This document shows, piece after piece, positions 1-32,802 of a stretch of DNA of 32,802 bases; position 1 is the stretch's first letter, and each line of letters begins with the position of its first letter. Made by a program: the position numbers and the translations under genes. Source of the stretch: a virus; IMG/VR virus record IMGVR_UViG_3300011114_000947, positions 1 through 32,802 of that record; one strand, written 5' to 3'. Under the pieces are notes generated by a model that was not told where the DNA came from, did not search any database, and worked only from the letters and a program-made list of their open reading frames with translations.

Positions 1-140
1 CGCCTCGACGCCCGCCTAACGGAGCACGGCGCTCGACACCTGGGGGGCGTACACGCCGCCTACAACCTACCGACAGAGGAATACGTGGATCTCGTCGCGC
101 ACTTGCTCACTCGAGACGCCGACGACGGGTGGAAAAACAC
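1..140. repeat. terminal overlap, left copy
   Basis: These bases recur at the right end of the window (32663-32802). Only one base differs: G at 14 against T at 32676. A coding frame runs in from the right end and continues here, so this is best read as assembly redundancy of a circular or circularly permuted genome. A true terminal repeat as in T7-like phages is less likely, because a gene would then be cut by the physical end. The single mismatch changes an amino acid in both overlapping frames and may be a population variant or a read error. Confidence 0.9.
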
Positions 141-258
141 GCTTGCGCCGGTGAGCGCAGCCGATCACGTTCGGATGACCAACGCACGCTCCAAACCGGC
201 CTGCAAGCCGTCGAGCGACCCCGCGCTGTCGTCGTTCGCCGACTGGGCAAGCCGCTAA
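1..258 (+). CDS. tail assembly chaperone, -1 frame extension (3' part)
   Basis: This open frame enters from the right contig end with no start codon of its own and stops with TAA at 256-258. It is in the -1 frame relative to the chaperone gene at 32208-32681 and joins the segment at 32570-32802. In siphoviruses the gene pair before the tape measure makes a short (G) and a frameshifted long (GT) chaperone that load tail tube and tape measure proteins. The position fits, and the frame has no ATG, GTG or TTG near its beginning. The sequence reads as a compact protein domain with no low-complexity stretch. Its stop overlaps the next start as TAATG. Family assignment rests on context and frame logic, not on sequence recognition. 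Confidence 0.72.
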   Translation, partial: RLDARLTEHGARHLGGVHAAYNLPTEEYVDLVAHLLTRDADDGWKNTLAPVSAADHVRMTNARSKPACKPSSDPALSSFADWASR

Positions 259-710
259 TGGGTTTTGAGTACCCCGTGCGGCTCGACAGCATCGACACCT
301 ACCGGTCGTCGCGGCACGGGTCGTTTCGGTACCTCGAGCTCGAGGAGCTGCAAGTGCTCGACACCTACGCAAGCGAGATCCTAAATGAGATCGAGGATGC
401 GTGGCCGGTCGATACGAGCACCTCGCGAGACTCGTTTTCGTACACGCTGCTGTCGGACGGCACGACGGGTTTCACGATCCAGAACGACTGCGACTATGCC
501 GAGTACATCACGGAGGCGGGGACTACCCCCGTGCGCGATGGGGGCACTCCGTTGTTCGACACGTTGATCCCAAAAATCGTAAGCCGGGGCAACCCTACCG
601 TCGTCAAAATGCTCGACGCGATGCGGACGGTGACCGACTCCGTCGAGGCGCGGTTGTCGAGCACCCCAGCAGCAGCTGCTCGACCACGGAGGCCGCGTGG
701 CAACCGTTGA
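258..710 (+). CDS. HK97 gp10-like tail completion protein
   Basis: A 150-residue protein. The start is the ATG that overlaps the previous stop (TAATG); a longer frame from 129 would be antisensical because it overlaps the chaperone extension. The middle reads DSFSYTLL, then IQNDCDYAEYITEAGTTP, then FDTLIPKIV. This follows the HK97 gp10 pattern: a DTG/DS segment, a beta strand, N-x-x-x-Y-A-x-Y-x-E-x-G, then a C-terminal helix. Members join head to tail or complete the tail tube. The C-terminus is rich in Ala, Pro and Arg and overlaps the next gene. Its place between the chaperones and the tape measure is unusual. Confidence is moderate because no structure search was possible. Confidence 0.6.
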   Translation: MGFEYPVRLDSIDTYRSSRHGSFRYLELEELQVLDTYASEILNEIEDAWPVDTSTSRDSFSYTLLSDGTTGFTIQNDCDYAEYITEAGTTPVRDGGTPLFDTLIPKIVSRGNPTVVKMLDAMRTVTDSVEARLSSTPAAAARPRRPRGNR

Positions 711-1155
711 GGCCATCAGCACCGTGGACCTGACCACCAATATCCAGCGGCGGTTGAGCGACTGCGAGCGGCGGGTGTTTCGGCGGCACAAGGATCGGAT
801 CCTGTTGGCGGTGAAGACCGCTTGGACGGGGTGGTTGTACATCGGACGCCCTGCCGGCGCGCAGCAGAACGTCAGCTTTAAAGAGTGGTACGCTACGATT
901 GAAAGCACCATCGGCGATCAAGTAGTGCTGCGAATCTTCAATGCGGCGGACTACTCATCGTTTGTGCATCGGTCGGGGTCCACCGTGATCGAGTGGCAGC
1001 GGATATGGGCAGAGGTCGAAGCCGCCTACATCCCGCCCCTCGCCGCTGACCTGCGGGCAGAGATTATCAAAAACCTGTCCGCACCTGCCAACCCAAAGAA
1101 GCTGGGGCCTAAAGGTGGTGGTACAACAATCCGCAGAGAGGCTATCTCGCTATGA
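697..1155 (+). CDS. second gp10-like tail protein, probable paralogue
   Basis: A 152-residue protein starting at GTG 697, with a GGAGG ribosome site at 688-692. It overlaps the previous gene by 14 bases and the tape measure by 4 (ATGA). It repeats the plan of its upstream neighbour: a tryptophan-containing strand region, then RIFNAADYSSFVHRSG, matching the N-x-A-x-Y-x-x-x-V-x-x-x-G signature, then a helix ending in the EIIKNL region. The N-terminal 50 residues are helical and basic (RRLSDCERRVFRRHKDR). I infer a diverged duplicate of the tail completion family. It could also be an unrelated minor tail protein. Confidence 0.5.
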   Translation: MATVEAISTVDLTTNIQRRLSDCERRVFRRHKDRILLAVKTAWTGWLYIGRPAGAQQNVSFKEWYATIESTIGDQVVLRIFNAADYSSFVHRSGSTVIEWQRIWAEVEAAYIPPLAADLRAEIIKNLSAPANPKKLGPKGGGTTIRREAISL

Positions 1156-3023
1156 GCACCGTAAATATTCCGATCACCGGTGACGCAACCTCGCTGGTTG
1201 CAGCCACTACCAAAGCCAACGCGGCGCTCAACACCATCGGCGCAACTGCCGACAAAGTGAGCGCCAAAGTTACGCCGGCGATGGGGAGTCTCACCGGCGG
1301 GGCGCAGAAAGCAGCAGCGGCGCTTGGACCGTTGGGCGGTGTGCTCAGCAAAATATCACCGGAGGCGGGCAGCGCCGCAAGCTCCATCGCAGGGCTTGCC
1401 AGCGCAGGGCAGGGCCTCGCAGCAGCAGGCACGGCAGCGGGTATCTCGATGGCAGCTATGGCCGCAGTCCTGGGCCCCGTCGCTATCGCCGTCGCGGCGC
1501 TGGCCGCTGCTTACTACGTCCTCGACAAAGACATGCAGGCGGTCGAGGAGCAGAACAAGATTGCCGAAGAGCGGCAGGCCAAAGCTCAAAAAGGTTTTGA
1601 GGACCGCGAGGCGATCATCAAGCAGATTGACGACGCCTACGCGGTCGCAAGTGGGAACCAAACGGCGGCAGACCTGCGCGCCCTCGACACCAAAGAAAAG
1701 CTGATCGCATCGTTCAAGACGGAGCAAACCGCCGCAAAAGCCGCCGCAGAGGCCGCTCGAGAAGCTGCCAAGTTCGCGGGCGCGGGCTCGGAGCTTGTCA
1801 AATCCCGCGAGAAAGCAGAAAAGGATCTTGCCGCGATCAACGGTCGGATTGATGAGTACGTCGGCAAGGTCGATAAATCTGTCCAAGCGGACAAGGCCAA
1901 AGAGGCGGCGGCTAAAGCGGTCACCGCAGCGACCAAACGGCAAGCGGAGATCGATCGCGAGAACGCAGCTGCGCACGCGCAGTACCTCGAGCTCGACAAG
2001 GAGCGCGTTGACAAGGCGCGGGCGAAGATCGATCAGATCAACGAGGAGATCGCAGCGACCAACGCACTCACCGAAGCGGTACGCAAGCAGGGGCAAACGG
2101 AATGGGAAAAAACTGCTGCTGCTGGAGCTGCTCGCGATGCGGATCTGCGCGAGCAGATCGCCGCCAACAAGATCCTTGGGCTGGACACCGCATCGCTCGA
2201 GGCGGCACGGGTCACCAACCACGCCAACACCGCCGCAGAGCTGCAAGCGATTGACGACAAGCGCCACGCCGCAGAGCAGCAGGCCCTCGATGACGCCGCA
2301 GAGCGCGACCTCGAGGCCAACAAGGCCAAAAAGGAGGCGGCGCTCGAGCTTGCCGACGCGATGACAGGCTACGCCCTGCAAGGCCTTGACGCGATGGCGC
2401 AAGGGTTTGAGAAGTCGTACGAAAACGCCAACAACACCGCCAGCCAACTCACCGACCAGTTGGTCGCCGGCGAGGCCACCTACACCAAAGCCCAGAAAGC
2501 AGAACTGGTCAAGCGCATCGCGGAGCAACGCGCCCACGCCAAAGAGGCGTTCGCTATTGCCAAAGCGGCACGACTTGCTGAAGCGGTGATAACGACGGCT
2601 ATGGCAGTTATGAACGCCTATAACACTGGCGTTGCTATCCCTATCGCGGGTGTTGCGTTGGGCCCTGCTATGGCCATTGCGGCTGGCGTTACCGGCGCGG
2701 TCCAAATCGCCACCATTGCCGCAGAACAACCCTCGTTCCACTCGGGCAAGTCGCCCGATGAAATGAACGCTACGATCTTGAAAAAAGAAGCGGTGCTCAA
2801 CACAACGGCGGCGGCGTCGATGGGCCGCAGTCGCATCGAGGACATGAACAACGGGCGGATGAACGGCGGCAACGGTGGAGGCCCTGCCCCCATCGTTCTT
2901 GGGCATCGGGTTTTTGAGGCAGGCTTGAAACGCTCGCTCGACTCTGCTGGAGTGCTGCGCGAGGCGCTCCACGCCGGAGCGGTATACGGGCATCGCACCA
3001 ACCGGAGGATCTCCAGTGTCTGA
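1152..3023 (+). CDS. tail tape measure protein
   Basis: A 623-residue protein. The first 95 residues are rich in Ala, Gly and Thr. A hydrophobic stretch follows at about 96-125 (ending AALAAAYYVL), then a very long charged, Ala/Glu/Lys-rich coiled coil at about 130-400. A second hydrophobic region lies at about 475-525 (AMAVMNAY, GVALGPAMAIAAG). This is the usual build of tape measures, which set tail length and enter the envelope during DNA injection. From the common rule of about 0.15 nm per residue, a tail of roughly 90 nm would be expected. It starts in an ATGA overlap with the previous gene and is followed by the tail-tip genes, as in siphoviruses. Confidence 0.9.
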   Translation: MSTVNIPITGDATSLVAATTKANAALNTIGATADKVSAKVTPAMGSLTGGAQKAAAALGPLGGVLSKISPEAGSAASSIAGLASAGQGLAAAGTAAGISMAAMAAVLGPVAIAVAALAAAYYVLDKDMQAVEEQNKIAEERQAKAQKGFEDREAIIKQIDDAYAVASGNQTAADLRALDTKEKLIASFKTEQTAAKAAAEAAREAAKFAGAGSELVKSREKAEKDLAAINGRIDEYVGKVDKSVQADKAKEAAAKAVTAATKRQAEIDRENAAAHAQYLELDKERVDKARAKIDQINEEIAATNALTEAVRKQGQTEWEKTAAAGAARDADLREQIAANKILGLDTASLEAARVTNHANTAAELQAIDDKRHAAEQQALDDAAERDLEANKAKKEAALELADAMTGYALQGLDAMAQGFEKSYENANNTASQLTDQLVAGEATYTKAQKAELVKRIAEQRAHAKEAFAIAKAARLAEAVITTAMAVMNAYNTGVAIPIAGVALGPAMAIAAGVTGAVQIATIAAEQPSFHSGKSPDEMNATILKKEAVLNTTAAASMGRSRIEDMNNGRMNGGNGGGPAPIVLGHRVFEAGLKRSLDSAGVLREALHAGAVYGHRTNRRISSV

Positions 3024-6000
3024 TCGCACCCCTACCAATCCCGCGCAGTACCAGGCGATTGTGCGCCAAACCTCCGGCGACGTCACTGCTGCCACCTCGG
3101 TCCTTTCGACCGGTGGGGCGTGGTCGGTGCCCGTTCGCACGCTGCTGGAGGGCACTGGAGGCGTGCCCGTCGTTGGGCCCGCCTACGGCAACCTCTACGC
3201 CGCAGGCTCGCTTGTAGGTGCCTCTGCGGCCTCGCTGGCGGGCGTGGACGGCACGGGCCCAACCGTCACCGTAGTATCGACCACGGAGACCCCCCGGATC
3301 ACAATCGCGCCGGCGGTCTCCATCCCTCCGCTGCTGCTCCCCACCGCCGGGCAAGATCCCCCGACGTCGTTGTCGGGCATCGAGATCCTCAACCTGACCA
3401 CTACGGCGACGGCGTGGTTGTCGCCGTCGATTTGCACGCATCCAGATGGCGGCATGACCGCTATCTCTATCCACAACGGCACCGACGTATCGGTTTGGCA
3501 CCGCCCGCTCGCGGGCAGCTGGGGTGCGCGGCTTGACCTGAGCAACTACTCCGCACCAAACGGCGGCGGCGCGCTCGCCACGCCGCTCGACAACGTGGCT
3601 TGCGTGGTCGCCCTACCCGACGGGGGGTGGGTCGCCTTTGCGGTCGATGCCAACAAAGAGATCATTTCGTGGCGCAGCGCTTCAGATGAGTATCAAGCCT
3701 CGACGGTCAAACCCCGGTCGCTCGCTCAGTACGTTGGCCGCAACCTCGTTGGGTACACCCTGCTCCAAATGCGCGGTGCCTACGCCAACGGGCAGATCTC
3801 CCTCGTAGTCTCCGGCCTCATCGGCAGCGGACCCTACACCGGCAACGAGATCAAGGTGTACGCCAGCTCGGACTTGGGCGGTACGATGACGTTGGTAAAC
3901 ACAATCGCCGACGCCGGATACGCCGACGTCACCGCTTGGGATGGCGGGTTCGTGTTGGGCTACTGCCGCACGTCGGTGTCAGGGCCCAGCGTCCGCAGGT
4001 CGAGCAATGCGTTTGACGGGTTTCTAAACGCCACCGAGACCAACCTCAGCGCCCTAACAACGGCCTTATGGCGCATTGACGACGCATCTGCATATAAAAA
4101 CTTCACCAGCGGAGAGCTGTCAATCTGCGCCGACGACACCGGCACCATTTGGTTGTTTGGCAGCGACCACAACTTTGCCGGCGGTGCCGCGCTCGAGGCC
4201 TATGTGTTGCAGTCCCTTGACGGCGGCATCAGCTGGTCGTCGGTGGGCACGGGGTTGGGCCCGGCTATCGGTCGGGCATGGTGGAGGTCGTTGGACGCTG
4301 GTAGCAGCTTCCGTAAGTATCAAATGACGGCTCAAGGCTCGCGAATCGTAGGCATTGCCAAGGCGGCGGCGTCGGTCGGCAACGCTGCCGATAGTTCGTT
4401 GGTGACGTTCTCTATCGGTGGCCTGTCGCTCAACCCGATGCCCCAGACGGGCACCAAGGATCCAACAACCAACCAAGCGTCGGGTTGGGACGTCAACTGG
4501 GCAGCGATCAACCTGCCAGAGAACACCGGCGCAACGTGGACGTTTACCACGCCTGCTGGAGCCCCCGGTGTAACGCTGACGGCGCTTGGGTTGCGCACGC
4601 TGGGCACCACCCTTGCCGACGTCGCCAACTGGACAGCAACTCCGGCGCTGACGTTGGCGGGCGGTGTGCGCGTCGAGGCGCGAGGCATCCAAGTAGTTAG
4701 CGGGTATTTCGAGTTGCGAGCTCGCATCGGTGACGGTACGCCTCGCAGCTACGACGTCCGGGTGCGCGCCACGCCTACGACGGTCACCGTTACCGATATG
4801 AACGGTGGCGGCGTCGGCGTTCCAAGCACGCTTTACACCGAGACCGCGACGGTAAACGCTCTGCGGATTTGGCTTTACGAACACAACGCGGCAGGGCCAA
4901 CTGCTCGCGTGCTGGTGGACTACCTCAGCAGCGCAGCGCCGAAAATCGGCAAAGGCATTGATGAATGGTACACCGGACAAACCGGTTTTTCCATCATGCA
5001 GCCCGGCAATGTCACCACCGACCGGGTATCGTTTGCGTTCGGCGGCAACGGTGTTGCGCTGCTCGACGGGTACGTCGAGACCGTCAGCTATGGCGTCGGC
5101 GGCAATCCCGGCCTATCGTTCCGTCTGCTCGGGCAAGCCTTGTTGCCGACTACCAGCTTCGTTGGCGAGCTCGGCCTTAAGCTTGCGGGTATCGGGCTGT
5201 TTCCAAGCGGCTCGACGTGGCAGATCAACACTACCATGCCCTACCCTGCCACCAACACCAACCCGCTGGTCCGCTCAAGTCCGCAGTCCGGTGGACGTTT
5301 TGATCAAGCGGTCGGTACGGTGATCCAAATGGCCGGTACCCACGACGGCGGCATCCTTGCGGTGTGTCTCAGAAACTGCAACTTTGAAACCGCGACGTTT
5401 GGTTACCTCGACCCGGTCGCCGGCGCGGTGACGCGCACCGTCGATCTTAAAATCGGCACGGGTCTCAAATATACCCGCACGGGTACGATCATCCAATGTG
5501 ATCCAAGCGGTGGCAACGACATCACCGACTACCTGCCGGCCAACACTTTGGCAGGTGCCACGTTCCGGTTTGGTGGTGGTGGAGCTATCCGCACCATCGG
5601 GCGCAACACCGGTGGGCGCTGGTCCACTACGGCAACGATGGGCGTTGGGCTCCGTCCGGTTTTGACGCTGGAGGGCGTAGACGGTACGGAGGCCGCAAGC
5701 GGCGCGGCAGGTTCGATCCTGTCGCCCGACGTTACCGTTTTGCTGCGCGACGTGGCAGCTGGTGCGACCAACTTTAGCCTGACCATCGGGCCCACCTCGA
5801 CGGCGTCGGGGTACATCGAGGTCGGCAAATGCTTTGTAGGCACGGCGCTGGTTTTTGCTCGCCGCACTTCACGCGGAGAGCAGCACTCGACGGCGACCAA
5901 CCTGCAAACGACGGAGGCCAAAGACGGCACCCGTCGCGTCACCAAAGAGGGCGCGGCAAGGCGTGCAGAGTCGATGGATTGGGTGGATGGCGTCGATACC

Positions 6001-6318
6001 AGCGACCTCCACCGGCCAAGCCCCGACTATGTGTCGAGCTACACCGGCGGCACGGTGATCGGCAACTGGTCGGCGACTCCGTTTGATATGTTTGGGCTGT
6101 TGGCAAGCGACGGCGAGAACTGCATGGTGTACCTGCCCAAAGTGCCCGTTGTGGCAGGCGCGGGTATTGCGACCACGATCACCGCTCGCGACCTCCAGTT
6201 GTACGGGCGGATTGTCAGCGACACGCTCCAAATGGATGTCGTCCTCGGCAACGCCTGGACGGGCAGCGCCGGCGAACTGATCCGCATGGGAACCCTGCTT
6301 ATCGAGGAAGAACTGTGA
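3016..6318 (+). CDS. large tail protein with sialidase-type Asp box
   Basis: An 1100-residue protein, the largest in the genome. It starts at GTG 3016 with GGAGG at 3004-3008 and overlaps the tape measure stop by 8 bases. It is mostly beta-rich, Gly/Thr/Ser-rich sequence. Residues 400-407 read SLDGGISW, a textbook Asp box (S-x-D-x-G-x-x-W) as found in sialidase and BNR beta-propellers; residues 285-290 (SDLGGT) look like a degenerate copy. This suggests a propeller domain in the first half, used for glycan binding or cleavage at the cell surface. Residues from about 500 onward look like further beta-sandwich domains that I do not recognise. Enzyme activity cannot be claimed. Position after the tape measure argues for a tail-tip or baseplate role. 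Confidence 0.7.
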   Translation: MSDRTPTNPAQYQAIVRQTSGDVTAATSVLSTGGAWSVPVRTLLEGTGGVPVVGPAYGNLYAAGSLVGASAASLAGVDGTGPTVTVVSTTETPRITIAPAVSIPPLLLPTAGQDPPTSLSGIEILNLTTTATAWLSPSICTHPDGGMTAISIHNGTDVSVWHRPLAGSWGARLDLSNYSAPNGGGALATPLDNVACVVALPDGGWVAFAVDANKEIISWRSASDEYQASTVKPRSLAQYVGRNLVGYTLLQMRGAYANGQISLVVSGLIGSGPYTGNEIKVYASSDLGGTMTLVNTIADAGYADVTAWDGGFVLGYCRTSVSGPSVRRSSNAFDGFLNATETNLSALTTALWRIDDASAYKNFTSGELSICADDTGTIWLFGSDHNFAGGAALEAYVLQSLDGGISWSSVGTGLGPAIGRAWWRSLDAGSSFRKYQMTAQGSRIVGIAKAAASVGNAADSSLVTFSIGGLSLNPMPQTGTKDPTTNQASGWDVNWAAINLPENTGATWTFTTPAGAPGVTLTALGLRTLGTTLADVANWTATPALTLAGGVRVEARGIQVVSGYFELRARIGDGTPRSYDVRVRATPTTVTVTDMNGGGVGVPSTLYTETATVNALRIWLYEHNAAGPTARVLVDYLSSAAPKIGKGIDEWYTGQTGFSIMQPGNVTTDRVSFAFGGNGVALLDGYVETVSYGVGGNPGLSFRLLGQALLPTTSFVGELGLKLAGIGLFPSGSTWQINTTMPYPATNTNPLVRSSPQSGGRFDQAVGTVIQMAGTHDGGILAVCLRNCNFETATFGYLDPVAGAVTRTVDLKIGTGLKYTRTGTIIQCDPSGGNDITDYLPANTLAGATFRFGGGGAIRTIGRNTGGRWSTTATMGVGLRPVLTLEGVDGTEAASGAAGSILSPDVTVLLRDVAAGATNFSLTIGPTSTASGYIEVGKCFVGTALVFARRTSRGEQHSTATNLQTTEAKDGTRRVTKEGAARRAESMDWVDGVDTSDLHRPSPDYVSSYTGGTVIGNWSATPFDMFGLLASDGENCMVYLPKVPVVAGAGIATTITARDLQLYGRIVSDTLQMDVVLGNAWTGSAGELIRMGTLLIEEEL

Positions 6319-8189
6319 GCACACCCCGCAACCACATCCTCCTTGAGATCGATTTTGCCGGCATCACCTACCGGATGTCGGATGCGACGTTTGCAGTGCC
6401 CGACGTCGCAAGCAACGGCACGCTGTCGTTTGAGTCGGGGTTCGACGACGTAACCATGCAACAGGCGATGACGTTTCTGGCAACTGCGCCGGCGGCGCTA
6501 ACGGTCCCAATCCAAACGATCCTACCCGTTGACGTTGCGGCAATGTACGCCGACGGGTGGCAGCTTGCGCGGAGCCCTGCCCGCTTAAGCGTGTGGCTCG
6601 AGGGCACCGACTACGCGCAGCGACTCCAGCTGATCGAAGGCATCGTAACGGCCCCCAGTTGGCGTTTCTTGGGCGACCCGGTGTCGTTCAGCATCGAGCT
6701 ACCAGAGTCCACTCGCGCTACCGAATACCCCCCGGTCTCGCAGCAGGTCAACTCCGACACCATTGGCGAGATGTCGGTGTTGACGCTGTCGCTCGATGAG
6801 CTCAACGTCACCTACCCCACCGTGTTTGGGTCGCCCGGTAAGACCGGTGACACCACTTGGGTACCCGGTTCGCAAGCTGTCTGGTACATCCATCAAGGCG
6901 AGGGCTTTGGCGCGGGTCTCAAAAACTTCCTACGAGCGATACTCGCCGGTCATCACGTCACCGGGTCGTTCGTCACCCTCACCGGGGACGCCGACCTCAA
7001 CCCCAACGGCCACCGGTTCCGCGTGGGCAACACCTACGACCTGCTGGGGCAACCCGTCGCCGTGGTTTACGAATCTTCGACGCCGTGGTTGTCGCCTTCG
7101 GGCGGCGGCAACACCCGCCAGGACATGATGGACGGGGATTGGAATATGCTGGTTACCAGCAACACCGACGCCAACCCCGAAAACGGCGGATGGTTCTACG
7201 GCCTCAACGAGCAGGGCACACCTAACGGCGCGGACTTGACCCCCAACCTCGACCGCACGTTGTACCAACCAACCACCGTTGTGCCCGTGCTGGCAACGCC
7301 GTCGAACCCCACCACCACCCCGACGACGTCGGCGTTGTTTGCGAGCTGGCGGGAGTACACCAGCAGCTCCTACGCCGGCGATGGGATCGTGGGCTTGTCA
7401 CCCCTCGCCGGCGATGTGATCGTTTACATGCTTGAGCGGTCGGGGCTCAAGGTGGACTACGCCCGGATGGCGTCGGCGGCGGCGGCGCTCAAGTCGTATC
7501 GGTTTGATTGTGTGATCGACGGCGCGGTCAAACCGCTTGAGTGGCTCGAGACTAACATCATGCCCTACCTGCCGGCCTCGGTAGTCAGCGGCAATGACGG
7601 TTGGTATGCGGTGGTGTGGCGGCGCGATGCCCTACCCGCCGACGCTACGGCGGTGCTCGACGTGCTCACCGACCCTGACATCCGCCTCGTTGGCGACGTC
7701 AGCTTTGATAGCGACGTCATCAACCGCGCCTCGCTCCAGTACCAATACGACGTCCAACACAGTCGGCACACCGCGACGGCGTGGCGAGGCGGCGTCCCCA
7801 AAGACCACCCGGCGGAACCTCTTTACGGGTTGGCGACGGGGCCCACGACGTATGACCCCGCCGACGACGCCTACACTCGGATCTCGCAAACGGTGTTTGG
7901 GGTCCAAACCCGTGCCTATACCTCGGCTTGCATTTACGACTCTGCGACTGCGGGCAGGGTCCTCGCCGACCGCATCCGCGCATTCGGGCAACCCAGAATG
8001 AGAGCGACCTACACCGTGCCGCGCAGCTACGGGCTCGAGCTCGGGCAGGTCGTCACCTTGACCGACCCCCAGCTATCGTTGTATAGTCGCGTCGCACTGG
8101 TCGAGCAGATCGAGATCGACTCGACAGGGCTTGACGGTGTGAGATTGCTATTTATCGCCGACCCCCTCCGTGACACTGTTGGAGCCTGA
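6315..8189 (+). CDS. tail-tip hub / tail protein
   Basis: A 624-residue protein starting with GTG in a GTGA overlap with the upstream tail gene. Early residues (EIDFAGITYRMSD) and the late segment YGLELGQVVTLTDPQLSLYSR resemble the strand patterns of phage tail hub or tail-associated proteins, which bind the tube end and carry receptor-binding parts. A Thr/Pro linker (PSNPTTTPTTS) separates an N-terminal part from a C-terminal half. Order (tape measure, large tail protein, this gene, lysis genes) supports a distal tail position. I do not recognise the exact family. Confidence 0.6.
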   Translation: MSTPRNHILLEIDFAGITYRMSDATFAVPDVASNGTLSFESGFDDVTMQQAMTFLATAPAALTVPIQTILPVDVAAMYADGWQLARSPARLSVWLEGTDYAQRLQLIEGIVTAPSWRFLGDPVSFSIELPESTRATEYPPVSQQVNSDTIGEMSVLTLSLDELNVTYPTVFGSPGKTGDTTWVPGSQAVWYIHQGEGFGAGLKNFLRAILAGHHVTGSFVTLTGDADLNPNGHRFRVGNTYDLLGQPVAVVYESSTPWLSPSGGGNTRQDMMDGDWNMLVTSNTDANPENGGWFYGLNEQGTPNGADLTPNLDRTLYQPTTVVPVLATPSNPTTTPTTSALFASWREYTSSSYAGDGIVGLSPLAGDVIVYMLERSGLKVDYARMASAAAALKSYRFDCVIDGAVKPLEWLETNIMPYLPASVVSGNDGWYAVVWRRDALPADATAVLDVLTDPDIRLVGDVSFDSDVINRASLQYQYDVQHSRHTATAWRGGVPKDHPAEPLYGLATGPTTYDPADDAYTRISQTVFGVQTRAYTSACIYDSATAGRVLADRIRAFGQPRMRATYTVPRSYGLELGQVVTLTDPQLSLYSRVALVEQIEIDSTGLDGVRLLFIADPLRDTVGA

Positions 8190-8190
8190 C

Positions 8191-8442
8191 ATGCCCGAAT
8201 CGACCATCGACCGGCTCTTTACTATGCTTGAGGCCCAAGCCAAACTCGCGACCAAAGAGCGGCAGGGTCTCACCGAAGCATTTGAACGGCAGATCGTCGG
8301 CCTCCGGTTTGAGTTGCGCGTGATCGCCATCGTAGCCAGCGTGATGGTGCTTGCGCTGTCGGGCGTCGGCGTGCGGCTACTGGCCCCCGGGCTATCGGTG
8401 CAAACCCAACCCGCGACGGTCTCGACGGCGACGGCAGAATGA
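8191..8442 (+). CDS. single-span membrane protein, holin candidate
   Basis: An 83-residue protein from ATG 8191, preceded by GGAG at 8181-8184; an upstream in-frame GTG at 8170 would overlap the previous gene and has no better ribosome site. Residues 1-40 are charged and helical (LEAQAKLATKERQ). Residues about 42-65 form one membrane segment (IAIVASVMVLALSGVG). The short tail is Thr/Ser/Gln-rich. It lies directly upstream of, and overlaps, the endolysin gene, the usual place for a holin. One-span proteins with an N-terminal coiled part occur among holins and among spanin-like accessory proteins, so the exact lysis role is open. Confidence 0.55.
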   Translation: MPESTIDRLFTMLEAQAKLATKERQGLTEAFERQIVGLRFELRVIAIVASVMVLALSGVGVRLLAPGLSVQTQPATVSTATAE

Positions 8443-8888
8443 ACCTCTCCCCTCACTTCAGCTTCAACGAGTTGACCCGAACCAGTCAAACGGCGCTACA
8501 AGATCGCAACCGCGAGGAGGCGCAGGTCTACATCGCGCAGCTCACGTTGCTCGCGGAGCTGCTTGAGATCATCCGCGCCCACTTTGGGCGACCCCTCAAA
8601 GTCAACTCCGGCTTCCGGGGCCCTGCGGTCAACGCGGCCACCCCCGGCAGCAGTAGGACCAGCCAACACATGCGCGGCGAGGCCGCTGACATCACGATCC
8701 CCGGTGTCGATGATGCTGACCTGCGCCGCTGGATCGTGCGCGAGTCCAACCTGTCGTTTGGGCAGTGCATTTTGGAGCGCCCGCCTGGGCGTAGCTGGGT
8801 CCACATCAGCATCCGTGGCACCCGTGACCCCCAGCTATGCCAGCAGGCGCTGACCTTCGACGGCGCGGCTTATCACCCGTACACCTGA
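8439..8888 (+). CDS. endolysin, M15 family peptidase
   Basis: A 149-residue protein. It carries the zinc peptidase signature of the D-Ala-D-Ala carboxypeptidase-like M15 family (M15A type): SGFRGPAVN at 57-65, then SQHMRGEAADI with ligands His77 and Asp84, and WVHIS with His122. These enzymes cut peptide cross-links in peptidoglycan and serve as phage endolysins. No signal peptide is seen, so export through a holin is expected, matching the membrane gene just upstream (ATGA overlap). It is the last plus-strand gene, and its 3' end overlaps the convergent minus-strand gene by 16 bases. Confidence 0.88.
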   Translation: MNLSPHFSFNELTRTSQTALQDRNREEAQVYIAQLTLLAELLEIIRAHFGRPLKVNSGFRGPAVNAATPGSSRTSQHMRGEAADITIPGVDDADLRRWIVRESNLSFGQCILERPPGRSWVHISIRGTRDPQLCQQALTFDGAAYHPYT

Positions 8889-9025
8889 CGCCTAAACCAC
8901 TCGACGCAGGCCACCCAGTTGGGTCCGCAGATCCGCACCGCCTTTGCGGCTTGCTCGCGGGTGCAGCCGGTCGCCCGTCGCACTGCTCGAGCTGCGCGCT
9001 CGCATTCCGCTTCGTAGTGCGTCAT
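8873..9025 (-). CDS. 50-residue protein, UBA-like helices
   Basis: A short gene, last in the leftward operon. Its ATG overlaps the stop of the upstream gene (ATGA) and its stop lies inside the end of the endolysin gene on the other strand. The protein starts MTHYEAECERAARAVRR and continues with TGCTREQAAKAVRICGPNW then VACVEWFRR. The pattern of a glycine turn, an EQAxxAV helix and a final helix with AxxWF resembles the three-helix UBA/TS-N fold. It has four cysteines in 50 residues. Coding is supported by the overlap and the full open frame. Function is unknown. Confidence 0.6.
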   Translation of the reverse strand: MTHYEAECERAARAVRRATGCTREQAAKAVRICGPNWVACVEWFRRQVYG

Positions 9026-9405
9026 GGTGCCGCCGCGTAGCGGAACGGTCGCACCGATGAATCCACCACGACGCGCCCTCGCACCTCGAGGATGCGCAGC
9101 GTGGAGTGGATGCGCCCGCGAGGCATACCCCGCGCTTGCAGCTCGGTAACCGTTTGCGCGCCGTGCTCGCGGAGCAGCTGCTCGACCTCATCGGTGAGAC
9201 TCAGGGCTGGTTGAATCGGGTACATCATGTAGTATTTGAGACCGTTTCGACGGCAGACACCGATGTACACCATCCGGGTCAACAGGTTCTGGATCCAGAG
9301 TTGAGATCCACGGCCTGCGCGGACCTGCTCCCCAACCGTGCCAGGGAGCGCCTCAAGCACGGCGAGGATCTTAGGACTGCGAGGGCGGTATTCGGGGTAG
9401 GGCAT
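9022..9405 (-). CDS. double winged-helix protein, putative regulator
   Basis: A 127-residue protein from the ATG at 9405, which overlaps the upstream stop as TGATG; a GTG three bases earlier is a weaker alternative. Two segments each follow a winged-helix plan. Residues about 12-63 (ILAVLEALPGTVGEQV, then LLTRMVYIGVC, NGLKYYM) and about 70-125 (EVEQLLREHGAQTVTELQ, then LRILEVRGRVVV, PFRY) each show helix, helix, recognition helix, wing. Such tandem proteins usually bind DNA. As one of the last genes of the leftward operon it could be the switch to the rightward block, but that is inference. Confidence 0.55.
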   Translation of the reverse strand: MPYPEYRPRSPKILAVLEALPGTVGEQVRAGRGSQLWIQNLLTRMVYIGVCRRNGLKYYMMYPIQPALSLTDEVEQLLREHGAQTVTELQARGMPRGRIHSTLRILEVRGRVVVDSSVRPFRYAAAP

Positions 9406-9698
9406 CACTCCACCTCGCGGCGGTGGTCGCCGCGCTCGATGCGGTCGGCGATGTCGTCCGGCGTGGCTTCATAAAGCGTTAGGAACGCTTGAGAGCGCAG
9501 CCACGCAACCACGTTTTGCCGCTCCAACGTGGTGGCTTTTGAGGCGGCAAACGTAGCGTGCTGCTCACAGTCGGCTGCGTAGCTTTGCAGCCGCTCTACC
9601 TCGGCGACCAGCGCGGTCACATCCTGCCGGTACGCAGCTTCCCAACCCCACCCCGTGGCGCGCTCCACCACTTTGCGCAAAACATCAAGGTCGATCAT
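9405..9698 (-). CDS. small protein, tandem paralogue A
   Basis: A 97-residue protein. The ATG at 9698 overlaps the stop of the next upstream gene (ATGA). It has a central helix (LVAEVERLQ), a WLR motif, and ends DIADRIERGDHRREVE. The neighbour at 9695-9985 has the same LVAEVERL segment, a WLR motif and a matching tail, so the two are diverged duplicates. I see no enzyme motif or membrane segment. The likely build is a coiled helix followed by a small domain. Function unknown. Confidence 0.7.
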   Translation of the reverse strand: MIDLDVLRKVVERATGWGWEAAYRQDVTALVAEVERLQSYAADCEQHATFAASKATTLERQNVVAWLRSQAFLTLYEATPDDIADRIERGDHRREVE

Positions 9699-9985
9699 TC
9701 CGTCACCTCCCCACGATAGTCGCCGCGTTCGACAAAGTTGGACGCATCGAGGAGCACCAACCCGGTCAACGCATGGATCGGAGTCCAGACGCTGCTGCCG
9801 TCGCGCAGCCACCGGATGATCTCGCTGCGATCTCCGTGCGCAGCTGCGCGGAGCCTCTCGACCTCGGCGACCAGCTCGACGTTGTCAGCGAGGACCTGCG
9901 AGGCGTAGTCGGTGGTCCCCGCGTGCTGTTGCAGGGCCTGCGCCCGTGCTTTGATGTTGTCGAGGTTGATCACGTTGCCTCCCAT
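9695..9985 (-). CDS. small protein, tandem paralogue B
   Basis: A 96-residue protein overlapping the end of the DNA polymerase gene by 16 bases. It begins MGGNVINLDNIKARAQALQQ and has an LVAEVERLRAAA helix, then IIRWLRDGSS, and ends NFVERGDYRGEVTE. The shared LVAEVERL, WLR and VERGDYRGEV/IERGDHRREV segments show it is a paralogue of the downstream gene. Function is unknown; no DNA-binding or catalytic motif was recognised. Confidence 0.7.
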   Translation of the reverse strand: MGGNVINLDNIKARAQALQQHAGTTDYASQVLADNVELVAEVERLRAAAHGDRSEIIRWLRDGSSVWTPIHALTGLVLLDASNFVERGDYRGEVTE

Positions 9986-12054
9986 ACCTGCAAGCGGCTA
10001 CTAACATCGCGGCGTTCGTCGGCGGATTTGCTCCACACGCGGAACATGCTGGGCTCGACCTTGACCGGTACGTCGGGCATATATTGTTGCATGCCAGCCA
10101 CCATCACCGCGCACATCCGCTCGCAGGCCTCGGCAGCACGCGCCTCGGGTGCCTCAAAAATAAACTCATCGTGAATCTCGATGACCGGTCGGCATCCAAA
10201 CAGCGGACTTGTTTGGTGCGGGTGGTAAAGTCGCCGCTCCCAAAACACCCCGAAACCTGTGTAGCACTCTGCCGACGCTGCAAATAGCGCCGCCTTCATA
10301 CCGTCGGCGGTCAAGCCCTGAAAGTACGAGTTGCAACCCTGACTGTAGTTACACCCGCCGCGCAGGCGACCGCTACGGGGCTGGACCAACGTAAACTCGC
10401 CACCACCACGCTCGACACGGTCCCCGACGTCGGCGAAAAACCGGCGCATTTCCGGCCAGCGGTTGAGCCACGCGGACTTGAACGACGCCGCGATCTCAAC
10501 GGCCTCGACGGGGTCGTCGCCGAAGATCGCCCGGAAGTCTGCCTTGCTGATTTGCTTTTTGACCGTCGCAACAAACTTTTCCGGGCCCATCCCGCCGGGG
10601 AACCCAAAGTTGATCTGCTTTGCGGCCTGCCGCATGACGCTGACTTGCGGATCTTTGGCTTTGCGGCGGGAAACCGCCTCCTCGTAGGGAATACCCAGCA
10701 GGTCCGCAGCAAGGGCGGTGTGCAGGTCGCGCCCGGCTTTAAGCGCCGCCGCCATTTCGCTGTGCCACCCTTGATCAAGGCAGTGCTGCGCGAGCGCCAC
10801 CAACTCAATACCGGAGTAGTCCGCCTGGACAAACACGGTGCCCGGTCGCGACTCGACGCACTCCCGATAGCCCCCGGCTTTGGGCAGGTTCTGGAGGTTC
10901 AGCGGCTTGCCGCACGACGTCCTCCCCGACTCCACCAGCACGTTGAAACGGGCGGTAATCGGGTGGTCGCTGCCGCTGCGCAGCGGCTCGATGTACGTTG
11001 CCAAGTTGTGCTCATCGGCGCTGATCGACGCCAACGCCAACAGGATCGGGACGTCTTGTTCGCTACGCTCCCCGGTGAGCTCATCGCTCATCCACACCCG
11101 CACGGTAGGCTGGCGGCGAGTGGGGGCAGCGAGCAGCACTTCTTTAGCCGTGCTGGTCTTGCCCCCTGCGGTTTGCGGTGCCTCGAGCCCCTCGGAGGCG
11201 TAGGCGTCGGCGACCTCGCGAGCGAGGCGCACCGTGTCCTTTGATCCGTCCTTGAACCGGAACAGGGTGCCGGTCAGCGCATCCCGCACGCTGCGGCTGT
11301 TCTCCTCGAGCAGCTGCGCGAGCGCATCGACTTTGGCGCGGTTGGTCCGCACTCCCCATGCCGACATCAGCTTGAGGGCAAAGTCCGCCGCCGCCTGCGA
11401 CTGCTCATCCGTAACCATCCCGGTTACCGCATCCACGACGCCGCTATGCGTATCCGAGGCCTGCGCGCACCACATTTGGTACGTCTGGTGGACGTCGCGG
11501 ATGGGGTACTCGCGTGCCTCGGTGGGCCACTGGTCAAGCGGCACGCCGTCGAGCTCGGCGTACCGCAAGCGCCACGCATCGGGCGCGGCCTTGTCGTCGC
11601 TGAGATCGACGCCGAACCGGGTGAGCATGATCGCCGCCATCGAGAACGACCCCTGCTTTTTGCTGCCAAAGTCGCTTGAGAAGTTTCCCAGCGCCAACTG
11701 GATCAGCTGCTCGCGGATTTGCGTGCAGCTCACGCGCCCGTGAGCGTAGGCCTCAAAAATCCACGGCACCAGCGAGGGGTCCGCAGCGCCGCAAACGGCG
11801 AGATCGTAGGCGACGTTGTGGCCGACGATCCGGGTATGCGGGTCCAGCAGCGCGAGGCGCAGATCGTGGATCCCCTCTGCTTTGTTGTGCAGCGTGCCGC
11901 CCTCGACGTCGGGGAGCGGGCCGCTACTGCCGATGCGCGTGGGCCAAACACGCAGCGACGACAGGCAAACCAGCGGCGGTACGGGCAAACCGGGTTGGAT
12001 GAGATGTGTCTCGGTGTCGAATACATAGAGATTGAGGCGAGTGGTGGAGTTCAT
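9970..12054 (-). CDS. polA-like: family A DNA polymerase with 3'-5' exonuclease
   Basis: A 694-residue replicative or repair polymerase of the Pol I/T7 type. Exonuclease motifs are present: FDTET (Asp13, Glu15), GHNVAYD (Asp84) and YPIRD (Tyr183, Asp187). Polymerase motif A is ADYSGIELVALA (Asp412), motif B is RQAAKQINFGFPGG (Lys479, Phe483) and motif C is HDE at 628-630. Phe483 matches E. coli Phe762, predicting discrimination against dideoxynucleotides. The residue at the E. coli Tyr766 position is Gly487, which is unusual. No 5'-nuclease domain is seen. There is no clear Shine-Dalgarno: a strong hairpin ends a few bases before the ATG. Confidence 0.95.
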   Translation of the reverse strand: MNSTTRLNLYVFDTETHLIQPGLPVPPLVCLSSLRVWPTRIGSSGPLPDVEGGTLHNKAEGIHDLRLALLDPHTRIVGHNVAYDLAVCGAADPSLVPWIFEAYAHGRVSCTQIREQLIQLALGNFSSDFGSKKQGSFSMAAIMLTRFGVDLSDDKAAPDAWRLRYAELDGVPLDQWPTEAREYPIRDVHQTYQMWCAQASDTHSGVVDAVTGMVTDEQSQAAADFALKLMSAWGVRTNRAKVDALAQLLEENSRSVRDALTGTLFRFKDGSKDTVRLAREVADAYASEGLEAPQTAGGKTSTAKEVLLAAPTRRQPTVRVWMSDELTGERSEQDVPILLALASISADEHNLATYIEPLRSGSDHPITARFNVLVESGRTSCGKPLNLQNLPKAGGYRECVESRPGTVFVQADYSGIELVALAQHCLDQGWHSEMAAALKAGRDLHTALAADLLGIPYEEAVSRRKAKDPQVSVMRQAAKQINFGFPGGMGPEKFVATVKKQISKADFRAIFGDDPVEAVEIAASFKSAWLNRWPEMRRFFADVGDRVERGGGEFTLVQPRSGRLRGGCNYSQGCNSYFQGLTADGMKAALFAASAECYTGFGVFWERRLYHPHQTSPLFGCRPVIEIHDEFIFEAPEARAAEACERMCAVMVAGMQQYMPDVPVKVEPSMFRVWSKSADERRDVSSRLQVWEAT

Positions 12055-12060
12055 ACGCGG

Positions 12061-12090
12061 AAAAGCCCGACCCCCGAAGGGGTACGGGCT
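12061..12090 (-). terminator. UUCG-capped terminator-like hairpin before the polymerase gene
   Basis: On the minus strand this reads as a stem AGCCCG/CGGGCT plus an inner CCCC/GGGG with one A-T pair and one bulged base, closed by a C(TTCG)G tetraloop, followed by a short T run. This is a classical intrinsic terminator shape, but the T run is only four bases. It lies between the SSB-like gene and the DNA polymerase start. It probably lets only part of the transcription through, giving more SSB-like protein than polymerase, or hinders translation initiation of the polymerase. Confidence 0.65.
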
Positions 12091-12108
12091 GGACGTGCCG
12101 CCGGCGAC

Positions 12109-12588
12109 TTAGAAGGGCGTAGCGCCGAAGATCGGCTCAAAATCGTGGACGGTGAAGTCGCCGCCCGACTTGGTCTTAACGGCTTTGGTGCGGCAGCGGA
12201 CCTGCGTACCTGCGGCCATCGTGCCTGGAGGAGAGCTGGGGGTTGCGGGCTCAAGCAGCGAGAGCACCTCGGCCTCGCCGACCTGCGACGGGTTGACGTG
12301 CGCGCCGGAGAGCGAGCCACAAAGCGCGGTCACCAGCTTTTTGACGTTGCCAAGAAAGCTCATTTTGGAGGCACCGGAGTTGCCCACAAAGTAAGAGACC
12401 TCGGTGCCCGGTTTGTGTTCGCTGTCGGACTCGAGGACCTTGAACGTGGCAACGAAATACTCATCGCCCGTCGTCTTTTTCTCGCCGGTGATCGCACTGA
12501 CAAGTTCCAAAACGTAGTTCGCGTTCGGTGCCATGTAGATGCCGGTTTGGCTGTAGCTTGCGTCTTTCATCTTTGAAAACAGGCCCAT
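12109..12588 (-). CDS. single-strand DNA-binding-like protein (putative)
   Basis: A 159-residue protein beginning MGLFSKMKDASYSQTGIYM, followed by NYVLELVSAITG, then EYFVATFKVLES, HKPGTEVSYFV and SFLGNVKKLVTALCG. This strand pattern (a G-Y entry, a lysine-rich loop, an FVATF strand, a PGTEVSYFV turn, then an FLGNVK helix) matches a family common next to phage polymerases and usually taken as OB-fold, SSB-like; that is recalled, not tested. The C-terminus ends DFEPIFGATPF, with a final aromatic residue. Its own promoter, palindromic ribosome site and downstream hairpin suggest dosage control, which fits an abundant DNA-binding protein. Confidence 0.5.
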   Translation of the reverse strand: MGLFSKMKDASYSQTGIYMAPNANYVLELVSAITGEKKTTGDEYFVATFKVLESDSEHKPGTEVSYFVGNSGASKMSFLGNVKKLVTALCGSLSGAHVNPSQVGEAEVLSLLEPATPSSPPGTMAAGTQVRCRTKAVKTKSGGDFTVHDFEPIFGATPF

Positions 12589-12601
12589 AGGAGCCTCCTA
12601 T
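12587..12601 (-). promoter_or_regulatory. palindrome covering ribosome site and start codon
   Basis: The sequence ATAGGAGCCTCCTAT is a perfect 7+1+7 inverted repeat. On the minus strand the Shine-Dalgarno AGGAGG (12594-12599) lies in it, and the start ATG of the SSB-like gene begins within its last bases. Folding as a 6-bp stem with a GGC triloop would hide both. This is the kind of site through which single-strand binding proteins such as T4 gp32 control their own translation; the parallel is inference. Confidence 0.55.
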
Positions 12602-12648
12602 TTTGACTTTGAGGTTGACTGATTGATTATCGGTTGCCCGACATAGAA

Positions 12649-12677
12649 ACTCTATAGCCCTGCCGCCCGCTTGACAA
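12649..12677 (-). promoter_or_regulatory. putative sigma70-like promoter for the SSB-like gene
   Basis: On the minus strand TTGTCA (12672-12677; 5 of 6 to consensus) is followed after 17 bases by TAGAGT (12649-12654; 4 of 6). It overlaps the end of the upstream HNH-like gene and would give a leader of about 54 bases. The same TTGTCAAGC followed by a GGGC-rich spacer occurs in the capsid leader promoter candidate at 25108, which adds support. The -35 region also lies in an inverted repeat, CGCTTG-A-CAAGCG (12668-12680). Confidence 0.4.
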
Positions 12678-13011
12678 GCGTTTTTCGGTGGGGAGCGCAT
12701 ATTTTGATGTTGACGCGCCTCAGGTCGGAGGCGTCCCCGTTGACCGCGAGCGTCCGCTGGTTGGGCTGCGCGCCCACCAGTAGCCGTGCGAGGTAGATTG
12801 TGTCTCGCTCTGGACCGTCGTGGCAGCAGGGCCTGCCGCCTTTACCCACGCTCCACCGGTGCCCCTCGACCACGTCGAGGTCGGCGAGGTCGAACTGGCA
12901 AACGACGGCAGGCCAGTAGCCTCGCTGTCTCGTTGGGATTGTCAGCAGCAGCACGTCGGGGCGACCGATGGCGATTGTGATCTCGTTGGTTTTGCGGGGG
13001 CGACCGATCAT
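12652..13011 (-). CDS. HNH-like protein with lost catalytic residues
   Basis: A 119-residue protein starting at an ATG that overlaps the helicase stop (TCATGA). The N-terminus GRPRK is an AT-hook-like basic motif. Residues 41-55 (DLADLDVVEGHRWSV), then IYLARLL (72-78) and AVNGDASDLRRVNIKI (89-104), follow the phage HNH/AP2 endonuclease frame: D-L..W, then LHR, then D-H-x-N-x-D-x-x-D-N-R-x-x-N-L. The histidines of that frame are replaced: Ala75 stands for the His of LHR, and Ala89-Val90 stand for the Asp-His pair. So it is probably catalytically dead and may act as a DNA-binding protein. The end of the gene also holds a promoter candidate. Confidence 0.6.
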   Translation of the reverse strand: MIGRPRKTNEITIAIGRPDVLLLTIPTRQRGYWPAVVCQFDLADLDVVEGHRWSVGKGGRPCCHDGPERDTIYLARLLVGAQPNQRTLAVNGDASDLRRVNIKICAPHRKTLVKRAAGL

Positions 13012-14729
13012 GATGTGCTCCAGGTGTGAGGTAGCCACGTCCCCAACTCGACTTTGCGGCGGGTACGCATTGACTGCTCGACGTAAGTTTCGTCGGTGAG
13101 ACTGTCGCGCAGCGAGGTGCGCGCCTGCGGGGTGTGGCTGAGGTAGTGAACGTCAACGGCGTCGGCGAGCTGCCCGGGGCGGTGTGCGCGCCCGATGAGC
13201 TGCTCGACGGTAGACCCGCTGCGCGGCCAGTTGAGCACCAGCATCGCGGGTGTCCGTTGCAGGTTTTTCCCGGTGCCGTGCGCGATGATGCTGCACGCCA
13301 GCGCGTCGTCGGCGGACGTTTGGGGATCACTGCCCGACCCGTAGAGCGGCAAGCCCAGCTGCTCAAGCGCGAGGCCCAACGCGGTGTGCTCGTACCAGAC
13401 GGACACCGGCACATTGGGGCGCGCCGACAGCTGCTCGAGCACCCACGCGCCGGCGGCGCGCACCACAAAATCCGACAACCACACCGGCTTGGTGGGCGGC
13501 TGCGGGCGGTCCCTGACAGCTTTCCAGCCCTCGTAGGCGGCGAGGGCTTTGGGGTCCTCTAGGGTGCCGTTGCTCAACGCGAGGGCAACACGGAGGGGGC
13601 TGTCCCATCGGTGATCGTTCGTCTTGAGGATCCGGCGCACCGCTTTGTTCCATGCGGCGCGGCGCTCCATCCACTCGACGTCTATGACGCCGTTGGGCCA
13701 ATCCCAAACGTAGTAGAACCCGCTCGACAACTGCTGCTCCACGCGGAACACGGCGAACGCATCGACAAGCTCCTCCCCGTCGGGACGGCACCACGTCCGC
13801 TCGAGCTCGAGGCGCGCCGCCCTGACGACCTCGGGCTCGACCAGCGGCAACTCGTGGAAATAGAGACCGACACCCAGGTCACTCTCATCGGAGGCAACCA
13901 CGCCCGGCGTAGCGCGGAACCGGTCGGCAAACGCCTCGCGGGCAACCTTTACGTCGGCGGTTGGACTGGCCGGCAGCAAGCACCGATTGATCGATCGCCA
14001 GTCGCTGGGGAGCGCCGCGCCGTCGGCGTCGAGCACGTTCGCCCACGACAGCAGATCGGCAAGCTGAAGCGGAATGGGCGCGCCGGCCCCCAGCGCGAGC
14101 TCGATCAAATGTGCGTAGTCTTTTAGGCCTCGTTTGGTCAGCGTGCCGCTGATAAACGCATAGCGGGTTTCGGGAAACTGACGGGCGTACCGCATGAAAC
14201 GCTTAGTGCGCGTCGATGTCAGGTGCCGCAAGTTGTGCGCCTCATCGCAGATGATGAGATCGGGCCGATACTTCATCAAAAAGTCCGCGCCGCTGTTCAC
14301 CGACAGCGCGGAGTACGTCATAATCTTTAGGTTGGTGGCGACCTTGAAGTGTGCGCGAAACTTGCGATATTCCATATGGAACGTGTCGAGCAGGTTCGCG
14401 GGGAGCAGCAGCAGGGGCCGCTGGGCACCCAACGCCACTGGGGCAAGCATCGTAAACAGCCCCTTGCCCCCGCCGACGCCGACGGGGCCGCAGAGACCGC
14501 CCGTCTGCTCAAGGTTCCACAACATGGCGTTTTGGACGGGGCGCAACGACATCGTCCCCGTCGGCGTCCGGTATCGCTCTGTCAGGTCAGGCACGGCGTC
14601 GGGCGACCAGCGAGGCAGGGCAGCGATGCGCCCCGCCTCGGTTTGCTCGGTAGGGGCCGCGACGGGCAGCGCCGCCTGGTACGCATCGCGGCGTGCCAGT
14701 ACGGCGCGGAGGTCGAATGCCCCAGACAC
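13008..14729 (-). CDS. SNF2-type superfamily 2 helicase
   Basis: A 573-residue DNA translocase. The SF2 motifs appear in order: LRPVQ (62-66), Walker A region GVGGGKG (84-90), DEAH at 162-165, SGTLTKR (194-200) and motif VI QLIGRAHRPGQ starting at Gln510, with Arg514 and Arg517 as expected for SNF2 proteins. The residue after Walker A lysine 89 is Gly90 rather than Thr or Ser, which is unusual. The start is GTG 14729, one base after the upstream stop, so translation is probably coupled. Phage SNF2 proteins like this sit in replication and recombination modules beside PolA and RecB-like nucleases. Confidence 0.9.
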   Translation of the reverse strand: MSGAFDLRAVLARRDAYQAALPVAAPTEQTEAGRIAALPRWSPDAVPDLTERYRTPTGTMSLRPVQNAMLWNLEQTGGLCGPVGVGGGKGLFTMLAPVALGAQRPLLLLPANLLDTFHMEYRKFRAHFKVATNLKIMTYSALSVNSGADFLMKYRPDLIICDEAHNLRHLTSTRTKRFMRYARQFPETRYAFISGTLTKRGLKDYAHLIELALGAGAPIPLQLADLLSWANVLDADGAALPSDWRSINRCLLPASPTADVKVAREAFADRFRATPGVVASDESDLGVGLYFHELPLVEPEVVRAARLELERTWCRPDGEELVDAFAVFRVEQQLSSGFYYVWDWPNGVIDVEWMERRAAWNKAVRRILKTNDHRWDSPLRVALALSNGTLEDPKALAAYEGWKAVRDRPQPPTKPVWLSDFVVRAAGAWVLEQLSARPNVPVSVWYEHTALGLALEQLGLPLYGSGSDPQTSADDALACSIIAHGTGKNLQRTPAMLVLNWPRSGSTVEQLIGRAHRPGQLADAVDVHYLSHTPQARTSLRDSLTDETYVEQSMRTRRKVELGTWLPHTWSTS

Positions 14730-14730
14730 G

Positions 14731-16611
14731 CTACGCCCGCACGACGACGTCGGCGACGGGCAGCAGCACCGCGAGCACCGCGTTGGCGTAGGGTGCGGCG
14801 GGGTCCACCACCACCACGCCGGTGGGCGGGCTCATCAACACCGACGCCGCGAGGAGCTTCTGCCCCTCGTTGTACGGCAGCAGATCCCAATAGCTGATCC
14901 GCTTGATGGACTCGATTTCGCGCATCGCGGGCTCGAGAACGTCGTGCAGCTCGCGGTACGCCATGCCCTTGGTGGGGCGACATCCGATGAGCAGGGTGAG
15001 CGTCTTCGTCGCCGGCGCGACCTCGACGGCCACCTCGACTACGGGCTCGATGGGCTCGACCACCTCAACAGGACGGTCGCCGGGGCCGGGCTCAAACAGC
15101 ACCTGCTCGAGCTCCACAAACGTGGCCTTGACCTCGGCCTGCGTCGGCGCAGGCGGCTTGCGGCGAGTGACGTCGTAGCCGTCGGCGTCCAACACCCACT
15201 CCGACGCCTTGAGGCCCTCGCACAAAATCCGACCAAAGATCTCATCGGACACAAACAGCAGCTGCGTCTGCGCCCACCCCAACCGCAGGCCCTCATTGAG
15301 CGCGGCCTCGCTGTTGAGATCCCAGTCAACAAACTCGGTGGGGGCGACGGGCAGGTCACGATCTGTGACCTCGGCCTGCTCCTCGATCACCGGCGGGGGC
15401 TTGAGGCCACCGTCAAGGATCTCGTGTTTGCGTGAGACGCTCATCCCTGCGATCTCTGCCTCGGACCAACCCAGCGCAACAAGGCGCGGCGTTCCGTTGC
15501 GGGGCTGGCGGGTCTTCGCGCCGGCGTCGGCGACCACGACGGGCGCGGCTACCACGACGGGCGCAGCAACCACAACCGGGGCGACCTCGACGGGCGCAAA
15601 CACCACGGGAGTAGGGATGGCAGCGACGACGGGGCGCACTGCACCGGGTTTGAGCGCGGCGGCGATGCCTGCCAAGCTGGGGGACGCCGGCGCGTCGGCG
15701 GGGGTGATTTGGCCGGGTTTGGCGAGCTGCGCGGCGATGGCCGCTGCAAGGCCGACGGGCTTGACCGGAGCAGCTGCGGTGGGGGCGATGCCAGCGGCGC
15801 GCTTGGCGGCGAGATCAGAGAGTAGGGACATGGTGGTGGATCCTTGATTTAATGTTTTGACTGACTTGCAGGTATCGGCAAACGCGCAGCCGCCAAATGC
15901 GGTACACGCTGTCCAAGTGGGAGTAACTCTATCGGGCGCTGGTATCAATGCGACCTGCGCCATTTCGCGCACCGTTGCTTGGATACCCTGCCATTGCGCC
16001 TCGATGTGCTCGAGGTCGAGGTAGACCGGCCCGACGACGACGCCCTCGGCGGCTTTGGGGGGCTTAATCAACGCGATGTGCGCCACGCCAACGGCCTCGG
16101 GCTCGCATCCGTATTCGGCCTCATGCTGGAGCACGGTGGCCCGTGCGTAGAGCACCATCTGCACATCGGTGCGCAGCTGGTCGGGCTCTTTGATGTACCT
16201 GCGGTCCTTCGTTGTCTTTTGGTCCCAAACAACGGGCCACCCTGCTTTGAGGTCGAGCAGGTCCATGTAGCCCTCGGCGGGAAGCCCATCGACCTCGAGC
16301 AGCGCCGCGCCGGTGGCGTCTGCTGCGCGCCGGTCCACCCCGATGGGATGCTCGACGCGCAACGTGGAGCGCAACGGCCCGGGGATTTTGCCCGACGCCG
16401 CGAGCGCGACCAGCGGGCGCGTCGTCGCTGACAACCCGGCGGTCTCACCGGTCTTGAAAAACCTCTCGGCCTCCTCGGCAAACCTCTTGCCATCGAGCAA
16501 CGCCTGGGTGACGGGCTGCTCGAGGCCCACAATCTTGGACAGGTACCACTTGCGCTGGCACAACCGAAACGTGGTCACCTGAGTTGCCGACCAATGCAGA
16601 AACGGCTTCAC
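14731..16611 (-). CDS. Cas4/RecB-like Fe-S nuclease fused to an unknown C-terminal half
   Basis: A 626-residue protein from a GTG in a GTGA overlap. Residues 1-250 form a PD-(D/E)XK exonuclease: FRLCQRKWY with Cys18, GYMD (Asp117), WDQKT (Asp130, Lys132), QMVLY (Gln151, Tyr155) and C-x5-C-x5-C (Cys236, 242, 248). The four cysteines are the pattern of a 4Fe-4S cluster in Cas4 and AddB nucleases. A Val/Ala/Pro-rich linker follows at about 270-365, then a C-terminal part containing LLIGCRPTKG and VLEPAMREIESIKR that I do not recognise. Met261 has AAGGA upstream at moderate spacing and could start a second, in-frame product (15831 down). It probably processes DNA ends in phage recombination or replication. 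Confidence 0.8.
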   Translation of the reverse strand: MKPFLHWSATQVTTFRLCQRKWYLSKIVGLEQPVTQALLDGKRFAEEAERFFKTGETAGLSATTRPLVALAASGKIPGPLRSTLRVEHPIGVDRRAADATGAALLEVDGLPAEGYMDLLDLKAGWPVVWDQKTTKDRRYIKEPDQLRTDVQMVLYARATVLQHEAEYGCEPEAVGVAHIALIKPPKAAEGVVVGPVYLDLEHIEAQWQGIQATVREMAQVALIPAPDRVTPTWTACTAFGGCAFADTCKSVKTLNQGSTTMSLLSDLAAKRAAGIAPTAAAPVKPVGLAAAIAAQLAKPGQITPADAPASPSLAGIAAALKPGAVRPVVAAIPTPVVFAPVEVAPVVVAAPVVVAAPVVVADAGAKTRQPRNGTPRLVALGWSEAEIAGMSVSRKHEILDGGLKPPPVIEEQAEVTDRDLPVAPTEFVDWDLNSEAALNEGLRLGWAQTQLLFVSDEIFGRILCEGLKASEWVLDADGYDVTRRKPPAPTQAEVKATFVELEQVLFEPGPGDRPVEVVEPIEPVVEVAVEVAPATKTLTLLIGCRPTKGMAYRELHDVLEPAMREIESIKRISYWDLLPYNEGQKLLAASVLMSPPTGVVVVDPAAPYANAVLAVLLPVADVVVRA

Positions 16612-16775
16612 TTTGCCACCTCATCGGCGTAGGCGTCGATAGCGTGTTTGACGGCGAGGCCCGGGCGACCGTACGGCAGCGATGCGGAGCACCCTGCGAG
16701 TACGGAGATCGCAACGAGGATCAAACCGCCGGCGAACACAACTGCGGCAACGAGGCCGACGTCGTCGCGGGTCAT
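16608..16775 (-). CDS. small lipoprotein-like membrane protein
   Basis: A 55-residue gene in a clean open frame. Its ATG overlaps the upstream stop (ATGA) and its stop overlaps the next start (GTGA). After MTRDDV a hydrophobic run (GLVAAVVFAGGLILVAISV) leads to LAGC at 26-29, a canonical lipobox with Cys29 as the lipidation site, followed by SASLPYG and a short soluble tail ending DEVAK. The N-region is not strongly positive, so it might instead be a plain one-span membrane protein. Lipoproteins expressed from a phage replication operon are known to block superinfection or serve as spanin parts. Neither role is proven here. Confidence 0.65.
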   Translation of the reverse strand: MTRDDVGLVAAVVFAGGLILVAISVLAGCSASLPYGRPGLAVKHAIDAYADEVAK

Positions 16776-17068
16776 TCGGACACCACGGCGCTGTAGCCCA
16801 GGTCTTCCGGCGTCGGCGCGGCAAACGCCTCGCTCGAGTCGAACCCGATCCGCAGAGCGCGCCGGGCGTGGTAGCCACGCTCATCGGCGAGCTCGAGCAA
16901 CGCCGCGATGTGCGGGTCTTTGGTGCCGTCAGGCAACTCGGACAGCTGCGCATAGTCGGCCTGCGCGCTGTCGCGTTCGGCCTCAAGCGTGCGGTACAGG
17001 TTCTCGAGCGCGGCGTGAACCTGCGCGATGGCGATAAGGACGTTGGTGGGGGTCTGCATGTTACTCAT
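16772..17068 (-). CDS. hypothetical protein, 98 residues
   Basis: The start is the ATG at 17068, one base after the upstream stop and with GAGG about nine bases before it; an alternative ATG is at 17059. The protein is helical and acidic: VHAALENLYRTLEAERDSAQ, then HIAALLELADERGYHARRAL. This suggests a coiled coil or helical bundle. It ends in an ATGA overlap with the lipoprotein gene. No motif recognised; only the operon context with replication genes can be stated. Confidence 0.65.
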   Translation of the reverse strand: MSNMQTPTNVLIAIAQVHAALENLYRTLEAERDSAQADYAQLSELPDGTKDPHIAALLELADERGYHARRALRIGFDSSEAFAAPTPEDLGYSAVVSE

Positions 17069-17069
17069 G

Positions 17070-17369
17070 TTACTTGGCCTCAAGTGCGGCGTTGAGTTTG
17101 TCGGCGAGGGCCTCGCTTTCCATTTCGGCCTGTACGCGGCCCGACCGCGCCGTCTTGCCGGCTGCGGGGTACGGTGCCCAGCTGGCGACAACGCGGCGCA
17201 CGCCCTTGATGCGCTTGTCGATGGCAGCGGGGTACCAGTCGAGGGGCAGGTCGCCGTCCACCTCGAGCACGGCGCACCAACGGTAGGCCGCTTTGACTTT
17301 GAGGGGCATTTTGGCGCAGGACTCGCGGACAAGGTAGCGAGGGGGAGCGGCGGGATTGATGCTGGACAT
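17070..17369 (-). CDS. hypothetical protein, 99 residues
   Basis: Start ATG 17369 with AGGA seven bases upstream. Basic in the middle (AIDKRIKGVRRVV) and beta-like near the start (AAYRWCAVLEVDGDLPLDW), with a helical end (EALADKLNAALEAK). This is the first gene after the primase-helicase and is separated from it by a 114-base leader with a hairpin, so its expression may be controlled separately. Family unknown. Confidence 0.65.
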   Translation of the reverse strand: MSSINPAAPPRYLVRESCAKMPLKVKAAYRWCAVLEVDGDLPLDWYPAAIDKRIKGVRRVVASWAPYPAAGKTARSGRVQAEMESEALADKLNAALEAK

Positions 17370-17395
17370 GATGTTGTGATCCTGTGGTGGTGGTG

Positions 17396-17428
17396 CCCCG
17401 ACCGACGCCGTGGTGGTGTCGTTCGGGG
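17396..17428 (-). repeat. hairpin in the leader of the 99-residue gene
   Basis: Arms CCCCGA-C-CGAC and GTCG-T-TCGGGG pair over ten base pairs with one mismatch and an 11-base loop. It lies in the 114-base gap between the primase-helicase stop and the 99-residue gene start. No T run follows on the minus strand, so it is not a normal terminator. It may stabilise or process the mRNA, or affect translation. Apart from this hairpin I see no clear promoter in the gap. Confidence 0.55.
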
Positions 17429-17483
17429 TGATTTAGTCTTACCGGATTATGAGTTACTACGCAACCCCGGCGGCACTTATATT

Positions 17484-19982
17484 TTAGTATGGTACGCCGT
17501 CGGAGTCGGGCACGAATGCCATGACCGGTGCAGAAGCTGGGGTAGTCGGCGCATATTTGGGGACGTCGGTAATACGCGAACCCTTTGGACCGACCGCATG
17601 TTTTTTCTTGGCGGCGTCGGGGTGCCATACCCAGCAGCGCCTCGCGCCGGTGGTCCGCTTGGTCCAGCCGAATCGGATCATAGCGAGGCCGATGTTCGTT
17701 CCGTTCGGTCTCGCAGCGCCAAAGCAAAGCGCGGCGACTTTCTCGAGCAGGTCGCTCGCGCTCCACTCCGTCTGGATGTGCTTCGTGACGACCTGGTACA
17801 CCGCATCCTCGACGGAGTCGTCGGCGAGGTACTGCTGGTTACGCACTCCGATCTCCGTCTGCTGCTCCGCTGAAGGCCACCACGGCACGCCCGCCGCAAC
17901 CTTGGCGTCGGCCTCGGCCCAAAGCTGCGGCGCGACCTCTCTAACTCTCGCGAGGTCGATGCGTCCGCTGCGTACCTCAAGCGTCCAAAACCGGCGGTTC
18001 TCGCTGCTGCGGTCAACGAGGTAGAGCTTCACGTTGGTGTTGCCGAAAAACACGCATTGACGGGGGATGTCCTCCAACTCTTTGCCGTGCATCCGGACGC
18101 CGGTATCGCGCCGGCGGTCAATGAAAGTCATATATTCAACGTGGTTTTTCCACGTTGGCATCTCTGCCATTTCGTGGATGAGGTAGTTGGGGAGCACCAT
18201 AATCGAGCGTTTTTCATCCTGTGGCACCGGCGCGGGGTTGAACCACGACTCATCGGGGCAGAGACTACGGAGCAGCTCAGTTTTGCCCTCGCCACCGTCG
18301 GCGGCGTACAACACCAGCATCGAGTCCGCTTTGCTGCCGGGCTTGCGGGCGCGGACCACCGCCGACATCATCCACCACATGAGGCCGCGGGCGTTGTAGG
18401 TGTCCTCCGACGCATCGGGCGCAGCACCAAACAAGGCGCGGGCCTCCTCCGTGAAACGCTCGGTGCCGTCCCACGACAGCGAGTCGAAATAATCGACAAT
18501 CGGGTTGCGCTGGTCCTCGCTGGCGCGGGCGTAGATCGCCTCGCGGGTGTCGAGCAGGGTGGGGTGGATGTCCTGGGCGTCCAACTGCACGCGGACCTCG
18601 CGGGTGAGCGCGTCGGTGAGCGGCGACGACTTGCCCTCCTCGGACTCCACCATCACGCGGCGCTTGAAACTATCGGTCCAGAACATCCGGTCAAACGGCT
18701 GCTGGGACAAAGCACGCACGACGTTTCCAAAGGTGGACTCGGGGCGGTTGTTGCTATTCATCCGCAAGCCACCGCCGCCGACCGATGCGGCTTGCTGGGC
18801 TCGCGCCGCCTGTTTGGCGGCGGCGTCTGCTGCGCGAGCTGCTGCGCGGGTGTGCTGCGTCATCGCCGCGACGACAGCGCGGCGGGCGTTGGTGGAGTTC
18901 AGCGCCACCCCGATAGTAGTCGCGTGCCTCATCGCCAGCCCGGTGAGGACGCCGACGTCGAGCACACCCGCTGCGAGGAGCGCGGAAAGGTACGCTTTGG
19001 CGTCGGAGCCTCGCGACAGCGCCTCGAGGTTGAGGTCTCCGTTGTGCGCGGCTACGGTCTCAACGTCGCCGGCCTCGACGTCGCTATGCGGTGCGTCGGC
19101 GGCAAGGGTTGGCGTCCGCTTGCGGAACGCGCCGGCGATGCTCGCGCCGACGTCCTCGGAGGCCCCCGCCTGTAGGCCGCGAGCGAACGCGGACGTGTGA
19201 TCCTTGCTGCCCTGCTCGCTCCACTGCGACTGGACGTGGGCGAACACCGCCAAAGCCACCGCAGGGGCCAGCGTACGCGCCCCAACCCGCAGGCCTGCCC
19301 GATACCCCTGCGCGTTGGCAACATCGTTCCGCTTGCCGCGTGGCGTAGCGAGCAACAGGGCGGCGACGTCGTCGAGCGCGTCGAGCGACTCCAGCGATGT
19401 CTCGACGTCGGTGTAGTCCTCGAGGTCCACCGGGTGCGCGGCGTGCTGGTGGGTGGCGTTGTAGCGGGGGAGCAGCGCGTGGTACTGCATCGGCAACTCT
19501 GCGAGCTGCGCACGGGGTGGCGGCACGAAATCGAAGTGGACGCACGAATACCCACCGTTGCTGCGGATATCGAAGCCGTCGATACCCAACACCCGCGCAC
19601 CGATGCCCAGCTCGTAGCCCTCGCCGTCGGGGTACTGGTACCAGAGGTGGAACCCACCGCCGGCGGTCTCGTCGCGGTAGGTATCTGGCAAAGTCCAGTT
19701 GAGGCGTTGGAACACCTCGGCGGCAATCAGGCCCTGCGTGGGCTTGCTGTCAAAATCCAACATTACCACCCCGTCGCACACCGCGATGGAGGGGATGGCG
19801 TTGGGGTTGCTGGTCCACCAGTTGCGGATCACCTGGGGATCTCGCGTCCCTGCTTTCCATCCGTTGGCGGTTAGCGGTTTCTTGTCGTGCCCGCAGGGAA
19901 ACACATAGTAGCCGTTGGCTGCGGCCTCGAGGGCGACGTCGAGGCGTGGACGGTTGCGAGTCTGTAGGGTAGGGGAGTACAT
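17484..19982 (-). CDS. primase-polymerase fused to VirE-type helicase
   Basis: An 832-residue replication protein. The ATG at 19982 is preferred over a TTG directly before it; AAGG lies six bases upstream. The N-terminal 200 residues are an archaeo-eukaryotic primase (prim-pol): VMLDFDS with the DxD pair at 76 and 78, and GGGFHLWYQ with the conserved His near 112. A middle Ala-rich linker (AAARAADAAAKQAARAQQ) leads to a C-terminal SF3/VirE-like ATPase: WDGTERF, ADGGEGKTELL (Walker A Lys567), IHEMAEM (Walker B region) and FFGNTN. Such proteins prime and unwind at phage or plasmid origins. It is the first large leftward gene next to the proposed origin. Confidence 0.88.
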   Translation of the reverse strand: MYSPTLQTRNRPRLDVALEAAANGYYVFPCGHDKKPLTANGWKAGTRDPQVIRNWWTSNPNAIPSIAVCDGVVMLDFDSKPTQGLIAAEVFQRLNWTLPDTYRDETAGGGFHLWYQYPDGEGYELGIGARVLGIDGFDIRSNGGYSCVHFDFVPPPRAQLAELPMQYHALLPRYNATHQHAAHPVDLEDYTDVETSLESLDALDDVAALLLATPRGKRNDVANAQGYRAGLRVGARTLAPAVALAVFAHVQSQWSEQGSKDHTSAFARGLQAGASEDVGASIAGAFRKRTPTLAADAPHSDVEAGDVETVAAHNGDLNLEALSRGSDAKAYLSALLAAGVLDVGVLTGLAMRHATTIGVALNSTNARRAVVAAMTQHTRAAARAADAAAKQAARAQQAASVGGGGLRMNSNNRPESTFGNVVRALSQQPFDRMFWTDSFKRRVMVESEEGKSSPLTDALTREVRVQLDAQDIHPTLLDTREAIYARASEDQRNPIVDYFDSLSWDGTERFTEEARALFGAAPDASEDTYNARGLMWWMMSAVVRARKPGSKADSMLVLYAADGGEGKTELLRSLCPDESWFNPAPVPQDEKRSIMVLPNYLIHEMAEMPTWKNHVEYMTFIDRRRDTGVRMHGKELEDIPRQCVFFGNTNVKLYLVDRSSENRRFWTLEVRSGRIDLARVREVAPQLWAEADAKVAAGVPWWPSAEQQTEIGVRNQQYLADDSVEDAVYQVVTKHIQTEWSASDLLEKVAALCFGAARPNGTNIGLAMIRFGWTKRTTGARRCWVWHPDAAKKKHAVGPKGSRITDVPKYAPTTPASAPVMAFVPDSDGVPY

Positions 19983-20013
19983 CAATAGCCTTGGTTGTGC
20001 GAGGTGGTTGAAA

Positions 20014-20047
20014 GTGGCCGGTGTAGCGTGGTGGCTATGCCGGCCAC
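20014..20047 (-). repeat. inverted repeat between regulator and primase
   Basis: GTGGCCGG (20014-20021) and CCGGCCAC (20040-20047) are perfect 8-base arms around an 18-base loop. It lies in the 81-base gap between the regulator stop and the primase-helicase start. It could be an operator of the ribbon-helix-helix protein or an RNA hairpin that sets primase expression. No T run follows on the minus strand, so termination is unlikely. Confidence 0.6.
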
Positions 20048-20063
20048 GCCCCTTTTTGGGGGG

Positions 20064-20228
20064 CTACGGCAGAGAGGGTAGGGCAACCTGCCCCGTGAGC
20101 ACAAGCTCGAGCACGCGGCTGAACGACAGGCCGCTCTGCTCGACCAGCTGTTGCAGCTGCTCGCGGATGCGTGGATCGAGGGTGACAGCGACGACAGGTC
20201 GGCGACGTTTCTGGGGTGTGGTGGACAT
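20064..20228 (-). CDS. ribbon-helix-helix DNA-binding protein
   Basis: A 54-residue protein. After a basic start (QKRRRP) the strand PVVAVTLDPR is followed by helix IREQLQQLVEQSG, then LSFSRVLELVLTGQV. This is the Arc/CopG/MetJ ribbon-helix-helix plan: an alternating beta strand that dimerises and reads the major groove, then two helices around an SG-LS turn. It is the first gene leftward from the proposed origin. No Shine-Dalgarno is present, and the promoter found at 20235-20263 would start the mRNA at about the ATG. Probably a repressor or copy regulator acting on the neighbouring repeats; that is inferred from position. Confidence 0.75.
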   Translation of the reverse strand: MSTTPQKRRRPVVAVTLDPRIREQLQQLVEQSGLSFSRVLELVLTGQVALPSLP

Positions 20229-20234
20229 GCAGAG

Positions 20235-20263
20235 AGTATGACACCGCCGGTCGAGGTGGTCAA
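20235..20263 (-). promoter_or_regulatory. leftward promoter, probably giving a leaderless mRNA
   Basis: On the minus strand TTGACC (20258-20263; 5 of 6) is followed after exactly 17 bases by CATACT (20235-20240; 4 of 6). Only six bases separate the -10 box from the A of the regulator ATG at 20228, which is where transcription should start. No ribosome-binding site lies between. Hence a leaderless transcript, as known for lambda cI from PRM. Confidence 0.6.
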
Positions 20264-20434
20264 GGCACCGTCGATGGTGTTTGTTTTGACGGCCCTGTCA
20301 CTTTCCACGCCTTACGGGTTTGATACGGGTTTGAAACGGGTTTCGCGAGGTTGGAGCGCGATGTTTACGGGTTACGGGTTTTTTGCCTCAGACCTGATGG
20401 AGAGACACCCCCCACCACCCCACCCCCCTACTGC

Positions 20435-20467
20435 ATATAGATATAGGAATATAGATATAGGTATAGG
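20435..20467. repeat. AT-rich direct repeats at the centre of the palindrome
   Basis: ATATAGATATAGG occurs at 20435-20447 and again at 20449-20461, followed by a partial TATAGG to 20467. This is the only strongly AT-rich stretch of this length noticed in the region, and it sits at the symmetry centre of the large inverted repeat. It is a candidate DNA unwinding element. Confidence 0.75.
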
Positions 20468-20469
20468 CA

Positions 20470-20497
20470 GGGGTAGGGGGGTGGGGGTGGGGGGTGG
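20470..20497 (+). other. G-quadruplex motif
   Basis: Four G runs of 4, 6, 5 and 6 bases are separated by TA, T and T. Such short loops predict a very stable parallel quadruplex on the plus strand. The mirrored C-rich tract at 20406-20430 makes the minus strand G-rich on the other side of the AT core, so quadruplexes could form on opposite strands flanking the core. Confidence 0.7.
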
Positions 20498-20636
20498 TAC
20501 CCCTCCCTGCTTTGCGGCTCTGAGGCAAAAAACCCGTAACCCGTAAAGGTTTCGGTAGAACCTCGGATAGCCCGTTTCAAACCCGTATCAAACCCGTAAG
20601 GCGCTCGAGCCCTGCGCGCCGCGTTAGGAGGTTGGA

Positions 20637-21191
20637 ATGACCACCACTCTGAGCATTGACGCAGGGCTTCACGGCTTAGGCTGCGGACTATTTGACGGAT
20701 CCGAACTTATAGCCGCTTGGTATGCCTCGCCGGGCGGTTATGGGCGGGGACCGGCCCGTTGGCGCGCAGTTATAACCGCCGGGCTTGCCCCTCTGCGCAT
20801 AATCCCCAACACGGTGGTCATAGAGACCATGCAAATCTATAATCGGGCGTCATCGCGGGGTGACCCTGCCGATATTCTGGAGGTGCAGGGGGTGTGCGGC
20901 GCTATATCTGGGTGGGGTCCGTTCGCCGGTGCAGAGCTGGTCGGCTACGCGCCTCGCGAGTGGAAAGGGGCGGTGCCCCAGGCGGTCTACGCCGCCCGGG
21001 TGGACGCCTACCTCGCGAGGCGCGGGTGGAGCGGAAGATTGTCACCGCACCCAGCTGCGCGGCACCACGACGTCGCCCACGGCATCGGGGTAGGCCTGCA
21101 TCACCTCGGTCTTGTCGTCGCTGGGAAAAGCTGCTACCCTGCCCCCCGGCCTGTCGTTGTAGCGCCTCCTCTGAGCGTGCCTACCACTTGA
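20637..21191 (+). CDS. RuvC-like Holliday junction resolvase
   Basis: A 184-residue protein with an RNase H-like fold. SIDAGLHGLGCGLF gives the first catalytic Asp8 in the position of the RuvC D-P-G motif, NTVVIETMQIY gives Glu63, and RHHDVAHGIGVGLHHLG gives the C-terminal acidic residue Asp145. Phage RuvC-like enzymes cut branched DNA before packaging, and this gene directly precedes the terminase genes. AGGAGG lies at 20626-20631. It is the first gene of the rightward block. The last 25 residues are Pro-rich and probably not part of the fold. Confidence 0.75.
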   Translation: MTTTLSIDAGLHGLGCGLFDGSELIAAWYASPGGYGRGPARWRAVITAGLAPLRIIPNTVVIETMQIYNRASSRGDPADILEVQGVCGAISGWGPFAGAELVGYAPREWKGAVPQAVYAARVDAYLARRGWSGRLSPHPAARHHDVAHGIGVGLHHLGLVVAGKSCYPAPRPVVVAPPLSVPTT

Positions 21192-21634
21192 ACACTCCCC
21201 GCACACAACTGACCACCCTCCAGCTCGCGTGCATTCAGCACCTCGTAGCGGATGGGTGGAGTGTGCAGCAATGCCTCGACAAGTACCACATCCCAAAGAG
21301 CACTTGGTACAACCAGTGGCGCAACGACGGGCGTTTCCTTCCGGCCATCGAGGACGCCAAGCGAGTGCAGCGCGAGGGCGTTTGGGCCTCCATCGCCGCC
21401 AGCGGCGTACGAGCTGCGCAGGTGCTCGACTCGATCATGATGGACCCGATGAGCAAAGAGAGCGTGCGCGTCCAAGCCGCTACCACGCTGCTGGACCGCA
21501 GCGGCTACACCAAAGCGGAGCCCGTCGCGGCAGAGGTCCAGCCCTACACAACCCGCGACGAAATGGTGCAGGCATTGGCCGCCATCCCCGTCGATGTGCT
21601 CGAAGCCGCGCTGGCCGCTCGAGCTAAGCCATGA
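21188..21634 (+). CDS. terS: terminase small subunit
   Basis: A 148-residue protein read from the TTG at 21188, which overlaps the resolvase stop (TTGA); the longer open frame upstream lies over the resolvase gene. The N-terminal helix-turn-helix reads SVQQCLDKYHIPKSTWYNQW, as in small terminases that recognise the packaging site. It continues with a helical middle (AAQVLDSIMMDP, AATTLLDRSGYT) and ends in the terminase large subunit gene by ATGA overlap. Neighbouring TerL makes the call firm. Confidence 0.8.
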   Translation: MNTPRTQLTTLQLACIQHLVADGWSVQQCLDKYHIPKSTWYNQWRNDGRFLPAIEDAKRVQREGVWASIAASGVRAAQVLDSIMMDPMSKESVRVQAATTLLDRSGYTKAEPVAAEVQPYTTRDEMVQALAAIPVDVLEAALAARAKP

Positions 21635-22956
21635 TGCTGCGCGTCCTCGCCACGCTGCGCGACCGGCAGCTGATGCTGTTCCAGGCCTCGCCGGCGCTGG
21701 TGGGGTTCATGCGTTCGAGCTCGAGGCGGCAGCTGGTGCGCGCCGCCAACCGCGTTGGCAAAACCAAACACGCCGCTGCCAAACTTGCGCGCCTTATGCT
21801 CGACAAGCCCGGCGGTCGATATCGCGCCGTCGCCGTTAACTACCAGCAGAGCATCGCCGTCGTCGGGCAGTACCTCTGCAACTTTCTGCCTGCCGACCAA
21901 CTTGCGCCTAACTGTCGATTCAGTTTGGAGAACGGTTGGACGCATCAGTTGATCGTGCTGCGCAACGGCACGACGTGTGAGATCCGCAGCTGCGAACAGG
22001 CGGCGATCTCCCATGCGGGTAGCGACCTCGACGGCGTGTGGCTCGATGAGGTACCCCCCAGCTTTATTCTCCAAGAGAACCTGTACCGCGTCAAAGCGCG
22101 CGACGGTTGGGTCTGGATCACGGCTACGCCCATCGGTCGCCCGGTCGAGTACCTCCGCAAGGTCATTGCCGACGAAGACACCACCTGGGTGGAACACGTC
22201 GCACCGTTGAGCGCGGCCAACTGCCCGTGGTACTCCGAGGCGCAGGTCGAAGCGTGGATCACGGAGGCGCGGTTGTTCCCCGACTCGTACGAGCAGCGGA
22301 TCAACGGCGCTTGGGAAGGCACCACCAGCGAGCGGACGTTCAGCGGGTTCGACAGCACTTGTCTGATCAATGCCGATCACCCACTACCCAAAGCGTGCCG
22401 CATCGGCGTAGGCCTCGACCACGGGGAGCACGCGGGCAGTCAAGTCGCCGTGTTAATCGCGTGGAACAGCGACGGCGTGTGGGCGCTCGATGAGGAGGTC
22501 TCGACCAAAGCCACGACGCCTGCGGACGATGCCAAAGCGGTGCGGCGGATGTTGTTGCGGAATGGCATGGACATCCACCAAGTCGACGTTTGGATCGGCG
22601 ACATCAACTCGGCGGGCAAAGCGCAGGCGGGTTTCCGGGTCAACGACGTCCTCGCGTACGAGCTCGCGAAGGACGCCGGCCACCATCGGCAAGGCTTTAC
22701 CATCGGGACGCCAGTCAAGGGCAAGGGCAGCGTAGACTACGGCGAGAAGCTGCTCAACTCTGCTTTCCTGTTACACAAGCTATGGATCGCCCCTCGATGT
22801 GTTGCGATCATCAAAGGGCTCAAGCATAGCAAAGGCGCAAAGTCCGATGAGGACCTCAAACACGCGCTCGACGCTCTGCGGTATATCGCCTATGCCCCCC
22901 TCTCTGCTATGACGGGTCAACGCAACGCCGCAACCCGCTATCAACTGTCACTTTAG
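21631..22956 (+). CDS. terL: terminase large subunit
   Basis: A 441-residue packaging motor with ATPase and nuclease domains. Walker A is NRVGKT (40-45, Lys44), Walker B is GVWLDE with Asp139 and Glu140, and ITATPIG is the coupling motif. The RNase H-like nuclease acids are Asp263 (VGLDHGE), Asp324 (GDINS) and Asp414 (HALDALRY). It pumps DNA into the prohead and cuts the concatemer. The circularly permuted look of the contig would fit headful packaging, but the TerL class was not determined. Confidence 0.95.
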   Translation: MMLRVLATLRDRQLMLFQASPALVGFMRSSSRRQLVRAANRVGKTKHAAAKLARLMLDKPGGRYRAVAVNYQQSIAVVGQYLCNFLPADQLAPNCRFSLENGWTHQLIVLRNGTTCEIRSCEQAAISHAGSDLDGVWLDEVPPSFILQENLYRVKARDGWVWITATPIGRPVEYLRKVIADEDTTWVEHVAPLSAANCPWYSEAQVEAWITEARLFPDSYEQRINGAWEGTTSERTFSGFDSTCLINADHPLPKACRIGVGLDHGEHAGSQVAVLIAWNSDGVWALDEEVSTKATTPADDAKAVRRMLLRNGMDIHQVDVWIGDINSAGKAQAGFRVNDVLAYELAKDAGHHRQGFTIGTPVKGKGSVDYGEKLLNSAFLLHKLWIAPRCVAIIKGLKHSKGAKSDEDLKHALDALRYIAYAPLSAMTGQRNAATRYQLSL

Positions 22957-22964
22957 GAGCTACC

Positions 22965-24419
22965 ATGCTGCAACCTGAGAACCAGAACGACGCCGCCCGC
23001 TGGCAGCACACCCGCTTGCGGCGCAACATGCTCCAAGGGACGTGGGAGCAAGAGATCCAAGAGCGGATGCGGGAGCAGATGGGGCTCACCAACGTGGGCA
23101 ACTTGGGCCGCCCTTCGACGTCGGTCAACCTGCTCGAGAACACCACCGACCAGACGGCCATCATCTACGACGCCGCCCCGACCGTCACTAACCCCAGCTT
23201 CGATCCAGAGCAGGCCAAGTGCTGGTCGGACTGCGTGGAAGGCGCGCACCTTTGGGGCATCATGCAAGACGTGTGCGCCAAGACGGTTGGCCTGCGCGAG
23301 TGTTTCCTGTGGGTGGTGCCGACCTCGAGCGGTATGCAGCTGGAGATCGTGACGCCCGATGAGATTGTGGTCACCAAGACGACGGGTGACGCTTCGACGC
23401 CGACGGCGCTGAGACGGGCGGTGACGTTTGCCGTTCGGAGCTCGCTCACCGGCAAGGTCGAGCACATCGACACATGGGAATGTTGGGATGTGTCGGATCC
23501 AGCAGCGCCGACGCACACCGTCATCGACGGCGAGGGCAACGACGTCACCGCCGACGTCTACCCCGATGACCAGGGCGTCTACTTGTACACCGATGAGCAG
23601 GGGCCCTACCTGCCCTGCGTGTTGTACCGCGCCCGATACACCGGCGATACATTCGACCCGTATTGGGGCTCTGGACTGGTACACGGCACGCTGGACATCG
23701 GCATTGCATGGACCGTGTGGTCCGTTTGCCTTCGGAACAACAGCTGGCCGCAGTGGTACCTCGTTGACGGTGTGGTCCCCGGGCAAAGCATCGGCGATAC
23801 CCCCAACATCCTCGACGGCGTCAACCCGCCGCCGGGGACTATCGAGCTCGCGCCCAACAGCATCATCCGCTTTAAATCCGAGGGCGGCCCGGGTAGCGCG
23901 AAGGTCGGCCAGCTCACGCCCTGCGATGCCAAGCTGATGGCCGAAGCCATCATGATAAAACAGAACACCATCCTCAACAACGTCGGCATCCACCCCGACG
24001 ACTTGAGCAACTCCGGCCAACCGCAATCGGGCGTTGCCATCCAGCTGAAGCGCAGCTTCTCGCGCAAGATCGCAACGGCGATGGTTCCGATGTTTCGCGA
24101 CGGCGACTCAAAGTTGTACGCCGTGATGGCGCGCACGCACAACGTGTTCTACGCCGACAGTGAGGCCGGCATCCCCTTGTTGCCGACGGAGGGCTGGCAG
24201 ATCCAGTACAACCTGCCCGAAATGAGCACCGATGAGTTCCTCGCCGACCTCGCCAAAGACGAAACGCTCATCGAGTTGGGCCTGCTGTCCAAAGTCGATG
24301 TCGCGATGAAGTTCTACTCGTTGACCGACCCCGCCGCCGCCGTGCGCAAGCTGCAAGAGGTCGCGCAGTACAATCTTATGTTCCCGTTTGTCCCCCCCGT
24401 CACCAAACCCAAGTTCTAA
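22965..24419 (+). CDS. portal protein
   Basis: A 484-residue protein directly after TerL, with TAGGAG before ATG 22965. It starts with a charged helical segment (MLQGTWEQEIQERMREQMG), has a central region with HGTLDIGIAWTVW, and a C-terminal helical part (LGLLSKVDVAMKFYS, AAVRKLQEVAQYNLM). Length, order and build match phage portals, the dodecameric ring at one vertex through which DNA enters. No fused domains are seen. Confidence 0.85.
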   Translation: MLQPENQNDAARWQHTRLRRNMLQGTWEQEIQERMREQMGLTNVGNLGRPSTSVNLLENTTDQTAIIYDAAPTVTNPSFDPEQAKCWSDCVEGAHLWGIMQDVCAKTVGLRECFLWVVPTSSGMQLEIVTPDEIVVTKTTGDASTPTALRRAVTFAVRSSLTGKVEHIDTWECWDVSDPAAPTHTVIDGEGNDVTADVYPDDQGVYLYTDEQGPYLPCVLYRARYTGDTFDPYWGSGLVHGTLDIGIAWTVWSVCLRNNSWPQWYLVDGVVPGQSIGDTPNILDGVNPPPGTIELAPNSIIRFKSEGGPGSAKVGQLTPCDAKLMAEAIMIKQNTILNNVGIHPDDLSNSGQPQSGVAIQLKRSFSRKIATAMVPMFRDGDSKLYAVMARTHNVFYADSEAGIPLLPTEGWQIQYNLPEMSTDEFLADLAKDETLIELGLLSKVDVAMKFYSLTDPAAAVRKLQEVAQYNLMFPFVPPVTKPKF

Positions 24420-24431
24420 GGAGTCTCTACC

Positions 24432-25076
24432 ATGTCCGAGCCTAACGAAGCTGAAGCCCGCATCCAGCAACTGATCACCGAGCGCAACGCCGCACGGAGC
24501 GACCTGCAAGAGGCCCGCGCCGAGATCGCATCGCTCACCGAAGCCGGGGCCGCAACCAAGGGCGCGACGGAGTCTGCTGTCGCAGCTGCGCGTGCCGAAA
24601 TGCAGTCGCGCATCACCGAGCTGGAGTCCTCGCTCCGTCGCACCACCAACCGGTCGTTGTTGCTCGCGGACAAGATCCCGGAGGACGGCATGGACGACTT
24701 GTTGGAGTACCTGGACTACCAGTACTCCAAGCTCGAGGCCGGCGAAGGTGGTGCCAAACCGGAGTTCGCCGACTGGTACAAGACCGCACGACGCGAAAAC
24801 AAGGTGCTCCGCGCCGCGATGAAGCCCAGCGTAGCCGCTCGAGCAGCAGAGCCCGACAGCGAGGCCGAGACCGTCGAGGCCACGCCGACCAAAGCGGCAC
24901 CAACGGCACCGCCCGCAGCTCGCGCCGCCATCCCCGCCAAAGCCGCCGTGGTGCCGGTCAAGCCCGGTGACACCGGCAAGGAAATCGACATCAGCAAGCT
25001 CAAGCACGGCACAGCAGAATATGCAGCGGCCAAACAGCGGCTAAAGCAGATCGCCTTCCCTTCCGTGCGGCAGTAA
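24432..25076 (+). CDS. capsid scaffold protein (putative)
   Basis: A 214-residue protein with AAGGAG upstream. Residues about 5-85 are a charged coiled coil (EARIQQLITERNAARSDLQ). The middle is acidic, and residues 145-180 are Ala/Pro/Lys-rich and flexible. The end is short and basic (AKQRLKQIAFPSVRQ), as in scaffolds that dock to the capsid protein through a C-terminal helix. Position between portal and major capsid protein supports the call. No protease domain or separate protease gene is seen, so the capsid may mature without cleavage. Confidence 0.65.
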   Translation: MSEPNEAEARIQQLITERNAARSDLQEARAEIASLTEAGAATKGATESAVAAARAEMQSRITELESSLRRTTNRSLLLADKIPEDGMDDLLEYLDYQYSKLEAGEGGAKPEFADWYKTARRENKVLRAAMKPSVAARAAEPDSEAETVEATPTKAAPTAPPAARAAIPAKAAVVPVKPGDTGKEIDISKLKHGTAEYAAAKQRLKQIAFPSVRQ

Positions 25077-25080
25077 AAAG

Positions 25081-25094
25081 TAACTTATAAGTTA
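25081..25094. repeat. 14-base perfect palindrome in the capsid leader
   Basis: TAACTTATAAGTTA is perfectly self-complementary and AT-rich in a GC-rich genome. It lies just after the scaffold stop and upstream of the candidate capsid promoter. It may be an operator for a dimeric protein. It is followed by GCCCAGC/GCTGGGC arms (25098-25104 and 25115-25121), which form a second hairpin. Confidence 0.6.
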
Positions 25095-25107
25095 TGCGCC
25101 CAGCGGG

Positions 25108-25136
25108 TTGTCAAGCTGGGCCGCATCGCGTACCGT
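25108..25136 (+). promoter_or_regulatory. putative promoter before the capsid gene
   Basis: TTGTCA (25108-25113; 5 of 6) is followed after 17 bases by TACCGT (25131-25136), which keeps the important TA and final T. The 161-base gap before the capsid gene is by far the longest within the rightward block and otherwise holds only small hairpins (for example GGCAG-CGC-CTGCC at 25140-25152). An internal promoter would boost capsid protein. The weak -10 box keeps confidence low. Confidence 0.35.
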
Positions 25137-25237
25137 AAAGGCAGCGCCTGCCCCACGTCACGGGGCTCCGTTGAGCGGTCGCCCACGTTACGGGTCGGAG
25201 TTCCCCCCTAAACCCCTTGCTTTTTCGAGTGTGACCT

Positions 25238-26161
25238 ATGGCCGCAGATACCAATGCCTCTCTTGCTGGCGATCTTGGCATTACCGCATACCTCAACCTT
25301 CAGTTCTGGGATCTCCTCCATGAGACCCGCGACTTGAAGGACGTTTGCACCTACGTTCCGTTCACCGCCGGCGCGGGCTCTGCGACCCAGAAGCTGCGCT
25401 TCATTCAGCCCGTCGATCCGATGACGCAGCCCGGCGAGGCAACCGCGCCCAGCATCACCAACTGGACCACCGCCAACAAGACGATCACCGTCGCCAAATC
25501 GAACCTTTACCGCAGCGGTTCGGACCTCGCGTACATTACCGGCGTCATCCAAGCGGACAACCTGGTGACGAGCTTTCTCAAGTCCGTTGTGTACCATCGC
25601 TCCTCGCTGATCGCGGCGTTGGGTTCCGGATTCACCGCCAACACCGCCGTCGGCACCACCGGCGTCGCGCTTACCGTTGACACCGTCTACGCTGGGCTTT
25701 TCGCGCTCCGTAAGGCGCTGGTCGAAGGCAAGATCGACTTGGTCACCCACGCGACCGGCATCACCCAGTTCATGAGCTCGCTCCGTGGCGAGACCGCTAC
25801 CCCGTTGCAAATCGCTCCTGAGACCCAGGGCGCGCTTTCCAACGACGGTAGCGGCAACGTGCAGTTCGAGTGGATGGGCATCAAGTTCCGTTCGCACGCA
25901 AGCGTTCCCAAAATCAACGCCAACGCGGACTACTCGGGCTTCATGTCGGTCCCCCGCGCTATCGCCTTCACGGAAGCGCCGGTTGCCAACTTCCTGCGCC
26001 CGCAGGCCTTCAATCCGCAGACCGTGGCCGGCGAGACCGCGATCATCTGTCAGGATCTCAGCACTGAATCCGCCGGTGCGCGTTCCTACATCTGCCACTA
26101 CTACCCCGGTGTGGCTGAAATGGAAGACGCTCGCGGCGTGCAGCTCGTTTCGGCGGTCTGA
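25238..26161 (+). CDS. major capsid protein
   Basis: A 307-residue protein. ATG 25238 is the first possible start, because an in-frame TGA lies six bases upstream. The N-terminus MAADTNASLAGDLGITAYLN is followed by a capsid-like plan: an early helix (WDLLHETRDLKDV), a strand-loop region (KLRFIQPVDPMTQPGEA), a long helix (NLVTSFLKSVVYHRSSLIAAL), a central domain and final strands (AIAFTEAPVANF). It follows the scaffold gene and has its own leader and terminator, as usual for the most abundant virion protein; HK97 fold is expected. Oddly, no good Shine-Dalgarno precedes it. Confidence 0.85.
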   Translation: MAADTNASLAGDLGITAYLNLQFWDLLHETRDLKDVCTYVPFTAGAGSATQKLRFIQPVDPMTQPGEATAPSITNWTTANKTITVAKSNLYRSGSDLAYITGVIQADNLVTSFLKSVVYHRSSLIAALGSGFTANTAVGTTGVALTVDTVYAGLFALRKALVEGKIDLVTHATGITQFMSSLRGETATPLQIAPETQGALSNDGSGNVQFEWMGIKFRSHASVPKINANADYSGFMSVPRAIAFTEAPVANFLRPQAFNPQTVAGETAIICQDLSTESAGARSYICHYYPGVAEMEDARGVQLVSAV

Positions 26162-26173
26162 TCGCCCAACTGC

Positions 26174-26208
26174 GGGGGGCCCGGTCTCGGGCTCCCCGTC
26201 CCCTTTTT
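26174..26208 (+). terminator. intrinsic terminator after the capsid gene
   Basis: GGGGGGCCCG pairs with CGGGCTCCCC (10 bp, one G-T pair) around a GTCT loop, followed by GTCCCC and five T. The T run is set back by six bases, so the terminator is probably partial. It lets some transcription continue into the next genes and limits them relative to capsid protein. Confidence 0.75.
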
Positions 26209-26219
26209 AGGAGTCTCTA

Positions 26220-26915
26220 ATGGATCTTACTGCTAAGCAGTTTACGCCTCAGGCGTTCAGCGAGGTCTCTGAAACAAGAGACCGCCTACCCGTCCAAATG
26301 ATCAACAACAAGCACGAGTTGTTCCATAAACCTTTCGATTGGGAGGTGGTGGACGGTCGCTGGTTGCCGGTTTTGTCGGTGATGCCGTTTGTCGCATCGC
26401 TGAACAACTATGACATGGACGGGGTCAAAGACCCAGAAAACGTCCGCCAGATCTTCCGCAACAAGGGCTGCGCTTGCATCCCCAACGGCGATCAGCGCCT
26501 CGGAAAGTGGGCCAACTACATGGCAACAATCGATGCGTACAACCCCGATATGGGCAACAGCATCGGCAAGTTTTGGACTACGGTGTTTGATTCTCCGATC
26601 ATGGTGGCCGGTCGCGTCAAGTGGCAGCGCGACCAGCGCGCCTACGACCAGTTCCGGCAGCTGCTGGTAGACGTCGGCATCTGCACGCTCAACGCGACCA
26701 TCGCTGCAATGGTGATCGACCGCAAAGTCGAAGCGCTCACCTCGATGCATCAAATCCCGGTGACGTCGAAGAGCAAGCAGCTCGCGGTCGAGGCCCTCGA
26801 GCGCGACATTGCCGCTATGCGCGCATCCACTCAAGGCCTCGACCTTCCTGTGCCCGCTGCGCAGCCCAAGCGCCGCCGGTTCACCTCCACCCCCGCTACT
26901 GAGGATGACTCCTAA
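26220..26915 (+). CDS. virion protein of unknown function
   Basis: A 231-residue protein with AGGAG six bases before ATG. It begins with a disordered segment (MDLTAKQFTPQAFSEVSE), has a compact middle (WEVVDGRWLPVLSVMPFVASLNNYD) with several tryptophans, a helical region and a basic Pro-rich end (AAQPKRRRFTS). Its place after the capsid terminator and before the connector genes suggests a head or neck role. I recognise no family. Confidence 0.6.
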   Translation: MDLTAKQFTPQAFSEVSETRDRLPVQMINNKHELFHKPFDWEVVDGRWLPVLSVMPFVASLNNYDMDGVKDPENVRQIFRNKGCACIPNGDQRLGKWANYMATIDAYNPDMGNSIGKFWTTVFDSPIMVAGRVKWQRDQRAYDQFRQLLVDVGICTLNATIAAMVIDRKVEALTSMHQIPVTSKSKQLAVEALERDIAAMRASTQGLDLPVPAAQPKRRRFTSTPATEDDS

Positions 26916-27169
26916 TGCCCTACGATCCCGCCGCCATCGAAGCCCTGTGTACCGCTTGTGAGGCGTTCGTCGCTGCTTGCGACGATCCCGCGCTTGATCC
27001 TGCCATGATTGACCCTGCGCTCAAGGCACTCGAGGACAACATGATGGCCGTTCAAGGCGCAGCGGAAGATCCCGGCATGGATATGTCCAAGATGGACATG
27101 GCCGCAAAGACCCCCGAAGAAAAAGCCACGCTGAAAGCCAAGTTGGCTAAGGCGGCGTTCGGTGGCTAA
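26915..27169 (+). CDS. small acidic helical protein
   Basis: An 84-residue protein in TAATG overlap with the previous gene. Acidic and methionine-rich (GMDMSKMDMAAK), with a helical N-terminus (AIEALCTACEAFVAAC) holding three cysteines and a basic helical end (KATLKAKLAKAAFGG). Function unknown. Translation is coupled to both neighbours. Confidence 0.6.
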   Translation: MPYDPAAIEALCTACEAFVAACDDPALDPAMIDPALKALEDNMMAVQGAAEDPGMDMSKMDMAAKTPEEKATLKAKLAKAAFGG

Positions 27170-27344
27170 TGATCCGAATGTCCCCAACAAGGTTGTGGGC
27201 TTTGGGTACGGTGAACAACCCAATAGCCGCAAGGCGATGGACGCTGTCACCAAGGCGATGATTGAAGGCGGAGTCAAACCCGCCGACGCCGAACGCAAGG
27301 CGCGCCAGCTTGCGGTGGACTGGGATCGCAAAAACCAGCGATAG
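27162..27344 (+). CDS. small basic protein
   Basis: A 60-residue protein from GTG 27162, overlapping the previous stop by 8 bases. Sequence FGYGEQPNSRKAMDAVTKAM followed by a helix (DAERKARQLAVDWDRKNQR). Basic and mostly helical; could be a small head or DNA-associated protein. No family recognised. Confidence 0.55.
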   Translation: MANDPNVPNKVVGFGYGEQPNSRKAMDAVTKAMIEGGVKPADAERKARQLAVDWDRKNQR

Positions 27345-27383
27345 CCCGGAAGAGACTTTCAACCCCCCGTTTTAGGAGACATC

Positions 27384-27959
27384 ATGCCCGCATCCATCAA
27401 GAGCACCACCCCGTTTCAGTTCTACCGCCGCTTGGCACTGGCCGGTGACGGTATCGCCGTCCAGACGATCACCGCCGCGTTGACGCTGACCTCCTACTAC
27501 GAGGAGGTTGTCGCGCTCAACCCTAGCACCGCAACCCGTGTTGTGACGCTGGCGACTGCCGCCGCTGGTGCCAAAAAGGGCCAGTTCCACGTCATCTACA
27601 ACGCCGGCACTACCTATTCGCTGACCATCAACAAGCCGGCAGCGACCACGCTCTGCACGCTCGCGCCTGGGCAGTCGTGCATCGTGGTGTTCAGCGGTAC
27701 CGCTTGGACGCTCGCACTGGCCCCCGCTGGTAGCAGCTCGTTGCAGGGCGCGGCGGTGTTCAAGAGCACAGAACAGACCGGTACGGGTGCCCCGCAAACC
27801 GTCGCGCACGGCCTTGGAAGCACCCCCGCGCTGTTCTACGCCGTGCCGTCCAACTTGACCGGTGGCGCATACGTTGTATCGGCAGAAAGCGCCGACGCGA
27901 CCAACGTGACCTTGACGGTTACTTTGGGAGAAAAGTTCAAGATCGTGGCGTTCAAGTGA
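27384..27959 (+). CDS. beta-rich virion protein, decoration-like
   Basis: A 191-residue protein with TAGGAG and good spacing. Thr/Ala/Val-rich with alternating strands (VTLATAAAGAKKGQFHVIY, YSLTINKPA, CIVVFSGTAWTLAL). The second part contains QTVAHGLGSTPALFYAVPS, a strand-turn pattern seen in phage fibre and decoration domains. Its own strong ribosome site suggests many copies. It may decorate the capsid or form a head fibre; not proven. Confidence 0.5.
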   Translation: MPASIKSTTPFQFYRRLALAGDGIAVQTITAALTLTSYYEEVVALNPSTATRVVTLATAAAGAKKGQFHVIYNAGTTYSLTINKPAATTLCTLAPGQSCIVVFSGTAWTLALAPAGSSSLQGAAVFKSTEQTGTGAPQTVAHGLGSTPALFYAVPSNLTGGAYVVSAESADATNVTLTVTLGEKFKIVAFK

Positions 27960-28162
27960 TCACCATCGCACCCAAACGCAAAGTGGACGTGCTGCACCTC
28001 GTTGCGGTGATCGCCGGCGCTATCGCTGGCATTGCCGGCGGTCAGCAACTCGCGCCGGCAAGTGAGCCCTGCCCGGTTTGTCCGGTGTGCCCCATCTACG
28101 CGCCCCTCGAGGTCGCGCCGGTGGTTACGCCTGTCGTCACTCCCCCGGAACTGGTGCCCTAA
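27956..28162 (+). CDS. small membrane protein with CPVCPVC motif
   Basis: A 68-residue protein from GTG 27956 in a GTGA overlap. After a basic start (PKRKVD) one membrane segment (LVAVIAGAIAGIAGG) leads to EPCPVCPVCPIYAP and a Val/Pro-rich tail. The closely spaced cysteines outside or near the membrane are unusual for a gene among the connector genes. It may be a second lysis or envelope protein or a small structural lipid-facing piece. No lipobox fits. Confidence 0.55.
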   Translation: MITIAPKRKVDVLHLVAVIAGAIAGIAGGQQLAPASEPCPVCPVCPIYAPLEVAPVVTPVVTPPELVP

Positions 28163-28920
28163 TGCCGACCTACTCCGTAGACTCGCAGCTGCCGTCATTC
28201 TACGAGCGCGAATGCGCCTCGACGGTGACGCTGCCGGTCTACGCGGGTGGCTCGTCGCCGGCGGTCGCCACCAGCGGCACGTTTACGCTCTACGACATCA
28301 GCAAAAACACCATCGTGACGGGCGCGGTGACGTTTCCCGGGGGCATCGCGACCTACACCGTACCTGCGGCCTCCCTGCCCGCCACGACGGCGCTGTCGGC
28401 GTTCTGGCAGGAGGAGTGGGTGTTAGTGTTTGGGGCGCACACCGAGACCTTCCGGCGCGATGCGTTCTTGTGTCTCCGGTTGCTGCACAACGTCGTCACC
28501 GAGACCATGTTGGTACGTCGAGTAAGCGATCTCGCGGCCATCCGGCCTCCGACGATCACCAGCTATGAACCGTACATCCAAGAGGCTTGGGGTATTGTTC
28601 AACGCACGTTGCTCCAAGACGGTCGCCGGCCCTATCTGGCAATGAACGACTACGCCTTCGCGGACTGGACCTGCGCGCTCACGCTCGAGCTCGCGTTCCG
28701 CGACTTTGCCACCTACAGTGGAGAGGGCCGGTTTAGCACGGAGGCGGAGAAATACCGCGCTGATGCGGACAAGGCGTTTGACCGACTGAAACTTGAATAC
28801 GACGTCGCAGAACAGAACGTGCGGACCAACGCGGCCTCGGGCCAGTCCGCTCAACCTGTGATCTACACCAACTATAGCCCCGCTTCCGCGTACCGGATGT
28901 GGGGCCCCAGGAGAGTCTGA
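28162..28920 (+). CDS. head-tail connector adaptor with N-terminal beta domain
   Basis: A 252-residue protein from the ATG that overlaps the previous stop (TAATG); a longer frame would only cover the membrane gene. Residues 1-110 are beta-rich (GTFTLYDISKNTIVTGAV). Residues from about 120 read VSDLAAIRPPTITSYEPYIQ, LLQDGRRPYLAM, then a charged helix (TEAEKYRADADKAFDRLKLE). The second half fits the helical gp6-like/gp15-like adaptors that bind under the portal. The joined beta domain is unusual. Family call is by pattern only. Confidence 0.55.
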   Translation: MPTYSVDSQLPSFYERECASTVTLPVYAGGSSPAVATSGTFTLYDISKNTIVTGAVTFPGGIATYTVPAASLPATTALSAFWQEEWVLVFGAHTETFRRDAFLCLRLLHNVVTETMLVRRVSDLAAIRPPTITSYEPYIQEAWGIVQRTLLQDGRRPYLAMNDYAFADWTCALTLELAFRDFATYSGEGRFSTEAEKYRADADKAFDRLKLEYDVAEQNVRTNAASGQSAQPVIYTNYSPASAYRMWGPRRV

Positions 28921-29318
28921 TGCCCTACGCCGCAACAGTTGTTGGACCTACGATCAATGTGATCAAAGGTCGTGCTCACTATCGTTGGACCATCGCCGAG
29001 ACCGGCGCAGCCCCGACCGACACCTTCACGATCACCGGTGCGCCGGCGATTGGTACCGTGATGCTGTACCGTGCCAACTTGACCGCCGGCACTGGGGCAA
29101 CCATCAATCCCCGCTTGGGCCGCACGGCAGCGTTCACCACGACTACCAACGACGTCATCGGAGTCAATGCGACCACCGCCGCATTGATCAACGACAGCAC
29201 GCCGTTGAAATATTCGGGACTCACCGCCGGAAATATCTATGGGCGCTCCCTGCCCAGCAATGCCGCAGCGGACCACGCGGTCTCCACCGAGATCGTAATC
29301 GTATCGGGTGTCGAATGA
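28920..29318 (+). CDS. small beta-rich virion protein
   Basis: A 132-residue protein from ATG 28920 (TGATG overlap); an earlier in-frame ATG lies inside the previous gene. Strand-rich with few charged residues (TDTFTITGAPAIGTVMLY, TAAFTTTTNDVIGV). Probably a beta-sandwich head, neck or fibre protein. It overlaps the glycine-rich gene by 4 bases, which suggests joint function. Confidence 0.5.
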   Translation: MPYAATVVGPTINVIKGRAHYRWTIAETGAAPTDTFTITGAPAIGTVMLYRANLTAGTGATINPRLGRTAAFTTTTNDVIGVNATTAALINDSTPLKYSGLTAGNIYGRSLPSNAAADHAVSTEIVIVSGVE

Positions 29319-30208
29319 GTTGGTCACAAACCACCAGCGCGTCTACCGGCGCGGCGCTCCCCACCAACTTTATGGCCGCGCAGTACGGGACTGGAGCCAT
29401 GGGTGATCTGGTCGTTGCTACGGGCACGTCACCCACGTTGAGCAAGGACTCCTACTACCAGAACGTGACAGTCCAAGGAACCGGCCAACTAAAAGTCAAC
29501 GGCTGGCGGCTGTTTGTTGCGGGCACGCTGACGATCTCCAGCGCGGGTAGCGTCAACGACGACGGCGTGACCTCGACTGGATCCAGCGGCGGTACTGCGC
29601 TTGTTGCTCGTGGCTCGCTTGGTGGTGCAAGTGGAGCGGGCGGAAACGGAAGCAGCGCGCTTGGCAACGGCGCGGCGGGCGGCGGCGTTACGATCTCCAG
29701 CATGAACAACTCAGGCGGGTTTGCCAGCGGAGGCGCTGGTGGAGCTGCTTCCGGTGGCGCGCAAGTGGGCGGCGCGGCTGGAGCTGCTACCGGCGGCACC
29801 ACGCTTCAGTCAATCTGGGGCTCGTTTGACAACGGGCGTTTGAATACTGCGGTAACGTTTACCGGCGGCGGCGGCGGCGGCGCGGGATCCAATTCAACGG
29901 TCACTACGGCGACATCGGGCGGCGGCGGCGGCGGCGCAGGCGGCGTTTGGATTGCAGCGCGGGCAATCACCAACTCGGGCCGGATCTCTGCCAACGGTGG
30001 CGCGGGCGCAGCTGCGGCGGGTACTGGCAACTCCTCGGGCGGCGGCGGCGGTGGCGGCGGGTTTGTGACCGTGATCACGGACACGCTTGTGGCCAACGTC
30101 GGAACGGTCCAAGCTCTCGGTGGCGCGGGCGGCGCGGCTATCGGCACCTCACTCCCCGGCGTGGCTGGCACGGCTGGCCCGACCTGCATCATCGGCATGA
30201 ACGGATGA
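29315..30208 (+). CDS. polyglycine-rich fibre or adhesin-like protein
   Basis: A 297-residue protein from the ATG at 29315 (ATGA overlap). After 100 ordinary residues the sequence turns into Gly/Ala/Ser repeats with several runs of five to eight glycines (for example TFTGGGGGGAGSNS and SSGGGGGGGGFVTV), separated by short hydrophobic strands (GVWIAARAI). Ordered glycine-rich motifs of this kind form polyglycine II bundles in T-even gp38-type adhesins. That would make it a fibre tip or virion adhesin, although here it lies among connector genes. Low-complexity DNA is a likely source of length variants. Confidence 0.6.
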   Translation: MSWSQTTSASTGAALPTNFMAAQYGTGAMGDLVVATGTSPTLSKDSYYQNVTVQGTGQLKVNGWRLFVAGTLTISSAGSVNDDGVTSTGSSGGTALVARGSLGGASGAGGNGSSALGNGAAGGGVTISSMNNSGGFASGGAGGAASGGAQVGGAAGAATGGTTLQSIWGSFDNGRLNTAVTFTGGGGGGAGSNSTVTTATSGGGGGGAGGVWIAARAITNSGRISANGGAGAAAAGTGNSSGGGGGGGGFVTVITDTLVANVGTVQALGGAGGAAIGTSLPGVAGTAGPTCIIGMNG

Positions 30209-30660
30209 GTGTCCGCGAGCGTCAGGATCAAACCTTGCGAGGCTTGCTCACGCAGGTCGATGCAGTGCTGTCGGGCACGGGGCTCAAGCGGTCGCCGTCG
30301 TTGTTCTCTGCCAACGACCTACCCAAGACGCTGGTGGACAACGCCTATTGCATCGGCATCCAAAGCGCCGACACGCAGCTGTACCGCGAGGGCGGCGAGG
30401 AGAGCGCGAGGGTGATTCACCAGCTCACGCTCAGCGTGCTCAAACAGATCAAACCGATGGCGCAGTTCCAAAGCCTGCTCGACGCCGGCGACGTCGAAGA
30501 ACGCATGATGGCTGCGATGCTCCGTCGAGCCAACCTGCCCTACGCAGTTGTAAAGTGGATCTCGACCCAACGCACCCCGACCCCATCCCGCGAATACCTG
30601 CTCATCGAGTCCGTCTACTCCCTCGAGTGCGACTGGTCGTGGTCAGGCCTCAACGCCTGA
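30205..30660 (+). CDS. neck / tail terminator candidate
   Basis: A 151-residue protein from the ATG that overlaps the previous stop (ATGA). It begins RERQDQTLRGLLTQVDAVL and has strand-rich later parts (HQLTLSVLKQIKPM, YLLIESVYSLECDWSWSG). The gene just before the tail tube protein is typically the tail terminator, which caps the tube at the neck. Size fits. I see no diagnostic motif. Confidence 0.5.
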   Translation: MSVRERQDQTLRGLLTQVDAVLSGTGLKRSPSLFSANDLPKTLVDNAYCIGIQSADTQLYREGGEESARVIHQLTLSVLKQIKPMAQFQSLLDAGDVEERMMAAMLRRANLPYAVVKWISTQRTPTPSREYLLIESVYSLECDWSWSGLNA

Positions 30661-30702
30661 CGCAAACTATGCTATATCCCCCCCAACCCATAGAGGTGCC
30701 CC

Positions 30703-31212
30703 TTGGCAACTGAGTCTACAGTCATTCGTACCAAGCGCGACGGGCAAATCTTGCTCGCGGACAACGGCGGCGCGCACACCTACACCATCATCCGTGAAGA
30801 CGGTAGCTTCACTTTGAACACTGCCGACTACTCCGTGGTCCATGTGTTGGATCGTGGCGTCATCGGCGCGCAGCCGATGATCCGCATCGGCGATGAGGCG
30901 GTGATGACCGGCGGTTTCTCGGCGTACCTCAGCGACTTGGGCGATACCGCCAACGCCAACGTGACGCTCAACGACCTCATCCAGCGTTTCACCGCTCGCT
31001 ATGTCGCGACCAACTGGACCAGCACTATGGGTGCCAACTCGGACGTCTTCACGGTCACGATCACCTACACGATTGACGGAACGCCGTTCGGCGAGGCCGA
31101 CAAGTCGTTGGTGCTTCCGTTCTGCGTGTTGCGCGGCAATATCGCGGAAGGCGACCCGTCCAAGTTCGCTTGTACGTTCACGAGCTACGCCGTCCGTCCC
31201 ACCCTGTCCTAA
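30703..31212 (+). CDS. major tail tube protein (probable)
   Basis: A 169-residue protein from TTG 30703 with GAGGTG just upstream. Strand-rich with a tail-tube-like course: ILLADNGGAHTYTII, then IRIGDEAVMTGGFSAYLSDL, TLNDLIQRF, VFTVTITYTIDG, and a last strand FACTFTSYAVRPTLS. It follows the terminator candidate and lies upstream of the chaperone genes, as tube genes do. The next gene (31225) is the alternative candidate. Confidence 0.6.
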   Translation: MATESTVIRTKRDGQILLADNGGAHTYTIIREDGSFTLNTADYSVVHVLDRGVIGAQPMIRIGDEAVMTGGFSAYLSDLGDTANANVTLNDLIQRFTARYVATNWTSTMGANSDVFTVTITYTIDGTPFGEADKSLVLPFCVLRGNIAEGDPSKFACTFTSYAVRPTLS

Positions 31213-31224
31213 GGAGCTACCAAT

Positions 31225-31770
31225 ATGGGCAACTCTACCGCCTCCGTTTCCCTCCAGATCACTGCTCGCGACGTGCTCAACGCCGGGCTTTCTCGCGGCG
31301 TGATCCCGATCCAGTTCAACCAGATCCTCGAGCTGAACAACGGCTTGTTGGACAGCCAGATCGATCTCGCTTGGAGCACCTCGCGTGTGGGTGTTGCCGC
31401 AAGCACTACGATTGACATGGACTTGCACGGCGCGTTGACCGACTCGTTCGGGAACACCGTGCAGTTCGCGGAAGTTGTGTTGATCGCCCTCGTAAACAAC
31501 CGCACCGATGCGGGCGCGTACATCCTCCTGGCCCCTACCGCAGCCGCGCCGTTTGGCCGGTTGTCCGGTGGCAAGGGTTTCTGGCCCGCCGACATCGCAG
31601 CGGACAACGACCAGGGCTCCGTCGTGGGCCCCAGCGGTTGGCTTTGCCTGTACGACCCCACCGGCGTGCCGACGACCCCCGGCAGCACCGACAAGATCTC
31701 GATCACCACGTCCGCTACGGTCGGCTCGACCAACGCCTGGTCAATCCTCGTTCTCGGTCGCTCTACCTGA
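31225..31770 (+). CDS. beta-sandwich virion protein
   Basis: A 181-residue protein with AAGGAG upstream. The course DLHGALTDSFGNTVQFAEVV, LIALVNNRTD, then DPTGVPTTPGSTDKISI and a last strand AWSILVLGRS looks like a phage beta-sandwich protein recurrent in environmental phages (recalled, not searched). A tail decoration protein or second tube-related protein is likely. High ribosome-site quality suggests strong expression. Confidence 0.55.
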   Translation: MGNSTASVSLQITARDVLNAGLSRGVIPIQFNQILELNNGLLDSQIDLAWSTSRVGVAASTTIDMDLHGALTDSFGNTVQFAEVVLIALVNNRTDAGAYILLAPTAAAPFGRLSGGKGFWPADIAADNDQGSVVGPSGWLCLYDPTGVPTTPGSTDKISITTSATVGSTNAWSILVLGRST

Positions 31771-31803
31771 CCTCGTAGGTTTACCCGCACATAGGAGGGT
31801 TCC

Positions 31804-32211
31804 ATGCAAGCCCACTCCCCCGACATTGCTCTGAAAATCGCCGCCATTGAAGCTGAAATGGACGTCATTTGGCCCGGTTGGCGGCAAAAGCAGCCTTTTG
31901 GCGAATGTGCCTATGACCTCAAAGCGCGCATCAAGTGGTGCTTGAAGCGCCTGTCGCTGCTCGCAGAGGGCAACGACTGGGCCGTTTTGATCGTCCGTGA
32001 CGCTCGCAACTCGCAGCAGTGCTACGCGCACCCCGTGTTGCCCGCTACGCGCCAATATGAGCAGGTCACCCGCGAGCCCCCCAGTCCCCTCCTCGGCGTG
32101 CTCCCCTCGACCGTCGTGGACTTAGAGACTCCCTGCGCTGTCGGGGAGCCCGCTTTGGGTGCCAACACCGACCGCGAGCAGCTGCGGCAGCTCGCAGGCG
32201 GTGCGAAATGA
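31804..32211 (+). CDS. hypothetical tail-region protein
   Basis: A 135-residue protein with AGGAGG before ATG. The N-terminal half is helical with tryptophans (EAEMDVIWPGWRQ, DLKARIKWCLKRL); the second half is Pro-rich and flexible. It overlaps the chaperone gene by ATGA, so it is translated together with it. It could be a tail chaperone partner. Family unknown. Confidence 0.55.
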   Translation: MQAHSPDIALKIAAIEAEMDVIWPGWRQKQPFGECAYDLKARIKWCLKRLSLLAEGNDWAVLIVRDARNSQQCYAHPVLPATRQYEQVTREPPSPLLGVLPSTVVDLETPCAVGEPALGANTDREQLRQLAGGAK

Positions 32212-32681
32212 AGACGCGTTCCAAGCCGCTGGTGCTCCCAACGCCGCTCCCCGACCGGTACTGGCAGTTGACCGTCGAGGATCGGGGCCTGCTCACGTTC
32301 CGCCACCCCTACTACGGTGTTGCCAGCGCGGTGGTGCAGTGCCTCATCGCGCACCGCGAGGACGACGCAGGGCTAAGCCCGCAGGCCACCGCAGAGCGGA
32401 TGCTGCCAATGTGCGGATTGGTGATCGGAGCGTGCTGGTACGACCACTCGCTCGAGCTCGAGACTCAGCTGGACCTCGGCAAGCTCCACGACGCCGACCT
32501 TGTAGCGTACGGTCACCGGGTGTGCGAGGAGCTACAGGATGCGGGGTGGTCGCTGCTCGACCTCGTTGAGCTACTCGGTGGCATCGCGCCAGAGCTGTAC
32601 AAGCGGCAACTGCTGCTGAACATGGCGATGGCACGCTCCAGTTTTTCCGCAGCCCCGCAGGACGCCTCGACGCCCTCCTAA
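32208..32681 (+). CDS. tail assembly chaperone, short form (G-like)
   Basis: A 157-residue protein ending in a low-complexity tail (SSFSAAPQDASTPS). The core is helical with LVAYGHRVCEELQDAGW then LLDLVELLGGIAPELYKRQ. It lies between tail tube and tape measure in the order expected for G. From 32570 a second open frame in -1 register overlaps its end without a start codon. Slippage at the T run 32642-32646 would give a 237-residue long form: 146 residues of this frame plus 91 of the next. The role as chaperone of tail assembly is inferred from order and this frame layout. Confidence 0.7.
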   Translation: MKTRSKPLVLPTPLPDRYWQLTVEDRGLLTFRHPYYGVASAVVQCLIAHREDDAGLSPQATAERMLPMCGLVIGACWYDHSLELETQLDLGKLHDADLVAYGHRVCEELQDAGWSLLDLVELLGGIAPELYKRQLLLNMAMARSSFSAAPQDASTPS

Positions 32682-32802
32682 CGGAGCACGGCGCTCGACA
32701 CCTGGGGGGCGTACACGCCGCCTACAACCTACCGACAGAGGAATACGTGGATCTCGTCGCGCACTTGCTCACTCGAGACGCCGACGACGGGTGGAAAAAC
32801 AC
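32570..32802 (+). CDS. tail assembly chaperone -1 frame extension (5' part)
   Basis: This frame opens after a TGA at 32567-32569 and runs open to the contig end, then continues from base 1 to 258. It contains no ATG, GTG or TTG before the chaperone stop, so it can hardly start alone. Past the T run it reads FFRSPAGRLDALLTEHGARH. Taken with its other part it makes a 91-residue extension to the short form. Confidence 0.7.
32642..32648 (+). promoter_or_regulatory. candidate -1 ribosomal slip site
   Basis: T-TTT-TCC in the zero frame: the Phe codon TTT in the P site can re-pair one base back with TTT, and the A-site TCC would shift to TTC with one mismatch. It is the only homopolymer run fitting a -1 slip within the overlap 32570-32681. 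The A-site fit is not perfect, so the exact site is uncertain. Confidence 0.5.
32663..32802. repeat. terminal overlap, right copy
   Basis: Same as bases 1-140 except T at 32676. In the chaperone frame this base makes Ser, against Ala in the left copy; in the -1 frame it makes Leu, against Arg. See the left copy for the circular interpretation. Confidence 0.9.

What the first reader, a model, noticed from the sequence alone, without database searches (positions are those of the whole stretch)
20309..20602. Nested palindrome with iterons, quadruplex tracts and an AT core: a candidate replication origin of unusual design
Seen directly: 84-base arms with two perfectly matching blocks (32 and 29 bases), five ACGGGTT-type repeats per arm in mirror order, inner C-rich and G-rich arms that also mirror each other, and a 13-base AT direct repeat in the middle. 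Known: iterons plus an AT-rich unwinding element beside a primase-helicase gene mark origins. Inferred: initiator binds both arms symmetrically, quadruplexes on opposite strands hold the core open, and two forks leave. The mirrored iterons around facing G-tracts are a layout I do not know from described phage origins.
Basis: partly seen in the sequence, partly recalled or inferred. Interest (0 to 1): 0.92.

Follow-up and report, generated by a model that had tools for sequence, protein, structure and literature searches.

The report
Phage replication origin with mirrored repeats
A short DNA stretch in an uncultured tailed phage is most likely where its genome copying starts: two mirror-image sets of short repeats flank the most A+T-rich spot of the genome beside the gene for the copying enzyme, a design previously described for phage-stealing 'satellite' islands and here found in several phage lineages.

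Summary
Two 85-base arms (87% complementary, 126 bases apart) each carry five ACGGGTT-type repeats at spacings 11-11-31-7 and, mirrored, 7-31-11-11. Inside lie facing C- and G-tracts and a TATAG-repeat core, the most A+T-rich 40 bases of the genome. A relative (86% identical primase-helicase) keeps the layout; the 26-base spacers differ between arms but match arm-for-arm between genomes, so the palindrome is old, not an assembly artefact. Relatives with 51-71% identical terminase, except one, keep two-orientation repeat sets around an A+T core beside a prim-pol/VapE-like helicase gene, although repeat sequence and gene direction change. That helicase's closest solved structure is PriRep1, a satellite-island (SaPI/PICI) initiator. 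Best reading: a PICI-type origin in an autonomous tailed phage, opened by its prim-pol helicase through a C-terminal winged helix. No binding or replication was measured. Quadruplexes holding the core open are not supported: the G-tracts are not conserved beyond the closest relatives and only one strand has a canonical motif. A GC-skew switch is present in 8/8 genomes but with the sign opposite to the textbook origin. Main open point: whether the arms bind the initiator or the adjacent 54-residue ribbon-helix-helix protein.

The parts
20308..20392 (+). left arm of the palindrome, with repeats ACGGGTT at 20314, 20325, 20336, 20367, 20374
   Evidence: same spacing in relative L005
20519..20603 (-). 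right arm, with AACCCGT at 20531, 20538, 20580, 20591 and degenerate AGCCCGT at 20569
   Evidence: same spacing in L004; outer part also in L003
20341..20363 (+). left spacer (part of the 31-bp step); differs from the right spacer but matches the left spacer of relative 557
20548..20570 (-). right spacer; matches the right spacer of relative 557 rather than the left one
20406..20431 (+). inner C-rich tract
   Evidence: C-tract next to the core also in clade B and L031 by eye
20435..20467 (+). A+T core with TATAG repeats; proposed unwinding element; most A+T-rich 40 bp of the genome
20470..20498 (+). inner G-rich tract with the only canonical + strand G4 motif of the window
20235..20263 (-). 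sigma-70-like promoter TTGACC-17-CATACT for the RHH/prim-pol-helicase operon; lies outside the left arm
   Evidence: 1 found, 0.2 expected in shuffles
20064..20228 (-). 54-aa ribbon-helix-helix-like regulator, first gene of the operon
   Evidence: model with helices 19-32 and 36-45
17484..19982 (-). prim-pol + VapE-like helicase, proposed initiator (832 aa)
   Evidence: Pfam Prim-Pol 1.1e-22 and VapE-like 3.6e-41; PDB 7pds E 1e-66, pRN1 ORF904 E 1e-4; Foldseek 7pds PriRep1 E 1.2e-19
17619..17816 (-). codons for residues 723-788, predicted winged helix (H723-734, H742-752, H761-770, E773-778, E783-788), proposed repeat reader
   Evidence: AlphaFold model, block pLDDT about 55-80
20637..21191 (+). 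RuvC-like resolvase (weak assignment), first gene right of the palindrome
   Evidence: 27% identity to an annotated ruvC, E 9e-5
21188..21634 (+). small-terminase-like gene (TTG start, ends PYTTRDEMVQALAAIPVDVLEAAL)
   Evidence: aligned by eye with the gene before TerL in clades B-D
21631..22956 (+). large terminase, used to find relatives

Best explanation
This is the phage's replication origin, of the kind described for phage-inducible chromosomal islands (PICI/SaPI). The phage's prim-pol/VapE-like helicase binds the ACGGGTT repeats of both arms through its C-terminal winged helix, assembles as two rings facing each other across the A+T/TATAG core, melts the core, loads on both strands and primes them, sending out two forks; the phage family-A DNA polymerase (9970-12054) extends. 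The adjacent RHH protein, first gene of the same operon, regulates expression and perhaps initiation. Shown by sequence: anatomy, conservation, A+T maximum, initiator homology, co-location across lineages. Inferred: which protein binds the arms, unwinding, two forks, polymerase used.
For: Layout and spacings kept in contig 557 while spacer sequence between the repeats differs between arms: the repeats are what is kept. Relatives with TerL 67-71% identical: clade B has GATCAACA left / GTGTTGATC right of core CTCCTATACGTAT; clade C has AGGTGTGCA-type repeats in both orientations around CTCCCTATATCTAC; at 53%, L031 has TTCGTTCG / CGAACGAA around CTACTCTATAGAGTATAG. All lie beside the prim-pol/VapE helicase gene although that gene points either way. 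More distant relatives L039, L041, L043 (PolA 36-38% identical) also have two-orientation arrays. In L041/L079 the array lies between the helicase and a head protease, and in L083 before a prim-pol gene, so it follows the helicase, not the terminase. Core is the A+T maximum of the genome in 5 of 7 genomes. The helicase matches PriRep1, a SaPI-type primase-helicase, by sequence and fold; SaPI Rep reads its iterons with its C-terminal domain (PMC7581432). PICI origins are two iteron sets flanking an A+T region next to the initiator gene (PMC6092414); the EcCICFT073 one, read here, has TGTCTACC repeats in both orientations, some 9 bp apart. Two-orientation repeat arrays follow the VapE-type gene in 5 of 10 annotated phages examined.
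Against: No replication or binding data. Arm spacings 11 and 7 differ from the 9-10 bp seen in most relatives and resemble the 11-bp arrays that in clade B track the RHH protein. L028 keeps the core but no clear mirrored repeats. The GC-skew switch has the sign of a terminus by bacterial convention. Motifs for clades C, D and the distant lineages were chosen after looking, with mismatches allowed, and in several lineages the orientations are mixed, not cleanly mirrored. Annotated phages with no obvious array: Croceibacter, Bacteroides, Shewanella, Escherichia; Caulobacter marginal.
Confidence: 0.76

Rival explanations
1. The arms are binding sites of the 54-aa RHH protein: an operator, or a centromere-like array next to the origin that controls it, and not initiator iterons.
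For: RHH gene 80 bp from the left arm. Outer repeats are 11 bp apart, like the clade B arrays next to its RHH gene. There a natural swap ties array to RHH: L014 and L015 (strand SRFNVRF) have ACATACGTTGT arrays; L011, L012, L013 and L018 (ATLHVRF) have GTTGTGG arrays, while the GTGTTGATC repeats around the core stay the same. Plasmid R1 parC has two sets of five 11-bp repeats read by an RHH protein (own knowledge).
Against: The promoter (20235-20263) lies outside the arms; in clade B the array starts 20-30 bp from the RHH start codon. Clade B arrays lie only on one side of the core; here the repeats flank it exactly as initiator iterons do elsewhere. Clades C and D have two-orientation repeats but no RHH gene was detected near the core. 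If true, clade A would have no initiator repeats at all.
Confidence: 0.22
2. Packaging site (pac/cos) read by the small terminase.
For: Small and large terminase genes lie within 1.3 kb in clades A-D.
Against: In L041/L079 the neighbour is a head protease; in Corynebacterium, Paenibacillus and Staphylococcus 3A phages the array lies between helicase and an endonuclease gene, away from terminase. A+T melting core and repeats that track the helicase are not pac features.
Confidence: 0.05
3. Divergent-promoter control region only (symmetric operators between early and late operons).
For: Divergent genes on both sides in the window, contig 557, L028 and L031; the skew switch coincides here with the change of coding strand.
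Against: In clades B and C the helicase and terminase genes run the same way and the repeats and core persist.
Confidence: 0.06
4. Assembly artefact, or genome end (inverted terminal repeats or hairpin telomere joined in assembly).
For: Contig 557 ends inside the C-tract and contig 4809 starts inside the right arm.
Against: The window reads straight through; its ends overlap by 140 b with one mismatch, and L014's and L031's contigs close by exact 127-b overlaps elsewhere. Arm spacers match arm-for-arm between genomes. No protelomerase-type match among the 20 proteins scanned.
Confidence: 0.02

Closest known systems
PICI/SaPI replication origin (EcCICFT073, SaPIbov1; PMC6092414, PMC7581432)
   Same: Two iteron sets flanking an A+T-rich region beside the gene of a primase/self-loading helicase initiator with C-terminal DNA reading; repeats in both orientations, some 9 bp apart, in EcCICFT073
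   Different: Autonomous tailed phage (terminase, portal, tape measure, PolA), not a satellite; origin lies 5' of the initiator operon, not 3'; one strict mirror with 11-11-31-7 spacing; facing C/G tracts; RHH gene in the operon
pRN1 replicon (orf56/orf904; PMC4234260)
   Same: Operon of a small repressor and a prim-pol/helicase with C-terminal winged helix; origin foldable as a large stem-loop
   Different: pRN1 has no iterons, its stem-loop lies downstream of the gene, and its helicase is described as SF3; sequence similarity found here only in the prim-pol domain
P4 ori/crr with alpha protein
   Same: Primase-helicase that reads repeats with a winged helix (PMC4234260, citing earlier work)
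   Different: P4 primase is Toprim type; detailed layout not compared here
Plasmid R1 parC/ParR centromere (own knowledge)
   Same: Two sets of five 11-bp repeats and an RHH protein
   Different: No partition NTPase found among the 20 proteins scanned; A+T core and prim-pol-helicase present
SV40-type origin (own knowledge)
   Same: Inverted initiator sites and A+T element, two hexamers
   Different: T-antigen reads DNA with an N-terminal domain; here a C-terminal winged helix is proposed

Membership tests
PICI-type replication origin | Two iteron sets flanking an A+T-rich region | tested here: met
PICI-type replication origin | Adjacent gene for primase/helicase initiator of the Rep/Pri-Rep kind | tested here: met
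   (7pds PriRep1)
PICI-type replication origin | Located immediately 3' of the initiator gene | tested here: not met
   It lies 5' of the operon in the window, contig 557 and L031; 3' in clades B, C and L041
PICI-type replication origin | Initiator binds the iterons and drives autonomous replication | not testable with these tools
   Needs binding and plasmid tests
PICI (satellite element) | Satellite without its own complete virion gene set | tested here: not met
   Window has terminase, portal-like, tape measure and PolA genes
RHH operator/centromere | Array overlaps the RHH promoter | tested here: not met
   Promoter 20235-20263 outside arms
RHH operator/centromere | Repeat sequence changes together with the RHH strand | tested here: inconclusive
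   True for clade B arrays; clade A shows no variation to test
pac/cos site | Stays with terminase genes | tested here: not met
G-quadruplex-assisted origin | Conserved G4 motifs on both strands | tested here: not met

The most novel reading that the evidence does not exclude
An origin in which the arms are read by the RHH regulator together with, or in place of, the initiator: a symmetric RHH clamp around a melting core flanked by strand-specific C/G tracts, replacing the separate RHH array and initiator repeats that relatives keep apart.
Probability: 0.2. Interest if true: 0.7.

Novelty: new variant of a known kind. Interest (0 to 1): 0.55.

Why it matters
[quoted passage not shown] Here it appears in autonomous tailed phages of several lineages, which bears on whether satellites took their replicon from phages or the reverse, and gives a recipe for locating origins in uncultured phages: A+T maximum plus two-orientation repeats beside a VapE-type helicase. 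The set of repeat alphabets (ACGGGTT, GTGTTGATC, AGGTGTGCA, TTCGTTCG, GGATCACTT, TTGGTCC, TGTCTCA) paired with initiator C-termini makes initiator-repeat specificity testable.

Tried and rejected
DNA similarity to annotated phage records: no match. Primase-helicase alignment in genome contigs: no relative. Literature look-ups of the SaPIbov1 origin papers: not held. Pfam and PHROGs did not recognise the 54-aa protein; it was identified as RHH from its sequence pattern, clade B homologues and a model. GC skew as an origin test: switch found, sign opposite, so not counted as support. Cruciform substrate of the RuvC-like neighbour: considered and rejected, since the relatives that keep two-orientation repeats lack the long arms and, in clades B and C, have the small terminase gene as the next gene beyond the core. 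Hairpin telomere/ITR, pac and operator-only readings: see rivals. MW202485 (L087) gave no clear array.

Full report
What is there. The window is a complete-looking virus record: its ends overlap by 140 bases with one mismatch. The palindrome is real: 85-base arms 20308-20392 and 20519-20603, 87% complementary, with perfect blocks of 33 and 29 bases. Each arm has five ACGGG repeats at 11-11-31-7 and mirrored 7-31-11-11. Inside are C- and G-tracts facing each other and a core of two ATATAGATATAGG units. The inverted repeat scores 36 of 40 against at most 26 in shuffles and 27 elsewhere in the genome.

Is it selected? Contig 3300036978_000557 has the same arms with the same spacings. The 26-base spacers between repeats 3 and 4 match left-to-left and right-to-right between the two genomes but not left-to-right. 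So the arms are old and have not been homogenised, while the repeats in both arms stay the same. This argues strongly against an assembly duplication. Contigs 557 and 4809 both end inside the palindrome, as assemblers often do at such repeats.

What lies beside it. To the left on the minus strand is an operon: promoter TTGACC-17-CATACT, a 54-aa RHH-like protein and an 832-aa protein with prim-pol and VapE-like helicase domains. The profile of the latter finds PDB 7pds (E 1e-66) and pRN1 ORF904 (E 1e-4); the AlphaFold model finds 7pds, PriRep1 with dsDNA, at E 1.2e-19, then NrS-1 and SaPI5 primase-helicases. Residues 723-788 model as helix-helix-helix-strand-strand, a winged helix, at moderate confidence. 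To the right are RuvC-like, small-terminase-like and large terminase genes.

Relatives. TerL searches gave clade B (about 70%), clade C (67%) and clade D (51-53%). Clade B: GATCAACA left and GTGTTGATC right of CTCCTATACGTAT. Clade C: AGGTGTGCA-type repeats in both orientations around CTCCCTATATCTAC. L031: TTCGTTCG / CGAACGAA around CTACTCTATAGAGTATAG. L028 keeps a TATAG core but no clear mirrored repeats. The helicase gene is on the minus strand in clades A and D and on the plus strand in B and C, yet the core is always next to it. The core is the most A+T-rich 40 bp of the genome in five of seven genomes, and within 6-20 positions of the top in the other two. Paired TATAG words occur almost only there in five genomes. 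PolA relatives add L039, L041 and L043, found by an unbiased mirrored-k-mer scan that fired in 4 of 80 shuffles, with weaker scores also in L036 and L037. In L041/L079 the array lies between helicase and head protease; in L083 before a prim-pol gene. That separates it from the terminase.

Who binds the arms? In clade B two kinds of repeats coexist. The 11-bp-spaced array beside the RHH gene changes together with the first residues of the RHH protein: L014 and L015 (SRFNVRF) carry ACATACGTTGT, while L011, L012, L013 and L018 (ATLHVRF) carry GTTGTGG. L013 and L015 are otherwise very close (TerL 92%, right of the core 98%), but only 49.5% identical in the array. The GTGTTGATC repeats around the core do not change. 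So in clade B the 11-bp array goes with RHH and the repeats around the core go with something else, most simply the helicase. The window has one repeat set only: by position it is the initiator set, by its 11-bp steps it resembles the RHH set. I favour the initiator because the promoter is outside the arms, the repeats flank the core on both sides, and clades C and D have two-orientation repeats with no RHH gene detected.

Skew and quadruplexes. In all eight genomes G exceeds C on the + strand for 6 kb left of the core and C exceeds G to the right, also where genes on both sides run the same way. The switch is real but has the sign of a terminus in the bacterial convention; I do not count it as support. 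Canonical G4 motifs near the core occur only in the window and contig 557 and only on one strand, so the quadruplex part is unsupported.

Known systems. [quoted passage not shown] I read the EcCICFT073 origin: TGTCTACC repeats in both orientations. [quoted passage not shown] pRN1 has the same operon logic, a repressor plus prim-pol helicase, with a stem-loop origin (PMC4234260). In ten annotated phages with VapE-type helicases examined for the gap after the gene, five (Marinobacter PS3, Pseudomonas U5, Corynebacterium Adelaide, Paenibacillus GIW2016, Staphylococcus 3A) have arrays in both orientations and five do not, clearly or at all. So the kind is widespread; the strict mirror, the 5' location and the C/G tracts are the new part.

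Verdict. Origin of PICI-like design in an autonomous tailed phage, confidence 0.76; initiator rather than RHH as reader of the arms is the weaker step. No experiment has been done. Motifs outside clades A and B were chosen after inspection and their orientations are often mixed.

Noticed in passing
L011-L015, L018: RHH gene and array left of the core: Natural swap of RHH N-terminal strand together with its 11-bp array between close relatives, leaving the rest of the protein and the neighbouring repeats unchanged.
   Followed up: yes
window 1-140 and 32663-32802: Terminal near-identical overlap of 140 b with a single mismatch (T/G), suggesting circular closure with a strain variant.
   Followed up: partly
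L004 start, L005 start, L003 start: Both closest relatives' contigs break inside the palindrome.
   Followed up: partly
eight genomes around the core: Conserved GC-skew switch (plus to minus) at the core regardless of gene direction, with sign opposite to the bacterial convention.
   Followed up: partly
cores of clades A, B and D1: Shared C-tract followed by TACT and TATA beside the A+T core; the pattern C2+..TACT..TATA occurs almost only at the core in window, G003, G004, G005 and G008. Possible priming signal.
   Followed up: partly
L086 5030-5330, L088 5330-5640, L093 4050-4420, L095 4200-4560, L098 4230-4640: Two-orientation repeat arrays after the VapE-type helicase gene in annotated phages; not annotated as origins in the feature tables shown.
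   Followed up: partly
window 20014-20047: Strong terminator-like hairpin between the RHH gene and the primase-helicase gene (14 pairs, T run on the + strand).
   Followed up: no
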